Shown here: in pieces, positions 1 through 64,000 of the stretch
Numbering within the stretch: the stretch's first letter is position 1
Layout of the letters: each line of letters opens with the position of its first letter
From: Gammaproteobacteria bacterium
Lineage (GTDB): Bacteria; Pseudomonadota; Gammaproteobacteria; Xanthomonadales; Rhodanobacteraceae
Direction: 5' to 3'
Assembly (NCBI GenBank): GCA_004295005.1
Contig: SHNG01000107.1
Location: forward strand, 20,806-84,805
DNA length: 64,000 bases
Made by a program: the position numbers and the translations under genes
The notes under the pieces: model-generated
Told to the model about the DNA's origin: nothing
The model's database searches: none
Seen by the model: only the letters and a program-made list of their open reading frames with translations

Positions 1-1277
1 TTGCGCAAGCCTTGCCAGCACGCAAGATAGTCGGCTTGCCGCTGCACGGAGTCCAGGGCTTGTCGGGTGGGCCGGATCACGGCCCGCGTTTCAAACATGA
101 AAGCCATTGTGTCGGAGATGACATCCGCTTTCGACAGGTCGGCGGCGGATGCCTTTTCGAAAGTCGCGGCGTCCGGTCCGTGCCCGGTGAAGCTGTTGTG
201 CAAGGAGCATCCGCCCGGCACGAATCCTTCGGCCTTGGCATCGTAGGTGCCGTGCACGAGGCCCATGAACTCGCTGGCCACGTTGCGGTGAAACCACGGT
301 GGCCGGAACGTATCCTGCGCCACCAGCCAGCGCGGCGGAAAGATCGCCAGGTCCACGTTGCTGGTGCCGGGCGTGTCGCTTGGCGAATGCAGTACCAGGA
401 AGATCGATGGATCCGGATGGTCGTAGCTTATGGATCCAATGGTGTTGAATCGACGCAGGTCGTACTTGCATGGCACGTAGTTCCCGTGCCATGCGACGAC
501 ATCCAGTGGCGAATGCCCGATGTCCGCGCGCCACAGGTGTGACTGGAACTTGGTGACCAGCTCGAATGCGCCTTCCCTGTCCTCGAATGCGGCGGTGGGA
601 ATCAGGAAGTCGCGCGGGTTGGCCAGACCGTTGCTTCCGATCGGCCCGAGATCCGGCAGCTTGAACATGGCGCCAAAGTTCTCGCAGATATAGCCGCGCG
701 CGGAGCCATCCGGCAGACTGACACGGAAGCGGATTCCACGCGGAATCAGCGCAATTTCCTGCGGTTCCACGTCGAGCACGCCAAACTCGGTTTCAACATG
801 CAGGCGCCCCTGCTGCGGCACGATGAGGAACTCACCATCGGCGTTGCAGAACCAGCGATCCGTCATGTCGCGGTTGGCGACGTAGACATGGATGCCGATT
901 CCGCATTGGGCCTGCGGCGATCCGTTGCCAGCCATGGTGTGGATGCCTTCAATGAAATCCACCGGCGTTGCAGGAATCGGCAACGGATTCCAGCGCAGTT
1001 GATCCGGGGTTACCGGGCCGGCACCGAAATCACTGTGGAATGCCGGCTGGACAAATGCGGAGAATGGACCATGCATCGCAGCCGGTCGAATGCGATACAG
1101 CCAACTGCGCCGATTTGCATGCCTGGGAGCCGTGAATGCCGTGCCGCTCATTTGCTCGGCATACAGCCCATGCGCCACGCGCTGTGGCGAATTGCGGCCT
1201 TGCGGCAAGGCGCCCGCAATGGCCTCGGTGGCGAACTCGTTGCCAAACCCTGTTTGATAACCCGTTGATGAAATCAT
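1..1277 (-). CDS. hmgA: Homogentisate 1,2-dioxygenase (3' end beyond window)
   Basis: Opens the aromatic ring of homogentisate to maleylacetoacetate with a ferrous iron centre, in tyrosine/phenylalanine breakdown. The frame reads without a stop from the ATG at 1277 to the window edge, giving about 425 residues of a family usually 430-440 long, so only the last few codons are missing. The N-terminus ([14 protein letters not shown]) is typical, and the iron ligands are recognisable in [14 protein letters not shown] (His and Glu) and NSFTGHGPD (His). The hpd gene lies upstream on the same strand, 154 bp away across a repeat-rich gap, and supplies the substrate. Co-transcription is possible but not shown. 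No frameshift is seen. Identification is firm from the continuous family-typical translation. Confidence 0.95.
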
Positions 1278-1312
1278 CTGATGGCACCCTTGGTTTTCAC
1301 GACTGACCACTC

Positions 1313-1430
1313 AGAGTCCCGAGTCCCGCCTGCAGCAGAAAAGGCACTGGGCCCCTGCCTGCGCAGGGGCGACGGCTGCCATGGGCTTTGGCCCTGGCAA
1401 TTCCCGATTCCCGACTCCCGAATCTCCGCC
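1313..1430. repeat. Intergenic GGGATTCGGGA-family repeat
   Basis: The gap between hpd and hmgA carries GAGTCCCGAGTCCCGCC near 1315 and ATTCCCGATTCCCGACTCCCG near 1400, both in the same orientation, around a hairpin-like CCCCTGCCTGCGCAGGGGC. The same degenerate GGGA[TC]TCGGGA units recur at 13335-13448, 46644-46738 and 50524-50655. No coding potential is apparent. Confidence 0.6.
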
Positions 1431-1431
1431 C

Positions 1432-2523
1432 TCAAAGCACTCCACGCTTCATCTGGTCGCGCTCGATGGATTCGAACAGCGCCTGGAAATTGCCTTCGCC
1501 AAAACCTTCATTGCCCTTGCGCTGGATGATCTCGAAAAAGATCGGTCCAAAGGCATTCTGGGTAAAGATCTGCAGCAGGAGTCGCTTCTTGGTTTCCATG
1601 TCCGCGTCGATGAGAATCTTGTTGCGGGCCAGGCGCGGCACGTCTTCGCCATGGTTGGGCACGCGCTCGTCGATCACCTCGAAATAGGTGTTCGGTGTGT
1701 CGAGGAACTCCACGCCGGCCGCACGCATCGCCTCGACGCTGTCGTAGATGTTGTCGGTAAACAGCGCGATGTGCTGGATGCCTTCGCCCTTGTATGCGTC
1801 CAGATACTCATTGATCTGTGACTTGGGATCGCTCGACTCGTTCAGCGGGATGCGCACGATGCCGTCCGGGGCCGTCATGGCCTTGGAAACAAGACCGGTC
1901 TTGGCACCCTTGATGTCGAAATAGCGGATCTCGCGGAAATTGAACAGGCGCTCGTAGTAATCGGACCACTTCTGCATGTTGCCGAAATACAGGTTGTGGG
2001 TCAGATGGTCGATGAAGGTCAATCCAAAGCCGACCGGGTTCTGCTCCACTCCCGCAATGGGTGCGAAATCGGCGTAGAGATCCTTGCGATTGCGGTCGAC
2101 GAGATACAGCATGCAACCGCCGATGCCCTTGATCACGGGCGCATCGACTGCCCTGCTTTCGGCCTTGTGGGTTACTTCCTCGCCGCCATTGCCGAGCACT
2201 GCGGCAAGGACTTCGGGCACCGGCTTGGTGAAGCCAATGGCGAATCCGCAAGCACTCGGTCCATGCGCCGCAGCGTAATCCGAAGCAAAGGATGCGGGCT
2301 CTTCGTTGAGCAGGAAGGTGATCCCACCCTGGCGGAACAGGGTGATGGCACGGGTCCGATGCCGCATCGTCGCGGTGAATCCCATGCGACGCAGGTATTC
2401 GTGCATGTAGGCAGCCTGACCTGTCGGGGCTGCGAACTCGACGAATTCAAAGGCGTCGATACCCATGGGATTGTCGAAGGTGGTGACCGCCATGCCGGCG
2501 TTGACGCTGTTCGGTGCACTCAT
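1432..2523 (-). CDS. hpd: 4-hydroxyphenylpyruvate dioxygenase
   Basis: Converts 4-hydroxyphenylpyruvate to homogentisate, the step before HmgA. The 363 residues match the family length. Two vicinal-oxygen-chelate halves are visible: a degenerate N-terminal half (FVEFAAPTGQ) and a C-terminal half with the iron ligands in IDHLTHN (first His), GIQHIALFTDNI (second His) and the C-terminal Glu in FFEIIQRKGNEGFGEGNF, which is the family hallmark. It starts at ATG 2523. The divergent MarR gene 98 bp away and the CTTGCA/TGCAAG palindrome between them suggest local repression. It lies on the same strand as hmgA and just upstream of it, which fits a tyrosine-degradation unit. Confidence 0.96.
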   Translation of the reverse strand: MSAPNSVNAGMAVTTFDNPMGIDAFEFVEFAAPTGQAAYMHEYLRRMGFTATMRHRTRAITLFRQGGITFLLNEEPASFASDYAAAHGPSACGFAIGFTKPVPEVLAAVLGNGGEEVTHKAESRAVDAPVIKGIGGCMLYLVDRNRKDLYADFAPIAGVEQNPVGFGLTFIDHLTHNLYFGNMQKWSDYYERLFNFREIRYFDIKGAKTGLVSKAMTAPDGIVRIPLNESSDPKSQINEYLDAYKGEGIQHIALFTDNIYDSVEAMRAAGVEFLDTPNTYFEVIDERVPNHGEDVPRLARNKILIDADMETKKRLLLQIFTQNAFGPIFFEIIQRKGNEGFGEGNFQALFESIERDQMKRGVL

Positions 2524-2564
2524 GTCGGATCCTCGAATTGCCGCCGCTGTTCAATGAGCCGATA

Positions 2565-2593
2565 ATTTTAGTTACACTTGCAACCAACTGCAA
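2565..2593 (-). promoter_or_regulatory. Candidate hpd promoter
   Basis: On the minus strand TTGCAG (2593-2588) and TAAAAT (2570-2565) are separated by 17 nt. The -10 differs from consensus at one base and the -35 is weak. It lies about 40 nt upstream of the hpd start and overlaps the palindrome at 2577-2594, so a repressor bound there would block it. Confidence 0.45.
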
Positions 2594-2594
2594 G
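2577..2594. promoter_or_regulatory. Palindromic operator candidate between hpd and marR
   Basis: Perfect inverted repeat CTTGCA-N6-TGCAAG in the 98-bp divergent gap. Its position, between the candidate hpd -35 and -10 and just upstream of the MarR gene, fits a dimeric MarR-family operator controlling both genes. The half-sites and spacing are seen directly; the function is inferred. Confidence 0.5.
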
Positions 2595-2621
2595 CAAGGC
2601 CTCACGGATTGAGTGGAATCC

Positions 2622-3077
2622 ATGACCAGAAATACCGCGCTCGTCCTCGACAATTTCCTGCCCTACCGACTCTCGGTGCTGTCGAATGTGCTGAGCCAGT
2701 CCATTGCGCGCGAGTACGACAAGCGCTTTGGCTTGTCCATCACCGAATGGCGCGTGATGGCGGTACTTGGCTGCACGACAAACATTTCCGCTCGTGAAGT
2801 TGCCGAGCGCACGGCGATGGACAAGGTTGCGGTAAGCCGCGCGCTTGCCAAGCTGTTGGAGAAACGCCAGATCGAACGTGCCCGCTCTCCACTGGACAAG
2901 CGCGCATCATTGCTTCGCCTTTCCAGCGAGGGTCGCAGGATCTATGACCTTGTGGTTCCGCTGGCCATCGAGCACGAACAGCGCCTGCTCGCGCATCTGG
3001 ATGCCGAAGAGCAGCGCTGGCTTACCCGCATTCTGGATACCCTCTGGGAAGCAGAACTGGTCGAGTCCAGGCGCTGA
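2622..3077 (+). CDS. MarR-family transcriptional regulator
   Basis: Winged-helix dimeric DNA-binding regulator of about 151 residues. The middle carries the MarR fold: LSITEWRVMAVLG (helix 2-3), ISAREVAERTAMDKVAVSRALAK (recognition helix region) and RSPLDKRASLLRLSSEG (the wing, with the conserved Asp-x-Arg). I chose ATG 2622; a GTG at 2613 adds three residues and neither start has a strong ribosome-binding site. It is divergent from hpd across a palindrome, so it probably senses an aromatic intermediate and represses hpd and itself. The ligand cannot be read from the sequence. Confidence 0.88.
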   Translation: MTRNTALVLDNFLPYRLSVLSNVLSQSIAREYDKRFGLSITEWRVMAVLGCTTNISAREVAERTAMDKVAVSRALAKLLEKRQIERARSPLDKRASLLRLSSEGRRIYDLVVPLAIEHEQRLLAHLDAEEQRWLTRILDTLWEAELVESRR

Positions 3078-3564
3078 AACCAGCCGTGTCAGGAACTGCG
3101 CGACACAATCCGAATCACGCGTTTGCCCGGGGCTACACTGAATAGCCGGCTTGCGTTCGTGGTGAGATTCCATGTTGCCGGTCAACCAGCTCTGAGCAAT
3201 GCATTCCGTTCATGGTTCGACAGACTCACCACGAACGGAATCAGGGCATTACAGGCGCATCCCCCACCACGCCCAAGTCGAACGGGACTCGTTCAACACT
3301 GCCCGACGCTTGCGATGCGGTTCAACGCATCGCATGGGCGCGCTTCGCCACCCTGTCGGGGATGAGTTAAATCATTCAAAGGCGCTGGATCCCGTGTCTT
3401 CGGCCATCCATGGCCGGCACGGGATGAGTTCAATCATTCAAAGACACTGGATCCCGTGTCTTCGGCCATCCATGGCCGGCACGGGATGAGTTCAATCATT
3501 CAAAGACACTGGATCCCGTGTCTTCGGCCATCCATGGCCGGCACGGGATGAGTTCATCCTGAAC
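3078..3564. repeat. Repeat-dense intergenic region
   Basis: This 487-bp gap between convergent genes shows no credible gene. It holds a perfect palindromic element at 3203-3241 (arms ATTCCGTTC/GAACGGAAT; the interior resembles the CGTTCGTGGTGAG...GAACCATGAACGG repeat common in proteobacteria), a 9-bp perfect hairpin at 3311-3334 (TGCGATGCG/CGCATCGCA), and the 62-bp triplication listed separately. Confidence 0.75.
3359..3544. repeat. 62-bp tandem repeat, three copies
   Basis: Three head-to-tail 62-bp units at 3359, 3421 and 3483. Copies 2 and 3 look identical and copy 1 differs at about three bases; a fourth partial unit begins at 3545. Each unit contains ACTGGATCCCGTG...CACGGGATGA with an inner GGCCATCCATGGCC, so each can fold into a strong hairpin. 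The ACTGGATCCCG...CGGGA(T/C)GA frame recurs at 39839 and 57539 with a different stem. There are no unique spacers, so it is not a CRISPR. Confidence 0.9.
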
Positions 3565-5070
3565 TCACTTCACTCCGTGCATGAGCTTCTGGATCAAGGG
3601 TGCAATCAGGAACAGCACCACGCCCGCACCCACCAGCGCGTAGAAGCCGAACGTGTAGCCGGCGTTCGCCGAGGCCACGGACATGCCCTCCGATCCGCTG
3701 ACGTGGCTTGCAAACAATCCCGACAGGTTGTTGCCAATGGCCGTCGAGAGGAACCAGCCACCCATGGCCAATCCGACCACCTTGAGCGGCGCGAGCTTGG
3801 TCACCATGGAAAGCCCGATCGGGGACAGGCACAGCTCACCGGCGGTCTGGATCACGTACACCGCAACCAACGGCCAGAGCGGAATCTGTCCGCTGGTCGG
3901 ATCGACCAGGTTTGACAAGGCGAACATGAGCAACAGGAATGCCAGCCCGTTGAAGATCAGACCGAGACCGAACTTGCGCGGAATGGAAGGGTTGGCCTTG
4001 CCGAGCTTGATCCATGCCCAGGCAAACATCGGTGCCAGCGTGAGAATCGCGATGGGATTGACCGACTGGAACCAGCCGATCGGGAATTCCCAGCCACCCA
4101 CATCGCGATTGACGATGTTTTGCGCGAGGAAATTGAAGGAGCTGCCGGCCTGCTCGAAGAAGCACCAGAACAGCACGTTGAAGGTGAAGATGATCAGCAT
4201 GGCAATGGCGCGATCACGACTGACCTTGCCTTCGCGCAAGCCTTCGACCATCACCATCACGCACAGCACCACGAACAAGCCTGCAAGAATCCAGGCGAGG
4301 ATTTCCGCATCGATCGCCAACAGGAAATACACGACCGGGATGGCCACCATCGAACCCACCAGCACAGCCAATACCCGTTGCGGACCTTCCGCGCCTTTTG
4401 GCGGCGCTCCAATACCCTGCAACTTGCTGCGACCAAACCAGAACCAGATGGTCGAGATGAGCATGCCGATGCCGGCAGCGCAGAACACCATCTTGTAAGC
4501 CGGCATGCCCTGGTCACCCATCAGCCGGTTGGCCAGAATGCCAGTGAGAATTGGCGCAAAGAACGCACCGGCGTTGATGCCCATGTAGAAGATGGTGAAT
4601 CCGGAATCGCGCCGCTCGTCACCGCGCGCATACAACTGGCCGACCTGCGCGGAGATGTTCGGCTTGAACAAGCCGTTGCCGACAATGATGGTGGCCAAGC
4701 CAACCAGGAACATGGTCTGGTCTGGAATCATCACCAGGAAATATCCGGCCGCCGAAACCACCGCGCCCACCAGGATGGAACGCTGGTATCCGATCACGCG
4801 GTCGGCAACGAATCCACCAAAGATCGCCGTGGCATAGACCAGGGCCAGGAACGCACCATAGGTGCGGCTGGCATAAGCCTGCCCGCTGGGATCGTTGGAG
4901 AAAAACTGCGCAACGATGTACAGGGTCAGGGCCCAACGCATGCCGTAAAAGGCAAAGCGCTCCCAGAACTCGGTCATGAAGAGCATCCACAACGGACGCG
5001 GATGCCCGAGGGCTTGCTTGAACTCGGGAATGGGATTTTCCGGTGTCGTGGAAGGTGCAGCGCCGCTCAT
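3565..5070 (-). CDS. POT-family proton-dependent oligopeptide transporter
   Basis: Inner-membrane di/tripeptide:proton symporter of the MFS/PTR2 family, about 501 residues with 12-14 hydrophobic segments. The first helix carries the family's E-x-x-E-R-x-x-x-Y core (EFWERFAFYGMR), and GNGLFKPNISAQVGQLY matches the PTR2 signature. The ATG at 5070 has GAGGGA upstream; a TTG at 5085 would add five residues. It sits beside amino-acid catabolic genes, which fits peptide use as a carbon and nitrogen source. The exact substrate range cannot be read from the sequence. Confidence 0.92.
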   Translation of the reverse strand: MSGAAPSTTPENPIPEFKQALGHPRPLWMLFMTEFWERFAFYGMRWALTLYIVAQFFSNDPSGQAYASRTYGAFLALVYATAIFGGFVADRVIGYQRSILVGAVVSAAGYFLVMIPDQTMFLVGLATIIVGNGLFKPNISAQVGQLYARGDERRDSGFTIFYMGINAGAFFAPILTGILANRLMGDQGMPAYKMVFCAAGIGMLISTIWFWFGRSKLQGIGAPPKGAEGPQRVLAVLVGSMVAIPVVYFLLAIDAEILAWILAGLFVVLCVMVMVEGLREGKVSRDRAIAMLIIFTFNVLFWCFFEQAGSSFNFLAQNIVNRDVGGWEFPIGWFQSVNPIAILTLAPMFAWAWIKLGKANPSIPRKFGLGLIFNGLAFLLLMFALSNLVDPTSGQIPLWPLVAVYVIQTAGELCLSPIGLSMVTKLAPLKVVGLAMGGWFLSTAIGNNLSGLFASHVSGSEGMSVASANAGYTFGFYALVGAGVVLFLIAPLIQKLMHGVK

Positions 5071-5168
5071 GCAGTAGTCCCTCAATCTGGAAGAAAACCG
5101 GGCGGAGCATCACCGACTGGGCGATGCGCGTCAAATCACACTTGGCTGTTGCGCTGCACCAACCGGCG

Positions 5169-6014
5169 TCAATTGCCGATGACGGTGCGTACCTCGATCA
5201 GCTCGGGGAAGAAAGTCAGTTCCAATGCCTTGGCGAGGAATCCAACTCCCGAGGAGCCACCCGAACCACGCTTGTGGCCGATGATGCGCTCGACGGTCTT
5301 CATGTGGCGGAAGCGCCAGAGCTGGAACGCTTCCTCGATGTCCACCAGTTGTTCGCAGAAATGGTACTCGGACCAGAACTCATCGGCGTTTTCGTAGATG
5401 CGCTTGAACACCGGAACCAGATCCGCCCTGCGTGCGTGCGGAATCGACCAGTCGCGCTCAAGGCAATCCTGCGGAACCGCATGACCGGCGCGGGCCAGGA
5501 AGCGCAGGAATTCGTCATACAAACTGGGTGCATCGAGGATGGCCTGCAATTCGGCCTTGCGCGGCGCATCGTGATTGAACACCGCTAGCATCTCCGAATT
5601 CTTGTTGCCCAGCAGGAATTCAATCATGCGGTACTGGTGTGACTGGAAACCCGAGGCGTTGCCGAATACATGACGGAATTGCAGGTATTCCGCCGGCGTC
5701 AGCGTTTCCAGAACCGCCCACTGCTCGAACAACTGGCGCTGGACCTGCTTGACCCGGGCGAGGATCTTGAGCGAGGCATCGGTCTGGTCACGCGACAGGT
5801 TGGCCAGCGCAGCACGCAGCTCATGGATGATCAGTTTCATCCACAACTCGCTGACATGATGCTGCACGATGAACAGCATTTCGTCGTGGTGGACCGGATT
5901 GCTCAGCGGTTTCTGCGCCGACAGCAGGGTATCCAACTGCAGGTAACCGCCGTAGCTCTGGCGGTCGCGCAGATCGAGCTGCAAGCCTTGTTCAAGTTCG
6001 CGTTTGTTTTCCAT
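5169..6014 (-). CDS. kynA: Tryptophan 2,3-dioxygenase
   Basis: Haem enzyme that opens the indole ring of L-tryptophan to N-formylkynurenine, the first kynurenine-pathway step. From ATG 6014 the protein has 281 residues, the normal bacterial length. Typical blocks are [14 protein letters not shown] near the N-terminus, [17 protein letters not shown] (substrate pocket), [12 protein letters not shown] and the C-terminal [20 protein letters not shown] with the proximal haem His. An upstream in-frame start at 6131 would add 39 residues unlike the family. The rest of the kynurenine pathway is not in the window. It is divergent from the dehydrogenase operon. Confidence 0.96.
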
Positions 6015-6348
6015 GGCTGGGCTGGGTAAGCGGCAAAGGGGAATCCCGGACGCTACCCGAGTTGCGCGTTCATCGCCAGAGACGAATCGCCGCAAACCCT
6101 CGAGCGTTGCTGCGACCGACCTTGCGCACATCGGTGCTGCTTGCTATCAATGCACGGTCGTCGTGGCACGCGGGCCACCCAAACGACACGGTATCGAGTC
6201 AGCCGGCACTGGATCCGGCTCACGCACGCTGCCTTCGCGCTGTTCCCGCAGTTCCGCCCGTGCGGAATCCCTTGGCGGCGCACGCAAATCCGGCTCCGGC
6301 AATTTCATGCCGCGCACTCATGCGAGGCACGATCCAGTGGAGAACTCC
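6015..6348. other. Divergent intergenic region kynA / E1alpha
   Basis: 334 bp between divergent genes, so it should hold both promoters. The best plus-strand candidate I can see is TTGCGC near 6123 followed 17 nt later by TATCAA, which is weak. No repeat or small gene is supported. The dehydrogenase frame stays open through part of this stretch but codes for nothing family-like. Confidence 0.4.
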
Positions 6349-7425
6349 GTGTCCATAGCTGCCACCTTTGAAATCGAATACCTTCAATACCTCGACGCCA
6401 CGGGCAAGCTCGTGCGTGATGATCTTCCGGCGTTTGCCCGTGACACCCGGCAACTGGTCAAGCTGTACCAGGAAATGGTCATGGCCCGCGTGTTTGACGC
6501 CAAGGCCATTGCCCTGCAACGCACCGGCAAGCTCGGCACGTATGCACCCTGCCTCGGCCACGAGGCAACGTACATGGCCATCGGCAGCGCCATGCAGGAA
6601 GACGATTCATTTGCCTGCAGTTACCGCGAGTACGGTGCCCAGTTCCATCGTGGCGTCAAACCGCGCGAACTGCTCATGTACTGGGGCGGCGACGAGCGCG
6701 GCAATGATTTCTCCGGACCCGCCCATGACTTCGCCTGGTGCGTGCCAATCGGCACCCAATGCCTGCATGCGGCCGGATCTGCATTGGCGTTCAAGATTCG
6801 CAAGGAACCACGCGTGGCCGTGTGCACGATCGGCGATGGCGGCTCGTCGAAAGCGGACTTCAACAGTGCGCTCAATGTGGCCGGAGCGATGACTCTGCCG
6901 CTGGTGGCTGTGATCGTGAACAACCAGTGGGCCATCTCCGTTCCGCGCTCATCGCAAACCGGCGCCAAGACCCTGGCGCAGAAAGGCATTGCCGCGGGGC
7001 TGGAGTGCATCCAGGTTGATGGCAACGACCTGATTGCCATGCGAGCGGCCATGGACCACGCCCTCAAGCGGGCACGCAACGGCCATGGCGCGATGGTCAT
7101 CGAGGCAGTGACCTATCGATTGTCCGACCACACCACGGCAGACGACGCACGTCGCTATCGCCCCGAAGCCGAAGTGAAGGCGGCCTGGGATCGCGAACCA
7201 CTGCGGCGCATGAAGGCCTACTTGATGTCACTCAACGCCTGGAACGAAGACGACGAAGCCGAGCTCAAGGAACGCTGCGTCAAGTACGTCGATGGCGAGG
7301 TCAACGCCTACCTGGAAACCCGCGCCCAGCCGGTAGAGGCCATGTTCGACTACACCTATGCCGAACTGCCGGAAGATCTCAAAACCCAGCGCAGCGAGGC
7401 GGTGTACTGGGACAAACCGCACTGA
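6349..7425 (+). CDS. 2-oxoacid dehydrogenase E1 component, alpha subunit
   Basis: Thiamine-diphosphate-dependent decarboxylase subunit of a pyruvate or branched-chain 2-oxoacid dehydrogenase complex. About 358 residues from GTG 6349, chosen because TGGAGA sits 7 nt upstream; ATG 6307 and GTG 6337 are in-frame alternatives. It has the thiamine-binding motif GDGGSSKADF...VNNQW (GDG to NN), the LGHEATYMAIG entry region and the YRLSDHTTADD phosphorylation-loop-like segment of E1alpha. E1beta and E2 follow on the same strand; no E3 is present nearby. Placement among amino-acid-degrading genes favours a branched-chain substrate, but the sequence alone does not separate this from pyruvate. Confidence 0.92.
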   Translation: MSIAATFEIEYLQYLDATGKLVRDDLPAFARDTRQLVKLYQEMVMARVFDAKAIALQRTGKLGTYAPCLGHEATYMAIGSAMQEDDSFACSYREYGAQFHRGVKPRELLMYWGGDERGNDFSGPAHDFAWCVPIGTQCLHAAGSALAFKIRKEPRVAVCTIGDGGSSKADFNSALNVAGAMTLPLVAVIVNNQWAISVPRSSQTGAKTLAQKGIAAGLECIQVDGNDLIAMRAAMDHALKRARNGHGAMVIEAVTYRLSDHTTADDARRYRPEAEVKAAWDREPLRRMKAYLMSLNAWNEDDEAELKERCVKYVDGEVNAYLETRAQPVEAMFDYTYAELPEDLKTQRSEAVYWDKPH

Positions 7426-7500
7426 ACACAAACGAGTCGCACCCTCACGGGCGTGCCTATTTGACAACGGCCCCGGCCACACCAGCACTTACGGATTTCC

Positions 7501-8481
7501 ATGGCTCAAATCACCTTGATCGAAGCAGTCACCCAGGCGTTGGCCTGGGAGATGCAACATGACCCAAGCGTCGTCGTGCTTGGTGAAGACGTCGGGGTCA
7601 ACGGCGGCGTCTTCCGTGCAACCCAGGGACTCATCGAAAAGTTCGGTGCCGATCGGGTCATCGACACGCCATTGGATGAAACCACCATCGCCGGCATCAC
7701 CGTGGGTCTGGCCGCGCAAGGCATGAAACCGGTGGCCGAAGCCCAGTTCGAGGGTTTCATCTACGCCATGCTCGAACATATCATTTGCCACGCGGCGCGC
7801 ATGCGCAATCGCACCCGCGGACGCATCACCATTCCCGCCGTGTGGCGCGCGCCCTGGGGCGGCGGTATTCGCGCGCCAGAGCATCATTCCGAAGCCAATG
7901 AAGCCTTGTTCACCAATGTTCCGGGACTGCGCGTGGTGTTGCCTTCATCGCCTGCGCGAGCCTATGGACTTTTGCTGGCCTCCATCCGCGATCCGGATCC
8001 GGTGATCTTCTTCGAGCCCAAGCGCATCTACCGCCAGTACAAGGAAGAAGTCCCCGATGATGGCGAAGCCCTGCCCCTGGATGTGTGCTTCGTGCTGCGC
8101 GATGGCAGCGACGTGACCCTGGTGACCTGGGGTGCGCAGCTCAAGGAAACCCTGGAAGCCGCCGATGCGCTCGCCGAACAGGGCATCAGCGCGGAAGTGA
8201 TCGACGTCGCCACGCTCAAACCACTGGACTTCGACACCATCCACGAGTCGGTGCGCAAGACCGGCCGCTGCGTGATCGTGCACGAGGCACCGCGCACGGC
8301 GGGGTTCGGCGCGGAAATCGCCGCACGCCTTGCCGAACACGCGCTTTACGATCTTGTCGCACCAGTCGAACGGGTCACTGGATATGACGTGCACATCCCG
8401 CTGTTCCGCCTGGAAATGAAGTACCTGCCGAGTGTGGACAGGATTGTCGCCGCCGCCAAGAAGACGCTTTCAGCGAGTTGA
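7501..8481 (+). CDS. 2-oxoacid dehydrogenase E1 component, beta subunit
   Basis: Partner of the preceding E1alpha; completes the thiamine-diphosphate site and carries the E2-binding C-terminal domain. 326 residues, the usual length. Conserved features include VLGEDVGVNGGVFRAT, DTPLDETTIAGITVGLA (with the catalytic-site Glu of the family), the RAPWGGGIRAPEHHSE stretch and the C-terminal GRCVIVHEAPRTAGFGAEIAA. ATG 7501 follows E1alpha by 75 bp. The E2 start lies 17 nt beyond the stop, so all three genes are probably one transcript. Confidence 0.94.
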   Translation: MAQITLIEAVTQALAWEMQHDPSVVVLGEDVGVNGGVFRATQGLIEKFGADRVIDTPLDETTIAGITVGLAAQGMKPVAEAQFEGFIYAMLEHIICHAARMRNRTRGRITIPAVWRAPWGGGIRAPEHHSEANEALFTNVPGLRVVLPSSPARAYGLLLASIRDPDPVIFFEPKRIYRQYKEEVPDDGEALPLDVCFVLRDGSDVTLVTWGAQLKETLEAADALAEQGISAEVIDVATLKPLDFDTIHESVRKTGRCVIVHEAPRTAGFGAEIAARLAEHALYDLVAPVERVTGYDVHIPLFRLEMKYLPSVDRIVAAAKKTLSAS

Positions 8482-8498
8482 GCACACGGAGCCATTGC

Positions 8499-9857
8499 AT
8501 GAGCGAAACGAAAGTTTTCCATCTTCCCGATCTCGGCGAAGGCCTGCCGGATGCCACCATCGTCGAATGGTTCGTCAAACCCGGCGACATCGCAAAACTG
8601 GATGAACCACTGGTTTCCATGGAAACCGCAAAAGCCGTGGTCGAAGTGCCCTCCCCCTTCTCGGGCAAGGTGATCAAACAATACGGCAAGGCCGGTGACG
8701 TGATCGAGACGGGCGCCGCGCTGATCGAGATCGAACTGGATGCCAGCCTGCCGCAGCGGGCGGATGCAGAGTCCACCGGACACCACCATGGTCCACCGAA
8801 GCCTGCAAAGCCCGAACCGGCCAAACCGGCAGCGCCTCCAGCATCGAACACGCCAGCCGCCGCGCGCGCGGATTCCGGCACCGTGGTCGGTGCCATGCAA
8901 AGCAGCGACACCGTGCACGTTGAGCAAGCCGCCAGCGTCGGTGGCGTCAAGGCAGTTCCCGCCGTGCGCGCGCTGGCAAAAAAATTGGGCGTCGATCTGA
9001 GTAGGGTTCGCCCCAGCGGCGCCGATGGTGTGGTGACCTTGAAGGACGTCAAAGTGGCGGCCGATGCCGGTGCGGCACGAATCGGGGCTGCACCCGTGCC
9101 CCAGGCACCCACTCCCGCACCGAACGCGCAAGCACCGTCAACACGCGCGCCTGAGCAGCGCACCTCACTCTCGGCGTCCGGCAAACCGATGCGCACCACG
9201 CCGCCAACACAAAGCGCCAGTGGGCAACCCGAGCAGCTCAAGGGTGTACGTCGCAACATGGCGCGGGTGATGGCCGCCGCGCATGCGCAAGTTGTACCCA
9301 CTACGCTCTGCGATGACGCCGACATCCATGCCTGGCTGCCCGGCAATGACATCACGGTTCGTTTGATCCGTTCCCTGGTGCGGGCCTGCAAGGAAGTACC
9401 CGCGCTCAATGCCTGGTTCGATGGCGAAAACCTGACCCGTACCTTGCATCCGCATGTGGACATCGGCGTTGCCGTGGATACCGACGACGGCCTGTTCGTG
9501 CCGGCTTTGCGCAATGCCGATGTGCTGGATGCCAACGGCCTGCGTCAGGCCATCAACCGTCTGCGCGATCAGGTTTCCAACCGCAGCATCCCGCCCGAGG
9601 AACTCAAGGGCTACACGATCTCGCTGTCCAACTTCGGCATATTTGCCGGTCGCTACGCCACCCCGGTTGTGGTGCCACCGACAGTTGCCATCGTTGCCGC
9701 CGGCAAGGGACGCCACCAGATGACGCCTGTGATGGGTGGCTTCGAATCACACAGGATCATCCCCTTGTCGCTGACGTTCGACCACCGTGCCGCCACGGGA
9801 GGTGAAGCCGCGCGCTTCCTCAAGGTGATGCTGGACGATCTGGCGCGACCGGCGTAG
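8499..9857 (+). CDS. Dihydrolipoamide acyltransferase (E2) of a 2-oxoacid dehydrogenase
   Basis: Core acyltransferase that passes the acyl group from lipoate to CoA. 452 residues from ATG 8499 (CGGAG upstream). Domains in order: one lipoyl domain (residues 1-85, lipoyl-lysine in METAKAVVEV), an Ala/Pro-rich linker, a peripheral subunit-binding domain (AVPAVRALAKKLGVDLSRV), a second flexible linker and the catalytic domain. The active-site His is in TFDHRAATGGEAARF; the classical motif is H-R-x-x-D-G and the Asp position here is Thr. A single lipoyl domain and this context fit a branched-chain-type complex. Confidence 0.92.
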   Translation: MSETKVFHLPDLGEGLPDATIVEWFVKPGDIAKLDEPLVSMETAKAVVEVPSPFSGKVIKQYGKAGDVIETGAALIEIELDASLPQRADAESTGHHHGPPKPAKPEPAKPAAPPASNTPAAARADSGTVVGAMQSSDTVHVEQAASVGGVKAVPAVRALAKKLGVDLSRVRPSGADGVVTLKDVKVAADAGAARIGAAPVPQAPTPAPNAQAPSTRAPEQRTSLSASGKPMRTTPPTQSASGQPEQLKGVRRNMARVMAAAHAQVVPTTLCDDADIHAWLPGNDITVRLIRSLVRACKEVPALNAWFDGENLTRTLHPHVDIGVAVDTDDGLFVPALRNADVLDANGLRQAINRLRDQVSNRSIPPEELKGYTISLSNFGIFAGRYATPVVVPPTVAIVAAGKGRHQMTPVMGGFESHRIIPLSLTFDHRAATGGEAARFLKVMLDDLARPA

Positions 9858-9899
9858 GAATGTGTCGGTTCCGCGGCTGCGCCGCTTGAACCGACCTAC
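9854..9899. repeat. Hairpin in convergent gap (E2 / ribB)
   Basis: Long imperfect palindrome: GTAGG...GTCGGTTC-c-GCGGC-tgc-GCCGC-tt-GAACCGAC-CTAC. The arms 9864-9871 and 9888-9895 are perfect. It lies just after the E2 stop in a gap between convergent genes, so it may end transcription from both sides, although there is no T-tract. The remainder to 9964 holds nothing I can identify. Confidence 0.55.
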
Positions 9900-9964
9900 C
9901 TCCCGTCCTCTGACGCCCCATCTTCAAGAGTAGGTCCGCTCAAGGAGCAAAGCGACAGAGCCGA

Positions 9965-11068
9965 CTACTGACCAGTCGCAAGCATTTCGTAGTCAACGAT
10001 CTCAAGATCGAAACCAGCCAGGCCGACCAGCTTGCGCGGGGTGCCGAGCACGCGCAGCTTGCGCACGCCGAGATCGGCAAGGATCTGTGCGCCGAGGCCA
10101 TTCCTCCGCCACTCCCGGGTCGGATCAGGGTCTTCCGTGGCGGACTTTCCGATCAGGCGATCGAGCACGGCCTCGGCCTCATCCGCTTCGCTCAGGACCA
10201 CGACCACGCCGCGATTCTCATCGGCAATGCGGCGCAATGCGGCAGTAACGGTGAGACCCAGATCGTCGCGGCGCAGATGCAATACATCGCTCAGGGTATT
10301 GCGCACATGCACGCGCGTCAGCACCGGCCGGGAATCATCGAGGTCGCCGCGCACCAGGGCGAAATGCAACACCTTCTTGAGCAGGTCGCGGTAAACCACC
10401 AATCGGTAGGCGCCAAACTCGGTTTCGACCTCGAAATCGCGAACACGCTTGATGGTGTTTTCGGTTTGCAGCCGGTAGCGGATCAGGTCGGCAATGCTGC
10501 CAATCTTGAGATCGTGCTTGCGGGCAAATTCTTCCAGCCCGGGACGCCGCGCCATGCTGCCGTCTTCAGCCATGATTTCGACGATGACGCCCGCCGGCTC
10601 CAAACCCGCCAGGGTCGCCAGATCACACGCGGCCTCGGTGTGGCCTGCGCGCACCAGCACGCCACCGGCTTGTGCGGCCAGTGGAAAGATGTGACCCGGT
10701 TGCGCCAGATGCTCGGGGCGTGCATCCGGTGCCACGGCGGTACGAATTGTGTGGGCGCGGTCGTAGGCAGAGATTCCCGTGGTGACGCCTTCGGCGGCTT
10801 CGATGGAAACGGTGAAATTGGTGTGATGGGACGAGGTATTGGTCTGCACCATGGGCTTGAGGCCCAACTGTCGACAGCGCGCGGCGGTCAGGGTGAGACA
10901 AACCAAGCCACGCGCCTCGCGCACCATGAAATTGATGTCCTCGGGGCGCACCCGCTCCGCGGCCATGACCAGGTCGCCTTCGTTCTCGCGATCTTCGTCG
11001 TCGAGGATCACCGCCATGCGCCCGGCACGGATGTCTTCGATGATTTCGGGAATGGTGTTGAAGCTCAT
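9965..11068 (-). CDS. ribB: 3,4-dihydroxy-2-butanone-4-phosphate synthase with degenerate GTP cyclohydrolase II-like domain
   Basis: Makes the four-carbon precursor of riboflavin from ribulose 5-phosphate. Residues 1-205 are the RibB domain: DDEDRENEGDLVMAAE (metal-binding acidic loop), CLTLTAARC and RAGHTEAACDLATLAGL are canonical. The remaining 160 residues align with GTP cyclohydrolase II, but the zinc-binding region that normally contains three Cys reads RVHVRNTLSDVLHLRRDDLG, with none. The second domain is therefore very unlikely to act as a cyclohydrolase; such RibB fusions with an inactive second domain are known in proteobacteria. It is the last gene of nrdR-ribD-ribE-ribB, and a separate ribA must exist elsewhere. 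Confidence 0.93.
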   Translation of the reverse strand: MSFNTIPEIIEDIRAGRMAVILDDEDRENEGDLVMAAERVRPEDINFMVREARGLVCLTLTAARCRQLGLKPMVQTNTSSHHTNFTVSIEAAEGVTTGISAYDRAHTIRTAVAPDARPEHLAQPGHIFPLAAQAGGVLVRAGHTEAACDLATLAGLEPAGVIVEIMAEDGSMARRPGLEEFARKHDLKIGSIADLIRYRLQTENTIKRVRDFEVETEFGAYRLVVYRDLLKKVLHFALVRGDLDDSRPVLTRVHVRNTLSDVLHLRRDDLGLTVTAALRRIADENRGVVVVLSEADEAEAVLDRLIGKSATEDPDPTREWRRNGLGAQILADLGVRKLRVLGTPRKLVGLAGFDLEIVDYEMLATGQ

Positions 11069-11101
11069 GTGCGTTCGCTCAAGACTGCAATTCCGGATTG
11101 T

Positions 11102-11701
11102 TCATGCCAGTAAAGGGTCGGCCAGACGCTCCGCATAGCGCGCCATGCGATCAACCTCGATATTGACGGCATCGCCCACCTTGCGAATGCCGAAGGTGGT
11201 GACTTGGCGAGTGTGTGGAATCAGGTTGACGCCGAAACGCGTTCCCTCGACTTCGTTGACGGTGAGACTGACGCCGTCAACGCAGATGGAACCCTTGCTG
11301 GCGATGTAGCGCGCCAGCTCGCGCGGCACCTCAAGTATCCAGCGTTCGCTGCGTGCGTCTTCCTGCACGTCAATTACCGTGCCCAGGCCATCGACGTGTC
11401 CGGACACCAGATGCCCACCCAGGCGATCACTCAGGCGCAGGGCTTTTTCCAGATTGACCGGCGCGCCAACGGCCAGCGCGCCCAGCGTGGTCAGACGCAG
11501 GGTTTCCAGCGACACATCGGCGGCAAAGCGGTCGGCAGCGATATCCAGCGCCGTCAGGCAGACACCGGATACCGCAATGCTGTCGCCTTCGCGCACATCG
11601 TCCATGCCCAGCAGTGAACTGGCGAACAGCATGCGCCGATCACCGCCGCGCGCTTCGCTGGCAAGCACATGACCGACGCAATGCACAATTCCGGTAAACA
11701 T
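11102..11701 (-). CDS. ribE: Riboflavin synthase, alpha subunit
   Basis: Dismutates two 6,7-dimethyl-8-ribityllumazine molecules to riboflavin. 199 residues with the two tandem lumazine-binding barrels typical of the trimeric enzyme: MFTGIVHCVG starts the first, with GDSIAVSGVCLTA, and the second repeats the pattern with GSICVDGVSLTVN. GGHLVSGHVDG between them is a signature segment. The start abuts the ribD stop, so the two are translationally linked; ribB follows after 33 bp. Confidence 0.96.
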   Translation of the reverse strand: MFTGIVHCVGHVLASEARGGDRRMLFASSLLGMDDVREGDSIAVSGVCLTALDIAADRFAADVSLETLRLTTLGALAVGAPVNLEKALRLSDRLGGHLVSGHVDGLGTVIDVQEDARSERWILEVPRELARYIASKGSICVDGVSLTVNEVEGTRFGVNLIPHTRQVTTFGIRKVGDAVNIEVDRMARYAERLADPLLA

Positions 11702-12814
11702 TCAGTTGCCTCCTGGACGCAACAGCAGGCTCCAATCGTTCCCCAGCATGCGCTGGTCTACCAACTCAAGCTTCCATCGCTCGCGCATGTCGGCCAGCGT
11801 GGGCAACTCAAGCAAGGGCCTGGCCGCATTGCCCAGCAACACCGGTGCGACGTGCAGCAGCACTTCGTCGACGAGGTCCGCAGCGAAGAACGCTCCGCAC
11901 AGGATCGGACCTGCCTCGACCTGCAATTCGTTGATTTCCCGCTGAGCCAACAGAGCCAACACCCGGGACAGGTCGAGGCGGCCATCACGCAATTCAAGCG
12001 CCACCAGCTCGACCCGGTCAAAACGTGAATCCGTTGCGCGCGCGTCTTCACCGTGAATAACCAGGGTCGGCACGGAACCATCAAGCAAACAACTTCCGGA
12101 TGGTGTGCGCAGATGCGTATCCAGCACCACGCGCAGCGGCGCGAGGCTTTCAAACTCCGGCAAGCGCACGGTCAGCCGCGGATCATCCGCGAGCACCGTG
12201 CCGATACCCGTGAGCAGGGCACAACTTCGCGCACGCCAATACTGAACATTGCGCCTGGCCGGCTCGCCGGTGATCCACTGCGACTGGCCGTTGGCCAATG
12301 CAGTACGCCCATCCAGGCTCATGGCCAGCTTGAGGCGCACCCAGGGGCGTGCGCGTACGGTGCGGGAAAAGAAACCTCGATTGAGATCGCGCGCTTCGGC
12401 TTGCATCAATCCCGTATCCACGCGGATGCCGGCAGCGAGCAATTTCGCCAATCCACGTCCGTCCACTTCGGCAAACGGATCGCCGTGCGCGATCACCACG
12501 CGCGCGACACCGGCCGCGATCAGGGCGTCGGCACAGGGCGGGGTGCGCCCGACATGCGCACACGGCTCCAGCGTCACATACGCCGTTGCGCCCCTCGCCC
12601 GTTCGCCCGCTTCGGCCAAGGCCAGTGCCTCGGCATGCGCTTCACCGGCACGTCGATGCCAGCCGCTGCCAAGAACCTGCGTTCCCTGCGCAATGACGCA
12701 GCCGACTCGAGGATTGGGCCGGGTCGTGCACAGACCGCGCGCCGCCAGGCGCAGGGCTTCGGCCATGTGTGCGTGGTCTGCGGCGCTGAATGCCGCGCCA
12801 TGCGCCGCCATCAT
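11702..12814 (-). CDS. ribD: Bifunctional diaminohydroxyphosphoribosylaminopyrimidine deaminase / 5-amino-6-(5-phosphoribosylamino)uracil reductase
   Basis: Catalyses the two steps after GTP ring opening in riboflavin synthesis. 370 residues. The N-terminal zinc deaminase domain (about 1-145) shows [11 protein letters not shown] (His and catalytic Glu) and [11 protein letters not shown] (zinc cysteines); the C-terminal NADPH reductase domain (about 150-370) has [18 protein letters not shown] and the late [11 protein letters not shown]. The ATG overlaps the nrdR stop by 4 bp (ATGA), placing it second in nrdR-ribD-ribE-ribB. Confidence 0.96.
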
Positions 12815-13326
12815 TTGCCCCGCGATCTGGGCTCTTCACCCAACAAGGGCAACTGCATGCCTTCCAGGGCAGGAAGATCGCGCTCGAGTTTTTCGATTTC
12901 CTCGCGAAATGCCTGCACGTCCTCGAAGCTGCGATAGACCGAGGCAAAGCGCACATAGGCCACCTGATCGAGTTTTTTCAACTCGCGCATGACCAACTCG
13001 CCAATACGCAAGCTCGCCATCTCCCTCTCGCCGCTGCGCCTGAGCTCGTCAATCACATTGCGCACGGCCGTGTCGATCTGTTCACTGGCCACCGGGCGCT
13101 TCTGCAAGGCGCGATGAAAACTGGTGCGCAGCTTGCGCTCATCGAAGGCTTCCCTGCGATTGTCGCTCTTGACCACCGCAGGCAGCTTAAGCTCGGCCGT
13201 CTCGAAGGTGTTGAAACGCTCGCCACAGTGCTCGCACTCGCGCCTGCGCCGGATGGTGGCGCCATCCTCCGACACGCGCGAATCAATCACGCGGGTGTCT
13301 TCATGTTGGCAGAAGGGGCAGTGCAT
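12811..13326 (-). CDS. nrdR: Transcriptional repressor NrdR
   Basis: ATP/dATP-sensing repressor of ribonucleotide reductase genes. 171 residues. The zinc ribbon is complete (MHCPFC near the start and [12 protein letters not shown] around residue 32) and is followed by an ATP-cone domain ([19 protein letters not shown] through [13 protein letters not shown]). It ends by overlapping ribD by 4 bp. The neighbouring glyA upstream is a common nrdR partner in gammaproteobacteria. Confidence 0.97.
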
Positions 13327-13334
13327 TGGCTATC

Positions 13335-13448
13335 GGGACGCGGGACTCGGGATGCGGGACGCATGGCTCGGGCTGCGGGGAAAATCGGCACGACGCGGAA
13401 TGCAGTAGCTTGCGCAACCCGCGTCCCGCATCCCGAATCCCGCGTCCC
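13335..13448. repeat. Large inverted repeat of GGGATTCGGGA type between glyA and nrdR
   Basis: Arm 13335-13362 (GGGACGCGGGACTCGGGATG...) and arm 13421-13448 are reverse complements at 27 of 28 positions, separated by 58 nt. It fills the gap between two genes of the same strand, so the transcript would carry a very stable 28-bp stem. It belongs to the same degenerate repeat family as 50524-50655. Confidence 0.85.
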
Positions 13449-13453
13449 GAAAA

Positions 13454-14707
13454 TCAGCCATACACCGGATACTTCCGACACTGTGCCGCCACCTTTTCAC
13501 GGGTTGCCTTGATGACCGCCTCGTCGCCCGGCGCATCCAGCACATCGGCCATCCAGCCGGCAAGATCAATGCAATCCTGCTCGCCATAGCCACGCGTGGT
13601 CACCGCCGGGGTACCGATGCGCAGGCCGGAGGTGATGAACGGCGAGCGCGGGTCATTCGGCACCGCGTTCTTGTTGACCGTGATGTGCGCCTTGCCGAGC
13701 GCGGCTTCGGCATCCTTGCCACTGGTATCGCGACCGATCAGGTCGATCAGCATCAGGTGATTCTCGGTGCCACCGGAAACGATCTTGTAGCCGCGCGCGA
13801 TCAAGGTGCGCGCCATGGCCTTGGCATTGACCACGACCTGCTGCTGGTAGGCCTTGAACTCCGGCTGCAGGGCTTCAAGGAAAGCCACCGCCTTGGCCGC
13901 AATCACGTGCATGAGCGGCCCACCCTGGATACCGGGAAACACGATGGATTGCAGCTTCTTCTCCAGTTCCTCGCCCAAGCCTTTGGCAATGACGAAGCCA
14001 CCGCGCGGACCACGCAAGGTCTTGTGCGTGGTCGAAGCCACCACATGCGCGTGGTTGATCGGATTCGGATACACACCCGCCGCAATCAGGCCGGCCACAT
14101 GCGCCATGTCGACAAAGAAAATGGCACCGACCTTGTCGGCAATCGCGCGCATGCGTGCCCAATCGACCACCTGCGAATAGGCACTGAAGCCGCCGACCAG
14201 CATCCTGGGCTTGTGCTCCAGCGCGAGGCGCTCGACCTCGTCATAGTCGATCAAGCCCTGCTCGGTGACGCCATACTGCACGGCCTTGAACAGCTTGCCG
14301 GAGACATTGACCTTGGCGCCGTGGGTGAGATGTCCGCCATGGGCCAGGCTCATGCCGAGAATGGTGTCGCCCGGTTCCAGCATTGCCAGGTACACCGCCT
14401 GGTTGGCCTGCGAGCCGGAATGCGGCTGCACATTGGCGTAGTCGGCGCCAAACAGTTTCTTGATGCGCTCGATGGCCAGACGCTCGGCCACATCCACGTA
14501 TTCGCAGCCGCCGTAGTAGCGCTTGCCCGGATAGCCTTCCGCGTACTTGTTGGTGAGTACCGAGCCTTGGGCCTCCAGCACACGCGGGCTGGCATAGTTT
14601 TCCGAGGCGATCAGCTCGACATGGTCCTCCTGGCGCCCGGCCTCGGCCGTGATCGCGCCCGCCAGTTCCGGATCAAACCCTTCGATACGCATGGTCTTGG
14701 GAAACAT
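13454..14707 (-). CDS. glyA: Serine hydroxymethyltransferase
   Basis: Pyridoxal-phosphate enzyme that interconverts serine and glycine and charges tetrahydrofolate with a one-carbon unit. From ATG 14707 the protein has 417 residues, exactly the usual bacterial length. Marks are [13 protein letters not shown], the tetrahydrofolate-site region [14 protein letters not shown], and [13 protein letters not shown] with the cofactor-binding Lys. An in-frame start 54 nt upstream only adds atypical sequence. It lies upstream of nrdR on the same strand, across a 28-bp inverted repeat that may affect read-through. Confidence 0.97.
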
Positions 14708-14809
14708 CGACGCACTCTCGGCAGCCAGAATGGGAATGCGCAGTTTACCGCGTTGCAACACGGCTAGCGCAGCAGATTGGTGTCCGCGCCCGGCGGACCT
14801 TGTGCGGAA

Positions 14810-15286
14810 CTACTCGGGTGGAAGCAATTCCATGGCCATGACCAGCGCGTCCTCGCGTGATCGCGCCGCCGGGTAGTAATTGGGGCGCCTGCCGATTTCG
14901 TTGAAACCCACATCGTGATAGAGCGCGATGGCCGTCCTGTTGGACGGGCGAACCTCAAGGTAGGCGCGCTCCACGCGATGCCAGCGCGCCAGGTCGAGCA
15001 GGCGCATCAAAACGCGGCGCCCGTGGCCCCTGCCCTGCTCGGCGGGTGCCACGCAGATGTTGAGTACATGTGCCTCACCAGCCGCCACCGAAAGCACGCC
15101 ATAGGCAATGACCTCGGCGGAACGCTCCAGCACCCAGCACTCATAGCCCGCAGAAAGGCAATCGCGAAAGATCGCGTAGGTCCAGGGAAACGGATAGGCG
15201 CTCAATTCAATACGTGCCACCGATTCCAGGTCGGCCGCGCGCATGGCGCGAAAACTCGAGATGGGTTCCTGGAGATTGGCGACCAT
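14810..15286 (-). CDS. rimI: Ribosomal protein S18 alanine N-acetyltransferase
   Basis: GNAT enzyme that acetylates the N-terminal alanine of ribosomal protein S18. 158 residues from ATG 15286, within the family range. The acetyl-CoA loop is AEQGRGHGRRVL, preceded by HVLNICVAP and followed by YLEVRPSNRTAIALYHDVGF, the RimI-specific C-terminal pattern. A longer in-frame form from 15367 would overlap the upstream gene. The upstream HolD-like gene (10 bp gap) matches the holD-rimI pairing of enterobacteria. It is the last gene of the long minus-strand run that begins at pssA. Confidence 0.93.
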   Translation of the reverse strand: MVANLQEPISSFRAMRAADLESVARIELSAYPFPWTYAIFRDCLSAGYECWVLERSAEVIAYGVLSVAAGEAHVLNICVAPAEQGRGHGRRVLMRLLDLARWHRVERAYLEVRPSNRTAIALYHDVGFNEIGRRPNYYPAARSREDALVMAMELLPPE

Positions 15287-15296
15287 GGTGATTGGC

Positions 15297-15776
15297 TCAA
15301 TGAGGACGCATGCCCGGCAAGCGCGAAATGCGCTTGAGCTCTCCCCACAGGGCGCGCCGGGCATCAACGCTGGACATCAGGTCCCGGGCGTGCGCACCGA
15401 TCACCCAATGCAGGCGACCCTGTTCCGTGGAATCCAAGCCTGCGCTCAGGTTGCGCGCAAGCGCGTCACCCAGCACCACCAGCCCCGCAGCCTGGCGCAG
15501 CGATTCCCGATCATCAGCCGTGCACAGACGCGAGGCGACGCCCAGCCATTTCAGCGCTGCCAGCAAGTCGCGGGACCAGCGCGCGCCTTCGCTGGCACCG
15601 ATCACGAGCACCTCGCGGACATCCTCCTTTCGATGCGGTGGGGAAGCCGGCAGTCCAGCGGAAACAGGTTCCACGGCCGCGCTCGCCGGGGCATGCATGG
15701 CCATGTTGGCTACCCGCGGCTCATAGACATCGATGCCCATTTCCGCCAGCAAGCGCAGGCTGCGCTCATCGAGCAT
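15297..15776 (-). CDS. Putative DNA polymerase III psi subunit (HolD-like)
   Basis: About 159 residues from ATG 15776. The N-terminus (DERSLRLLAEMGIDVYEPR) resembles the start of HolD, which binds the chi subunit, and the C-terminus (ARRALWGELKRISRL) resembles the last helix of E. coli HolD (ARAALWQQICTYE); the middle is poorly conserved. In E. coli holD lies directly before rimI, as here. HolD diverges fast, so the call depends on these two ends and the synteny. If right, it links single-strand binding protein and clamp loader at the replication fork. Otherwise it is a hypothetical protein. Confidence 0.6.
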   Translation of the reverse strand: MLDERSLRLLAEMGIDVYEPRVANMAMHAPASAAVEPVSAGLPASPPHRKEDVREVLVIGASEGARWSRDLLAALKWLGVASRLCTADDRESLRQAAGLVVLGDALARNLSAGLDSTEQGRLHWVIGAHARDLMSSVDARRALWGELKRISRLPGMRPH

Positions 15777-16380
15777 GTTCGCGCACCTCGCTTTGCAGCA
15801 GATCGCCGTGAAAACTGGCAAAGATCTCGTCGACAGCCACCGACAGCGCATCCACCGTGGAGATCAACCGGCTGTCCGCTGCGGGCGCGTCGGCGTGATA
15901 GATCTCGTCCAACTGCGGAGTTCCGTCAGGACGATCAACGCGCATGCGCAAGGCAACGCTGGCGATGGAACCGCCGTCGGGTGCCGGCACGCGCTCGAAT
16001 CGCAGGATGGTTCCGCTGATGCGCAAGGCCGCCTGGCTGGCCGGCAAGGCATCAATGACCAATGGGCTGATCGACGCGGCATCCAGCATCCGCTTCAGGC
16101 GTCTTTGCAATTGGCGCGTGGGCGGATCCGTCCACAACTGGTAATGGTACTGGCGCAGTTCACGTGCTTCCGGATCCAGCGCGTAGATCAAGGCACGGTC
16201 GGCGTACAGGCCATCCGCGGCAAACAGGTTGACCACGATCGGCGTGCGAAACGTGGCCGCCTCGCTGACCGGCAGCGCGGCCGGCTTGGCCATCTGGAAG
16301 AACGTGTGGTCCGGCGCGCCGGGCACGTTGCCACAACCCGCCAGAAGAAGCGCGAGAAACAACAGGAAAACCGCTTTCAT
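15766..16380 (-). CDS. ABC-type transport auxiliary lipoprotein (MCE-system partner)
   Basis: 204 residues starting with a lipoprotein signal (MKAVFLLFLALLLAGCG; lipobox LAGC). The rest is a soluble periplasmic domain of the PqiC/auxiliary-component type (RTPIVVNLFAADGLYADRALIYAL; late VDALSVAVDEIFASFHGDLL). Such lipoproteins anchor MCE-protein tunnels to the outer membrane. It overlaps the MlaD-like gene by 4 bp, so the two are translated together. It is the fourth component of the lipid transport set here; no MlaC-like periplasmic carrier is present. Confidence 0.85.
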   Translation of the reverse strand: MKAVFLLFLALLLAGCGNVPGAPDHTFFQMAKPAALPVSEAATFRTPIVVNLFAADGLYADRALIYALDPEARELRQYHYQLWTDPPTRQLQRRLKRMLDAASISPLVIDALPASQAALRISGTILRFERVPAPDGGSIASVALRMRVDRPDGTPQLDEIYHADAPAADSRLISTVDALSVAVDEIFASFHGDLLQSEVREHAR

Positions 16381-17303
16381 GGCGCGTCATCCTCCAGCTT
16401 GTCGGGCTCCGGCGAACGCAGCAACTGCCCCGGATTGCGCCGGATCTCGCGACTGAATTCATCGAGGTTGCGGGTGGCGGATTCAAGATGATGGGTGATC
16501 ACATCCATGCGACTGGAAAGGCTCGCCATGACCGTAGCCAGGTCGGTGGTGGCGCTGCGGATATCGCCACGGTTCTCACGCGCGATGTCGGCCAGCTCGC
16601 TGATGGCCTCGTCAACGGTCTTGCGTGTTTCACGCAGTTCGCCACTCAAGCCCTGCACATTGCCGAGGATGGCGGCCACCGCTGCCCGGTTCTCCGGTTT
16701 GAGCAGGTCATCCATCGCCGTCGATGCGCTGTTGAGCTTGTCGAGCAGGGCCTGGGCCTGGCCAAGGAGCTCCGGTGCGTTGTCATCCAGCGCACCGGTG
16801 ATGGATTCCACGCGCAAGGAAAGCTGCTTGACCATGGGCGTGATCTGGTCGCGGGTCAGGGTGGATACCTCGCCCGCCAATTCACTGAACGCGGCAAACA
16901 CATCCGCAGACTCGGCAGAACGCAGTTCCGCGCCCGCCGCGAGCATTTCCCGGCTGGCTCCTTCCTTGATGCCGATCGACATGTCGGCCAGCAGGCCACT
17001 GGATTGCAGGTGCGCCACGCTGTCCTTGGGAATCTGCCAGTCGCGCTTGACCACCAGGGTGACCTTGTAGCGGGTTCCCGCTGCGCTGCGCTGCGGCTGG
17101 ATCCCGCCGACATCACCGATGCGATAGCCCTCGTAGAAAACCGGCGCGCCGTAGCGCAGGCCGGTGACATTGCGGTACTGAACCAGATACTCGGAGGCCG
17201 GTCCGCTGCGTCCGGTGATGAGGGCCAGGCCAACCAGCAGGACCACCAGGGCCACGGCCACAACCGCACCGACAAGCGTGTAATTGACCGTGTCACGTTT
17301 CAC
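16377..17303 (-). CDS. MlaD-like MCE-domain protein
   Basis: Membrane-anchored periplasmic protein of the MCE family, whose hexamers form channels for phospholipid between the membranes. 308 residues: one N-terminal transmembrane helix (residues 8-30), an MCE domain (about 38-115, with YRNVTGLRYGAPVFYEGYRIG) and a long C-terminal helical segment rich in heptads (about 130-295), longer than in E. coli MlaD and closer to the needle type. It follows the ATPase gene by 51 bp and overlaps the lipoprotein gene. Confidence 0.9.
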   Translation of the reverse strand: MKRDTVNYTLVGAVVAVALVVLLVGLALITGRSGPASEYLVQYRNVTGLRYGAPVFYEGYRIGDVGGIQPQRSAAGTRYKVTLVVKRDWQIPKDSVAHLQSSGLLADMSIGIKEGASREMLAAGAELRSAESADVFAAFSELAGEVSTLTRDQITPMVKQLSLRVESITGALDDNAPELLGQAQALLDKLNSASTAMDDLLKPENRAAVAAILGNVQGLSGELRETRKTVDEAISELADIARENRGDIRSATTDLATVMASLSSRMDVITHHLESATRNLDEFSREIRRNPGQLLRSPEPDKLEDDAP

Positions 17304-17354
17304 GTCTTGATCCCCTCAATCCAAGGCCGATTGTATGCCGGATGCGCGGCCCGC

Positions 17355-18155
17355 TCATGCGTCTTCCCCGATCAGCCTTTGCAAGTACTGGTCGGCATCG
17401 ATCTGCACGTCACGCGGGCGCCGGTTGAGCAGATCCTGGATGCGTTCGTTGTCGGAAGCGCGCACCTCGGTGGTGCTGCCGGTCATCAACACCTTGCCCT
17501 GATCGAGCACGGTGATGCTGTCGGCGATCTTGAATGCACTTTCCAGCTCATGGGTGACCACCACGATGGTCATGCGCAAGGCATCGCGCAGGCGCAGGAT
17601 CAATTCATCCAGCTCTGCCGAAACCACGGGGTCCAGACCCGCCGATGGCTCATCAAAAAACAACAGGCGCGGGTCCATCACGATCGCACGCGCCAGCGCC
17701 GCGCGCTTGACCATGCCACCGGAAAGCTGGCTCGGCATGAGGTCCTGGAAACCGCCCAGATTGACCACTTCAAGCTTGATGCCGGTCATGATGCGGATGG
17801 TCTGTTCGTCCAGCCGGGTGTGTTCGCGCAAGGGCAAGGCCACGTTGTCGCCCACCGTCATTGAGGTCAGCAGGGCGCCGCCCTGGAACGAAACCCCGAT
17901 GCGTTTGCGCACATCGAGCTTTTCGCGCTCGCTGGCCCGGGCCATGTCCACGCCGAACAGCTTGACCGTGCCGCCCGCCGGCCGATTCAGACCGAGCATG
18001 TGCCTGAGCAAGGTGCTCTTGCCCGAGCCCGAGCCGCCCATGATCACGCGGATCTCGCCGGCCTTCACGCTGAAGTCGACGCCATGCAGGATGCGCCGAC
18101 GGCCGTACCAGGCCTCCAGCTGTTCGACTTCGATCAAGGGCGCGGGGGTGTTCAT
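17355..18155 (-). CDS. MlaF-like ABC transporter ATP-binding protein
   Basis: Cytoplasmic ATPase that drives the MCE lipid transporter. 266 residues with Walker A (GGSGSGKST), Q-loop region, signature (LSGGMVKRAALARAI) and Walker B (LLFFDEPSAGLDP), followed by the VVTHELESAF switch His. The long insertion before the signature (VGDNVALPLREHT) and the C-terminal STTEVRASDNERIQDLLN are typical of MlaF. It starts 3 nt after the stop of the permease gene. In E. coli MlaF is bound by the STAS protein MlaB; a STAS gene lies in this operon. Confidence 0.93.
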   Translation of the reverse strand: MNTPAPLIEVEQLEAWYGRRRILHGVDFSVKAGEIRVIMGGSGSGKSTLLRHMLGLNRPAGGTVKLFGVDMARASEREKLDVRKRIGVSFQGGALLTSMTVGDNVALPLREHTRLDEQTIRIMTGIKLEVVNLGGFQDLMPSQLSGGMVKRAALARAIVMDPRLLFFDEPSAGLDPVVSAELDELILRLRDALRMTIVVVTHELESAFKIADSITVLDQGKVLMTGSTTEVRASDNERIQDLLNRRPRDVQIDADQYLQRLIGEDA

Positions 18156-18158
18156 CGT

Positions 18159-18956
18159 TCAGCGATTGAGGAAGAACGAAAAGATCATGTCGGCAACAAT
18201 GATCCAGCAGATGGAAACCACCACGGCGCGCGTGGTCGCGCGACCCACGCCTTCCGCGCCCCCGGTGACCGAAAAACCCGTGCTGACTCCGATCAGGGTG
18301 ATCAGCAGGGCGAACACGGCGCTCTTGGCGATACCCTGCCCGACATCACCCGGCGTCAGCAGTGACATGGTCTGCAACATGTAGGCGGTGGGCGTGAGGT
18401 TGAGCGCAGGGGCGCTGTACAGCGCTGCCCCGAAGATCGCCACGGCATCGGCCAGAACGGTCAGCAAGGGCAGCATGACCAGCATCGCGATCAAGGCCGG
18501 CGCCACCAGGTAGCGCACCGGATCAATGCCGATCACCGCCAGCGCATCGACTTCCTGGGAAACGGTCATGGAACCGATGCGCGCGGCCAATGCTGATCCG
18601 GATCGCCCGGCGACGAGAATGGCGGTGATCAGGGCGCCGAACTCGCGGGTCACCGACTTGGCCACCGCGATCACCACCTGCGACTGCGCGCCGAATTCGC
18701 TGAGCGCGGCAACAAACTGGATGCCGAGCATGATGCCGACGGTAAACGCCAGCAGGCAGACGATGGGCAGGGCATCGACGCCGAACTGGCGCATCTGCTC
18801 GAACACCGCACGCAAGCGCAAGGGTTGGCCCGCCCGCCAGCCAAACAGGGTCAGGCGCAGCGCATCAACCAGCAACATCGCCGCATAGCCCATGCCCGCC
18901 AGGGCAGCAACGGCGCTGCGCCCCAATTGCGCCAATGGGCGCGTCAGGGCTTCCAC
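18159..18956 (-). CDS. MlaE-like ABC transporter permease
   Basis: Integral membrane permease of the MCE lipid transporter. 265 residues with about five hydrophobic helices. MlaE marks include FGVDALPIVCLLAFTVGIMLGIQ and REFGALITAILVAGRSGSALAARIGSMTVSQEVDAL, the coupling-helix segment contacted by the ATPase. GTG 18956 lies inside the end of the STAS gene (13-bp overlap), so translation is coupled. Together with the downstream ATPase and MCE gene it makes an Mla-type system. Confidence 0.93.
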   Translation of the reverse strand: MEALTRPLAQLGRSAVAALAGMGYAAMLLVDALRLTLFGWRAGQPLRLRAVFEQMRQFGVDALPIVCLLAFTVGIMLGIQFVAALSEFGAQSQVVIAVAKSVTREFGALITAILVAGRSGSALAARIGSMTVSQEVDALAVIGIDPVRYLVAPALIAMLVMLPLLTVLADAVAIFGAALYSAPALNLTPTAYMLQTMSLLTPGDVGQGIAKSAVFALLITLIGVSTGFSVTGGAEGVGRATTRAVVVSICWIIVADMIFSFFLNR

Positions 18957-19300
18957 ACCGGCACGCTCGCCGCTTCGGGAATGGCGCTGGCATCCGCCAC
19001 GATCGGCAACACCCGGTCCAGTCGCGCCAGCTCGAGTACCGAGCGCACCGCAGTGCTGACCGCGACCAGGGCAAATCCGCCCTGCTTCGTGCGCGCATTC
19101 TGGAAGCCTTCCACCAATGCGGCAATGCCCGATGAATCGATGTAGCTGACCTCGCTGAGCACCACACCGACCTTGCGACTGAGCTTCTGCGCATCGAGTA
19201 CGGCTTCACGCACCTGCTGTGACCAGGACAGATCCACTTCTCCGCGCAGCCGGATGAGGGTCAACTCGGCCGAACTCTCTTTCTCGATGCCGTTGTTCAT
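18944..19300 (-). CDS. STAS-domain protein (MlaB-like / anti-sigma-factor-antagonist type)
   Basis: 118 residues, a single STAS domain. It has the SpoIIAA-type phosphoacceptor motif SYIDSSGIAALVE with Ser56 after the Asp, as in anti-sigma-factor antagonists. Its position fits MlaB, the STAS subunit that binds MlaF: it overlaps the MlaE gene by 13 bp and the upstream kinase/phosphatase gene by 4 bp. It could therefore be both the regulatory subunit of the transporter and the substrate of the adjoining kinase and phosphatase domains. The family is seen in the sequence; the dual role is inferred. Confidence 0.88.
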   Translation of the reverse strand: MNNGIEKESSAELTLIRLRGEVDLSWSQQVREAVLDAQKLSRKVGVVLSEVSYIDSSGIAALVEGFQNARTKQGGFALVAVSTAVRSVLELARLDRVLPIVADASAIPEAASVPVWKP

Positions 19301-20994
19301 TCCCGTATTTCCCCAACATGGTCGCGATCACCGATGCGCTTGCGCATGGTCAGCCGGTTGCCGCACCCGCACGGCATACCGCACAAGCTCCATTCATCCA
19401 TGACCTGTTCCATCAACGCAACCCCCAAGCCACCGGAGCGGCATTCGCCCAGCGGCTTGGCCTTGATCGTTTCCGGATCCACCGCCGGCGCCGAGTCGGA
19501 AATCACGAATTCCAGTAACGCGCCATCGCGACTGACGCGCAGGTCGATATCGCCGCGTTGTCCTGGTCCATAGGCATGCCGGATGACGTTGCAACACGCC
19601 TCATCCACCACCAGGACCAGTTGGTCACGCAGCGCATTTTCCACACCTGCGTCATCCAGCGCGCTGCGCAAGCGGTTGCGGATGTCGCGCATCTGCTCGG
19701 CCTGTGCCGGGAAACGTCGCTTGAGCAGCACTTCCGGCCCCTGCGCCTGCATGCGCTCGACCAGCAGCAAGGTCGTATCGTCGACCAGGCGCAAGTGCTT
19801 CAATTCTGTAACCATGCCGCGCAGCCGCGGTTCGGCGGAGGCTCCCGCGTGGCGCTGGATCAAGGCGCGCACGCCTTCAGCTCCAATCGTCTGGCGCTGC
19901 GCATCGCGCACGTCGGTCAGGCCATCGGAAAAGCAGTAAAGGGAAGCCCCGCGCAGGTCGATGCGGTTGGCCTCGAAGCTCATGCCCGGCAGGATCCCGA
20001 GCGGTGCGCCACCGGACAGGTATTCGGTGAACTCGCCATCCTTGTAGCGCAGGGCGGGCGGGAATCCCGCCGCGGCAATTTCCACTTGCTCGCCATTGCG
20101 ATCGCACTGGCCAACCAGGGCGCAGACGAATCGACCTTCGAGGCTGGTCTGGCACAGCTCCTCGTTGACTCGCACCAGCCATTCGGAAGGTGAGGTGCCC
20201 TCCTTGCCGACCCAGCGCAACAAGGAGGCCGCACGCACCATCAGCAGCGCCGCATCCAGTCCCTTGCCGGAAACATCGCCAATGACGAAGCCGATGCGGC
20301 CATCGGCCAGGTCGAAGTAATCGTAGAAATCCCCCGAGATCTCGTGTGCGGGAAGATTCATGCCGAGCAGGGGAAAGCCGTCACGACGGCGCTTGGGCAG
20401 CAGCGACTTCTGCATGCGCCGGGCAAGGTCGAATTCGCGCTTCATGCGCGCCTGCTGGACCAGTTCGTGCGCCATGCGCGCATTGTTGATGGCCAGCGAA
20501 GTCGGTGCGGCAACCAGGCGCAGGATCTCTGCATCCTCGGCGCTGAAGGTGCCGCCACTGCGCTTGTTGACCACTTCCAGCGCGCCGATCGGACCATTGG
20601 CGGTGGACAGCGGAGCACACAGCAAGCTGCGCGTGATGAAGCCGGTATCGCTGTCGTTGCTGCGATCCACGCGTGCATCACTGGCGGCATCAGCCACGAT
20701 CTGGCTGGCATTCTCGGCGACGCAACGGCCGACGACGCCTTGCCCGAGCGGAATGCGCAGTCCGGCAATATCGATTGGCCCCACGCACACGCGGCATTCC
20801 AGCATGCCTTCGCCTTCGGCGAGCAGGAACAGCGAGGCAGCCTCGGCATCCATGAATTCGGCAATGCGCTTGACCGCCTCGCTCAGGGTCTGTCGCAAGT
20901 CCAGGGAGACGGCAAGGGCGGCGGAAAGATCAGCCAGAAAGACCAGGGCCCGCGCTTCGCTGTGGGCAGCCAGGCGAGCTTGCACGGCTGCCAT
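19297..20994 (-). CDS. GAF / PP2C-type phosphatase / HATPase partner-switching protein
   Basis: 565 residues with three domains. A GAF sensor (about 15-170) comes first. A SpoIIE/RsbU-like PP2C phosphatase (about 205-405) has all its metal-binding acidic residues in SGDFYDYFDL, GDVSGKGLDAALLM, FSDGLTD and DDTTLLLV. An RsbW-like HATPase kinase domain (about 425-555) has the N-box VDEACCNVIRHAYG and the G2 loop GGLGVALMEQV; its G1 box reads SDSAPAVDP, with Ala where Gly is usual. RsbW-type kinases phosphorylate STAS proteins and RsbU-type phosphatases reverse this; here both are on one chain and the STAS gene overlaps by 4 bp. No sigma factor is nearby. Confidence 0.92.
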   Translation of the reverse strand: MAAVQARLAAHSEARALVFLADLSAALAVSLDLRQTLSEAVKRIAEFMDAEAASLFLLAEGEGMLECRVCVGPIDIAGLRIPLGQGVVGRCVAENASQIVADAASDARVDRSNDSDTGFITRSLLCAPLSTANGPIGALEVVNKRSGGTFSAEDAEILRLVAAPTSLAINNARMAHELVQQARMKREFDLARRMQKSLLPKRRRDGFPLLGMNLPAHEISGDFYDYFDLADGRIGFVIGDVSGKGLDAALLMVRAASLLRWVGKEGTSPSEWLVRVNEELCQTSLEGRFVCALVGQCDRNGEQVEIAAAGFPPALRYKDGEFTEYLSGGAPLGILPGMSFEANRIDLRGASLYCFSDGLTDVRDAQRQTIGAEGVRALIQRHAGASAEPRLRGMVTELKHLRLVDDTTLLLVERMQAQGPEVLLKRRFPAQAEQMRDIRNRLRSALDDAGVENALRDQLVLVVDEACCNVIRHAYGPGQRGDIDLRVSRDGALLEFVISDSAPAVDPETIKAKPLGECRSGGLGVALMEQVMDEWSLCGMPCGCGNRLTMRKRIGDRDHVGEIRE

Positions 20995-20998
20995 CTGT

Positions 20999-21790
20999 CT
21001 ACTCCTCGCCGCGCTCGTTGCCGCGCAGGGCGCGTTTTTCGCGTGAGCGGCGCAATCCCCACAGCGTCATCACCGGTCCGGAAAGCAGGTACAGCACGCC
21101 AATCGCAAACAGCACCCGCGGTGGATCGATGACCAGGGCAACAATGATCAGCAGGGCTGCGGGAATCCACACAAACGGCACCTGGTCCGAACCCGGCCAG
21201 GATTTGAAACTGAAATAGCGGAAGTTGCTGACCATCAGCAGGCCGGCCAGCACCGCGACGAACGGGGTGAAGAACTGGACATCGATGCCGCTCAGGTCGA
21301 ACTTCTCGATGGTCCATACGAAGGCCATGCAGAATCCCGCGGCGGCCGGGCTTGCCAGTCCCTGGAAGTAGCGCTTGTCGGCCACGCCGACCTGGGTGTT
21401 GAAACGGGCCAGGCGCATGGCGGCACAAGCCGCGTAAATGAAGGCAGCCGACCAGCCGGCCTTGCCCCAAAGGGATCCATACTCGGTCAAGGACGACAGT
21501 GACCAGGTGTACATGACCAGGGCCGGGGCGAGGCCAAAGCTCACCAGATCCGAAAGGGAGTCGTACTGAACGCCAAAATCGCTCTGCGTGCCGGTGAGCC
21601 GGGCCACTCGGCCATCAAGGCCATCGAGGATGCCGGCGATGAAAACGGCCAGGGCCGCCTCGGAATAGCGCCCACCAATGGAAGCCACGATTGCGTAGAA
21701 ACCCGCAAACATGGCGGCGGTGGTGAACAGGTTGGGCAGCAGGTAGATACCGCGGGGCCGCTTGCGTGCTGGAGTGGGCACTTCTGCCAT
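20999..21790 (-). CDS. pssA: CDP-diacylglycerol-serine O-phosphatidyltransferase
   Basis: Integral membrane enzyme that makes phosphatidylserine, the precursor of phosphatidylethanolamine. About 263 residues from ATG 21790 (a TTG at 21805 would add five). The CDP-alcohol phosphatidyltransferase motif is complete: DGLDGRVARLTGTQSDFG followed by YDSLSD, and about seven hydrophobic helices follow. The next gene starts 4 nt after the stop, so phosphatidylserine synthesis heads the operon that also encodes the partner-switching module and lipid transporter. Confidence 0.94.
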   Translation of the reverse strand: MAEVPTPARKRPRGIYLLPNLFTTAAMFAGFYAIVASIGGRYSEAALAVFIAGILDGLDGRVARLTGTQSDFGVQYDSLSDLVSFGLAPALVMYTWSLSSLTEYGSLWGKAGWSAAFIYAACAAMRLARFNTQVGVADKRYFQGLASPAAAGFCMAFVWTIEKFDLSGIDVQFFTPFVAVLAGLLMVSNFRYFSFKSWPGSDQVPFVWIPAALLIIVALVIDPPRVLFAIGVLYLLSGPVMTLWGLRRSREKRALRGNERGEE

Positions 21791-21926
21791 CGTGGATGCC
21801 GCCAAAAATTGTCTGGGACCAGTTTAACCGGATCGTGTTGGCCGCCGCGCTGGGCGGATCCGTTCCGGCGAGGCCGGGGAGCTGCGATCAAAGTCAGGCA
21901 AAATATGCGAATTCTTCGCGAAGTGC

Positions 21927-21955
21927 TTGTCAGATAACGAAACTAGTGCTATCCA
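21927..21955 (+). promoter_or_regulatory. Weak promoter candidate before the DUF4124 gene
   Basis: TTGTCA (21927-21932), 17-nt spacer, TATCCA (21950-21955). The -35 is one base off consensus and the -10 weak. It lies 54 bp upstream of the ATG at 22009 in the gap divergent from pssA. Confidence 0.3.
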
Positions 21956-22008
21956 ATGCGCTGTAATCAAGGTCCAACTGCCGGCTCGCACCGGCGCGGA
22001 GTCAAACC

Positions 22009-22425
22009 ATGAAGCACCCAATGCCTGCGCTGCTCATCCTGCTCGGCCTGGCTATCGCCCCTGTCGCCGCCCAGCAGGTCTATTCCTGGACCGATGCCAA
22101 CGGCACCAAGCATTTCTCGGACATGCCGCCGCCGCCCAATACCGCCTCCGCGCAGCGCCTCAACGTGCGCAGCGGCGTCACCACCACGCAAGCGGTGGAA
22201 GAACCCGCGGCAGAGGGCGAACCCGCAGCCGGTTCCGGCCCTGCCATGGCCGCCGCTGCCGGTTACAGCGACGCCGACATCAAGCGCAACTGTGCGGCCG
22301 CCCAGAAGAACCTCGAGCGTTACGAAGCCGCCAAGCCGGCAGAGGACGAGGAAGCCGAAGTCCAGACGCGCTACCAGGAAGGCCTGAGCAAGGTGCAATC
22401 GCAGATCAAGCTCTTCTGCGGCTGA
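22009..22425 (+). CDS. DUF4124 domain-containing secreted protein
   Basis: 138 residues. An N-terminal signal peptide (LLILLGLAIAPVAA, cleavage after VAA) leads into the short DUF4124 motif QQVYSWTDANGTKHFSDMPPP, a common periplasmic module of unknown function in beta- and gammaproteobacteria. The tail is Ala/Glu-rich, with two Cys (near NCAAAQKN and the final FCG) that could pair. It starts a plus-strand cluster divergent from pssA. No function can be assigned. Confidence 0.85.
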   Translation: MKHPMPALLILLGLAIAPVAAQQVYSWTDANGTKHFSDMPPPPNTASAQRLNVRSGVTTTQAVEEPAAEGEPAAGSGPAMAAAAGYSDADIKRNCAAAQKNLERYEAAKPAEDEEAEVQTRYQEGLSKVQSQIKLFCG

Positions 22426-22547
22426 CCTGAAATCAACGCGCGCCAGGGCGCATTCCTTGATCGAGTGAAATCTCGGCGCAGAACCATGCCATGCCGGGGT
22501 TTCGTTTCGAGTGAAGATTTTCTGAAATCCGTTCTGGAGGGATTGCC

Positions 22548-23216
22548 ATGCAGTTTGCGCGACTGATGCCTTTGCTTCTGGCGACCCTGATTCTCGGCGG
22601 CTGTGGTTACAACAAGATCCAGCGAGCCGACGAAGATGTGAAGGCACAAATGTCGGAGATGCTGAACCAGTACAAGCGTCGTGCCGAGCTCATCCCGACG
22701 TTGGTTGGCGCGGTAAGGGGCTTTGCCACCCAGGAACAGGAAGTGCTGCTCGGGGTGACTGAAGCGCGGGCCAAGGTCGGCAGCATTCAGGCCACGCCGG
22801 AACTGGTCAATGATGCCGCCGCCCTGGCCAAGTTCCAGGCCGCGCAGGGCGAACTGTCTTCTGCGCTGTCGCGCCTTCTGGTGGTCACCGAAAACTACCC
22901 CGAGCTCAAGTCCGACCAGGGCTTTCGTGACCTCCAGGTACAGCTCGAAGGTACCGAGAACCGCATCGCCGTCGCACGCAGCCACTACGTTCAATCCGTG
23001 CAAGCCTACAACGTGCTGGTGCGGGAGTTTCCGGTGAACCTGACGGCGAAGATGTTCGGTTACGAGGTGAAACCGAACTTTACGGTTGACGATGCCGAGG
23101 CCAAGGCCATCAGCAAACCGCCGGTGGTGGATTTTTCCGACCTTTCCACGCGCCATCCCAAGCCTGCGGGCAAGGAATCGGAACCCGCCGACTCACCACC
23201 CGCAAACAAGCCTTGA
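22548..23216 (+). CDS. LemA family lipoprotein
   Basis: 222 residues. The signal peptide ends in a lipobox (LILGGC), so the protein is lipid-anchored, followed by the LemA helical bundle: YNKIQRADEDVKAQMSEML, YKRRAELIPTLVGAVRGFA and SHYVQSVQAYNVLVREFPVNLTAKMFGY. A Pro-rich tail of about 35 residues is atypical. GGAGGG sits well upstream of the ATG. LemA and TPM-domain genes often occur together, as here: the next gene begins 9 bp on. The biochemical role is not established. Confidence 0.9.
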   Translation: MQFARLMPLLLATLILGGCGYNKIQRADEDVKAQMSEMLNQYKRRAELIPTLVGAVRGFATQEQEVLLGVTEARAKVGSIQATPELVNDAAALAKFQAAQGELSSALSRLLVVTENYPELKSDQGFRDLQVQLEGTENRIAVARSHYVQSVQAYNVLVREFPVNLTAKMFGYEVKPNFTVDDAEAKAISKPPVVDFSDLSTRHPKPAGKESEPADSPPANKP

Positions 23217-23225
23217 GGCTGCGCC

Positions 23226-24107
23226 ATGGCCGCGACGCTATCGCGTTGGCTGAGCCTGGCGTTTGCACTGTGTGCACTTCTGGGCGCGCATCCGCTGCGT
23301 GCCGATGTTGCGGTGCCACCCTTGCGCACGCATGTCACCGACCTCACCCGCACACTGAGCACTCAGCAGGCGCAGACGCTTGAAGAAAAGTTGCGCGCAC
23401 TGGAAGCGCGCAAGGGATCACAGCTGGTGATCCTGATCGTACCCAGCACACAACCCGAGGAAATCGAACAGTACGCGACCCGCGTGTTCGACACCTGGAA
23501 AGTTGGCCGCAAGAACGTGGACGATGGCGCAATCCTGCTGTGGGCCAAGAATGATCGCCGCGTTCGCATCGAAGTCGGTCGCGGCTTGGAGGGTGCCATT
23601 CCCGACGCGCTGGCCAATCGCATCCTGGATGAAACCCTGCTTCCCATGTTTCGCGAACAGGCCTGGTTCCAGGGTCTGGACCTGGCCACCGACCAGCTTA
23701 TCGACCTCATCAATGGGGAGGCCCTGCCGCCTCCACCGAATGCCGGTGACGCCTACGATGCAGCAAGCCAGAGGCAATGGATTGAACGCTATTTCCCGGT
23801 GTTGTTCTTTCTGCCCTTGGTGATTTTCATTGCCTCCTTCTGGCCACGCCAGCGTGAATTCTCTGCCTCGCTGGTCGCAGCGGGAGTCACCACTGCCTTT
23901 GCCTACAAGGCCATTGACCTGCCGATTGAATCCCTGCCCTGGGTTGGCCTCCTCTTTTTCCTGTTCGGCCTGCTCAGTGCATTCAATCTGATACCCGGCA
24001 CCGGATTTTCCACGGATCGCTCGGGTACCTGGAGCGGAGGTGGCGGAAGCAGCTGGGGCGGCGGTGGCGGCAGCTCGGCCGGTGGCGGCGCATCGGGGAG
24101 TTACTGA
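23226..24107 (+). CDS. TPM-domain membrane protein (YgcG type)
   Basis: 293 residues: signal peptide (to LRADV), a TPM domain (about 35-170, with VTDLTRTLSTQQAQTLEEKL, KNVDDGAILLWAKNDRRVRIEVG and GLEGAIPDALANRIL), two transmembrane segments (about 190-265) and a Gly/Ser-rich tail (WSGGGGSSWGGGGG...GSY). This is the standard architecture of the YgcG/TPM family found beside LemA. TPM domains have been reported as phosphatases in plants, but the bacterial role is unclear. The stop overlaps the next ATG by one base. Confidence 0.88.
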   Translation: MAATLSRWLSLAFALCALLGAHPLRADVAVPPLRTHVTDLTRTLSTQQAQTLEEKLRALEARKGSQLVILIVPSTQPEEIEQYATRVFDTWKVGRKNVDDGAILLWAKNDRRVRIEVGRGLEGAIPDALANRILDETLLPMFREQAWFQGLDLATDQLIDLINGEALPPPPNAGDAYDAASQRQWIERYFPVLFFLPLVIFIASFWPRQREFSASLVAAGVTTAFAYKAIDLPIESLPWVGLLFFLFGLLSAFNLIPGTGFSTDRSGTWSGGGGSSWGGGGGSSAGGGASGSY

Positions 24108-24613
24108 TGTCGCGCCTGCAACGCCTCGCCGCCAATCTGTTTCGAGCCTGGACGCTGGCCGAATCACAGTTTCCCGACCGCGTATTTGACTCTCTCGGGG
24201 CGCGAATTGGCGAACTGGAGGCAAGCCATCGCGGCGATATCGTGTTTGCAGTCGAAGCACGTCTCCCGCTCAAGGCGGTGGCACAGGGCTACACGGCCCG
24301 CCAGCGCGCCGAGGTGGTATTCGCGAATCTGGAAGTATGGGATTGCGAGGACAATGCCGGCGTGTTGATCTATGTGCTGCTTGCCGAACGCGCAATCGAG
24401 ATTGTTGCCGACCGCGGCGTTGCGCGCCTCGTACCGCAGGTTGACTGGGACAATCTTTGTGCAGAGGTAGCGCAGGCATTTGCGCGCGATGCGTTCGAGC
24501 AGGGTGCCATGACTGCAATCGAGACGGCTTCGGCACTGCTCACCCGGTACCTGCCGCGCCAGCCGGGTCAAGCCCGCACCAATGAGTTGGCCAATCGACC
24601 GGTGCTGTTGTGA
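24107..24613 (+). CDS. TPM-domain protein, cytoplasmic or peripheral
   Basis: 168 residues without a signal peptide or clear membrane helix. It carries a TPM-type domain (GDIVFAVEARLPL, ARQRAEVVFANLEVWDCEDNAGVLIYVLLAERAIEIVADRGVA). The next gene's C-terminal half is clearly paralogous (LAEQAIDLVADRGIA; both end in NEL-x(2)-x-VL), so the pair arose by duplication. The start overlaps the previous stop by one base and the stop overlaps the next GTG by 4 bp. Confidence 0.8.
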   Translation: MSRLQRLAANLFRAWTLAESQFPDRVFDSLGARIGELEASHRGDIVFAVEARLPLKAVAQGYTARQRAEVVFANLEVWDCEDNAGVLIYVLLAERAIEIVADRGVARLVPQVDWDNLCAEVAQAFARDAFEQGAMTAIETASALLTRYLPRQPGQARTNELANRPVLL

Positions 24614-25557
24614 AACCGAATTCTGAAAGCCAGTCAGACCTTGGCAAGCGCGTGCTTGCGGGCGTGGCCTTGCTGGCCGTTTGCGGTGGGCTGCTGGCCG
24701 CCCAGGCACGCTGGCATTTTGCTTCGGTCAACCCGCTGGTTTTCAGTTTTTTCATCGTGCTTGCCTTGCTCTACGTTGGCGGACCACGCTACCGCCGCTT
24801 GCCGATCATTGCGCACGTGGCCATCTATACCGCGGTGGCAACCCTGGTGATGCTTCTGCTCGGAGCCGCGCCGTGGGTCGCGCTGGCCATCCCGCTCACC
24901 TTGTTTGCGCTGTTCCTGCGCGTCTCATGGGAAAACATGTTGCACGGCGGCCGCGCGCCCAGGTCCACGCGTCGCAACGATGGCGCGTCACGCAATTCGG
25001 TCAGCCTTTCGAAAAGCGGCATGGACAAGGCAAAGCCCAAGTCCACCCGCTGGCAGACGTTTCTGCGCGTCGTGCGGCACAGCCTGCTTGCGCCCTGGCA
25101 TGCCCGTGCCTGGCATGCGGATGCCCTGCAGAGGGCAATCCGCGACTGCATCGCTCGCTCCGAACTCACGCACCTGGGCGAGATCGTGGTTGCCATCGAG
25201 ACGCGCTGGGTCACCCTCGACATTCGCAACGGGATGACCCCGGCGCAGAACGCGCGCAATCGCTTTGCCGAACTCGGGGTGTGGAATACCGAACTCAACA
25301 ATGGCGTGCTGATCCATGTGACCCTGGCTGAGCAGGCCATTGACCTGGTGGCGGACCGCGGAATTGCGTCACGCGTTGATACTGCGAAGTGGCAGGAAAT
25401 TGCCGACTCGCTGGCGCTGAGCTGCAAGCAGGGCTCGATTCAAGATGGCCTGCTCGCCGCCATCGAATCGGTCGGGCAACTGTTGCATGCGCACTTCCCT
25501 GCCGATGCCGACCAGATAACCCCGAATGAGTTGGGCGATGGCATGGTGCTGACGTGA
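24610..25557 (+). CDS. Membrane protein with C-terminal TPM domain
   Basis: 315 residues from GTG 24610 (GTGA overlap). Residues 1-110 hold three or four hydrophobic helices (GVALLAVCGGLLAA; VFSFFIVLALLYVGG; AIYTAVATLVMLLLG; VALAIPLTLFALFL). After a basic linker, residues about 155-315 are a TPM domain paralogous to the preceding gene (GEIVVAIETRW; FAELGVWNTELNNGVLIHVTLAEQAIDLV). The cluster thus has three TPM proteins plus LemA. Function is unknown; the helices suggest it presents the TPM domain at the membrane. Confidence 0.75.
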   Translation: MKPNSESQSDLGKRVLAGVALLAVCGGLLAAQARWHFASVNPLVFSFFIVLALLYVGGPRYRRLPIIAHVAIYTAVATLVMLLLGAAPWVALAIPLTLFALFLRVSWENMLHGGRAPRSTRRNDGASRNSVSLSKSGMDKAKPKSTRWQTFLRVVRHSLLAPWHARAWHADALQRAIRDCIARSELTHLGEIVVAIETRWVTLDIRNGMTPAQNARNRFAELGVWNTELNNGVLIHVTLAEQAIDLVADRGIASRVDTAKWQEIADSLALSCKQGSIQDGLLAAIESVGQLLHAHFPADADQITPNELGDGMVLT

Positions 25558-26024
25558 ACGACCCCATCCAGAGCGTGCTGGGCACCAGTCCTTCCGCATT
25601 GGCGGCCTGGCTGTTTTTCAGCATTTTTGCCGCTTTTCTGCTCGGCATGACCTGTGAAACCCTGCGTATTCCCAAGCGCCTGCGACCTGTCGTGGTTGCG
25701 CCGACGGTGCTCGCTGCATGCTGGGCGTTGGATTCACCCTGGCAACTGCTGCCGATCATTGCCTTGCTTGCAGCGGGTACTGCCTGGATGTTGGCAAGGA
25801 TGACCGTCAAGCATTACGTCAAGGTCCTCGGTCGCGATCACGCGGTGAACTATTCGCAGGTCAAAGGGGGCATCAGGGAGCGGTTGCACGGGGAGGCTGC
25901 GGCTCTGCGCAAGGCACTGGTGCAGAATGATTCCCCATCGGTGGCCGATGCGCCGCAGGTGTCCGCTGAATCTGCTTCCATCCGGGCTCCCCACGCAGTT
26001 CGAGTCGTCAGCGCACGCTGGTAA
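25554..26024 (+). CDS. Hypothetical inner-membrane protein
   Basis: 156 residues from GTG 25554 (GTGA overlap with the preceding stop). Two or three hydrophobic helices are near the N-terminus (LAAWLFFSIFAAFLLGM; VVVAPTVLAACWA; LLPIIALLAAGTAWML), followed by a hydrophilic basic tail. I do not recognise a family. The overlapping start makes it the last gene of the LemA/TPM transcript. Confidence 0.6.
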   Translation: MNDPIQSVLGTSPSALAAWLFFSIFAAFLLGMTCETLRIPKRLRPVVVAPTVLAACWALDSPWQLLPIIALLAAGTAWMLARMTVKHYVKVLGRDHAVNYSQVKGGIRERLHGEAAALRKALVQNDSPSVADAPQVSAESASIRAPHAVRVVSARW

Positions 26025-26105
26025 GGATCCGATCAAGGTCTCTGGATCGTTCCCGCGAAGCCTGCTTCTGTAGAATGACGGGTTTCCTTCGTCCGAACCG
26101 ACCCC

Positions 26106-27803
26106 ATGCGTCTTTCCCGATTTCACCTGGCCACCGTCAAGGAAGTCCCCGCCGATGCCGAAATCATCAGCCACAAGCTGATGCTGCGCGCCGGCATGAT
26201 TCGCAAGCTCGCCTCCGGCATCTACACCTGGGCACCGCTGGGTTTGCGCGTGTTGCGCAAGGTCGAGGCCATCGTGCGCGAGGAAATGAACCGCGCCGGT
26301 GCCATCGAGATGCTTATGCCTTCGATCCAGCCCCAGGAGTTGTGGGAGGAAACCGGGCGCTGGCAGAAATTCGGCGGCCAGTTGCTGAAGATCAAGGATC
26401 GCAAGGAAGCCGGTTACTGCTACGGCCCCACCCACGAGGAAGTGGTCACCGATTTCGCCCGCAACGAGCTGAAGTCCTACAAGCAGTTGCCGGTCAATTT
26501 CTACCAGATCCAGACCAAGTTCCGCGACGAGATCCGTCCGCGTTTCGGCGTGATGCGCGCGCGCGAATTCCTGATGAAGGATGCGTATTCCTTCCACTCC
26601 GACGCGGAAAGCCTGGCGGCCGAATACCGCAACATGTACGACACTTATACGCGCATTTTCACCCGCCTCGGCTTGCGCTTCCGCGCGGTGGATGCCGATA
26701 CCGGCGCCATTGGCGGCAGCGCGTCACACGAATTCCACGTGCTTGCGGATTCCGGCGAGGATGCCATTGCCTTTTCCACCGAATCCGACTACGCCGCCAA
26801 TGTGGAGAAGGCCGAAGCATTGGCACCCACGGGCAGCCGACCTTCGCCAACAGCCAGCGCATCTGCGATCGACACGCCGACCCAGAAATCCATCGAGGAA
26901 ATCTGCGCCTTCCTCAAGGTTGACCCCCGCCACTGCATCAAGACCATCGTCGTGCGTGGCACGGAAGGTCTCGTTGCCCTGTGCGTTCGTGGCGATCACG
27001 AGGTCAATGAGATAAAGGCCGCGCGCCTGGATGAAATGCCGGGTGACTCGAAACTTGCCGACGAAGCGGAAATCGAGCGCGCGATTGGCTGCAAACCCGG
27101 TTTCATCGGCCCGGTCGGTTTGCCGGAATCCATCCCCGTGATTGTTGATCGCGATGCTGCGCTGGTGGCGGATTTTGTCTGCGGTGCCAACGCCAACGGC
27201 CAACACCTGCGTGGGGTCAACTGGGAGCGCGACGCGCGCATCACGCGCATTGCCGATTTGCGCAAGGTTGTGGAAGGCGACGCCTCGCCGGATGGCAGGG
27301 GCACGCTTGGCATTGCCCGCGGTATCGAGGTAGGGCATGTTTTCCAGCTCGGCGACAAATACGCCGACGCCCTGCATGCCACGGTGCTCGACGATCAGGG
27401 CAAGGCACGCGTGATGTCCATGGGCTGCTATGGCATCGGCGTCAGTCGTATTGTCGCCGCCGCCATCGAGCAGAATCACGACGAGACCGGGATCATCTGG
27501 CCGCAGGCCATGGCACCGTGGCAGGTGGTGATCTGCCCGATCAACATGGCGCAGAGCGCCGCCGTGCGCGAAGAAGCCGAACGCTTGTATGCCGAACTGG
27601 AAGCACGCGGCATCGAAGTGCTGCTGGATGACCGTGGCCTGCGCCCCGGAGCCATGTTTGCCGATTCTGAACTGATCGGCATCCCGCATCGCATCGTCAT
27701 TGGTGATCGCGGCCTTGCCAGCGGCAGCTACGAGTACCGTCGCCGCGGAGAGGCGGAGAACCGCTCGCTAAGCCGCGACGAGTTGCTCGCCCTGTTCGAC
27801 TGA
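26106..27803 (+). CDS. proS: Prolyl-tRNA synthetase
   Basis: Class II synthetase that charges tRNA-Pro. 565 residues, the bacterial (long) type with an editing insertion. Motif 1 lies around [24 protein letters not shown], motif 2 in [26 protein letters not shown] and motif 3 in [17 protein letters not shown]. The INS deacylase domain sits between motifs 2 and 3 (about 225-385). The C-terminal anticodon-binding domain carries VVICPINM and [16 protein letters not shown] at 26071-26076 is a plausible -10 for its promoter, though no good -35 accompanies it. Confidence 0.97.
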
Positions 27804-27852
27804 TGCCGTCGCTGCTGCCCAGCCGCAACACCGTTCCACTGCCACGGATGGC

Positions 27853-28653
27853 ATGGGAATGGAGTCGGCACCCGGCATGAGCAGCGACACTCCGGAATCA
27901 CCGCAAGGCACGCGGCGGCGCCATCTGCTGGTGCGGGAGATTCGCGCGCTGGCTCCCTTTGCCATCGTAGTCGTGCTGGTCGTGGTGGCGATGGTTTTGC
28001 TCGGTCAGGAAGCCGAACGGCACATGGATGCCATCGAAGCCTGGATCGGTCAGCTCGGCAAACTCGGCATGCTGATCTTCATCCTGCTGGTGGTTGTCGG
28101 CACCTCGCTGCTGGTTCCCGAGTCGTTGTTTGGCCTGGCTGCCGGAGCCTTGTTTGGTCTGACCTGGGGCGTTCTGGTGATGCTGGTCGGCAACCTTCTG
28201 GCCTGTGCCCTGCAATTTGCCCTGGCACACCGATGGCTGCGCGGCCCCATTCAGCACGCACTGGATTCCAGGCCTCTCTTGCGGGCAATCCAGAAGGCGG
28301 TGGTTCGCGATGAACTGCGCCTGCAGGCGATGCTGCGCTTGACCCCGCTCAATCCGGCGTTGATCAGCTATCTGCTCGGCGCTGCCGGCGTGCGTTTTGC
28401 CGGTTTCATGCTGGTCAGTCCCTTGCTGGCCGCACACTTTGTTCTGGAGGTCTATCTCGGCCACGCCGGAAAACAATTGCTTGAACACGGCCTGGAGGAT
28501 GGTTCCGCGATTGGCACCGACACGATGCTGACCTATGCGGCCGGCATCATCGGCATAGCCGCAATTGTCCTGGTCTCGCGAACGGCCCATCGCGCGGTCC
28601 TGCGCGCACTCAACGAGCAAGCGGCAACCAACGACACAAATCCATCGTCCTGA
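27853..28653 (+). CDS. TVP38/TMEM64 (SNARE-associated) family membrane protein
   Basis: 266 residues with five or six transmembrane helices. The family core is recognisable: VPESLFGLAAGALFGLTWGVLVMLVGNLLACALQF (Gly-rich re-entrant segment), LRLTPLNPALISYLLGAAGV and the following hydrophobic stretch. DedA/TVP38 proteins are linked to lipid scrambling and membrane homeostasis, but the role of this one is not determined. ATG 27853 was taken; ATG 27877 would shorten it by eight residues. It follows proS by 49 bp, possibly on the same transcript. Confidence 0.83.
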   Translation: MGMESAPGMSSDTPESPQGTRRRHLLVREIRALAPFAIVVVLVVVAMVLLGQEAERHMDAIEAWIGQLGKLGMLIFILLVVVGTSLLVPESLFGLAAGALFGLTWGVLVMLVGNLLACALQFALAHRWLRGPIQHALDSRPLLRAIQKAVVRDELRLQAMLRLTPLNPALISYLLGAAGVRFAGFMLVSPLLAAHFVLEVYLGHAGKQLLEHGLEDGSAIGTDTMLTYAAGIIGIAAIVLVSRTAHRAVLRALNEQAATNDTNPSS

Positions 28654-28826
28654 GCGGACAGCGCAACTGCCGCCAGCAGCGGATGGATCGCGACCCGCCC
28701 TGAATCGACCTGCAACGTCGGCGCGTCCGGCAGATCGATGATGCTGCAACGCAGCATCTACTTGCGTATCATGGCACCCGGCTTTGCACTGCGGCGCCTC
28801 GTGCGCGCACCACTCGAGGAACCCCA

Positions 28827-29363
28827 ATGGCTCTGCAACTCATCTCCACCGGCAAGGACGTACCCAACGACATCAACGTCATCATCGAGATCCCGAAGGA
28901 TGCCGAACCGGTCAAGTACGAGGTCGACAAGGCCACCGGGGCGATCTTCGTCGACCGCGTGCTGTCCACGCCGATGCGCTATCCCTGCAACTACGGCTAC
29001 ATCCCGCAGACCCTGGGTGGCGACGGCGACCCGCTCGATGTATTGGTGATCCTGCCCCTGCCGCTGGTGCCGGGTTCGGCCATCCGCTGTCGTCCTGTGG
29101 GCGTGTTGCGCATGAGCGACGAAGCCGGCGCCGACGAGAAACTGGTGGCCGTGCCGGTGCCGAGGGTCTTCGAAGGCTATGCGCACATCACCGACATCGA
29201 GCAGGTTTCAAGGCACTGGCTGGACCGTATTGGCCATTTCTTCGAGCACTACAAGGATCTCGAAAAAGGCAAATGGGTAAAGCTCGAAGGTTGGGGCAGC
29301 GCCGACGATGCAAAGGCGGAGATCCTCGCCGGGGTCGCGCGCTACCAGCAGGCCAGCACGTAG
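28827..29363 (+). CDS. ppa: Inorganic pyrophosphatase
   Basis: Soluble family I pyrophosphatase, 178 residues as usual. It hydrolyses pyrophosphate and drives biosynthetic reactions forward. The metal-binding signature DGDPLDVLV is intact, with the substrate residues in KYEVDKATGAIFVDR and YPCNYGYIPQT upstream and KDLEKGKWVKLEGWG downstream. It starts at ATG 28827 after CGAGGA. Confidence 0.97.
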   Translation: MALQLISTGKDVPNDINVIIEIPKDAEPVKYEVDKATGAIFVDRVLSTPMRYPCNYGYIPQTLGGDGDPLDVLVILPLPLVPGSAIRCRPVGVLRMSDEAGADEKLVAVPVPRVFEGYAHITDIEQVSRHWLDRIGHFFEHYKDLEKGKWVKLEGWGSADDAKAEILAGVARYQQAST

Positions 29364-29366
29364 GCA

Positions 29367-29642
29367 TTACGCACGCAGGTCGGCGAACTCGACATGCTTG
29401 TTGAGGTACGCCTCGGCATACGAGCACTCGGCCAGCACCTTCCAGCCCAGCTTGCGCGCCGATTCCAGCGCAAATTTCGTCAGTTGCCCGGCGATGCCGC
29501 GCCCGCCCAGGCTGGCCGGCACGATGGTATGGGTGATGGTCATGGTGGTGCCGGACAGGTGGTAGTCGATCACGCACTCCTGGCCTTCCACCACCGCAAC
29601 AAACCGGTTGTGGCTGGGTTCATGTGCAATTGCAAGGGTCAT
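29367..29642 (-). CDS. Small GNAT-family N-acetyltransferase (YjdJ-like)
   Basis: 91 residues, the compact acetyltransferase-like family with a single CoA-binding core: VEGQECVIDYHLSGTTMTITHTIVP and SLGGRGIAGQLTKFALESARKLGWKVLAECSYAEAYL (CoA loop GGRGIAGQL, late Cys). Such proteins are half the size of classic GNATs; substrates are unknown. It is convergent with ppa, the stops being 3 bp apart. Confidence 0.85.
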   Translation of the reverse strand: MTLAIAHEPSHNRFVAVVEGQECVIDYHLSGTTMTITHTIVPASLGGRGIAGQLTKFALESARKLGWKVLAECSYAEAYLNKHVEFADLRA

Positions 29643-29709
29643 TGCGGACTCTCCTCAAAGAAAATCGTTTGACTGACGTCGCTGAAGCTTGCGCCAAGCG
29701 GCAAGTTGA

Positions 29710-30726
29710 TCAGCCACGCCTGAGCAACTCGCGCAAGTCGATCAGGGCGGCATTGGCGCGCGAAATGTAGTTGGCAAGCACCAGCGAGTGATTGGCGAAA
29801 AACCCGAACGGGGTTCCATTCAGGACCATCGGACTGTGGATGGGGCCTTGTGCCTCCTCAAGCTCGCGAATGACCTGCTCCAGGCTGACCAGCGCATTCT
29901 TGTCGCCCAGCACCGGTGCGAAATCCACCCGCAGCGCCTCGAGTTGTTCGCGCAAGGCCCAGGTGTATCCGCGCGCCTCGTAAAAGTTGTCATCGATCTT
30001 TGACCACGGCGTCTTGACCATGCGCTCGCCGGGTGCCGGTCGCGATTGCTGGGCGTTGCCATCATTGGCCAGGTCGGTATCGATGCGCGTTTGTCCAACG
30101 CTGGCCGAGAGGCGCTGCGACAGCGAACCGAGGCGGGTCGAGACCACCGAGAGGTAGTCCGCGAGATTGTCGGCGCGCGCATAGAACTGCGCATCATCCA
30201 GATCATCATCGGCAAGCCGGTCGGCATAGTTTTCAATGCGCTCGATCGCCTTGCGATATTGGCTTTCCGAGCTCGGCAGCAACCAGCGGTCATTGGGTGA
30301 ACTGAACAGGGGTTCGGCTTCCTGCAAGTCCTTGTCTTCGACGGACTGCGTTTGCGAACGACTGAATTCGTTGCGCAAGGCGCGGGTCAGATCGCGTGAG
30401 GCGGTGACCACGCCAAACTCCCAATTGGGCATGTTGTCCATGATCACGCCGGGAGGAAGCTTGTCGTTGCTCAGATAGCCTCCGCGCTTGTCGAGCATGA
30501 TCTTCGCACTGTGGACAAGCGCAGTCGTGGTCGCCGACCCGACCACGACACGCTGGTTGTTCAGCGATGCGCGTTGGCGGGCAACCTCGACCGGATCGAA
30601 ATAATCGGGCTCGGTGTCCCACCACCACATCAATCCCAGCGTGCCCAGTGCCAGCAACAGGAGCACTGCCCATACGCCGCGGGCAAACCACGATGTCGGG
30701 TTGGCCCCTGAATCAACCGTTTGCAT
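29710..30726 (-). CDS. DUF2333 family membrane-anchored protein
   Basis: 338 residues from ATG 30726; the open frame continues 74 codons upstream, but that part is not family-like. One N-terminal transmembrane helix (GVWAVLLLLALGTLGLMWWW) precedes a large, probably periplasmic domain with LVHSAKIMLDKRGGYLSNDKLPPG and MDNMPNWEFGVVTASRDLTRALRNEFSRSQ, which fit DUF2333, a conserved gammaproteobacterial family of unknown function. No functional motif is visible. Confidence 0.8.
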   Translation of the reverse strand: MQTVDSGANPTSWFARGVWAVLLLLALGTLGLMWWWDTEPDYFDPVEVARQRASLNNQRVVVGSATTTALVHSAKIMLDKRGGYLSNDKLPPGVIMDNMPNWEFGVVTASRDLTRALRNEFSRSQTQSVEDKDLQEAEPLFSSPNDRWLLPSSESQYRKAIERIENYADRLADDDLDDAQFYARADNLADYLSVVSTRLGSLSQRLSASVGQTRIDTDLANDGNAQQSRPAPGERMVKTPWSKIDDNFYEARGYTWALREQLEALRVDFAPVLGDKNALVSLEQVIRELEEAQGPIHSPMVLNGTPFGFFANHSLVLANYISRANAALIDLRELLRRG

Positions 30727-31083
30727 GAATCCTCCTGCCAAGGCACGTTCACCTGCATGCCACATTGTCGCCCGATTCACGCCTCTGCATGGACTTGCCG
30801 ACGCGACCCTTTGGCCCGATATGGATGGCAAGTTGCCACCTTGCAAGAGGTAAAATGCCGCGAAACGCGTGATTCGTGCGGCGTGTAGGAAATTTCCTAC
30901 GTTCACTCGCGACAAAACCCCGATGACGACCGGCCCGCGTTTGTCCATCCTGCGAGTGCGCCAATCGCCTTGAGGAGCCAGCGCTCCAGCGAATTGACCA
31001 GAAGCCTGCTTTTAACGCAGCAATGGCAAGGCAGGCGGATTCTCAAACACCTGCCAGCCCCTGAACACAGAGTTTAACCAGCC
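30727..31083. other. Intergenic region upstream of the DUF2333 gene
   Basis: 357 bp. It must contain the minus-strand promoter of the DUF2333 gene; GGCAAGTTGCC near 30829 is a short palindrome. I see no repeat family, RNA or convincing promoter pair here. Confidence 0.35.
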
Positions 31084-31266
31084 ATGATCCGTGCAGAAGC
31101 CAGAAACACCCTGACCCAGATTCGCACCCTGACCCGCCTGGAGGCGTGGATCCGCTGCGCCAAGGCGGAGCTTGCCAGCACGCCGGGCGACGCGCTGCTG
31201 GCCGAGTTCATCCGCGTCAATGAACGCCTGCTTGCGGATGAGCGCGAAAAGCTCAAGGCTGCCTGA
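31084..31266 (+). CDS. Hypothetical small protein
   Basis: 60 residues (MIRAEARNTLTQIRTLTRLE...), predicted all-helical and charged, with no signal peptide or known motif. The ATG has no obvious ribosome-binding site. The composition is protein-like (balanced Lys/Glu/Arg/Leu) and it fills an otherwise empty gap. I cannot assign a function and it could be a chance frame. Confidence 0.4.
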   Translation: MIRAEARNTLTQIRTLTRLEAWIRCAKAELASTPGDALLAEFIRVNERLLADEREKLKAA

Positions 31267-31339
31267 ACCAGCCGTGGAGCACTTGTAGCTTTCGCAACAT
31301 CGCGTTAGCCTGAGCGAGCGCATTCAGGGAGAAGGACTG

Positions 31340-32711
31340 ATGAAACCGCGCGACGCACTGGTAGCCGCGATGCTGGTTTGCAGCATCGCCCCCCCAAGAA
31401 GCCCGCGCTGAAGTCAGCGTGGACTCCTTCCTGATCGAACCTTTCGATCCGCAGCAAAATCTGTTGTCCTACATTGGCCGCTCCAACGGGCCTGGCCCCT
31501 TTGCGGTCGGTGGCGAGGTCCAGAACTGGGCCGTTACCGTCAATCTGGACTTGCTGCGCAGCTTGCCGAATATCATTGTGCTGAACCTGCCGGAGCAGGA
31601 ACCGGAAACGCTTCCCCGCATCCGATCTGCGACTCGCGTCAATGGTGGTTTCCTCTGGACCGGAGGCCGCGAGCGCTGTTCCGTATTGCTAAGCAACATG
31701 AACGGTCGCTTTCGCGCGTCGATTTCGTGCCTGTATGGCCGCTACCAGGTGGAAACCACAAATCAGGGCACGCGCCTTTCGCGTATTGCGTCTGGCCCCG
31801 CTCCAGCGGCAACGCATTACGATAGTGCCGAGATCGGCAGCACGCTTGGTAGCACTCCACAATGCCAGCCTGCCCCACAGGGATCACCCGATTCCCAAAT
31901 TGACGTAATGATTCTGTACACGCCACTGGTAACCCAGGGCCTGCAAGCCGAAGGGATCAACGTTCAGCAGTTCATGCAGGACACCCTGGATGAAACCCAG
32001 CTGGCCATGGACCGCAGTACCTCGCCAGGGGAACCCGTGATTGCCAGCTTGAACCTGGTACATGCGCAGGAAGTGAATCGACCGGAGAACCATGATTTCC
32101 TAGAAGATTTGATCTATTTGACTGACCCTGGCATCCCCGCCAACTTGCGCATTGTCCACGCGGCGGACCTGGTCATGCTGATTCGCGAGACCACGCCCGA
32201 TCCCGATCAGTGCGGTTTGGCAAATACGGCCGGCCTGGGTAACACACCCGCACCGGGCCCGGACTTCGCGCCAATCGCAGTAGGAGTTACTCGACGCCGC
32301 TGTTGCCCGCTTAACCCGCCTGCGCCGTGCTATTCGACTTTGCCGTTCCAGCATGAATTCGGTCACTTGTTTGGCGCAAACCACAACCCGGAAAACGCGC
32401 CTCCGCCCACTGTGCCAAAGGTTCGTCCGTATGCGTTTGCTCATTGGAAAAACAATACCAGCGGCGGCGAGGAAAGTGCACGAACGATTGTGGCTTACCA
32501 ACTTTCCGAGTGCGATGGCGACTGTCCACAGGTCCTGAACTACTCCAATGCGGAAGTTACCCTGACCAAACCCTGGGCGTTTCACACCGGCCTAGCAAAT
32601 GAGCGCGAGAACGCGCGTGTGATTGAGGAATTCGCACCGGTCACGGCTCAGTACTGTAAATCACTGTCGAGCGATGTGATCTTTGCCAATGGCTTTGAAG
32701 CGGGGCCATGA
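31340..32711 (+). CDS. Secreted metzincin-type zinc metalloprotease, interrupted by a C7-tract frameshift
   Basis: The main frame (from GTG 31419, 430 codons) encodes a metzincin with HEFGHLFGANH (zinc ligands and catalytic Glu) after an N-terminal prodomain, and ends in SDVIFANGFEAGP. It lacks a signal peptide. An ATG at 31340 with a strong ribosome-binding site (GGGAGAAGG) starts a signal peptide (LVAAMLVCSIA) in another frame, which stops shortly after seven C at 31389-31395. Removing one C joins the frames and gives ...SIAPQEARA/EVSVDSF, with a good cleavage site. Either this is a phase-variable or inactivated gene, or the tract is misread. A reprolysin-like or peptidyl-Asp (M72-like) protease is likely. 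Confidence 0.8.
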
Positions 32712-32712
32712 A

Positions 32713-33363
32713 ATGCACGTCCTTGCACGCCATGTGTCATTCGCAATGATTGTGCTTGTCAGCATGACCTCGCACGCCGCTGGAATTGCGCTGGCCTCCA
32801 AACCATTGCCGCAGCAGCCTGCAGACTTCATTCCCACCGATCTGGCAGTGCAATTCAGCGCGGAACCCACGGATGGCATTGAATCCGGCCAGACAATTCA
32901 TTTCACCGTGAGCGTGACCAATCACGGACCCGAGCCAGTGGAAAGCGTCACCTTGATGAGCTCGAATTTTGTTGACGAGTTCTATCTGGACAACGCAACC
33001 GCGGACTGCCAAGCGTTTCTGACCCGAATTACTGATGGCAATGGTTTTTATTATTACAACCAGATCTGGTATCCGGCATTTTTTTCCACGTTGGAAGTAG
33101 GCGAGGCCCGCACCTGTCATTTCACGCTTGATTTTTCTCATCTGGCACCGCCTGTATTCCCGTTCAGCTTTGGGCTTGCCAGTTACGAAACCGATCTCAA
33201 TCCGGCCAACGACACACAGGCTGTCGTGCTGCGCCGAGGCCGCCTGCCCGCCACCTTGCCCACTCTTTCGCCGCAAGCGCAGATCCTGTTGGGATTGGGC
33301 ATGCTGGCCTGCGCAGGATTGGCCATTCGTCACCGCAGGCGGAGCTTCTCAACCCAAGCGTGA
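32713..33363 (+). CDS. DUF11-like protein with IPTL-CTERM-type sorting tail
   Basis: 217 residues from ATG 32713, one base after the protease stop. A signal peptide (FAMIVLVSMTSHAAG) is followed by a single DUF11-like beta-sandwich (TDLAVQFSAEPTDGIESGQTIHFTVSVTNHGPEP) and a C-terminal tripartite tail: LPTLSPQAQ, a hydrophobic helix (ILLGLGMLACAGLAI) and a basic end (RHRRRS). This resembles the IPTL-CTERM signal for exosortase-type surface processing, with Leu for the first Ile. The tight spacing suggests co-expression with the metalloprotease. No exosortase is in the window. Confidence 0.72.
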   Translation: MHVLARHVSFAMIVLVSMTSHAAGIALASKPLPQQPADFIPTDLAVQFSAEPTDGIESGQTIHFTVSVTNHGPEPVESVTLMSSNFVDEFYLDNATADCQAFLTRITDGNGFYYYNQIWYPAFFSTLEVGEARTCHFTLDFSHLAPPVFPFSFGLASYETDLNPANDTQAVVLRRGRLPATLPTLSPQAQILLGLGMLACAGLAIRHRRRSFSTQA

Positions 33364-33365
33364 CC

Positions 33366-33410
33366 CCTGACCTTGGTGCCAGGCAGCCCTGCACAAGCAG
33401 CAAGGTCAGG
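33366..33410 (+). terminator. Possible hairpin terminator after the IPTL-CTERM gene
   Basis: Perfect 10-bp inverted repeat CCTGACCTTG (33366-33375) / CAAGGTCAGG (33401-33410) a few bases after the stop. There is no T-tract, so it may be Rho-dependent or only an mRNA-end hairpin. Confidence 0.35.
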
Positions 33411-33449
33411 CGCTAAACTTGGGCACCTGCAATTCTTGCCATCACGCCT

Positions 33450-34106
33450 GTGCTGAGCCTTCCCGACCATCCTGTACTCGACAAGATCGCCCTGATTGGC
33501 GGCTGTGCGAAGTTGCCCATCACCTTTGACGTTGAGCGGGCCTTGACGGAGATTGCCGTCCTCCCGCAGGGCTTCTGGGGGTCTCGCGGCGGACGCGTCG
33601 GGGTCCACAATCCTGCCCAGGCGGTGTTCCTGCGTGGCTACGCTCCTGCCGAAGGAAACCTTCCCGTCGAAGATCGCGAGGCGCTGTCCCACCTGCCTTA
33701 CTTGCGCGAGCTGATTGAGCAGGTAATTCCTGCGCAACCGCTGCGCTGCCTGTTGGCCCTGCTGCCAGGAGGCAGCGTGATTGCCCCGCATATCGACCAG
33801 GCAGACTACTTCGCCAAGACCCTGCGCATTCATTTTCCAATCACCAGCCACGAGCAGGTATGGATGTACTGCGAAGGCCTGAACTACCAACTGCGTCCTG
33901 GCGAAATCTGGGTACTCAACAACAGCGCAGGCCACGGGGTATTGAACGCGGATGCCGAGCGCTCGCGCCTGCACATGATCTGCGATTTCCTGCCGAGCCC
34001 GGAGCTGATTGCGCTGCTCGCACGTTCCGACAAGGGTTTGGGTCGGCGCAACGCCGAGGTCGAATCGCGACTGTTTGGCGGGGAAACGCGGCTGGTCTAT
34101 CCGTGA
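33450..34106 (+). CDS. Aspartyl/asparaginyl beta-hydroxylase-type 2-oxoglutarate oxygenase
   Basis: 218 residues from GTG 33450. It belongs to the iron/2-oxoglutarate oxygenase family named for Asp/Asn beta-hydroxylases: His114-x-Asp116 in APHIDQADYF, the distal His162 in NNSAGHGVLN and the 2-oxoglutarate Arg in RSRLHMI. No signal or membrane segment is seen. The next gene, a sulfotransferase, overlaps by 4 bp. A downstream convergent gene fuses these same two domains, suggesting they act in sequence. The substrate is unknown. Confidence 0.85.
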   Translation: MLSLPDHPVLDKIALIGGCAKLPITFDVERALTEIAVLPQGFWGSRGGRVGVHNPAQAVFLRGYAPAEGNLPVEDREALSHLPYLRELIEQVIPAQPLRCLLALLPGGSVIAPHIDQADYFAKTLRIHFPITSHEQVWMYCEGLNYQLRPGEIWVLNNSAGHGVLNADAERSRLHMICDFLPSPELIALLARSDKGLGRRNAEVESRLFGGETRLVYP

Positions 34107-34798
34107 TCGTCAGCGACCGCTTCATCTACATCCATTTGCACAAGTCCGGCGGGAGTTTCGTCAACGAAGCCCTTATGCGCTTCGTGCCAGGCGCAACCAT
34201 GTTCGGCTACCACCTTCCGCGCAGCCGCGTTCCGCCGGCCATGCGGCATTTGCCGGTACTCGGATTCGTGCGCAATCCGTGGAGTTACTACGTTTCCTGG
34301 TATGCATTCCAGGCTCGGATGGACCAACCCAACGCCTTGTTCCAGTTCGCCAGCAAGAATCGTTCGCTGGATTTCTCCGGCACCGTGCGAAATCTGCTCG
34401 ATCTGGGCAGTGATTCGGAGAATCTGGACACCCTTTTGAAGCTGCTGCCATCCGCCTATACCAATCGCGGATTGAATCTGCCGGCCTTTGCGCTGGAGCC
34501 GATTCGCGGCAGTGGCAAGGGGTTTTATTCCTGGCTCTACGACTACATGTACGCGGGCGGCGCCAGTCCAAGCCGGGTCGGTCGCACCGAGAATCTGCGC
34601 GGGGACCTGTTCGAACTGCTCGCGTCAGTGCAGCAACCGATCTCCCATGAGATGCGCGAGTTCATTGACAGCGCAGCGCCGCGCAACACCTCGACCCATG
34701 TCGATTGGCGCAGGTTCTACGATGCAGACCTGGCCGCGCTTGTAGCCGAGCGCGATGCATCCATCATTGCCGAACACGGGTATCGATTTGCAGCATAA
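34103..34798 (+). CDS. Sulfotransferase family protein
   Basis: 231 residues from GTG 34103 (GTGA overlap with the hydroxylase). It looks like a PAPS-dependent sulfotransferase: the 5'-phosphosulfate loop is HLHKSGGSFVNEAL near the N-terminus, and the 3'-phosphate region is GFVRNPWSYYVSWY (Arg and Ser). The type resembles membrane-free carbohydrate or protein sulfotransferases. An upstream in-frame extension to 33860 overlaps the hydroxylase gene and is not family-like. Paired translation with a hydroxylase suggests the hydroxyl it makes may be the sulfate acceptor. Confidence 0.83.
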   Translation: MIVSDRFIYIHLHKSGGSFVNEALMRFVPGATMFGYHLPRSRVPPAMRHLPVLGFVRNPWSYYVSWYAFQARMDQPNALFQFASKNRSLDFSGTVRNLLDLGSDSENLDTLLKLLPSAYTNRGLNLPAFALEPIRGSGKGFYSWLYDYMYAGGASPSRVGRTENLRGDLFELLASVQQPISHEMREFIDSAAPRNTSTHVDWRRFYDADLAALVAERDASIIAEHGYRFAA

Positions 34799-34808
34799 CG
34801 CTTCAGGC

Positions 34809-36677
34809 TCATCGAAACGCCGCTTCCGCGCGCGCAGCCAGGGGCGCAAGGGCCTGCCAGACGCTGTCGATTTCCGCCTCATGGCGGCGCCATTTCTCGG
34901 CTGCCGGCGCTGAATGCGTATGCTTGGACTGCGGCAGGCCTCCATCCAGTGCCTGATCCCATTCAAACCCGACCTGCGCGCAAATCCTGTGCATTTCACG
35001 GTCGGGGTTGGACAACAGCGCATCGTAGTCGATTCGATGCACGCGGTCGGCCGGCAGATCTGCCAGATCATCCAGCAGGATTTGCGTGGTTGTTTGCCAT
35101 TGGCCGGCAACGATTTCATGTAGCGCCTTGCCGATGAGCTTCTGCCAGTCGGGCACCAGCAGCAGCGACCAGGCCGGCCCGCTCCAACCGGGCAGTTTCG
35201 GGTACGTACGAAATTTTCCGGAGTTCCACGCCTCGATCATGCTCGACAGTACTTCGCGCGGATCCCGATACAGGTAAACGAAATGTGCATCAGGGAATAC
35301 CTTGCGCAGGAATGGGATGCGCAACGCGTTCTTTGGCGTCTTCTCCAGAAATCGAACCGGCCATCGCGTGGGAGGCGCGCCTTCGCGATCACGCAGGGAT
35401 GCGGCAAATCGGGCGTGCAGTTGCGCAACCACCGCAACGGTGGCCTGATCCGCGCCCAACGCATTGGACTCGAAATTGCGCGCGGCCGGATGCAATTCCG
35501 GCATGCCTTCGATCTGCACGTGGCTCTCATCACCGACCGTGAAGACATTTCGCGCACGCGCCAACGTCTCGAACAGCAGGGTGGAGCCGGATCGTGGTGG
35601 CGAGAGGACAACCACCGGGCGATCAAAACTTTTTGCCACGCCTCCCATGGGTGGCATCGATTGTCCAGTCTTGGAACCGCTGGTGCTTGGCGTGGCAAAG
35701 GCATCCGGGTCGTAGTCACCTTTCACCACCAGTCCACCGTTACGCTGATCCGTGAGCGCAGCCTGCACGATCATGGCGCGGAATGCACCGAGGAAACGCA
35801 TGCCGTTGCGCAACAGCATGCCTTCGCCAAGCCGCTGCATCTCGGCGTTGAACGAATCCAGGGCGGCGCGGTAGGCTGGCCAACCCGCCTCGCGAACACC
35901 GTGCTGCGCCCACAAGCCAAGCCAGGTGGCGCTGAAACGCGCAAAAAGCGGCTGGATCGCAGCCAGCTGCGGCACTGGCGCCGCTTCGGCGACAAGAAAA
36001 TTCAGGTGTTCACGCAGCTCCCATGGCGTCATCACGTTGCCGAGGTTCTCGCTTTCGTACACCAATTCGGCGGCACCTGTCGCATTGAATGGCACGAGGT
36101 GTGGCCGCCAGTCCGCAACTGGCCGACCGGCTACCAGTCCACCGCTGGCGTGCTGCCAGAACCGCTCGCTGCCGACGGTATCTGCCACCAGATGAATGCG
36201 CTGATCCGGGTTGGCATTGATGACGCGATGCGGTGCCCAGGTATCGAAAATCCAGCATTCACCTTCGGCCATGTTGACCTCGGCTTCTCCGCATTGGAAG
36301 CGCACCGAAGGCTGGGTCTGTATTGGCACATGCACGCGCATGCGGTCGCGCCAGTAGTAGGCGAGATCGGCATGGCGAGGCACTTCGGCATGACCGGACA
36401 GGCGCATCAGACGACTGCGCCCCCACACAGCTCCAATATGGGCAAGCACCTGACGCAGGTAGGGGCAAGCCTCCAGATGCGGCGTCGGTCGCATCGGTCC
36501 CGATATCGAATCGCTCTGCGGATCGCCATTGACGGAAATCAAGGGCAGCGCTGAATTGCCAGCGTACCCCTGCGGATGCGGACGCCAAACCGATTCGCCG
36601 AGCGCATTGATTTCGGTGCGCAAGCGGGCTGCATCAAATTTCAGAGGAAGCTGGACAAAGGGAACTTGCAGTTTCAT
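34809..36677 (-). CDS. Fused Asp/Asn beta-hydroxylase-type oxygenase and sulfotransferase
   Basis: 622 residues. Residues 1-180 are a hydroxylase-type 2-oxoglutarate oxygenase (His102-x-Asp104 in RHADLAYYW; distal His150 in FDTWAPHRVIN; Arg near QRIHLVAD). A helical linker spans about 190-345. Residues about 350-620 are a sulfotransferase with the PAPS loop LSPPRSGSTLLFE, the 3'-phosphate motif VYLYRDPREVLSSM and RFLEKTPKNALRIPFL. It is convergent with the separate hydroxylase-sulfotransferase pair (stops 10 bp apart), so the locus encodes the same two-step chemistry twice. No signal peptide is seen, so it probably acts in the cytoplasm. Confidence 0.87.
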   Translation of the reverse strand: MKLQVPFVQLPLKFDAARLRTEINALGESVWRPHPQGYAGNSALPLISVNGDPQSDSISGPMRPTPHLEACPYLRQVLAHIGAVWGRSRLMRLSGHAEVPRHADLAYYWRDRMRVHVPIQTQPSVRFQCGEAEVNMAEGECWIFDTWAPHRVINANPDQRIHLVADTVGSERFWQHASGGLVAGRPVADWRPHLVPFNATGAAELVYESENLGNVMTPWELREHLNFLVAEAAPVPQLAAIQPLFARFSATWLGLWAQHGVREAGWPAYRAALDSFNAEMQRLGEGMLLRNGMRFLGAFRAMIVQAALTDQRNGGLVVKGDYDPDAFATPSTSGSKTGQSMPPMGGVAKSFDRPVVVLSPPRSGSTLLFETLARARNVFTVGDESHVQIEGMPELHPAARNFESNALGADQATVAVVAQLHARFAASLRDREGAPPTRWPVRFLEKTPKNALRIPFLRKVFPDAHFVYLYRDPREVLSSMIEAWNSGKFRTYPKLPGWSGPAWSLLLVPDWQKLIGKALHEIVAGQWQTTTQILLDDLADLPADRVHRIDYDALLSNPDREMHRICAQVGFEWDQALDGGLPQSKHTHSAPAAEKWRRHEAEIDSVWQALAPLAARAEAAFR

Positions 36678-36796
36678 GAGCGGGCTACGGCAGAAGATGC
36701 GTCATTATCGCTGCTGGCGTGGATTCTGGCTTGCCGCATTCATGGCAAAACGCCGCAGCTTGAAATCGTTGGTGGCATCCATGCTACCATGCAACG

Positions 36797-37219
36797 ATGC
36801 TGATCGTTGTCGACACCAACGTTTTTGTAGGCGCGTGTCTGGGAATGGGCGCATCGAGTACGGTTATCGGCAATTGCATTCGCGGCCTGCATATTCCGCT
36901 GATGGGAACGGCCTTGATTAGCGAGTACGAGGAGGTTCTTGCGCGTAGCGCTCCTTTCAGCAAGAGCAGACTGAGTTCAAACGAGCGCCATGAATTGCTG
37001 GATATCTTCCTGGCCGCTTGCAGATGGACGCCGATCTACTACGGATGGCGTCCAAATCTGCCGGACGAGGCAGACAATCATCTGATCGAGCTGGCGATCG
37101 CCGGCAATGCAAGTCGCGTCGTCAGTCGCAATCTGCGCGACCTGCGCCGCGCCGAACTGCTCTTTCCCCACATCCTGGCCGTTACCCCGGAGCATTTCCT
37201 GAAGGAGTCCACGCCATGA
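36797..37219 (+). CDS. PIN-domain toxin-like RNase
   Basis: 140 residues of the 'putative toxin, PIN family' type. The N-terminal IVVDTNVFVGACLG holds the first acidic residue, Glu lies in LISEYEEVLAR, and LPDEADNHLIELAIAGNASRVVSRNLRDL holds the later acidic residues of the Mg-dependent RNase site. The stop overlaps the next gene's ATG by 4 bp, and that gene is a ribbon-helix-helix antitoxin. Toxin before antitoxin is the less common order. Confidence 0.85.
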   Translation: MLIVVDTNVFVGACLGMGASSTVIGNCIRGLHIPLMGTALISEYEEVLARSAPFSKSRLSSNERHELLDIFLAACRWTPIYYGWRPNLPDEADNHLIELAIAGNASRVVSRNLRDLRRAELLFPHILAVTPEHFLKESTP

Positions 37220-37431
37220 GCGCACTGACCATCCGCATGCCGGACGAAAAATATCAGCGTCTAAAGGCACTTTCACGTCGGCGGCGTACCAGCGTCAACC
37301 AGCTGATCGACGAAATGGCCACCCTGATGCTCGCCGAAGCCGACGCGGAAGCGCACTTCGCGCTACGCGCAGCGCGTGGCAAAGGCAAAACGGAACGGGG
37401 CATGGAGCTTTTGCGCAAGGCGCAGCGCTGA
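37216..37431 (+). CDS. Ribbon-helix-helix (CopG/Arc) antitoxin
   Basis: 71 residues from ATG 37216. The N-terminal ribbon-helix-helix fold (SALTIRMPDEKYQRLKALSRRRRTSVNQLIDEM) binds DNA; the C-terminal helix (ALRAARGKGKTERGMELL) would cover the PIN toxin. GGAG upstream supports this start over longer in-frame versions. The ATGA overlap couples its translation to the toxin. Confidence 0.85.
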   Translation: MSALTIRMPDEKYQRLKALSRRRRTSVNQLIDEMATLMLAEADAEAHFALRAARGKGKTERGMELLRKAQR

Positions 37432-37466
37432 TTGAAGCATCCCAATCAAGCGCTCTTTTGCTGGTC

Positions 37467-37630
37467 TAGCCGCCTGTCGGACTTATGGAATCGTTAGCGA
37501 GAATTCGACTGGGCGATGACAGATTTTCGACGATTCGCCGACCGATAGTGGTTCTATCGGTCAAGAAGCGGCGGAAATATGGACCGCTCAGGCGGATTCG
37601 CAGCCGATTTCCCATAAGTCCGACAGGCTG

Positions 37631-37633
<3 letters not shown>
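37467..37633. repeat. MITE-like element with 22-bp terminal inverted repeats
   Basis: Arms TAGCcGCCTGTCGGACTTATGG (37467-37488) and its complement (37612-37633) match at 21 of 22 positions, bounding 167 bp that code for nothing evident. The right end includes the thiC stop codon (TAG on the minus strand). No flanking duplication is obvious. The size and ends resemble a miniature inverted-repeat transposable element, but no transposase or second copy is in the window. Confidence 0.65.
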
Positions 37634-39663
<2,030 letters not shown>

Positions 39664-39838
39664 AGCGCGGCATTGAAACACGTTCGTCGCCAGCGGGCCA
39701 GCGATGGGGCATGCCGGCGGATGCGCTGCGCTCGTCCAGCCTGCGGCGTTCGACCAAGACGTTACTCATTTCTTCCGTCGCCCCCGTGCAGGCAGGGATC
39801 CTGCGACTTTCGCTCTTGCCAACATTCAGAAGCCACGA

Positions 39839-39876
39839 CACTGGATCCCGGATATCGCTGCGCGATTCCGGGACGA
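39839..39876. repeat. CACTGGATCCCGG hairpin repeat
   Basis: CACTGGATCCCGG-atatcgctgcgcgat-TCCGGGACGAG folds into a hairpin (TCCCGG/CCGGGA with an inner ATCGC/GCGAT). The same element occurs at 57539-57579, and its outer frame matches the 62-bp repeats at 3359-3544. Confidence 0.7.
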
Positions 39877-39923
39877 GGGGCAAAGCCAGGGATTGCCTGG
39901 GAGTCTGTGCTCTCCTGTGATAG

Positions 39924-39962
39924 ATTCTTACCGATGGCCATCAATCAGGAGATTGTAAGAAT
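39924..39962. promoter_or_regulatory. Inverted repeat spanning the vapB start
   Basis: ATTCTTAC (39924-39931) and GTAAGAAT (39955-39962) are perfect complements separated by 23 bp; the right arm includes the start codon of the antitoxin gene and the ribosome-binding site lies between the arms. It is a candidate VapBC operator, or an RNA fold limiting initiation. Confidence 0.4.
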
Positions 39963-40173
39963 GCCTGCCACAGCCACCCTTTCAAGCAAGCACCAAATCT
40001 CGATTCCCAAGGCGGTTCGCGAGGCGCAGAACTGGGAAGCCGGGCAGGAGTTTGTTTTTGTTCCCAAAGGCAAAGGCGTGTTGCTGATGCCGGTGCCCAC
40101 ATTCGAGGCGCTGGCCGGGTTGGCCGCCGGTGCGAAAACGACAAAATACCGTGACCGCACGAATCGCTTTTGA
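39961..40173 (+). CDS. vapB: AbrB-type antitoxin (VapB)
   Basis: 70 residues from ATG 39961 with AGGAG upstream. The N-terminal swapped-hairpin AbrB domain is clear (TATLSSKHQISIPKAVREAQNWEAGQEFVFVPKGKGVLLMPV); the C-terminal tail (ALAGLAAGAKTTKYRDRTNRF) would neutralise the toxin. Its stop overlaps the vapC ATG by one base (TGATG). It likely represses its own operon through the inverted repeat at its start. Confidence 0.88.
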   Translation: MPATATLSSKHQISIPKAVREAQNWEAGQEFVFVPKGKGVLLMPVPTFEALAGLAAGAKTTKYRDRTNRF

Positions 40174-40547
40174 TGCGCGTGGTAGATACATCGGCCTGGA
40201 TTGAATGGCTGGTCGCAAGCCCGCTCAGTGCAAAGCTGAAATCGCGCATGCCTGCCCGCGAACAATGCCTCGTGCCGACCCTGGTCCAGCTTGAGCTGGC
40301 CAAGTGGATGTGTCGCGAGATGGGCGAAGATCGTTCCGATCAAGTAATCGCCTTTACGCAGAAGTGCATCGTGGTTCCCCTGGATACCTCGATTGCCTTG
40401 CGTGCGGCGGATCTGCATCGAGTGTACAAGCTGGCCACTGCGGATGCGGTGATCTATGCCAGCGCGCTGGAACATTCGGCCGAATTGCTCACCTGCGACG
40501 CGCATTTTGAAGGTTTGCCAGGCGTGGAACTGGTGCGCAAGACGTAA
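40173..40547 (+). CDS. vapC: PIN-domain ribonuclease toxin (VapC)
   Basis: 124 residues from ATG 40173. PIN-domain acidic residues are seen in MRVVDTSAWIEWL (first Asp and Glu), LVQLELAKWM (Glu) and KLATADAVIYASALEHSAELLTCDAHF (late Asp residues). VapC toxins cleave specific RNAs and are held inactive by VapB. The start overlaps the vapB stop. This pair is unrelated to the PIN/RHH pair at 36.8 kb. Confidence 0.9.
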   Translation: MRVVDTSAWIEWLVASPLSAKLKSRMPAREQCLVPTLVQLELAKWMCREMGEDRSDQVIAFTQKCIVVPLDTSIALRAADLHRVYKLATADAVIYASALEHSAELLTCDAHFEGLPGVELVRKT

Positions 40548-40570
40548 GGCCTGTCAGCTTCGAAGTGGTG

Positions 40571-41359
40571 TCAATCAAACCCATCGGTAAAGATGCCGCC
40601 GTAGAGAAAATGCATGCCGGCGATGTCATCGGCGCGCAACTGGCGGCGAATGATGTCGTCGCATGGGGCAAATGGAAACATGATCGGGCAGGTGCCGTCA
40701 TTGGCCGCAGGATGCTGCAACCCCAAGGCATGACCCATCTCGTGCAGCAGCAAGCCCTGCAGGTCGTTGGGTGCGAAGGTGGTGTCGAAGCTCGCGCCTT
40801 CTGCCAATGGGTAGTTCTGATAGAACGCATTGGCATTGAGCAGGATGTCGCCCGCGCCGGTGCCGCCGTTGGGCGGTGGCGAATAGCCCACCGCAGCAAC
40901 GCTGTTGTCCGAAAACGCAAACACGCCAATTCGGATCTGGCCGGTGGCTGGCGGAACCGCCGTCACATCGTTGATGGCCACACCACTGTCCACGCCAAGC
41001 TCGACGAAGCGGATACCGCTGTAGTTCGCCCAATGTGAAAGCATGGCGCGAATTTGCGGGCGCAGGGATTCAAGCGTGCGCGGCGCAAACCCGCCACCCG
41101 GCGATATCTCCACGGCAATGGCATCCAGACTGTTGCCCGCATTGCAGGCATTGCCGCAGTAGGCGCTACCCGGTGTGCCCGCGGGAATGATGGACCAGGC
41201 CACGACTCCGCCAGGGCTGCCCGCGTGGTTGTCGCCCCATTTCAGGTACAGGGTTTCGCTGCCGCTCACATAGGAATTGACCTCGAATGCCTGCGCAGAC
41301 GCGCATAGACTCAAAGTCACCATTGCTCCCAACAAAACGCGCAGGACTATGTAGAACAT
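40571..41359 (-). CDS. Secreted matrixin-like zinc metalloprotease
   Basis: 262 residues. Signal peptide (VLLGAMVTLSLCASAQA) followed by a matrixin-type catalytic domain: the first strand SETLYLKWGDN, then GDILLNANAFYQNY and the zinc motif LLHEMGHALGLQHP (three His and catalytic Glu), and the Met-turn in CPIMFPF. It ends with GGIFTDGFD, matching the short tail of two other secreted proteins here. It is divergent from pepQ. Extracellular peptide hydrolysis is likely; the substrate is unknown. Confidence 0.88.
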   Translation of the reverse strand: MFYIVLRVLLGAMVTLSLCASAQAFEVNSYVSGSETLYLKWGDNHAGSPGGVVAWSIIPAGTPGSAYCGNACNAGNSLDAIAVEISPGGGFAPRTLESLRPQIRAMLSHWANYSGIRFVELGVDSGVAINDVTAVPPATGQIRIGVFAFSDNSVAAVGYSPPPNGGTGAGDILLNANAFYQNYPLAEGASFDTTFAPNDLQGLLLHEMGHALGLQHPAANDGTCPIMFPFAPCDDIIRRQLRADDIAGMHFLYGGIFTDGFD

Positions 41360-41447
41360 TGGATGATCTTGCGCTTCCCTTGGGCCTCAGGCAATCGCGT
41401 TGCGGCGTTCAACGCGGCACAATGGCAGCCTGTTTTGCGGAGGCCCC

Positions 41448-42788
41448 ATGGAAATCCACCACCCCGATCTGCACCCCTTGTTTGCCGACCACTTGGCCAC
41501 GCTCACTCAACGCAGCGATGCCGCATTGGCCAAAGCCGGCTTCGATCATCTGGTGATCCCGGCGGGCAACCTGCATTACCAGTTCCTCGACGACCGCGAC
41601 TATCCGTTCTGCGTCAACCCGCATTTCAAGCACTGGCTTCCGGTAACCCAGGCGCCGGGTTCCTGGCTGGTCTACACGCCGGGACGCAAGCCGAAACTGG
41701 TCTTTCTGCAACCGGCCGATTACTGGCATGTGGTTCCGGAAGCTCCGTCCGGTTACTGGGTTGAACACTTCGACATCGTCGTGATTCGCGAGGCCGAGGA
41801 AGCCCAGGCCCATTTGCCGAAGGACACCGATCGTTGCGCCATCATCGGCGAGGCAAACTCGACGCTCGGTCCGGTGGTGCCGAACAATCCACAGGCGCTC
41901 ATCGATTACCTGCATTTCCACCGCATGCACAAGACCGCCTACGAATTGGCCATGATGCGCGTGGCCAGCAAGATCGGAGCACGCGCGCATCGAGCGGCGG
42001 AGGCGGCATTTCGCGAGGGCGCATCGGAATTCGACATTCACATGGCCTACCTGGCCAGCGCACGCCAGACCGAACACGAACTGCCCTACAGCAACATCAT
42101 CTGCCTCAACGAACACGCAGCCGTGTTGCATTACCACAGCCTGCAACATGCGCCGCCCGCGCACCGGCATTCTTTCCTGATCGATGCGGGCGCCAGTTTC
42201 CACGGCTACGCCAGCGACATCACACGCACCCATTCGGCAGACACCGGGGATGCATTCCAGGGCCTCATTAACGACATGGATGCCATGCAGCAGCATCTGT
42301 GTGCACGCGTTCGCGCCGGCCAGGATTACGCGGCGCTGCATGTCGATACACATCGCCTGCTCGGCGGCATTCTCAAACAGCATGGCCTTATTCGCATGAG
42401 TGCGGAAGCCGCAGTGGAGACTGGCGTAACGGCAATTTTCTTCCCGCATGGCCTGGGCCATCCGATCGGATTGCAGGTGCACGATGTCGCCGCGTTTGCC
42501 GCCGACGAAAGCGGAAGACTCATCGCGCGGCCCGAGGGACACCCCTATTTGCGCATGACCCGCACGCTGCAACCGGGCGCGGTGGTTACCATCGAACCCG
42601 GCCTGTACTTCATCGACATGTTGCTGGCCCGATTGAAGGAAACCCCGGCGGCGAAAGACATTGCCTGGGATCGCGTCGATGCCTTCCGCAAGTTCGGCGG
42701 CATCCGCATCGAGGATGATGTGGTTTGCACGCAGGGCGAGCCGGAGAACCTCACTCGCGATGCATTCGCCGCGCTCGGACAACGCTGA
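41448..42788 (+). CDS. pepQ: Xaa-Pro dipeptidase (prolidase)
   Basis: Cleaves Xaa-Pro dipeptides in the cytoplasm. 446 residues from ATG 41448 (GGAGG upstream). The pita-bread metallopeptidase residues are all present: two Asp in LIDAGASFHGYASDITRT, His in FPHGLGHPIGLQVHD, Glu in VTIEPGLYF and Glu in GGIRIEDDVV. The N-terminal domain with PVTQAPGSWLVYTPG matches PepQ rather than aminopeptidase P. It can finish the digestion of peptides imported by the POT transporter, though the genes are far apart. Confidence 0.95.
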   Translation: MEIHHPDLHPLFADHLATLTQRSDAALAKAGFDHLVIPAGNLHYQFLDDRDYPFCVNPHFKHWLPVTQAPGSWLVYTPGRKPKLVFLQPADYWHVVPEAPSGYWVEHFDIVVIREAEEAQAHLPKDTDRCAIIGEANSTLGPVVPNNPQALIDYLHFHRMHKTAYELAMMRVASKIGARAHRAAEAAFREGASEFDIHMAYLASARQTEHELPYSNIICLNEHAAVLHYHSLQHAPPAHRHSFLIDAGASFHGYASDITRTHSADTGDAFQGLINDMDAMQQHLCARVRAGQDYAALHVDTHRLLGGILKQHGLIRMSAEAAVETGVTAIFFPHGLGHPIGLQVHDVAAFAADESGRLIARPEGHPYLRMTRTLQPGAVVTIEPGLYFIDMLLARLKETPAAKDIAWDRVDAFRKFGGIRIEDDVVCTQGEPENLTRDAFAALGQR

Positions 42789-42900
42789 ACCGCAACCCAA
42801 TCGGGGACAGGTTGCGCTTGCATGATGCGACGAACCGGGGCCGACTGACGTCATGGCAATTGCACGACGCTGGCCTTGGCGTCATCTGTTGGAGAAACGC

Positions 42901-43455
42901 ATGTTGTATCGCCACACCTTGATGAACCTCGTCTTTGGCCTTGGCCTCGCCCTCGGTCTTGGCGTTGCCGGCTCCACTGCTGCGGCGACTGGGGACAAGC
43001 AAGATGGCAACTCCGCCCAGGTGAGTGTGACCTGGACCGATCCCGCCGGGTTCGACGAACTTCGATTCGGTCACCAGTTCCGCCAGCCGAAGCCCGAAGT
43101 GTGGCTCGGCGAGTTCCGCAAGACCCTGGTCAAGACTGGTGATCGCATCCTGCCCAAAGACCAGCATTTGTCGGTCACCATCACCGACGTCAAGCTCGCT
43201 GGGGATTTCGAGCCCTGGCACGGACCCTTTTTCGATGACGTGCGCGTGGTGAAGTCGATCTACCCGCCGCGCGTGAAGCTGTCCTTCACCCTCACTGACG
43301 CCAATGGCAACGTGATCGAAAGCGGTGACCGCGAGTTGCGCGACCTGGCCTTTCTCAATCGCGGAACCAGCGTGCGCAGCAACCAGCCCTATCGCTACGA
43401 GAAACGCATGTTGAGTGATTGGGTCAAGCGCGAATTCGGCAGCGAGAAGCGCTAG
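42901..43455 (+). CDS. DUF3016 domain-containing secreted protein
   Basis: 184 residues from ATG 42901, chosen for its good ribosome-binding site (TTGGAGAAACGC). A signal peptide (LVFGLGLALGLGVAGSTAAA) leads into DUF3016: VSVTWTDPAGFDELRFG, LPKDQHLSVTITDVKLAGDFEPWHGP and the late NRGTSVRSNQPYRYEKRMLSDW. The family is widespread in gammaproteobacteria and of unknown role. It stands alone between pepQ and a repeat region. Confidence 0.85.
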   Translation: MLYRHTLMNLVFGLGLALGLGVAGSTAAATGDKQDGNSAQVSVTWTDPAGFDELRFGHQFRQPKPEVWLGEFRKTLVKTGDRILPKDQHLSVTITDVKLAGDFEPWHGPFFDDVRVVKSIYPPRVKLSFTLTDANGNVIESGDRELRDLAFLNRGTSVRSNQPYRYEKRMLSDWVKREFGSEKR

Positions 43456-43476
43456 GGAACGCTGATCAACACGATT

Positions 43477-43725
43477 TCGTCGCCCCGGCGAATGCCGGGG
43501 TCCATTCTGATGTTGCTTTCATTGGAACAAGATCAAAATGGATTCCGGCTTGCGCCGGAATGACGGGAAAAAACAGGGGCTCCTTAGGAGCCTGCGCAGG
43601 GGCGACGGAGCCGGCGAATCCAGTCATCCAGGAATGGCGGTGTCGTGGACCGGATTCGTGCGCTCCAGGATGCAGTGGAGGATAAGCGCAGCGCATCCAC
43701 CAGTTCGCATGCGAAAGCGCATCCG
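43477..43725. repeat. Intergenic hairpin repeats
   Basis: The 270-bp gap holds two perfect hairpins of the common ATTCCGGC type, CCCCGGC-gaat-GCCGGGG (43483-43500) and ATTCCGGC-ttgc-GCCGGAAT (43542-43561), then GGCTCCTTAGGAGCC and the CTGCGCAGGGGCGACGG string also present near 1360. No gene is apparent. Confidence 0.7.
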
Positions 43726-44505
43726 CTAACGCTCATCCACATGGGCCCACGGATTGCGCGTGGTGCTGCGAAACCAGCCCAGACGGTAGGCTGCCTCGCC
43801 AAACCATTCGCGCAGTACCGCATCGGATTTGGCCAGAGCCTTCGTTGAAGGCAGGTAATAGCCGATGCTGTTGGCGCGCGCGTATCGGGTGTCCACCGGC
43901 CAGGCGCAGACTTCGAACCCGGCTTGCTCGAATGCGTACTGCGAGCGCGGCATGTGCACGGCCGAGGTCACCAGCCAGATGCGTGAAGGCAAATTCGGCT
44001 CAAGCGCGCGCACGAACTGCGCGTTCTGCCAGGTCGAGTGTGATGCGCCTTCCAGCAGCATGCTTTCCCTTGCCACGCCCAGGCGTTCGGCAAAGTCGCG
44101 CATCAGCGCACCTTCGCCAACGCCATAGACGGTACTGCCGCCGGAGACCACCAACTTCGCATCGGGTTGCTGGCGCAGCCGATCCACTGCGCCGATCAAG
44201 CGGCGCAGGCTGGACTCGCCCAAGGCGCTGAAATCCGTCTCGTCGGTCGGTTGCCGCGATATGCCGCCGCTCAACACCACCACGACTTGCGGGGGTGACT
44301 GCAGGCAGGTTTCGCTGACGGCGGTTCTTCCTTCCTGCCAGCCGATCATTGCATTGGCCACCCAAGGCAAGGTCATCAATGCACAGGCAAGCAGGGGAAC
44401 CAGCGTCAGTGCGCGCATCCAGCGCGGCAGCCAGCGCCAGGTGAGCACGACAAGCAGCGCAAACAGGATTCCAAACCGAAGCGGCGAGAAAAACGAATTC
44501 AGCAT
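43726..44505 (-). CDS. YdcF/ElyC-like DUF218 membrane protein
   Basis: About 259 residues from ATG 44505 (ATG 44526 adds seven). Two N-terminal transmembrane helices (FGILFALLVVLTW; ALTLVPLLACALMTLPWV) precede the DUF218 domain: PQVVVVLSGGISR, KLVVSGGSTVYG, LGVARESMLLEGASHSTWQNA and IWLVTSAVHMPRSQYAFEQAGF. E. coli ElyC and SanA, with the same layout, affect envelope integrity and peptidoglycan precursor use. The role here is inferred by family. Confidence 0.87.
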   Translation of the reverse strand: MLNSFFSPLRFGILFALLVVLTWRWLPRWMRALTLVPLLACALMTLPWVANAMIGWQEGRTAVSETCLQSPPQVVVVLSGGISRQPTDETDFSALGESSLRRLIGAVDRLRQQPDAKLVVSGGSTVYGVGEGALMRDFAERLGVARESMLLEGASHSTWQNAQFVRALEPNLPSRIWLVTSAVHMPRSQYAFEQAGFEVCAWPVDTRYARANSIGYYLPSTKALAKSDAVLREWFGEAAYRLGWFRSTTRNPWAHVDER

Positions 44506-44557
44506 GTCGGCACCTGAACGCTGCATGCGTGGATTGCGCGTGCGAATGCCTGCCTGT

Positions 44558-45748
44558 TCACAGGCGATGTCCCTGACTGATGTCTACCAAGGTGCGTGGC
44601 ACGGCCGATGGCGGCACATCGCGCGCCAGCAACATGGCCTGAAAACGTTCGCCCATCTCGCCGGGAAGAGTCAGACGCTTCACCTCTTGCGCAAGCCGGT
44701 AGCAGGCCAGATCGTCGACCTGCGCACTGAGTTGCTCGAATCGATCGGCGATGCCCGTTGCAAACAGGAGCTGCGCTTGCGAGCAATAGCTGGCAACCGC
44801 AAATCCCGCCTGGTTTCCGCCTTCGGCCAGCGCCGTGAAATCAATGAATGCGGTGATGTCCTGCAACCCGGGCAGATGCAAGGGATCGCCATGCGCCCGA
44901 TGCCGGTAGTGGCAGACCAGGGTGCCATCGACACGCTCCGGCAGGTAATACTCCGCGCGCGGATAGCCATAGTCGGTGAACAGGGCCAGGCCACGTTTCA
45001 GGCTGCCGAGTATGGCCTGCATCCAGTACGGCAATTGCGGCAGGATTTCCGAGCGGTAACCGTTGGCAAACCCGACGCCGAGATCCCGTTCGGCATGGCG
45101 TACCGCGCCGCTGACCAGTGCATCGGCAGGACGGTCGCAGAGGCTGAATCCACCCGCCCCATCCGCGATGACGTGCTCCTCGAATACCTCGCCCTCACGC
45201 ATCACGAAGCGGGTGACCGGCAAGGCATCAATCACCTCGTTGGCAAACAGCGCTCCGTGCCAATCCTCCTGCGGCGGGCGATCCAGCCATTCGCAGCGCG
45301 CAAACAGCGCGGCTGGCAATTGCGCCTGCAAGCGCTCGCGCTGGCGCTGGCGCAAATCGGCGCTGGGTTCGAGAATGCGATACCGGTGCGGCACCACGCC
45401 GGCTTCGGCAAAGGCCAGCAGGGCGGCTTCGGCAAACGCGCCGCTGCCGCCGCCCAGTTCGCAGAAATCCGCATCGTCGCCAAGCTCGCGCAGGCAGGGC
45501 ATCAGCGCCGTTGCCACGCATTGGGCAAACAAGGAACCGAGCTCCGGCGCGGTGACGAAATCCCCGGCGGCGCCGAATTTGGTGCGTCCCGCGCTGTAGT
45601 AGCCAAGCCCCGGCGCATACAGGCAGCGCTCCATGAAACGCGAGAACGGCATGGGGCCTGAGCTTGCGATATCCGCATGCAAGAGGCGGGTTAGTTGCTC
45701 GCCATGGGCAAGTTCTTCGGCGCTGGGGGCGGGCAAGGATGGATTCAC
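44558..45748 (-). CDS. Class I SAM-dependent methyltransferase, MidA/NDUFAF7 type
   Basis: 396 residues from GTG 45748. The MidA/DUF185 family: GPMPFSRFMERCLYAPGLGYY at the start, the SAM loop DFCELGGGSGAFAE, and FANEVIDALPVTRF, which is family-specific. Mitochondrial NDUFAF7 methylates an Arg of complex I; bacterial substrates are unknown. The frame stays open another 167 codons upstream, but there it runs antisense to the FolM gene. The folM-like gene is divergent, 64 bp away. Confidence 0.88.
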   Translation of the reverse strand: MNPSLPAPSAEELAHGEQLTRLLHADIASSGPMPFSRFMERCLYAPGLGYYSAGRTKFGAAGDFVTAPELGSLFAQCVATALMPCLRELGDDADFCELGGGSGAFAEAALLAFAEAGVVPHRYRILEPSADLRQRQRERLQAQLPAALFARCEWLDRPPQEDWHGALFANEVIDALPVTRFVMREGEVFEEHVIADGAGGFSLCDRPADALVSGAVRHAERDLGVGFANGYRSEILPQLPYWMQAILGSLKRGLALFTDYGYPRAEYYLPERVDGTLVCHYRHRAHGDPLHLPGLQDITAFIDFTALAEGGNQAGFAVASYCSQAQLLFATGIADRFEQLSAQVDDLACYRLAQEVKRLTLPGEMGERFQAMLLARDVPPSAVPRTLVDISQGHRL

Positions 45749-45812
45749 GGCTGGCTCGATGCGCGAAGTTGCGGCACTCTGCGCAGGATACCGACCTGCA
45801 CGGGGAACACCA

Positions 45813-46562
45813 ATGACGGCACGGACACAGGAGCGACCGGTTGTGCTGGTCACCGGGGCAGCACGTCGCATTGGCGCGGTGATTGCGCAAACCCTGCATG
45901 CGGCCGGCCATGACCTGGCACTGCACTGCCGCAACTCACGCGATGACCTCGACCAGCTGATCGCAAACCTGGAACGGGAACGTCCAGATTCGACCCTTGC
46001 ATTGCAAGCCGATCTGTCCGATCTCACGCAGATACCGTCATTGATCGAGGCCACGACGCAGCGTTTCGGTCGACTCGATGGCCTGGTCAACAATGCCTCT
46101 GACTTTTTCGCCACTGCGTTTGGCGAAGTGGCTTCCGAACAGTGGGACCGCCTGTTTGCTTCCAATGCGCGCGCGCCGTTCTTCCTGGCCCAGGCCGCGG
46201 CACCGCACTTGAAGGAATCCTGCGGAGCCATCGTCAATCTGCTCGACATTTACGCGGAGCGTCCACTTGCCGGATATTCCGTTTACTGCATGGCCAAGGC
46301 GGCGCAAGCGGCAATGACCCATGCCCTTGCCTTGGACCTGGGACCCGAGGTGCGCGTCAATGGAGTTGCGCCCGGTGCGGTGATGTGGCCGGAAACCGAC
46401 AGCGATGCGGTTCATCAAGCAAGGATCGTCGAACGCACGCCACTCAAGCGCACAGGCCGCCCCGAGGAGATTGCCGATTCGGTTCTATGGCTGCTGCGCG
46501 ACGCCCGGTTTGTTACCGGTCAGATCATCCGCGTGGATGGTGGGCGAACGCTGGCGGGGTGA
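45813..46562 (+). CDS. folM: FolM-type pteridine reductase (short-chain dehydrogenase)
   Basis: 249 residues from ATG 45813 (GGGGA upstream). SDR fold with the pteridine-reductase nucleotide motif TGAARRIGAVIA (Arg-Arg in place of the usual Gly pattern), NNASDFFATAFGEV, the catalytic Tyr-x-x-x-Lys as YCMAKAA, and GVAPGAVMWPE, typical of pteridine reductase/FolM. It reduces dihydromonapterin or dihydrofolate with NADPH. Folate genes folB and folK lie 1.2-2 kb downstream on the other strand. The preceding Ser of the SDR triad is replaced (LLDIYAE), as in other FolM proteins. Confidence 0.87.
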   Translation: MTARTQERPVVLVTGAARRIGAVIAQTLHAAGHDLALHCRNSRDDLDQLIANLERERPDSTLALQADLSDLTQIPSLIEATTQRFGRLDGLVNNASDFFATAFGEVASEQWDRLFASNARAPFFLAQAAAPHLKESCGAIVNLLDIYAERPLAGYSVYCMAKAAQAAMTHALALDLGPEVRVNGVAPGAVMWPETDSDAVHQARIVERTPLKRTGRPEEIADSVLWLLRDARFVTGQIIRVDGGRTLAG

Positions 46563-46643
46563 TCGTTCGCGGCTTGGGACGCGAGTTTCGCGGAACTCGT
46601 CTTTCTCTGGCTGGCCGGAGAGGGCGAATGGCGGCAATGTCGC

Positions 46644-46738
46644 GGGATTCGGGATTCGATTCTCAACCACCTCTCCCGCCAGCGGGAGAGGGAGAAAAGC
46701 TCTCCGCTTCCCGATTTCCCAATCTCTATTCCCGAATC
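46644..46738. repeat. GGGATTCGGGA-family inverted repeat
   Basis: GGGATTCGGGATTCGATTCTC on the left and CCCGATTTCCC...ATTCCCGAATCTC on the right flank the perfect hairpin CTCTCCCGC-cag-GCGGGAGAG. It sits between the convergent folM and DUF6159 genes. A short stem CGAGTT-tcgcgg-AACTCG followed by TCTTTCTC at 46582-46607 may end folM transcription. Confidence 0.6.
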
Positions 46739-47584
46739 TCAGCCCTTCACCCGGAACGCGTCGGCGATCACGGCCTTGTCGAATCCCTGGCCGGCGTCGC
46801 CTTCGCTGGCGAATCGGTACAGGGCGGCCGAGTAGACGCCCTGCAAGGCAGCCTGAACCAGGACCAGCAGCAGGAACACCACACCCAGAAGGATCGCCGT
46901 GACATAGAGGAAGGTCCAGTTCTCACTGGAGATGGCCAGAAAAATTGCGCCGAATCCCACCAGGGCCAGCACCAGGGTGAACAAGCCGAACACGATGCCA
47001 ATTCCGCCATTGCCGATCAGGTTTTCGCCCCAGGTTTTCTTGAGCAGCTCGGCGCTGCGCTTGACCGCATCGATGGGGCCGATGTCCTGGCTCACCAGCA
47101 CCGGCACCACCAGGAACGAGGCCACTGTCCAGGCCACGCCGATGAATCCGATCACGAGTCGGCCAATCCATCCCGCGCGTTCCTGCGCGGCACGCAGCAC
47201 CACGCCGACCGTTGCCGATATCACCGCATAGCCGAGAATGGCGGGCAGCTTGGACATCGCGATGCGGAAGCCATCGGCAACCGTGGGATCACCCCCGTCA
47301 AGGCGGATCATGGCCGCTCCAATCAGGGCCGAGTTGAAGAAGATGATGACGAAGTACTGCACTACATAGAACGCGAGCAGGAACAGGTAGAAGCCGATGC
47401 CCGTGCGCTCACCATCAGCACCGCCCAACAATCCCCCGGTGATCGCAGGAATGAAAAACGTTGCAGCAACCAGCATGCAGCTGATTCCCGAGAGCAATGG
47501 AAACACCAGCAGTTTCTTGTCGGAGCGCAACACCGATGCGCTCGCCTTGATCAATGACCAACTGCGGGAGAATTTTTCAAACAT
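46739..47584 (-). CDS. DUF6159-like multi-pass membrane protein
   Basis: 281 residues from ATG 47584. A short N-terminal amphipathic start (MFEKFSRSWSLIKASASVLRSDKKLLVFPLLS) leads into about six hydrophobic helices, with FFNSALIGAAMIRLDGGDPTV and WGENLIGNGGIGIVFGL as polar landmarks. These features fit the DUF6159 family of uncharacterised integral membrane proteins. No catalytic motif is visible and nothing nearby hints at a role. Confidence 0.75.
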   Translation of the reverse strand: MFEKFSRSWSLIKASASVLRSDKKLLVFPLLSGISCMLVAATFFIPAITGGLLGGADGERTGIGFYLFLLAFYVVQYFVIIFFNSALIGAAMIRLDGGDPTVADGFRIAMSKLPAILGYAVISATVGVVLRAAQERAGWIGRLVIGFIGVAWTVASFLVVPVLVSQDIGPIDAVKRSAELLKKTWGENLIGNGGIGIVFGLFTLVLALVGFGAIFLAISSENWTFLYVTAILLGVVFLLLVLVQAALQGVYSAALYRFASEGDAGQGFDKAVIADAFRVKG

Positions 47585-47726
47585 CGTTTTTTCCCTCGAT
47601 CCGAGAACCATTGGGGTGCACGTACGCCAATTATAGCTTTGCCAGTGCCGCGCGCCTGGTGTTGATTGTCACCCGTTGCAGGTGCGCCGAGCCCGACTGA
47701 GCCAAGGCATGCAATGCATCCAAGGG

Positions 47727-48212
47727 TCAATCCAGCCGAATGGTCTTGACCGGTATGCCGAGATCAGGGTGTTCGCGCCACATCTCGCCCAGGGTTTGCG
47801 CGCAGCCGGGCGGTCTCACGTCGGCGGCGATCTCGGCCAGCGGCCCCAGCACGAAGGCATGCTTGAGATCATCACGCGGCACCTTGAGGTGACCGGGGCC
47901 ATCGATCACCTGATCGCCAAACAAGACGATGTCGATGTCCAGGGTTCGGCTCGAGAATCGCGGTACGTCACGTCGGCGGCCATGTGCGTCTTCCAGCGCA
48001 TGCAGCCATCGATCCAGGCGTTCTGCCGCCCAGTCGGTATCCAGGGCAACGGCCAGATTCACGAAAGCCGGCCCTTCAAAGCCGACGGCATCGGTTTGCC
48101 ATGCAGTGGAAACAGCCAGTTCGCCGAACTCGGCGCGCAATTCGGCAAGTGCCGATTTGAGGTTGGCGACTGGCTCCAGATTGGAGCCGAGGCTCAGCCA
48201 GGCGCGGGTCAT
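47727..48212 (-). CDS. folK: 6-hydroxymethyl-7,8-dihydropterin pyrophosphokinase
   Basis: Transfers pyrophosphate from ATP to hydroxymethyldihydropterin in folate synthesis. 161 residues with the typical start AWLSLGSNLEP, FVNLAVALDT and the signature RFSSRTLDIDIVLFGD (Mg-binding Asp residues) followed by VPRDDLKHAFVLGPLAEI. It overlaps folB by 4 bp, so the two enzymes of consecutive steps are made together. Confidence 0.96.
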   Translation of the reverse strand: MTRAWLSLGSNLEPVANLKSALAELRAEFGELAVSTAWQTDAVGFEGPAFVNLAVALDTDWAAERLDRWLHALEDAHGRRRDVPRFSSRTLDIDIVLFGDQVIDGPGHLKVPRDDLKHAFVLGPLAEIAADVRPPGCAQTLGEMWREHPDLGIPVKTIRLD

Positions 48213-48574
48213 GTGCGGGTTGCCGAGCGCTCACGCTCGATCTGCACACCAACGGATTTCGAGCCGCGCACCGCACCCGGCTTGGCCAGGCGCAGACGCA
48301 CATGCCGGACATCGAACTCGTCGAGGATGATGGCCGCGCAGCGTTCCGCCAGGGTTTCCACAAGTTGAAACTCGGACGCTTCGACAAAGGCAATCAGGCG
48401 CTTGGACACAGCCTTGTAGTCGAGCGTGTCCTCGATGCGGTCGGTCGCGGCAGGCCGGGTGTTGTCGAAACGCATTTCGATGTCGAGGGCGACGGTCTGG
48501 CGGATGCGGCGTTCCCAGTCGTAGATGCCGATGACGGTTTCGATGCGCAGGTCTTCGATGAAAACGATATCCAT
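48209..48574 (-). CDS. folB: Dihydroneopterin aldolase
   Basis: Cleaves dihydroneopterin to hydroxymethyldihydropterin. 121 residues: IVFIEDLRIETVIGIYDWERRIRQTVALDIEM is the family start, with the active-site Lys in DYKAVSKRL and the Glu in FQLVETLAERCA. It follows tsaD by 21 bp and overlaps folK, giving a tsaD-folB-folK transcript. Confidence 0.96.
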   Translation of the reverse strand: MDIVFIEDLRIETVIGIYDWERRIRQTVALDIEMRFDNTRPAATDRIEDTLDYKAVSKRLIAFVEASEFQLVETLAERCAAIILDEFDVRHVRLRLAKPGAVRGSKSVGVQIERERSATRT

Positions 48575-48595
48575 GATCTCGTTCGATGGAGGGAT

Positions 48596-49636
48596 TCAAG
48601 CCAGCGCCGGCAGGGATTGCAGATCCCAGCGCGGGAAAACCCGGATCTGCGGGTCGTTGGACTGGCCGGCGTGCAGGCGAATGGCTCCGGCCAACGCAAT
48701 CATGGCGCCATTGTCAGTGCAGAACTCCAGGCGCGGAAAGCGGGAGACGAAACCATCCGCAGCGCCGGCCTCGGCCAATTGGCTGCGCAAGCGCCGATTG
48801 GCACCGACACCACCGGCGACCACAAGGGTGCGCCGCCCAGTCTCAGCCATGGCCCGACGGCACTTGATGGCCAGGGTATCGACGATGGCTTCCTCGAAAT
48901 CCCGCGCTATGGATGCGCGCGTGGCGTCGCTTTGGTCGCTTTCCTGCCAGGCCAGGAGTACCTGGGTCTTGAGGCCGGAAAAACTGAAGTCCAGCCCGGG
49001 CCGGTCGGTCATCGGCCGGCTGAAGCGACGCTGTCCGGGCGTTGCCGTCTCGGCCAGCTTGGCTAGGGCCGGGCCCCCGGGGTAGGGCAAGCCCATGAGC
49101 TTGGCGGTCTTGTCGAAGGCTTCGCCGGCCGCGTCGTCCAGGGTATCGCCCAGGAGTTGGTAGCGACCGACGGCTTCGACATCGATCAACATGGAATGCC
49201 CGCCGGAAACCAGCAACGCCACGAAGGGCGGCTCCAGCGGTTCGGGCTCCAGCATCGGGGCCAGCAGATGGCCTTCCATGTGATGCACGGCGATGGCCGG
49301 AATCTCCAGCGCCCAGGCCAGCGAGCGGGCCGCAGCCGCTCCCACCAGCAAGGCACCGACCAGGCCGGGGCCAGCGGTATAGGCCACGCCACCAAGGTCC
49401 TTGGTGCCCAAACCGGCCTCGGCCAGGGTTTGCCGGATCAGCGGCAACAGCTTGCGCACATGGTCCCGGGAAGCCAGCTCCGGCACCACGCCGCCGTAGT
49501 CGGCATGCAGCCTGATCTGGCTGTATAGCGCATGCGCCAGCAGGCCCCACCCACGGTCGTAGACCGCGACCCCGGTTTCATCGCAGGAGGTCTCGATGCC
49601 CAGCACCGGACCCGGTTTTGCATTGATTGAAGCCAT
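48596..49636 (-). CDS. tsaD: tRNA N6-adenosine threonylcarbamoyltransferase
   Basis: Transfers threonylcarbamoyl to A37 of ANN-decoding tRNAs with TsaB/TsaE. 346 residues from ATG 49636. ASKHA-fold marks are [17 protein letters not shown], the metal-binding [21 protein letters not shown] and [14 protein letters not shown]. The upstream in-frame start at 49702 would overlap the divergent rpsU promoter and is unlikely. It is divergent from rpsU, the conserved arrangement in gammaproteobacteria. Confidence 0.97.
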
Positions 49637-49646
49637 GAAATAGAAT
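49618..49646 (+). promoter_or_regulatory. Candidate rpsU promoter
   Basis: TTGCAT (49618-49623), 17-nt spacer, TAGAAT (49641-49646), 49 nt before the rpsU start and overlapping the first codons of the divergent tsaD. The -10 is one base from consensus. Confidence 0.55.
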
Positions 49647-49695
49647 GCGCGGCTCGCCCGAGAGCCCGGGTGTCGAGTGTAACAGCGGAGAATCC

Positions 49696-49911
49696 ATGCC
49701 AAGCGTCAAAGTTCGCGAGAACGAACCCTTTGAATTTGCCCTGCGCCGTTTCAAGCGCACCTGCGAAAAGGCCGGTGTACTGGCCGAAGTGCGCAAGCGC
49801 GAGTTTTACGAAAAGCCGACCCAGGAACGCAAGCGCAAGCGTGCGGCTGCGGTCAAGCGCCACCTGCGTCGCGTCGGTCGCGACGTGACCAAGCGTCAAC
49901 GCATGTATTGA
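49696..49911 (+). CDS. rpsU: 30S ribosomal protein S21
   Basis: 71 residues, full length. [28 protein letters not shown] at the start and the basic [21 protein letters not shown] at the end are characteristic. CGGAG precedes the ATG at 49696. It is the first gene of the macromolecular-synthesis order rpsU-yqeY-dnaG. Confidence 0.97.
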
Positions 49912-50007
49912 TCAAGCGCATGCGTGACCGCCTTGGCGAGCCACGCAACTGCGATTGATCGCCGGATCGGCCCCGCGCCGCGCCGGCAACATCCGGGCTG
50001 AAACATT

Positions 50008-50048
50008 CGGCCGGCTCTGCCCACGCAGCGCCGGCCGTTTGTGTTTGT
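50008..50048 (+). terminator. Candidate terminator / attenuator after rpsU
   Basis: Stem CGGCCGGC (50008-50015) / GCCGGCCG (50030-50037), 14-nt loop, followed by TTTGTGTTTGTG. The T-tract is interrupted, so it may be partial, which would lower dnaG expression relative to rpsU as known for this operon in other bacteria. Confidence 0.45.
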
Positions 50049-50078
50049 GGCGCAACGATCTCCATTTCGAGGTGCACG

Positions 50079-50522
50079 ATGTCTCTCAAGCAGCAAATCA
50101 CCGATGACATGAAAGCCGCGATGAAGGCCGGCGAAAAGGAACGCCTGGGCGTGATCCGCCTGATTCTGGCCGCACTCAAGCAGCGCGAAGTCGATGAGCG
50201 CATCGTGCTCGACGATGCCCAGGTCATCGCCATCCTCGAAAAGATGCTCAAGCAGCGCCGCGACTCCATCGAACAATACGGCGCGGCCAATCGTGAGGAT
50301 CTGGCTGCCGTGGAACGCGCCGAGGTCGAAGTCATTCAAGCTTACCTGCCCGCTGCCCTGTCCGATGCCGAAATCGACGACATCATCAATGCCGCCATCA
50401 AATCCTCCGGCGCCAGCAGCGCCAAGGACATGGGCAAGGTGGTCGGTCTGGTGCGCCCGCAAGTCAGCGGCCGCGCCGACATGGGCAAGGTGTCGGGCTT
50501 GATCAAGACGAAGTTGGGGTAG
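50079..50522 (+). CDS. GatB/YqeY domain-containing protein
   Basis: 147 residues. The YqeY helical domain is clear: LKQQITDDMKAAMKAGEKERLGVIRLILAALKQREVD, EIDDIINAAIKSSGASSAKDMGKVVG and VSGRADMGKVSGLIKTKL. It resembles the tRNA-binding tail of the GatB amidotransferase subunit, but its own role is unsettled. Its place between rpsU and dnaG is conserved in many proteobacteria. Confidence 0.93.
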   Translation: MSLKQQITDDMKAAMKAGEKERLGVIRLILAALKQREVDERIVLDDAQVIAILEKMLKQRRDSIEQYGAANREDLAAVERAEVEVIQAYLPAALSDAEIDDIINAAIKSSGASSAKDMGKVVGLVRPQVSGRADMGKVSGLIKTKLG

Positions 50523-50523
50523 A

Positions 50524-50655
50524 GGCCGGGATTCGGGATCCGGCATTGGGGATTCGCAAAAGCCGGTGTACCGTGCCCAAGTTCCCGCAACTTGTCGGCA
50601 AGATGTGAGCTTGTCTTGAACAAATCCCGAATCCCAAATCCCGAATCCCTGATCC
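50524..50655. repeat. GGGATTCGGGA-family inverted repeat before dnaG
   Basis: The left arm near 50528 (GGGATTCGGGATCCGGCATTG) and the right arm near 50625-50655 (AATCCCGAATCCCAAATCCCG) are imperfect reverse complements about 80 nt apart, within the rpsU-yqeY-dnaG transcript. It shows the same design as the 28-bp stem between glyA and nrdR. The right arm ends just before the dnaG ATG. Confidence 0.7.
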
Positions 50656-50658
50656 AGA

Positions 50659-52407
50659 ATGGCCGGCCGCATCCCCGAACGCTTCGTTGATGACCTCCTG
50701 GCGCGCATCGACATTGTCGATGTGATCCAGGAGCGCGTCACCTTGAAGAAGGCCGGACGCGATTGGTCGGCGCGTTGCCCGTTCCATGACGAACGCTCGG
50801 CCTCGTTCACGGTCAGCCCGGCCAAGCAGTTCTACCATTGCTTCGGTTGCGGAGCGCACGGCAGTGCGATCCGTTTCCTGATGGACTACGACCGCCTGGA
50901 GTTTGTCGACGCCATCGAGGAGCTGGCCGCGCGCGCCGGGGTAAAGGTCGAGTACGAGGGAGGAGCGCGGCAGGCGCCGCGTGAAGACGCCGGTGACCTC
51001 TACGACCTGCTGGATTCGGCCGCCGCGTTCTATCGCAAGCAGCTTGGCCTGCACGCCCACGCGCGTGCCTATGTCGAGCGCCGGGAGATTTCACCGGCCA
51101 TGCTGGAACGCTTCAATATCGGCTTTGCCCCGGAGCAGTGGGATGGGCTGAAGTCCGCATTGGGTACCAATACGCAGCGCCTGACCCTGCTCGACAAGGC
51201 GGGCATGTTGGCCAGTGGTGATCGCGGCAACAAGTACGACCGCTTCCGCAACCGCATCATGTTTCCCATCCTGGATCGGCGCGGGCGCACCATTGCCTTC
51301 GGCGGGAGGTTGATCGCCGACACCTCGGCGGGAGACAACAAGACCGAAGGTCCGAAGTATCTGAATTCACCGGAAACCCCGCTGTTCCACAAGGGCCGCG
51401 AATTGTTCGGCCTGTGGCAGGTTCGCGATACGCACCAGAAAATTCCGCGCCTGCTGGTGGTCGAGGGTTACATGGACGTGGTGGCCTTGCATCAATTCGG
51501 CCTGACCCAGGCGGTCGCCACCCTGGGCACCGCGACCACCAGCGACCATGCGGAAATCCTGTTTCGCAATGCGGCCGATGTCTATTTCTGCTTTGATGGC
51601 GATCGCGCGGGAAAACAGGCAGCCTGGCGTGCGGTGGAGTCGGTGCTGCCGCGCATGCGTGACGGCCGTCAGGCCTGGTTCCTGTTCATCCCCGACGGCG
51701 AGGATCCCGACACGCTGATTCGCCAGGAAGGCATCGAAGGCTTCGAGCAGCGTCTCAAGCAGGCCACGCCTTTGAGCGAATTCTTCTTTGCCGAAACCGG
51801 CAAGGATGTGAACCTCGCCAGCATCGACGGCAAGGCGCGCCTGGCGGAACGCGCAAGACCGATGCTTGGGCAAATCCCGGACGGTGCGTTCCGCGACCTC
51901 ATGTTTGCGGAACTGGAACGCCTGAGCGGTGCCAAATCCGCAATTCCGCAAAGCTCTCCCGCGCCCGAGCGTGCGAGTCCCCGCCCTGCCCAGCGCTCGC
52001 TGGTGCGCAGCGCCATCACCCTGCTTGTGCAGAATCCGGCTCTGGCCAGTGAGTTGCAACCGCCCTGGACATTCTCTGAGTTGCGCCAGCCTGGCATCGC
52101 CCTGCTGGTGGAGCTGATCGGCTTGTGCCGGGAGCGTCCTTCCCTGAGCACCGGAAGCCTGCTCGAACACTTTGCCGGGCGCGAGGAGGCCGCTGCCCTC
52201 AACAAGCTGGCCAGAGCCGACCTGCTGGTCGATACCGAATCGGGTCGCAGCGAGTTTCTTGGCGCCATTGCCCAATTGGACGTCCAGACGTCCCAACAGC
52301 GCCTGGACGATCTTATTGCCCGCCAGCTTGCCGGCACGCTTGCCGACCCCGAACGCGACGAACTGCGCCAATTGATGGCCAACAAGCCCGCGCACCGGCG
52401 TCGCTGA
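50659..52407 (+). CDS. dnaG: DNA primase
   Basis: Makes RNA primers for replication. 582 residues. The N-terminal zinc-binding domain is complete (CPFHDERSASFTVSPAKQFYHCFGCGAHG). The catalytic core contains EVEGYMDVVALHQFG-type TOPRIM residues (VVEGYMDVV; CFDGDRAG; DGEDPDTLI). The C-terminal helicase-interaction domain follows a Pro/Ser linker around residue 430. It directly follows a repeat after yqeY. rpoD, the usual next gene, is absent; thrABC follows. Confidence 0.96.
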   Translation: MAGRIPERFVDDLLARIDIVDVIQERVTLKKAGRDWSARCPFHDERSASFTVSPAKQFYHCFGCGAHGSAIRFLMDYDRLEFVDAIEELAARAGVKVEYEGGARQAPREDAGDLYDLLDSAAAFYRKQLGLHAHARAYVERREISPAMLERFNIGFAPEQWDGLKSALGTNTQRLTLLDKAGMLASGDRGNKYDRFRNRIMFPILDRRGRTIAFGGRLIADTSAGDNKTEGPKYLNSPETPLFHKGRELFGLWQVRDTHQKIPRLLVVEGYMDVVALHQFGLTQAVATLGTATTSDHAEILFRNAADVYFCFDGDRAGKQAAWRAVESVLPRMRDGRQAWFLFIPDGEDPDTLIRQEGIEGFEQRLKQATPLSEFFFAETGKDVNLASIDGKARLAERARPMLGQIPDGAFRDLMFAELERLSGAKSAIPQSSPAPERASPRPAQRSLVRSAITLLVQNPALASELQPPWTFSELRQPGIALLVELIGLCRERPSLSTGSLLEHFAGREEAAALNKLARADLLVDTESGRSEFLGAIAQLDVQTSQQRLDDLIARQLAGTLADPERDELRQLMANKPAHRRR

Positions 52408-52430
52408 CCGGGTCTGCGTCAAAATTCGGC

Positions 52431-52459
52431 TTGACAGCGATGGCCTTGATCGATTCCAC
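52431..52459 (+). promoter_or_regulatory. Candidate thr operon promoter
   Basis: A perfect -35 (TTGACA, 52431-52436) lies 30 nt before the leader-peptide ATG; at 17 nt spacing the -10 would be TTCCAC (52454-52459), which is poor. If correct, transcription would start almost at the leader ATG. Confidence 0.4.
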
Positions 52460-52466
52460 TTGCTGC

Positions 52467-52535
52467 ATGTGCACAATGATGATGACTACGACCATGACTA
52501 CGCCCAATCGGGTGCGGTCCGTCGTGCACAGTTGA
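52467..52535 (+). CDS. thrL: Threonine operon leader peptide (ThrL-like), Thr- and Met-rich
   Basis: 22 codons reading MCTMMMTTTMTTPNRVRSVV-His-Ser, with six Thr and five Met in the first twelve. It sits 93 bp before thrA in the position of ThrL, the attenuation leader whose Thr and Ile codons stall ribosomes in E. coli. Here Met replaces Ile. Alternative RNA pairings follow it (next entry). The ATG lacks a clear ribosome-binding site; in-frame ATGs at 52476-52484 could also serve. The composition and location are seen; the regulation is inferred. Confidence 0.75.
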   Translation: MCTMMMTTTMTTPNRVRSVVHS

Positions 52536-52577
52536 TATTCCCTTCAACACGACCCCGCAGCCCGACGAAGCTGCGGG
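52513..52577 (+). promoter_or_regulatory. Attenuator-like alternative hairpins of the thr operon
   Basis: The late hairpin CCCGCAGC (52554-52561) / GCTGCGGG (52570-52577) is perfect over 8 bp. Its 5' arm can instead pair upstream, with TGCGG at 52513-52517. A third stem joins 52521-52535 with 52544-52553 (GTCGT/ACGAC and GTTGA/TCAAC). Leader translation would decide between them. There is no run of U after the late hairpin, so termination may need Rho or the hairpin may act otherwise. Confidence 0.5.
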
Positions 52578-52628
52578 ATGCGTGATTCCCCCAGCCACGA
52601 AGAATGCAGGGCCAACTCCGGAGGCTCA

Positions 52629-55169
52629 ATGACTTCGTTTGCCAATCTCGCCGCAGCCCTTGCTGCTTCGCGTCAGAGCATGGCCCCGTCCAATTCGGCA
52701 AGCGGACAGGCGCTGATCGCGCACAAGTTCGGCGGTTCTTCGCTGGCCGATGCCGATTGCTTTCGGCGCGTCGCCGATATTCTCCTCGCTCGTGATGACG
52801 CCGTTCAGATCACCGTGGTATCCGCCATGCAAGGCGTCACCAACGCGCTGATCGCCCTGGCCAACGCGGCAGCGACACGCGATCCGCAATGGCAGGCGCA
52901 ATGGAGTGCATTGCGTGAACGCCACCTGCAAACTGCCCGCGACCTGCTCGGTGACAAGTCCGGTGCCGTGCGCGTGTGGCTGGAGGCACGCCACGCCGAT
53001 TTCGCCGACATGCTCAAGGCGCTGGCCGTGCTCGGCATGCCTGCCGGCGAGGCACTCGATGCCATCCAGGGTTTTGGCGAGGTCTGGTCCTCGCGCTTGC
53101 TGCACGCCTACATCGAATCGCTCGGCGAGGAATGTGCGTTGCTCGACGCGCGCGACGTGCTGGTGGTCGGACAGGGCGATCTTGGCGTGTCGGTGGATTG
53201 GTCGGTGAGTGCGGCCCGGCTGGCCGACTGGCGCGCCAGTCATCCGCAACGGCGGGTGGTGATCACGGGTTTCATTGCTCGCGATGGTTCAGGCCGTATC
53301 ACCACGCTCGGTCGCAATGGCAGCGATTTTTCCGCCAGCATCTTCGCTGCACTGTTCGATGCGCGCGAGTTGCACATCTGGACCGATGTCGATGGCGTGC
53401 TGTCGGCCGATCCGCGCCTGGTGCCCGAAGCGGTTTCACTCAATGCCCTGTCCTACGAGGAAGCCTGCGAGCTGGCCTATTTCGGGGCCAAGGTCATCCA
53501 TCCCCAGACCATGCTGCCGGCGATGGCACTGGGCCTGCCGATCTTCATCCGCAACACCTTCAATCCCGCGCATGCGGGCACGCGCATCGCGGTGAGCGGC
53601 GACGCTTCCCAGAATCCGGTTCGTGGACTCTCCCTTGCCGACGCCCTGGCCATCATCAACGTGGAAGGCGCCGGCATGATCGGCGTGCCCGGCACGGCCG
53701 AACGCCTGTTTGCCGCCTTGCGCGATGCCAAGGTGTCGGTGGTGATGATCTCGCAAGGATCGTCCGAGCACTCCATCTGCGTGGTGGTGCGCGCCGAGGA
53801 TTGCGCACGCGCGGAAGTTGCATTGGCAGCCGTGTTTGGTCGCGAGCTGGATCGCGGGCAGATGCAGGGCATCAGCGTGACCCGTGACATCAGCGTGCTG
53901 GCTGCCGTGGGTGACGGCATGGCCGGTGCGCCGGGTGTGGCGGCGCGACTGTTCGCGACCCTGGGGCGCGCACAGGTGAACGTGCGTGCCATTGCCCAAG
54001 GCGCTTCCGAACGCAATATCTCGGTCGCCCTCGCCAGCGCCGACGCATCGCGCGCCCTGCGTGCGGCGCATGCCGGCTTCTGGTTGTCCGCACACACGAT
54101 TTCCGTGGGCGTGATCGGCCCCGGCAATGTGGGCCGAACCCTGCTGGATCAGTTGCAGGAGGCGATTCCCCGATTGCGTCGCGAAGCCAATCTCGACCTG
54201 CGCGTGCGCGCCATCGCATCGAGCCGCAAGCTGCTGCTGGGCGAAGGCGACAGCCTGCTCGCCGACTGGTCGGGTCAACTGGCGGCCAGTTCGCTGCAGG
54301 CTGATTTCGAGCGCTTCACCCGGCACGTGCATGCAGCCCATCTGCCGCACGCCGTCATCATCGATTGCAGCGCCAGCAATGAGGTTGCCGAACAGTATGC
54401 AAACTGGTTGGCGGCCGGTATCCACGTCATCACGCCGAACAAGCAAGCCGGTTCCGGACCCATCGCACGCTGGCAGGCGATTCGCGATGCCCGCGCAAGC
54501 AGTGGTGCGCGCTGGCGTTACGAGGCAACCGTCGGTGCGGGCCTGCCGGTGATTTCCACCCTGCGCGATCTGATCGATACCGGCGATGAACTGACTTCGA
54601 TCGAAGGCATCTTCTCCGGCACCCTGGCCTGGCTGTTCAACCGCTACGACGGCAGCCAGCCGTTCTCGGCGCTGGTTCGCGAGGCGCTGGCATTGGGCTA
54701 TACCGAGCCGGACCCACGCGATGACCTGTCGGGTATCGACGTCGCGCGCAAGCTGGTGATCCTGGCCCGCGAAGCCGGCCAGGCACTTGAGCTTGGCCAT
54801 GTCGATGTACGCGGGCTGGTTCCGCAGAGCCTGCTCAATCTGGACAAGGATGATGCCATTGCCGCACTCGAGACGATTGATGCTGCGTTGGCCAGCCAGC
54901 TTGCAGCGGCCAAGGCAAAGGGCTGTGTATTGCGCTATGTTGCGCGCCTCGACAGCAGCGGCAATGCCCGCGTCGGCCTCACCGAGCTGCCTGCCAACCA
55001 TGCCTTTGCCAATCTTCGGCTGACAGACAACGTGGTTCAGTTCACGACCAAACGCTATGCCGACAATCCGATGATCGTGCAGGGCCCTGGAGCCGGTCGC
55101 GAAGTGACCGCGGCCGGAATTTTCGCCGACTTGCTGCGGCTGGGTGCGGCCCTGGGGGCTCGCCTTTGA
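52629..55169 (+). CDS. thrA: Bifunctional aspartate kinase / homoserine dehydrogenase
   Basis: First and third steps of the Asp-to-Thr pathway. 846 residues from ATG 52629 (CGGAGG upstream). The kinase domain (about 30-320) has [33 protein letters not shown] and [13 protein letters not shown]; two ACT regulatory regions follow (about 330-480). Homoserine dehydrogenase (about 490-846) has [18 protein letters not shown] and the catalytic core [13 protein letters not shown] with the Lys in [18 protein letters not shown]. It overlaps thrB by 4 bp. Feedback inhibition by Thr is expected from the ACT domains. Confidence 0.96.
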
Positions 55170-56086
55170 GTTCTGCCTGCGCTTTCGCCCCGGCCAGCAT
55201 CGGCAACGTTGCGGTGGGTTTCGACATTCTTGGACAAAGCTTTGCCGGCCCGGGTGATCGCGCCACCGTCAAGCGTATTGCCGAACCCGTGGTGCGCATC
55301 GAGGCCATTCGTGGCTGCGTTTCCGCATTGCCCATGCAGGCGGAGCGCAACACCGCCGGCCGCGCGCTGATTGCGATGCGCGCAGCATTGGAATTGCCGT
55401 TCGGATTTGCCATTGAACTGGACAAGGGCATTGCCCTGGGTTCGGGCATGGGCGGCTCCGCCGCCTCCTGCGTTGCTGCTCTGGTGGCCGCCAATGCGTT
55501 GCTTGATGAGCCTTTGCAGGCAGGGGAGCTCTATCCGTTTGCCATCGAAGGCGAAGCCGTTTCCAGCGGCAGTCGCCACGGCGACAACGTGGGCCCGATG
55601 CTGTTGGGCGGACTGGTACTGGCGACACCCGGGCGCCTTGTCCACATCGACGTTCCCGAGGCTTGGCACAGCCTTGTCGTGCACCCGGATGCGGTGCTGG
55701 AAACCCGCCGTGCGCGCGAAGTCTTGCGCGGGGACTATCCGTTGTCCGCGTTTGTCGAACAGGGCGCCAACCTCGCCCTGGTGCTGACCGGTTGCCAGCG
55801 CGGCGATGCGGATCTGGTTCGCGCCGGACTCGCCGACCGGCTGGTGGAACCACGACGCGCGCCCCTGATCCCAGGGTTTGCCCAGGTCAAGCAGGCCGCT
55901 CTCGACTGCAACGCGATGGGCGCATCCATTTCCGGCGCCGGCCCCAGCGTGTTTGCCTGGTTCGAAAATCGCACGGATGCCGAGGCCGCCGCGCCGGGCA
56001 TGCAGGCGGCATTCCGCAACGCGGGCCTGCCAAGTCAGGCATGGATTTCTCCCATCAACGGACCTGCCGCGGCGCTCATCCGATGA
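55166..56086 (+). CDS. thrB: Homoserine kinase
   Basis: GHMP kinase that phosphorylates homoserine. 306 residues from TTG 55166, which overlaps the thrA stop (TTGA); no better start is nearby. [14 protein letters not shown] starts the fold, [20 protein letters not shown] is the ATP-binding GHMP loop, and [13 protein letters not shown] is the third motif. It overlaps thrC by 4 bp (ATGA). A rare TTG start may limit its level relative to ThrA and ThrC. Confidence 0.95.
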
Positions 56087-57378
56087 ACTTTGCAAGCACC
56101 CGCAACCTCGACCATTGCATCGGTCTGAGCCAGGCGCTGGCGCTGGGTCTGGCGCCTGACGGCGGCTTGTTTGTGCCCTCGACCCTACCCTCGTTCCAGC
56201 CTTCGGATTTCAATGCGGACCACACGCTTGCCGCCGTCGCCTGCAGACTGCTGCGGCCATTCTTCGCAGACGATGCACTCTCCGGGCAACTCGACGCCAT
56301 TTGCGATGAAGCGCTGGACATCCCTGCGCCACTGACCGCGCTCAAACCCGAGCACACCTGGATGCTCGAGTTGTTCCATGGACCGACCGCGGCGTTCAAG
56401 GATTTCGGAGCGCGATTCCTCGCCGCCTGCCTGCAACGTCTACACCCACCCGATCAGGCACCACTGACCATTCTCGTTGCCACATCCGGGGATACCGGCG
56501 CGGCGGTCGCCCAGGCCTTCCATCGCAAGCGCAATCTTCGCGTGGTCGTGCTGTATCCGGACGGTCGCGTCTCGCCGCGACAGGCGCACCAGCTAGGATG
56601 TTTCGGCGACAACATCCTGACCCTGCGCGTGGCCGGCAACTTCGATGACTGCCAGCGCCTGGCCAAGCAGGCCTTCGGCGATCCGCATCTGCACTCACGC
56701 CTGAGCCTGAGCTCGGCCAACAGCATCAGCCTCGGTCGCCTGTTGCCGCAGATGTCCTACTACGCGTACGCATCAATCAGCCATTGGCGATCCCGTGGCG
56801 GCAAACTCAACTTCGTCATCCCCACCGGGAACCTGGGCAATGCATTGGCGGCGATCCTCGCGCGACGCTGTGGCCTGCCCATCGGCGACATCGCACTGGC
56901 AACCAATGCCAATCGCGTGCTGCCGGATTACTTCTCCGGCTCCGCATATCAGCCAACGGCGAGCCTTGCGACCCTGGCCAATGCCATGGATGTCGGCGCA
57001 CCCAGCAACTTCGAACGCCTGCGCTGGCTGTATCCGGACGAGCAGGCGTTGCGAGGCGGGTTCATCGCCGAAGCGGTCGAGGACGCCAGCATCCGCGAGG
57101 TGATCGCAAATGGCGAGGCCAGGTATGGACGCATGTTTTGTCCACACACGGCCTGTGCGGTTCGCGTTCTCGAGCGCATCCGCGATCGTGGGGATTCCCG
57201 GCACTGGGCCGTGGTCGCCACCGCGCACCCGGCCAAGTTCGAGCAGGTCGTGGAGCCGCTGGTCGGACACTCCGTGGAGGTGCCCGCAGCGTTGGCAGCT
57301 CTGCTGGATCGCCCCAGCAAGGCAGAACCAATCGGGGCGGATTTCGAGCCGTTTCGCGAGCGCCTGCGTAAGCTCTAA
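56083..57378 (+). CDS. thrC: Threonine synthase
   Basis: Pyridoxal-phosphate enzyme that converts phosphohomoserine to threonine. 431 residues from ATG 56083. The cofactor Lys is in [32 protein letters not shown] and the phosphate-binding [11 protein letters not shown] are canonical, and the N-terminus ([28 protein letters not shown]) is the gammaproteobacterial type. It ends the thrABC operon; repeats follow. Confidence 0.96.
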
Positions 57379-57940
57379 GGAAACCCTGATTAGTCCCAAT
57401 CTTCGTCGTTCCCGCGAAGGCGGACTGCGCAGGCAGGATGCCGAAGCGAACATCGGCGCAGCCGATGACCCAACGGGCAAGCCGCAGGAGCGGCGAGTCA
57501 ACCCAGTGACTTTTTCACAACTCGTTGAAATGTAAAGGCACTGGATCCCGGATATCGCTTCGCGATTCCGGGATGACGAGCAAAATCAGTGTTTCCCCAA
57601 CCTGCCCTGCGTGCCGCCAGACGGCGCAATTCAAGCGAAATCTATTGCCAAGACCTTGAAATTAAAGGGTTTGTTCGAAAACAGGGATCCGCCTTGCGGA
57701 TGAAAGAGTGATTGCCACCCCTTGCCAACCTTTTTTCAACAATTTGTCGCTTTGTCGCGCAATCCTCTGTACAGTGCGCGCACTGTGTTTGCCAGGGTCA
57801 CTGTTAATCGTGGCCCGATGTGGTCGACTTTGACGATTCCATCGTACCGATTGCGTACTTCCTAGCAACCTCAGTCTCGCCTCCGGGGGTTCCCGGAAGC
57901 GTGAATTCCATTTCTATTGAGTTGTTGGGAGTTTCAAAAA
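57379..57940. other. Intergenic repeats and long 5' region of the cold-shock gene
   Basis: 562 bp without a credible gene. The first 220 bp hold repeats: GTCGTTCCCGCGAAGGCGGACTGCGCAGGCAGGATG, then the hairpin CACTGGATCCCGG...TCCGGGATGACGAG at 57539-57579, the same element as at 39839. The last 200 bp, with TACAGT near 57771 as a possible -10, would give a long untranslated leader as is usual for cold-shock genes; CTCCGGG-ggtt-CCCGGAAG lies at 57882-57900. Confidence 0.6.
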
Positions 57941-58150
57941 ATGTCCAATCGCCAGACCGGTACCGTCAAGTGGTTCAACGATGCCAAAGGCTTCGGCTTC
58001 ATCACCCCGGAAAGCGGCCCTGACCTGTTCGTGCATTTCCGCTCGATCCAGGGCAGCGGCTTCAAGTCCCTCCAGGAAGGCCAGCGCGTGACGTTCGTCG
58101 CCGTGCAGGGCCAGAAGGGAATGCAGGCTGACGAAGTTCAGGTCGCCTGA
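57941..58150 (+). CDS. Cold-shock-domain protein (CspA family)
   Basis: 69 residues. A single cold-shock domain with both nucleic-acid motifs, KGFGFITPE (RNP1) and DLFVHFRSI (RNP2), after the typical start [10 protein letters not shown]. It binds single-stranded RNA/DNA and acts as an RNA chaperone. GGGAG sits upstream of ATG 57941. A clear terminator follows, so it is monocistronic. Which paralogue it is, and whether it is cold-induced, cannot be told. Confidence 0.95.
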
Positions 58151-58173
58151 TCTTCGCACCGGATTGATCTTCG

Positions 58174-58203
58174 AGCCCCGGATGGAAACATCCGGGGCTT
58201 TTT
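58174..58203 (+). terminator. Rho-independent terminator of the cold-shock gene
   Basis: Perfect 11-bp stem AGCCCCGGATG-gaaa-CATCCGGGGCT followed by TTTT, 23 nt after the stop codon. Confidence 0.95.
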
Positions 58204-58255
58204 GTTGGGCGCATCGGCGACCCGGTTTCAGGCACGCAACTCTCGCGCAACCGTG

Positions 58256-61200
58256 TCAGGGTGTCTCGAAGCCATTCGCATAGATCAGATCCGGCAAGGG
58301 TGGTCCGACACGAAACGCACCCGTCGCGGCGGGACCACCGTTGTAGGCGCTGTCTACCGCGCGAATCGTCCACAGGTAGTTGCCATCCGCAAGATCGGTC
58401 AGGGTCCAACCGCCCGCGCCGTGCATGCCGCCGGGCTCCGGGCTGCGCCGCGCCGGGGAGACCGGAACGCCGTCCCGATAGGTACGCAGCTCATAGGTCA
58501 GCGCCGCGGTCGGAGTGAGATCGTCGGCCGCCGCATTCCATTCCAAAGCGACAGTACCACCTGCCCCAACTTGTGAGACGAGTGCAGTCGGTGCCGTGGG
58601 TGCCAGGTTTTGCGCAGGCGCCGTGTTCCGATACAGGTGCATCTGCGTTTCGATCAGGCCATTGCCGCCCGGGACAAAGTACGATCCGGCGATGAAATAG
58701 TCGAGATCACCTTCACCATCGATGTCGAGCCAACTGAAAGAGCCGCCGCTGAATCCCATTGCACGGGGCGCAGGCAACTGGTTGCCGGAATCGACGAAGA
58801 CACCATCGACGTTGTCATAGACCTTGGCCCGGCCATCGATCTGCGAACCGGAGTTCCAGGTGCCGGCCAGCAGGATGTCGATGTCACCATCCGAGTCGTA
58901 GTCGGCCCAGGTTGCCGCGGAGAAATCGAACCAGCCTTCGCAGGCTGCGCAGTCGATGATGTTGACCGGGACAAAACTCTCATTGTCATTGCGGTACACG
59001 CGCAGAACAGTGTCATAACTGCCGTCGACCTCATGCACATTGCCGGCAACAAGAATGTCGAGATCGCCATCGGAATCGTAGTCGCCCCACTGTGCTTCGC
59101 CGTGTTCAATCGACAGCGAGCCAAGGATGTCCTCGCCCGTGAAACTGCCGTCTCCCTCGTTGCGGTATCGACGGATAAACCCCGTCTCTGTCAGAGGCGC
59201 GAGGTGAACGATGAGCACGTCGAGATCCTGGTCGCCATCGAAATCGGACCAACTGGTCTGGGTGTGCCGCGACTCGCCAAATGCCGTCGGCACTTCCGTG
59301 AAAAGCCATCCGCCCGAGCCATTGCCGCCATCGTTGCGCAGGAGCGCAGTGCGCGAGACAAAGGTCTCCTCATCCCAGACGGAAGGCACGAGAAGGGCCT
59401 GGTCGCCGTCGTTGTCGTAGTCGGCCCACGAAATCGAATTGAGGTCGAAGTCGGCCTGTGAATTGTCTTCCCAATAGCCCGGAAGCACGGTGTCGGTCGG
59501 CACCAGGGTGCCGGCATCGTTGCGATACAAAACGGTTTCACCGTTGCTGCCGATGACAAGATCCTGATCGCCATCACCGTCGGCATCGCCCCATGCCAGG
59601 TCGGAGTCACCCGAAACCATGCTTCCAAGAGGCACATCGAGGTACGTGAAATCCCACTCCGTCGCGCTGAGCGCACCGTCGTTGCGCATCAGGACCAGCC
59701 TGTCGACAACACTCACGTTGTAAACCACGTAGTAGCCGAATACCGCGATGTCGAGATCGCCGTCGGAGTCGTAGTCCGCTGGTGCGGCCGCGCTGACGTA
59801 GAAATCCTCATCCTGTGGTGTAACGAACAACGGGTCGAGCGGCGTGATCTCGGTGAAATCCCCGAAGATTCCCCCCGGTCCCGGCTGCACGACGATGAAA
59901 CGCAAGGCGCTGTCCGTGTCGCCATCGTCATCGGTCACTGTCAGATTGACATGGTAGGTGCCGGCCACCGCAAACACATGGGTTGGGTTTTGTTCTGTCG
60001 AAGTGGATCCATCACCAAAATCCCAAAGCCAGTTCGTGATCGTGCCATCGATGTCCGTGCTGGAGTCGGTGAGCAGCACCGACAATCCGGTGGTGGCGAA
60101 GTCAAAGCTCGCCAACGGCGGATTGTTGAGTGGCGCACCCGGCGGACCGTCAAAGCGATGAATGGCGCCATTGGATCCACCGATCCAGGCATCACCGTCA
60201 GGGGAAACCGCCAGGCTGGCAAATACGCCGAATTGGATTCCACCGGAATCCACGACGGCCCAGTTCTGTCCTGCGTTCGCGGAATACAGCAGCTTTCCTG
60301 CCGCCATCGATACCCAAAGCTCGTTCGCACCGACCAGGGCGATGTCGGTTACGTCACCGGCACCGGCAGGCAGGGTGAGGGTCTGCCAGTTTTGCCCACC
60401 ATCACTGCTGCGTGCGGCAAAACCCGATGCGCCCACCACATAGCCAATGCTGGCATCCCAGAAATCGAGGTCGCGCACGGACAGTGCACTTCCCGGGATC
60501 TGGATTTCCGACCAGGAATTGCCCGCATCGGTCGTGCGATACACGGTTCCATTGTAGGAAGCGGCCCAGCCGCTGGCGTCGGCAAAATCCACCGCCACAT
60601 AGGTACCCTGGAAGTCCGTGACTGGAATCCAGCTTGCACCGCCATCCTGCGTGCGGAAAAGGGCCGCGCCGTCAAAGCCCTGGCCAATCACCCAGCCGTT
60701 CGACAGGCTTTCAAAATGCAGATCGAACGCAGTCAGCCCTGGCGGCGTTGCCGATGCGGCCTGCCAGGTCTCGCCGGCATCCGCGCTGCGGTAGAGGGTT
60801 CCCGTCCTGCCGACCGCCACCACCTCCTGCGGACCGATGACCTGCACGGCTTCGAGCGTAGCCTCTCCCAGGGTGCCGAGGATCTTCCAGGTCGGCGCGC
60901 CCGCTTCGCGGCTCAGCACCTGACCGGAATTGCCCACGGCGATGAGATCACCATTGTCGAATCGGTCCATGTCGAGAACGTCGATGGCGGATCCGCTGGA
61001 AATCTGGGTCCAGCTTGCTCCGCCATTCGTGGTGCGCAACAAGTATCCGCCGCCAAAGCCGATGAAGCCGGTTTGGGAGTCAACGAAATCCGCCGGGCCG
61101 TTGCTGAAGAAGTTCTGGGTCGGACCCGGTGTCGCGTGAGTCATCGCCCAAGTCAGGCCGGCATCGGTGGACTGATACAGGTTGCCTGCCCCATCCGAGG

Positions 61201-62146
61201 CCGAGAGCGTCGTTGTCGAAACCACGGTGAAGGTGAATTCGGCTGCGTAGGCGCCGCCGGGAATCACCTCGCCAAGATCGGTCCAGCTCTGGCCGCCGTC
61301 AGCAGAGCGCAGGATGCGGTCATCGTAGTCGGGCAATGCGCCGCTTCGGCCCCACGCCAACAGCACATTGGTGGAAACCTTGAGCAAGTGATTGCGCCCC
61401 ATCGCGCTGCTTCCGGAAGTCCAGGTCAGACCCGCATCAAGCGAGCGGACGAACTCGCCATCGATGATCGCAACGGCCACCGATGGTGAAAGGAAGGCTA
61501 CGGCCTTGGCATCGCCAGAACGGACCAGGGCGAATGTGGCGCCACCATCCTCGGTGCGGAACACGCCTGTTTCGGAAACGCCCAGGCCGGTCTGCGCATC
61601 GGCAAATGCGAATGCACGCATTCCATCAGGAGACGGGGTCCAGGTAACGCCACCATCGCGACTCACATAGGCACCGAAATTTCCGGTGGTGACACCGAAG
61701 TCGGGAGTGGAGAATTCCATGAAGTACGCCGAGCCCAGCAAAGGCATCTGCTCCCAGGTTGTGCCTCCATCCAGAGTCCGGTAGTTGACATTGCCCCAGG
61801 CCCAGCCGCGCTGGCTGTCGAAGAAGGTGATGCCATTAAGTGCGTTGTTGAGGTCCAGCGGAATGTCGCGCTGTACCCAGCTCGCGCCGCCGTCATTGGA
61901 CTCGAACAGCGCGCCACCATCGTCGAAGGAATTGTCTTCCGTGGCCATGAAGATGCGACCCGGTGCGGGCGATGCCACACCGCGCACCTGCAGGTGAGTG
62001 GGCAGCGGACTTTCAACGGTCCATTGGGCGATGGCGGGAGATGCGACCACCGTGAAGATGGCCGCCAGCAACAACAAGCGATGGGCACTTGCGCAACGGC
62101 GCGACGGGGCGCGCGGGCAACGGAGGGGCATAGTGAGAATGGACAT
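58256..62146 (-). CDS. Large secreted protein with Asp-box, PKD, VCBS/FG-GAP and Fn3-like modules
   Basis: 1296 residues with a signal peptide (LLLLAAIFTVVASPAIAQ). Residues about 40-650 hold a dozen or more Asp-box (BNR/Ycf48-like) repeats of the form S/T-x-D-x-G-x-S/T-W (ESNDGGASW, RTLDGGTTW, RSADGGQSW). A PKD domain follows (GTITNWLWDFGDGS), then about seven calcium-binding VCBS/FG-GAP repeats (DYDSDGDLDI, DADGDGDQDL) and a fibronectin-like segment. The chain ends in LPDLIYANGFETP. Two different propeller families on one chain suggest an extracellular binding or adhesion protein. No catalytic motif is seen. A 261-bp structured gap precedes it. Confidence 0.87.
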   Translation of the reverse strand: MSILTMPLRCPRAPSRRCASAHRLLLLAAIFTVVASPAIAQWTVESPLPTHLQVRGVASPAPGRIFMATEDNSFDDGGALFESNDGGASWVQRDIPLDLNNALNGITFFDSQRGWAWGNVNYRTLDGGTTWEQMPLLGSAYFMEFSTPDFGVTTGNFGAYVSRDGGVTWTPSPDGMRAFAFADAQTGLGVSETGVFRTEDGGATFALVRSGDAKAVAFLSPSVAVAIIDGEFVRSLDAGLTWTSGSSAMGRNHLLKVSTNVLLAWGRSGALPDYDDRILRSADGGQSWTDLGEVIPGGAYAAEFTFTVVSTTTLSASDGAGNLYQSTDAGLTWAMTHATPGPTQNFFSNGPADFVDSQTGFIGFGGGYLLRTTNGGASWTQISSGSAIDVLDMDRFDNGDLIAVGNSGQVLSREAGAPTWKILGTLGEATLEAVQVIGPQEVVAVGRTGTLYRSADAGETWQAASATPPGLTAFDLHFESLSNGWVIGQGFDGAALFRTQDGGASWIPVTDFQGTYVAVDFADASGWAASYNGTVYRTTDAGNSWSEIQIPGSALSVRDLDFWDASIGYVVGASGFAARSSDGGQNWQTLTLPAGAGDVTDIALVGANELWVSMAAGKLLYSANAGQNWAVVDSGGIQFGVFASLAVSPDGDAWIGGSNGAIHRFDGPPGAPLNNPPLASFDFATTGLSVLLTDSSTDIDGTITNWLWDFGDGSTSTEQNPTHVFAVAGTYHVNLTVTDDDGDTDSALRFIVVQPGPGGIFGDFTEITPLDPLFVTPQDEDFYVSAAAPADYDSDGDLDIAVFGYYVVYNVSVVDRLVLMRNDGALSATEWDFTYLDVPLGSMVSGDSDLAWGDADGDGDQDLVIGSNGETVLYRNDAGTLVPTDTVLPGYWEDNSQADFDLNSISWADYDNDGDQALLVPSVWDEETFVSRTALLRNDGGNGSGGWLFTEVPTAFGESRHTQTSWSDFDGDQDLDVLIVHLAPLTETGFIRRYRNEGDGSFTGEDILGSLSIEHGEAQWGDYDSDGDLDILVAGNVHEVDGSYDTVLRVYRNDNESFVPVNIIDCAACEGWFDFSAATWADYDSDGDIDILLAGTWNSGSQIDGRAKVYDNVDGVFVDSGNQLPAPRAMGFSGGSFSWLDIDGEGDLDYFIAGSYFVPGGNGLIETQMHLYRNTAPAQNLAPTAPTALVSQVGAGGTVALEWNAAADDLTPTAALTYELRTYRDGVPVSPARRSPEPGGMHGAGGWTLTDLADGNYLWTIRAVDSAYNGGPAATGAFRVGPPLPDLIYANGFETP

Positions 62147-62407
62147 GGTGACGGACCTGCTTCAGGAATGCGTGAAGTCCCTGTGTGCAGACGGCATGTG
62201 CCGGCGTTGGCGCCAAGGCATGCATCGTCTGCACGTGAGACCTTCGGCAACCAGTGTCGCGCTTCCTGCCCGGCCCAGGAGGCTACTGGGTGTTTCTCCC
62301 CAGCCATCCCGGGGGGAATCCACGCCGGGTTTCCCGCCTGAGTAATCAAAGCGGACGCATGAGCGATCCCCGAGGGCATTTGCTCTCGGGATTTGCGCAT
62401 TTCCTGT
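62147..62407. other. Structured intergenic region upstream of the large secreted protein
   Basis: 261 bp between two minus-strand genes. It has a strong hairpin at 62185-62234 (GTGCAGACG/CGTCTGCAC closing further GCATG/CATGC pairing), another at 62366-62392 (ATCCCCGAG/CTCGGGAT), and several GC-rich complementary blocks between them. This looks like a folded 5' leader for the downstream gene, possibly a riboswitch, but I cannot match it to a known class by eye. Confidence 0.45.
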
Positions 62408-63535
62408 TCAGGTCACGGCAAGCGCCTGGTCCAGATCGGCGAGCAGATCGTCCGGATGCTCCAGGCCCACCGACAGACGCAGCAATCCCTCGGGCGTGGT
62501 CGAGGTGGCGCCTTCGACCGAGGCACGGTGTTCAACCAATGACTCGGTCGAACCCAGCGAAGTCGCATTGGTGAACAAGCGCATACGCGCCGCCACCGCC
62601 AGAGCCGCGCTGCGACCACCTGCGACTTCGAACGAAAGCATGCCGCCGAAGTCGCTCATCTGGCGTGCGGCGACCGCGTGCTGAGGATGCTGCGCCAGGC
62701 CCGGGAAATGCACCTTGGCGACCCGTGCATGACCAACCAGGAATTGCGCTACTGCCTGCGCATTGCGGCAATGCCAGGCCATGCGCGCCGGCAGCGTGCG
62801 CACGCCACGCAGGATAATCCAGGCAGCAAACGGCGAAGCGGTTGCACCCGCAAGCAGGCGCAGCCCATGACAGGCGGCCGCATGCGCATCGTCGCGTGCG
62901 AAATTGAGCACGCCTCCCATCACATCGCCGTGTCCGCCCAGGTATTTGGTGGCCGAATGGAGGACGACATCCGCACCCAACGCCAAGGGCTGCTGCAACA
63001 CCGGCGATGCAAAGGTGCCATCGACCAGCAGCCGTGCGCCGTTGGCATGGGCCAACTCCGCCAGCGCGGCGATATCGGCCACCTTGAGCAGTGGATTGGA
63101 CGGCGTTTCCGCCCACAGCAGCGCCGTTTCGGGTCGCAATGCGGCACGCACGGCGTCGAGGTCGGTGAAATCGACCACGCTGTACTCCAGCCCCCAACGC
63201 GGGAACTGCTCGCGCGCCAGAACGCGAAATGAGAAGTAACTGTCGTCACACAGCAGGACGTGACTGCCTGCCGGCAAGGTCTGCAACAGTGTGCTGCCAG
63301 CGGCCATGCCGGTGGGAAACAACAACGCGCGCGCCGCGCCATCCAGCGCAGCCAGCACCTGCTCGGTGTCGCGTTGCGTCGGGTTGTCGTAGCGCTGGTA
63401 GAGAAAACCATGCGGCAGTTCTGCCGCCGGACCGTGCTCGAAGGTCGTGGCCAATTGCAAAGGTGGCGACAACGCGCCACTGCTCGGGTCGGGATGACTG
63501 CCGGCGCGGGCAGCCAGGGTTTCGATACGGGACAT
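62408..63535 (-). CDS. Cystathionine gamma-synthase/lyase-family PLP enzyme
   Basis: 375 residues from ATG 63535. The Cys/Met-metabolism PLP family is clear: PPLQLATTFEHG, YDNPTQRDTEQVLAALDGA, FPTGMAAGSTLL, LLWAETPSNPLLKVADI and the cofactor Lys in LHSATKYLGGHGDVMGG. It could be a cystathionine gamma-synthase, gamma- or beta-lyase, or a related sulfhydrylase; these cannot be separated by eye. The active-site Tyr region (YQRYDNPT) is intact. Confidence 0.9.
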   Translation of the reverse strand: MSRIETLAARAGSHPDPSSGALSPPLQLATTFEHGPAAELPHGFLYQRYDNPTQRDTEQVLAALDGAARALLFPTGMAAGSTLLQTLPAGSHVLLCDDSYFSFRVLAREQFPRWGLEYSVVDFTDLDAVRAALRPETALLWAETPSNPLLKVADIAALAELAHANGARLLVDGTFASPVLQQPLALGADVVLHSATKYLGGHGDVMGGVLNFARDDAHAAACHGLRLLAGATASPFAAWIILRGVRTLPARMAWHCRNAQAVAQFLVGHARVAKVHFPGLAQHPQHAVAARQMSDFGGMLSFEVAGGRSAALAVAARMRLFTNATSLGSTESLVEHRASVEGATSTTPEGLLRLSVGLEHPDDLLADLDQALAVT

Positions 63536-63738
63536 TGAATGCAAACCTCGTTGTGGACAACAGCTACTGCGCGAACCTTTGCTGCGCACGACATGCAGAA
63601 TGAGGCGCGCGTGCGCGTGGCGTCAATCGAGAGTACAGATACGATCCTTGCGCCGTCCAATGGGCCAAGCCTTGTCGAAATCATTTTGACAGGCCAATTT
63701 TCTTCGGCGACGGACACATGCTCCGCAATGCAGGCATA

Positions 63739-63941
63739 CATGCCATCCATGCATTCGCCTGCAACTGCTCCTAATTTGTCTCCCTCTCCTGCTGGCGGGA
63801 GAGGGTCGGGGTGAGGGTGGTGCATGCCATCCATGCATTCGCCTGCAACTGCACACAATTTGTCTCCCTCTCCGGCTGGCGGGAGAGGGTCGGGGTGAGG
63901 GTGGTACATGCCATCCATGCATTCGCCTGCAACTGCTCCTG
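63739..63941. repeat. 84-bp tandem repeat, about 2.4 copies
   Basis: Units begin at 63739, 63823 and 63907 with CATGCCATCCATGCATTCGCC; the third is cut short. Each full unit contains CCCTCTCC-gctggc-GGGAGAGGG, a perfect hairpin also seen near 46680. Further CATGCCATCCATG strings follow to 63965. Confidence 0.9.
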
Positions 63942-63972
63942 CGTTGCAGGCATACATGCCATCCATGGCATT

Positions 63973-63990
63973 AAAAAACCCGCGCCGGGT
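63973..63990 (-). terminator. Rho-independent terminator of a gene beyond the right edge
   Basis: On the minus strand ACCCG-gcg-CGGGT is followed by TTTTT. The stem is short but the U-tract is good. It points to a minus-strand gene ending just past 64000. Confidence 0.6.
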
Positions 63991-64000
63991 CAGCGACGCG

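Follow-up and report, generated by a model that had tools for sequence, protein, structure and literature searches.

What might a partner-switching kinase/phosphatase and its candidate STAS substrate control when they are encoded in one run with a lipid ABC transporter? We addressed this question for a 64,000-nucleotide stretch of a gammaproteobacterial genome placed at or near Dokdonella (hereafter the window) and for the corresponding loci of its relatives. We consider it likely that the output of the circuit is an MCE lipid ABC transporter and not a sigma factor, the STAS protein standing in the role of MlaB. The gene neighbourhood, found in many bacteria, points to phosphorylation as an on-off switch for the movement of lipids between the two membranes. 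Partner switches and Mla/Mpc transporters are already known, and the new element would be the wiring of the former to a lipid ABC transporter.

The tight seven-gene run described by the first-pass annotation was recovered entirely on the minus strand and inside the span given there, using the ORF list and Pfam/NCBIfam searches. It opens with a pssA-like CDP-alcohol phosphatidyltransferase gene (P0001, 20999..21805, with a TTG start at 21805 and an ATG at 21790), whose product scores 69.9 bits against CDP-OH_P_transf and 103.3 bits against TIGR00473 (pssA), just below the cut-off of 107. A gap of 4 nt separates it from a GAF-PP2C(SpoIIE)-HATPase_c_2 gene (P0002, 19297..20994), whose product would combine a sensor, a phosphatase and an RsbW-like kinase in a single chain. 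This gene overlaps the STAS gene (P0003, 18944..19300) by 4 nt, which itself overlaps the MlaE-type permease gene (P0004, 18159..18956) by 13 nt. The MlaF-type ATPase gene (P0005, 17355..18155) follows after 3 nt, the MlaD/MCE gene with a long C-terminal region (P0006, 16377..17303, 308 aa) after a further 51 nt, and the PqiC-like ABC-type transport auxiliary lipoprotein gene (P0007, 15766..16380) with a 4-nt overlap; these four genes, assigned by profile searches, form an Mpc-type set in one run. Overlaps or gaps of a few bases had been claimed throughout, and they hold at five junctions but not between MlaF and MlaD. The run may extend past 15766: the end of the lipoprotein gene is overlapped by an ORF of 184 aa (15851-15297) that has no Pfam match, after which comes a rimI-like ORF, named by eye. 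Scans of the DNA for promoters (1 promoter-like site versus 1.3 expected) and for terminators (10 terminator-like sites versus 4.6 expected, both strands) were uninformative.

The STAS protein (Pfam STAS, 56.6 bits) exceeds the cut-off of the anti-sigma-factor-antagonist model TIGR00377 (67 bits versus 53.45) and falls below that of the curated MlaB model NF033618 (23 bits versus 90). E. coli MlaB scores 127 bits against the latter model, and the protein occupying the MlaB position in this genome's canonical set is also without a match, so NF033618 is a narrow test of MlaB identity. The structure model (pLDDT 86.5) gave as its top fold matches SpoIIAA, from its complex with SpoIIAB, and RsbV, from its complex with RsbW, with MlaB ranking lower; in sequence and predicted fold, the protein is closer to SpoIIAA/RsbV than to MlaB, in which an additional C-terminal strand and helix present in SpoIIAA are missing (PMC7367683). 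The DSSG motif is intact, as had been claimed: Ser56, the predicted phosphoacceptor (codon 19133..19135, minus strand), follows Asp55 and aligns with Thr52 of E. coli MlaB. DSSG is present in 75/75 loci of the order Lysobacterales and in all 71 loci from the wider class and the Marinicella family with a STAS score above 100 bits (a strict pattern recovered 57 of these, and direct reading of the sequences the other 14). The STAS protein is encoded separately in the window, and fusions to HATPase, MlaE or MlaF were absent from the 215 loci scanned with these profiles. Elsewhere in the same genome, contig C50 carries a fused STAS-permease copy.

The GAF-PP2C-HATPase protein matches GAF_2, SpoIIE and HATPase_c_2 with 59.3, 135.7 and 89.4 bits, respectively (Pfam), its HATPase domain resembling RsbW/SpoIIAB. 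The N-box Glu and Asn of the kinase (E465 and N469) and the metal-binding aspartates of the PP2C domain (D222, D240, D357, D405 and D406) are invariant in 14 aligned orthologues; at larger scale, the kinase E-N motif is found in 56/56 domains scoring above 90 bits and the PP2C aspartate motifs in 50/50 domains above 200 bits. The input domain varies among relatives and is not GAF throughout, its place being taken by HDOD in other lineages. A cyclic-nucleotide sensor was considered, the best PDB match being the GAF region of phosphodiesterase 2A and an N-K...F...D pattern being visible by eye. Such patterns are common among GAF domains, and for this reason we claim no ligand.

On the transporter side, the permease scores 231.8 bits against the MlaE profile, the MlaD protein 44.7 bits against MlaD and the lipoprotein 39.1 bits against ABC_trans_aux. 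The ATPase scores 104 bits against ABC_tran, and its best NCBIfam match is PRK11831 (MlaF), with 201 bits for a cut-off of 441. Its C-terminal tail, Y257-LQR-L261-I262 (17370..17387, minus strand), aligns Tyr257 and Leu261 with Tyr261 and Leu265 of E. coli MlaF, two residues reported to be packed between MlaB and MlaF. Gene context and alignment together, with the STAS protein encoded beside MlaE and MlaF and the docking tail conserved (Y-x3-L in 66/66 and 64/64 members of the two sets compared), predict STAS-MlaF binding; the MlaF paralogue paired with the permease-fused STAS in this genome is without the tail Tyr. Loss of the tail was looked for where the STAS family is absent and this MlaF type present, but G264 retains F-x3-L and G432 Y-x3-L, so the tail is no proof of STAS binding.

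In 56 of 57 loci of the class outside the order, the gene immediately before STAS encodes the RsbW-like kinase, and in 52 the one immediately after it is an MCE gene, for MlaE or MlaF; a scripted recount gives 55 and 51 because it took a second, weak STAS as its reference in L271. The first-pass annotation had named lack of conserved proximity in relatives as grounds for refutation, and these counts leave its proposal unrefuted. PP2C is found immediately upstream, in the same orientation, in 49/57 (the others being L220, L222, L226, L229, L236, L238, L242 and L247), a looser linkage than that of the kinase. The five loci where no MCE gene directly follows STAS (L222, L225, L229, L236 and L255) belong to genomes that all have MlaE elsewhere. 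The kinase-STAS adjacency, with the 4-nt gene overlap in the window, argues against a constitutive MlaB-like structural subunit whose Ser56 would serve ATPase function while the kinase/phosphatase targets another STAS; so does the closeness to SpoIIAA/RsbV. That alternative, which we judge improbable, draws on E. coli MlaB, where T52A keeps MlaF binding yet abolishes ATPase activity (PMC7367683, PMC5016091). A residue at the Ser56 site may thus act otherwise than as a phosphoacceptor; Ser or Thr also occupies this site in the canonical STAS (contig C171, Ser) and fused STAS of the same genome, where contig C151 carries another PP2C gene adjoining a STAS-like gene.

Within Lysobacterales, 75 of 105 distinct loci have the kinase/phosphatase followed by STAS and MlaE. 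Another 27, every one of them from the Marinicella family (f9), have the kinase/phosphatase next to pssA alone; STAS adjoins MlaE elsewhere in 15 of the 16 Marinicella-family genomes searched, that is, in 15/15 of those with STAS, the sixteenth (G019) having a 31-bit STAS match only and no GAF-PP2C-HATPase match. In 101/105 Lysobacterales loci, pssA is found no more than 9 kb from PP2C and in the same orientation, which would suit a trio of kinase, phosphatase and STAS controlling phospholipid synthesis through PssA, or another unlinked target, with the transporter a mere neighbour; the Marinicella-family enzyme, staying with pssA and away from the transporter, points the same way. Outside the order, however, pssA is inside the run of a single class locus (L220, 1/57) while the kinase-STAS-MCE arrangement persists, and in the Marinicella family it is the STAS, the presumed switched protein, that accompanies MlaE. 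Control through PssA is accordingly unlikely and was dropped as the core reading, and phospholipid synthesis, annotated at first as part of the operon, lies outside the conserved core. Little credence is also due to a reversed anti-sigma wiring, in which the transporter would be the sensor and MlaF occupancy would take up or release STAS, freeing the HATPase to act on a sigma factor or some other regulator. In its favour, the STAS has the profile score of an anti-sigma-factor antagonist and the HATPase is similar to RsbW/SpoIIAB, but no linked sigma factor gene was seen by eye in the ORF lists read for the window and the relatives' loci, and the Marinicella-family STAS sits in the transporter run though the kinase gene is elsewhere.

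Of 369 genomes, 56, spread over 32 families, have both STAS and this type of MlaF, 2 have STAS alone, 4 MlaF alone and 307 neither (Fisher P = 8e-59, a value that ignores phylogeny). The gene order, recurring across dozens of families, is more than chance. Of the 9 loci fetched from family f210, which lies outside the class, 5 have MlaE and MlaD upstream. At three loci (L231, L240 and L266), the module is linked to MlaE, MlaD, MlaA and MlaC, and MlaF lies in the same run or nearby; no STAS-like ORF that could be mlaB is listed after MlaC in these runs. The balance tilts towards an old and widespread class of phospho-gated lipid transporters in Gammaproteobacteria and other classes of the phylum, in which a free SpoIIAA-like STAS replaces MlaB on both Mpc-type and canonical MlaA/MlaC systems, and in which a dedicated kinase and phosphatase, with input domains that can be exchanged between GAF and HDOD, set outer-membrane lipid traffic directly, without transcription.

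The comparative evidence supports the earlier proposal that a phospho-switched STAS may control phospholipid traffic, as judged from sequences. The elements observed for this transporter-directed switch are gene content, order, conservation and co-occurrence, intact catalytic and acceptor residues, the MlaF tail and the SpoIIAA/RsbV-like predicted fold; to these we add by inference phosphorylation and its sign, STAS-MlaF binding, the effect on transport, the transport direction and the signal. Unphosphorylated STAS would sit on MlaF through the helical face around Ser56, with the C-terminal tail of MlaF packed against it, and would keep MlaF-MlaE assembled and active as a substitute for MlaB. 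Phosphorylation of Ser56 by the HATPase domain would block MlaF binding and lower transport, an effect likened to that of the T52E change in E. coli MlaB, which weakens the MlaF pull-down (PMC7367683, PMC5016091); the HATPase domain may itself hold unphosphorylated STAS. The PP2C domain, under the control of GAF (or of HDOD in other lineages), would then strip the phosphate and restore transport.

Such a mechanism would let cells adjust outer-membrane lipid homeostasis rapidly at the post-translational level and would be a case of partner switching directed at an ABC transporter, while GAF and HDOD inputs would become handles for finding the signals that set lipid traffic. Both E. coli Mla studies raise MlaB phosphorylation as an open possibility (PMC5016091, PMC7367683); with a kinase and a phosphatase genetically linked to a STAS in the MlaB position, the question becomes directly testable here. 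Among open-licence PMC papers, literature searches listed none whose title or abstract opening links MlaB or MCE with such a kinase or phosphatase, which does not imply absence from print.

The locus resembles E. coli MlaFEDB in its MlaE, MlaF and MCE subunits and small STAS protein (with the STAS-MlaF contact predicted here), in the Ser/Thr at the same aligned STAS position and in the Y-x3-L tail of MlaF. It differs in the family score of its STAS, and the E. coli mla genes have no PP2C or RsbW-like kinase among their annotated neighbours. Kinase/phosphatase-controlled STAS-like proteins have known partners in other Gammaproteobacteria: SiaC binds SiaD, and HsbA binds FlgM or HsbD. The available text on SiaABC-SiaD and HsbR-HsbA of Pseudomonas and on SypE-SypA of Vibrio fischeri likewise describes such proteins, with biofilm control via the diguanylate cyclase SiaD, RpoS regulation and an unknown SypA target as outputs, none of them described there as a transporter (PMC7647112, PMC8256260). 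The Brucella Mpc (Mla-Pqi chimeric) system shares MlaE, MlaF, a long MlaD and a PqiC-like lipoprotein with the window, but its STAS is fused to the N-terminus of the permease, whereas the window encodes a free STAS with its own kinase and phosphatase (PMC12436622). With RsbU/RsbV/RsbW and SpoIIE/SpoIIAA/SpoIIAB, finally, the locus has in common a PP2C phosphatase, a HATPase kinase and an acceptor-serine STAS, for which these systems supply the closest folds; unlike them, it shows no linked sigma factor, and the predicted partner of its STAS is the ATPase of an ABC transporter.

The genes at 21805 to 15766 on the minus strand form a co-directional run of seven, recognized by gene order and domain matches, encoding a pssA-like CDP-alcohol phosphatidyltransferase, a GAF-PP2C-HATPase protein (GPH, 565 aa; putative sensor, phosphatase and RsbW-like kinase), a STAS protein (118 aa; predicted phosphoacceptor Ser56), MlaE, MlaF, MlaD (308 aa) and a PqiC-like lipoprotein, as the first-pass annotation had read it. 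Its description of the junctions as overlaps or gaps of a few bases holds for GPH/STAS (4-nt overlap) and STAS/MlaE (13-nt overlap) and fails for MlaF-MlaD, where 51 nt form the largest gap in the run. Among the best 80 of 403 named loci, the closest comes from a Dokdonella MAG, whose GPH is 97% identical. A 184-aa ORF at 15297-15851, with no Pfam match, overlaps the end of the lipoprotein gene upstream of a rimI-like gene (named by eye) and may belong to the same transcript. Two further sets are encoded in the same genome: on contig C50, a copy whose STAS is fused, accompanied by MlaF, MlaD and a lipoprotein-like ORF, and on C171, a canonical mlaFEDCB-like set interrupted at a contig end. On its 4.9-kb contig C151 (locus L092), a second PP2C protein, with an N-terminus FHA-like by eye, is encoded beside a STAS-like gene on the opposite strand, with no transporter linked on that contig.

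The STAS protein scores above the cut-off of the anti-sigma-factor-antagonist model and reaches 23 bits with the MlaB model, against a cut-off of 90; three scanned relatives behave likewise with both. Since the MlaB-position protein of the genome's own canonical set does not match the MlaB model either, this model by itself cannot tell the two kinds apart. The structure predicted for the STAS (41 sequences, mean pLDDT 86.5) finds its best fold matches in SpoIIAA from its complex with SpoIIAB (1.4e-9) and RsbV from that with RsbW (6.8e-9), versus 5e-5 to 5e-4 for MlaB chains of solved Mla complexes. The protein is nearer in predicted fold to SpoIIAA/RsbV than to MlaB, yet it is encoded in MlaB's position: it is a STAS of the phosphorylatable type in the genomic seat of MlaB.

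Within Lysobacterales, GPH matches were found in 129 of 200 genomes. The 57 strongest (>300 bits, own locus included) were pooled with 80 named loci, the best 80 of 403, and dropping 32 duplicates left 105 distinct loci. STAS and MlaE follow the kinase/phosphatase in 75 of them. All nine markers are present in 52 of the 75 and all but pssA in 3, while MlaD and the lipoprotein are unseen in 15, and MlaF, MlaD and the lipoprotein in 5 (some at contig ends); four of these five genomes (G011, G021, G030 and G066, those searched) encode an MlaF at 73-76% identity elsewhere. The distance from the STAS stop to the MlaE start, as chosen by script, is at most 20 nt in 60/75. The HATPase is out of the PP2C frame in 12/75, giving a separate kinase gene before STAS; L066, a locus without STAS, was likewise flagged as split because its match contains a stop. 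The remaining loci comprise 27 with pssA and GPH alone (L070 being cut at the HATPase end) and three incomplete ones, two cut by contig ends (L089, L166) and one without a HATPase match in the locus search (L088).

All 27 loci without a neighbouring STAS belong to one family, whose named members are Marinicella. In 15 of the 16 family genomes searched, the STAS family occurs elsewhere (118-131 bits), directly before the genome's only MlaE above the Pfam cut-off, and MlaF, MlaD and the lipoprotein follow in 15/15. Enzyme and presumed substrate are therefore both retained despite gene separation, the STAS staying with the transporter. The sixteenth genome (G019) has a STAS match of only 31 bits and no GPH match.

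Over 369 gammaproteobacterial genomes, the STAS profile (A2) identified 58 at 109 bits or more, the next reaching at most 73 bits. Outside the order, 57 loci were compared, from the 56 other strong STAS genomes and G268 (73.5 bits). STAS is immediately preceded by an RsbW-like HATPase in 56/57 (the exception, L236, starts at a contig end), has a same-strand PP2C upstream in 49 and is immediately followed by MlaE or MlaF in 52; the proximity in relatives on which the first-pass annotation had staked its reading is thus retained. A second script counted 55, 48 and 51, respectively, because it referenced L271 on a second, weak STAS. Same-strand upstream PP2C is absent from L220, L222, L226, L229, L236, L238, L242 and L247, with a PP2C close by on the opposite strand in L238 and L247. 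The five loci without an MCE neighbour (L222, L225, L229, L236, L255) come from genomes that all encode MlaE elsewhere, and four of them an MlaF above 300 bits. FHA-like and PPM-type phosphatase-like genes adjoin kinase-STAS in L222, L225 and L229 (Pfam domain check for L225 only), and adjoin an MCE operon without kinase-STAS in L347 of genome G264, a pattern that would fit the break-up of one ancestral cluster.

Window-type MlaF (E ≤1e-75) occurs in 60 of the 369 genomes: 56 have both proteins, in 32 families, 2 STAS only, 4 MlaF only and 307 neither (Fisher P 8e-59, phylogeny ignored). The STAS-only genomes are G412, whose contig ends in MlaE, and G510, whose best MlaF reaches 211 bits; MlaF only was found in G210, whose run begins within MlaE at a contig end, in G268, with a partial STAS, and in G264 and G432, which are true exceptions.

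The module changes both input and transporter, which argues for function. The N-terminus of 50 PP2C proteins (domain >200 bits) is GAF in 21 and other in 29; HDOD was found in 5/5 scanned of the latter, the rest being HDOD-like by eye. L231 and L240 read PP2C (HDOD-like by eye), HATPase, STAS, MlaF, MlaE, MlaD, MlaA, MlaC, and L266 reads GAF-PP2C, HATPase, STAS, MlaE, MlaD, MlaA, MlaC, its MlaF being encoded on the opposite strand. Pfam confirms MlaA and MlaC in these three runs, and among the ORFs listed none that is STAS-like follows MlaC (only 1.4 kb follow in L231). As the module is joined to runs containing MlaA and MlaC, canonical Mla systems too may use this STAS in place of MlaB.

Across the phylum, 72/299 genomes have a match to the STAS profile at E 1e-12 or better, and 17 loci from these were inspected. 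L340 and L342, outside the class, read kinase, STAS, MlaE, MlaF, MlaD, lipoprotein; L343, a class member, reads HATPase-STAS-MlaF-MlaE-MlaD; L341 has GAF-PP2C-HATPase-STAS, with no MCE gene in the remaining 1.4 kb. In f210, a family outside the class, HATPase adjoins STAS in 8/9 loci (L331-L338, not L350), and MlaE and MlaD lie upstream in 5/9 (L332, L334, L336, L337, L350). A 224-225-aa protein is encoded between MlaE and MlaD, in MlaF's place, at L332:4101-4778 and L334:10710-11384; nothing in Pfam, ABC_tran included, matches it at E 0.001, and inspection by eye shows no Walker A. Both runs close with HATPase, STAS and a gene that we take to be ubiD-like. Four loci with distant STAS genes (50-71 bits; L339, L344, L345, L346) contain no MlaE in the stretch; those of L339 and L345 adjoin HATPase genes, have no MCE gene next to them there, and are probably other partner switches, usable as an outgroup.

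The Asp55-Ser56-Ser57-Gly58 motif, noted initially as an intact phosphoacceptor, proved invariant in 75/75 order loci, and DSSG occurs in 71/71 class and Marinicella loci with STAS above 100 bits (57 recognized by a strict pattern and 14 in the printed sequences; the count omits weaker families and the partial L276). In the alignment, E. coli MlaB has Thr52 at the position of Ser56. Kinase residues Glu465 and Asn469 and phosphatase residues Asp222, 240, 357, 405 and 406 do not vary among 14 aligned GPH proteins, and the class set has matching motifs in 56/56 kinases and 50/50 phosphatases. The window MlaF tail carries the Tyr and Leu aligned with E. coli MlaF Tyr261/Leu265, which are reported to be packed at the contact between MlaF and MlaB; a C-terminal Y-x3-L is found in 66/66 order MlaF (truncated L113 excluded) and 64/64 class/Marinicella MlaF (>380 bits), and the Tyr is absent from the MlaF of the genome's fused-STAS copy. 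Similar tails are retained in G264 and G432, where the STAS family is absent, so tail conservation supports, rather than proves, the predicted docking of STAS.

According to two reports (PMC7367683, PMC5016091), MlaB is required for MlaF association with the transporter, T52E lowers the MlaF recovered in MlaB pull-downs, T52A abolishes ATPase activity with binding retained, and both groups raised MlaB phosphorylation as a hypothesis. The simplest reading is activation by unphosphorylated STAS, with the kinase as off-switch and the phosphatase as on-switch: unphosphorylated STAS would keep MlaFE active, the HATPase domain would phosphorylate Ser56 and turn it off, and the PP2C domain, instructed by GAF or HDOD, would turn it on again. 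The sign of control could be reversed. That this kinase phosphorylates STAS and thereby controls this transporter appears to us fairly likely.

A literature search, mostly at title and abstract level, retrieved no description of a partner switch that has an MCE or any other ABC transporter as its target. Outputs other than a sigma factor have precedents among partner switches: SiaABC works with the diguanylate cyclase SiaD (PMC7647112) and SypE-SypA with an unknown target (PMC8256260). The proposed circuit is a combination of two already known kinds of system.
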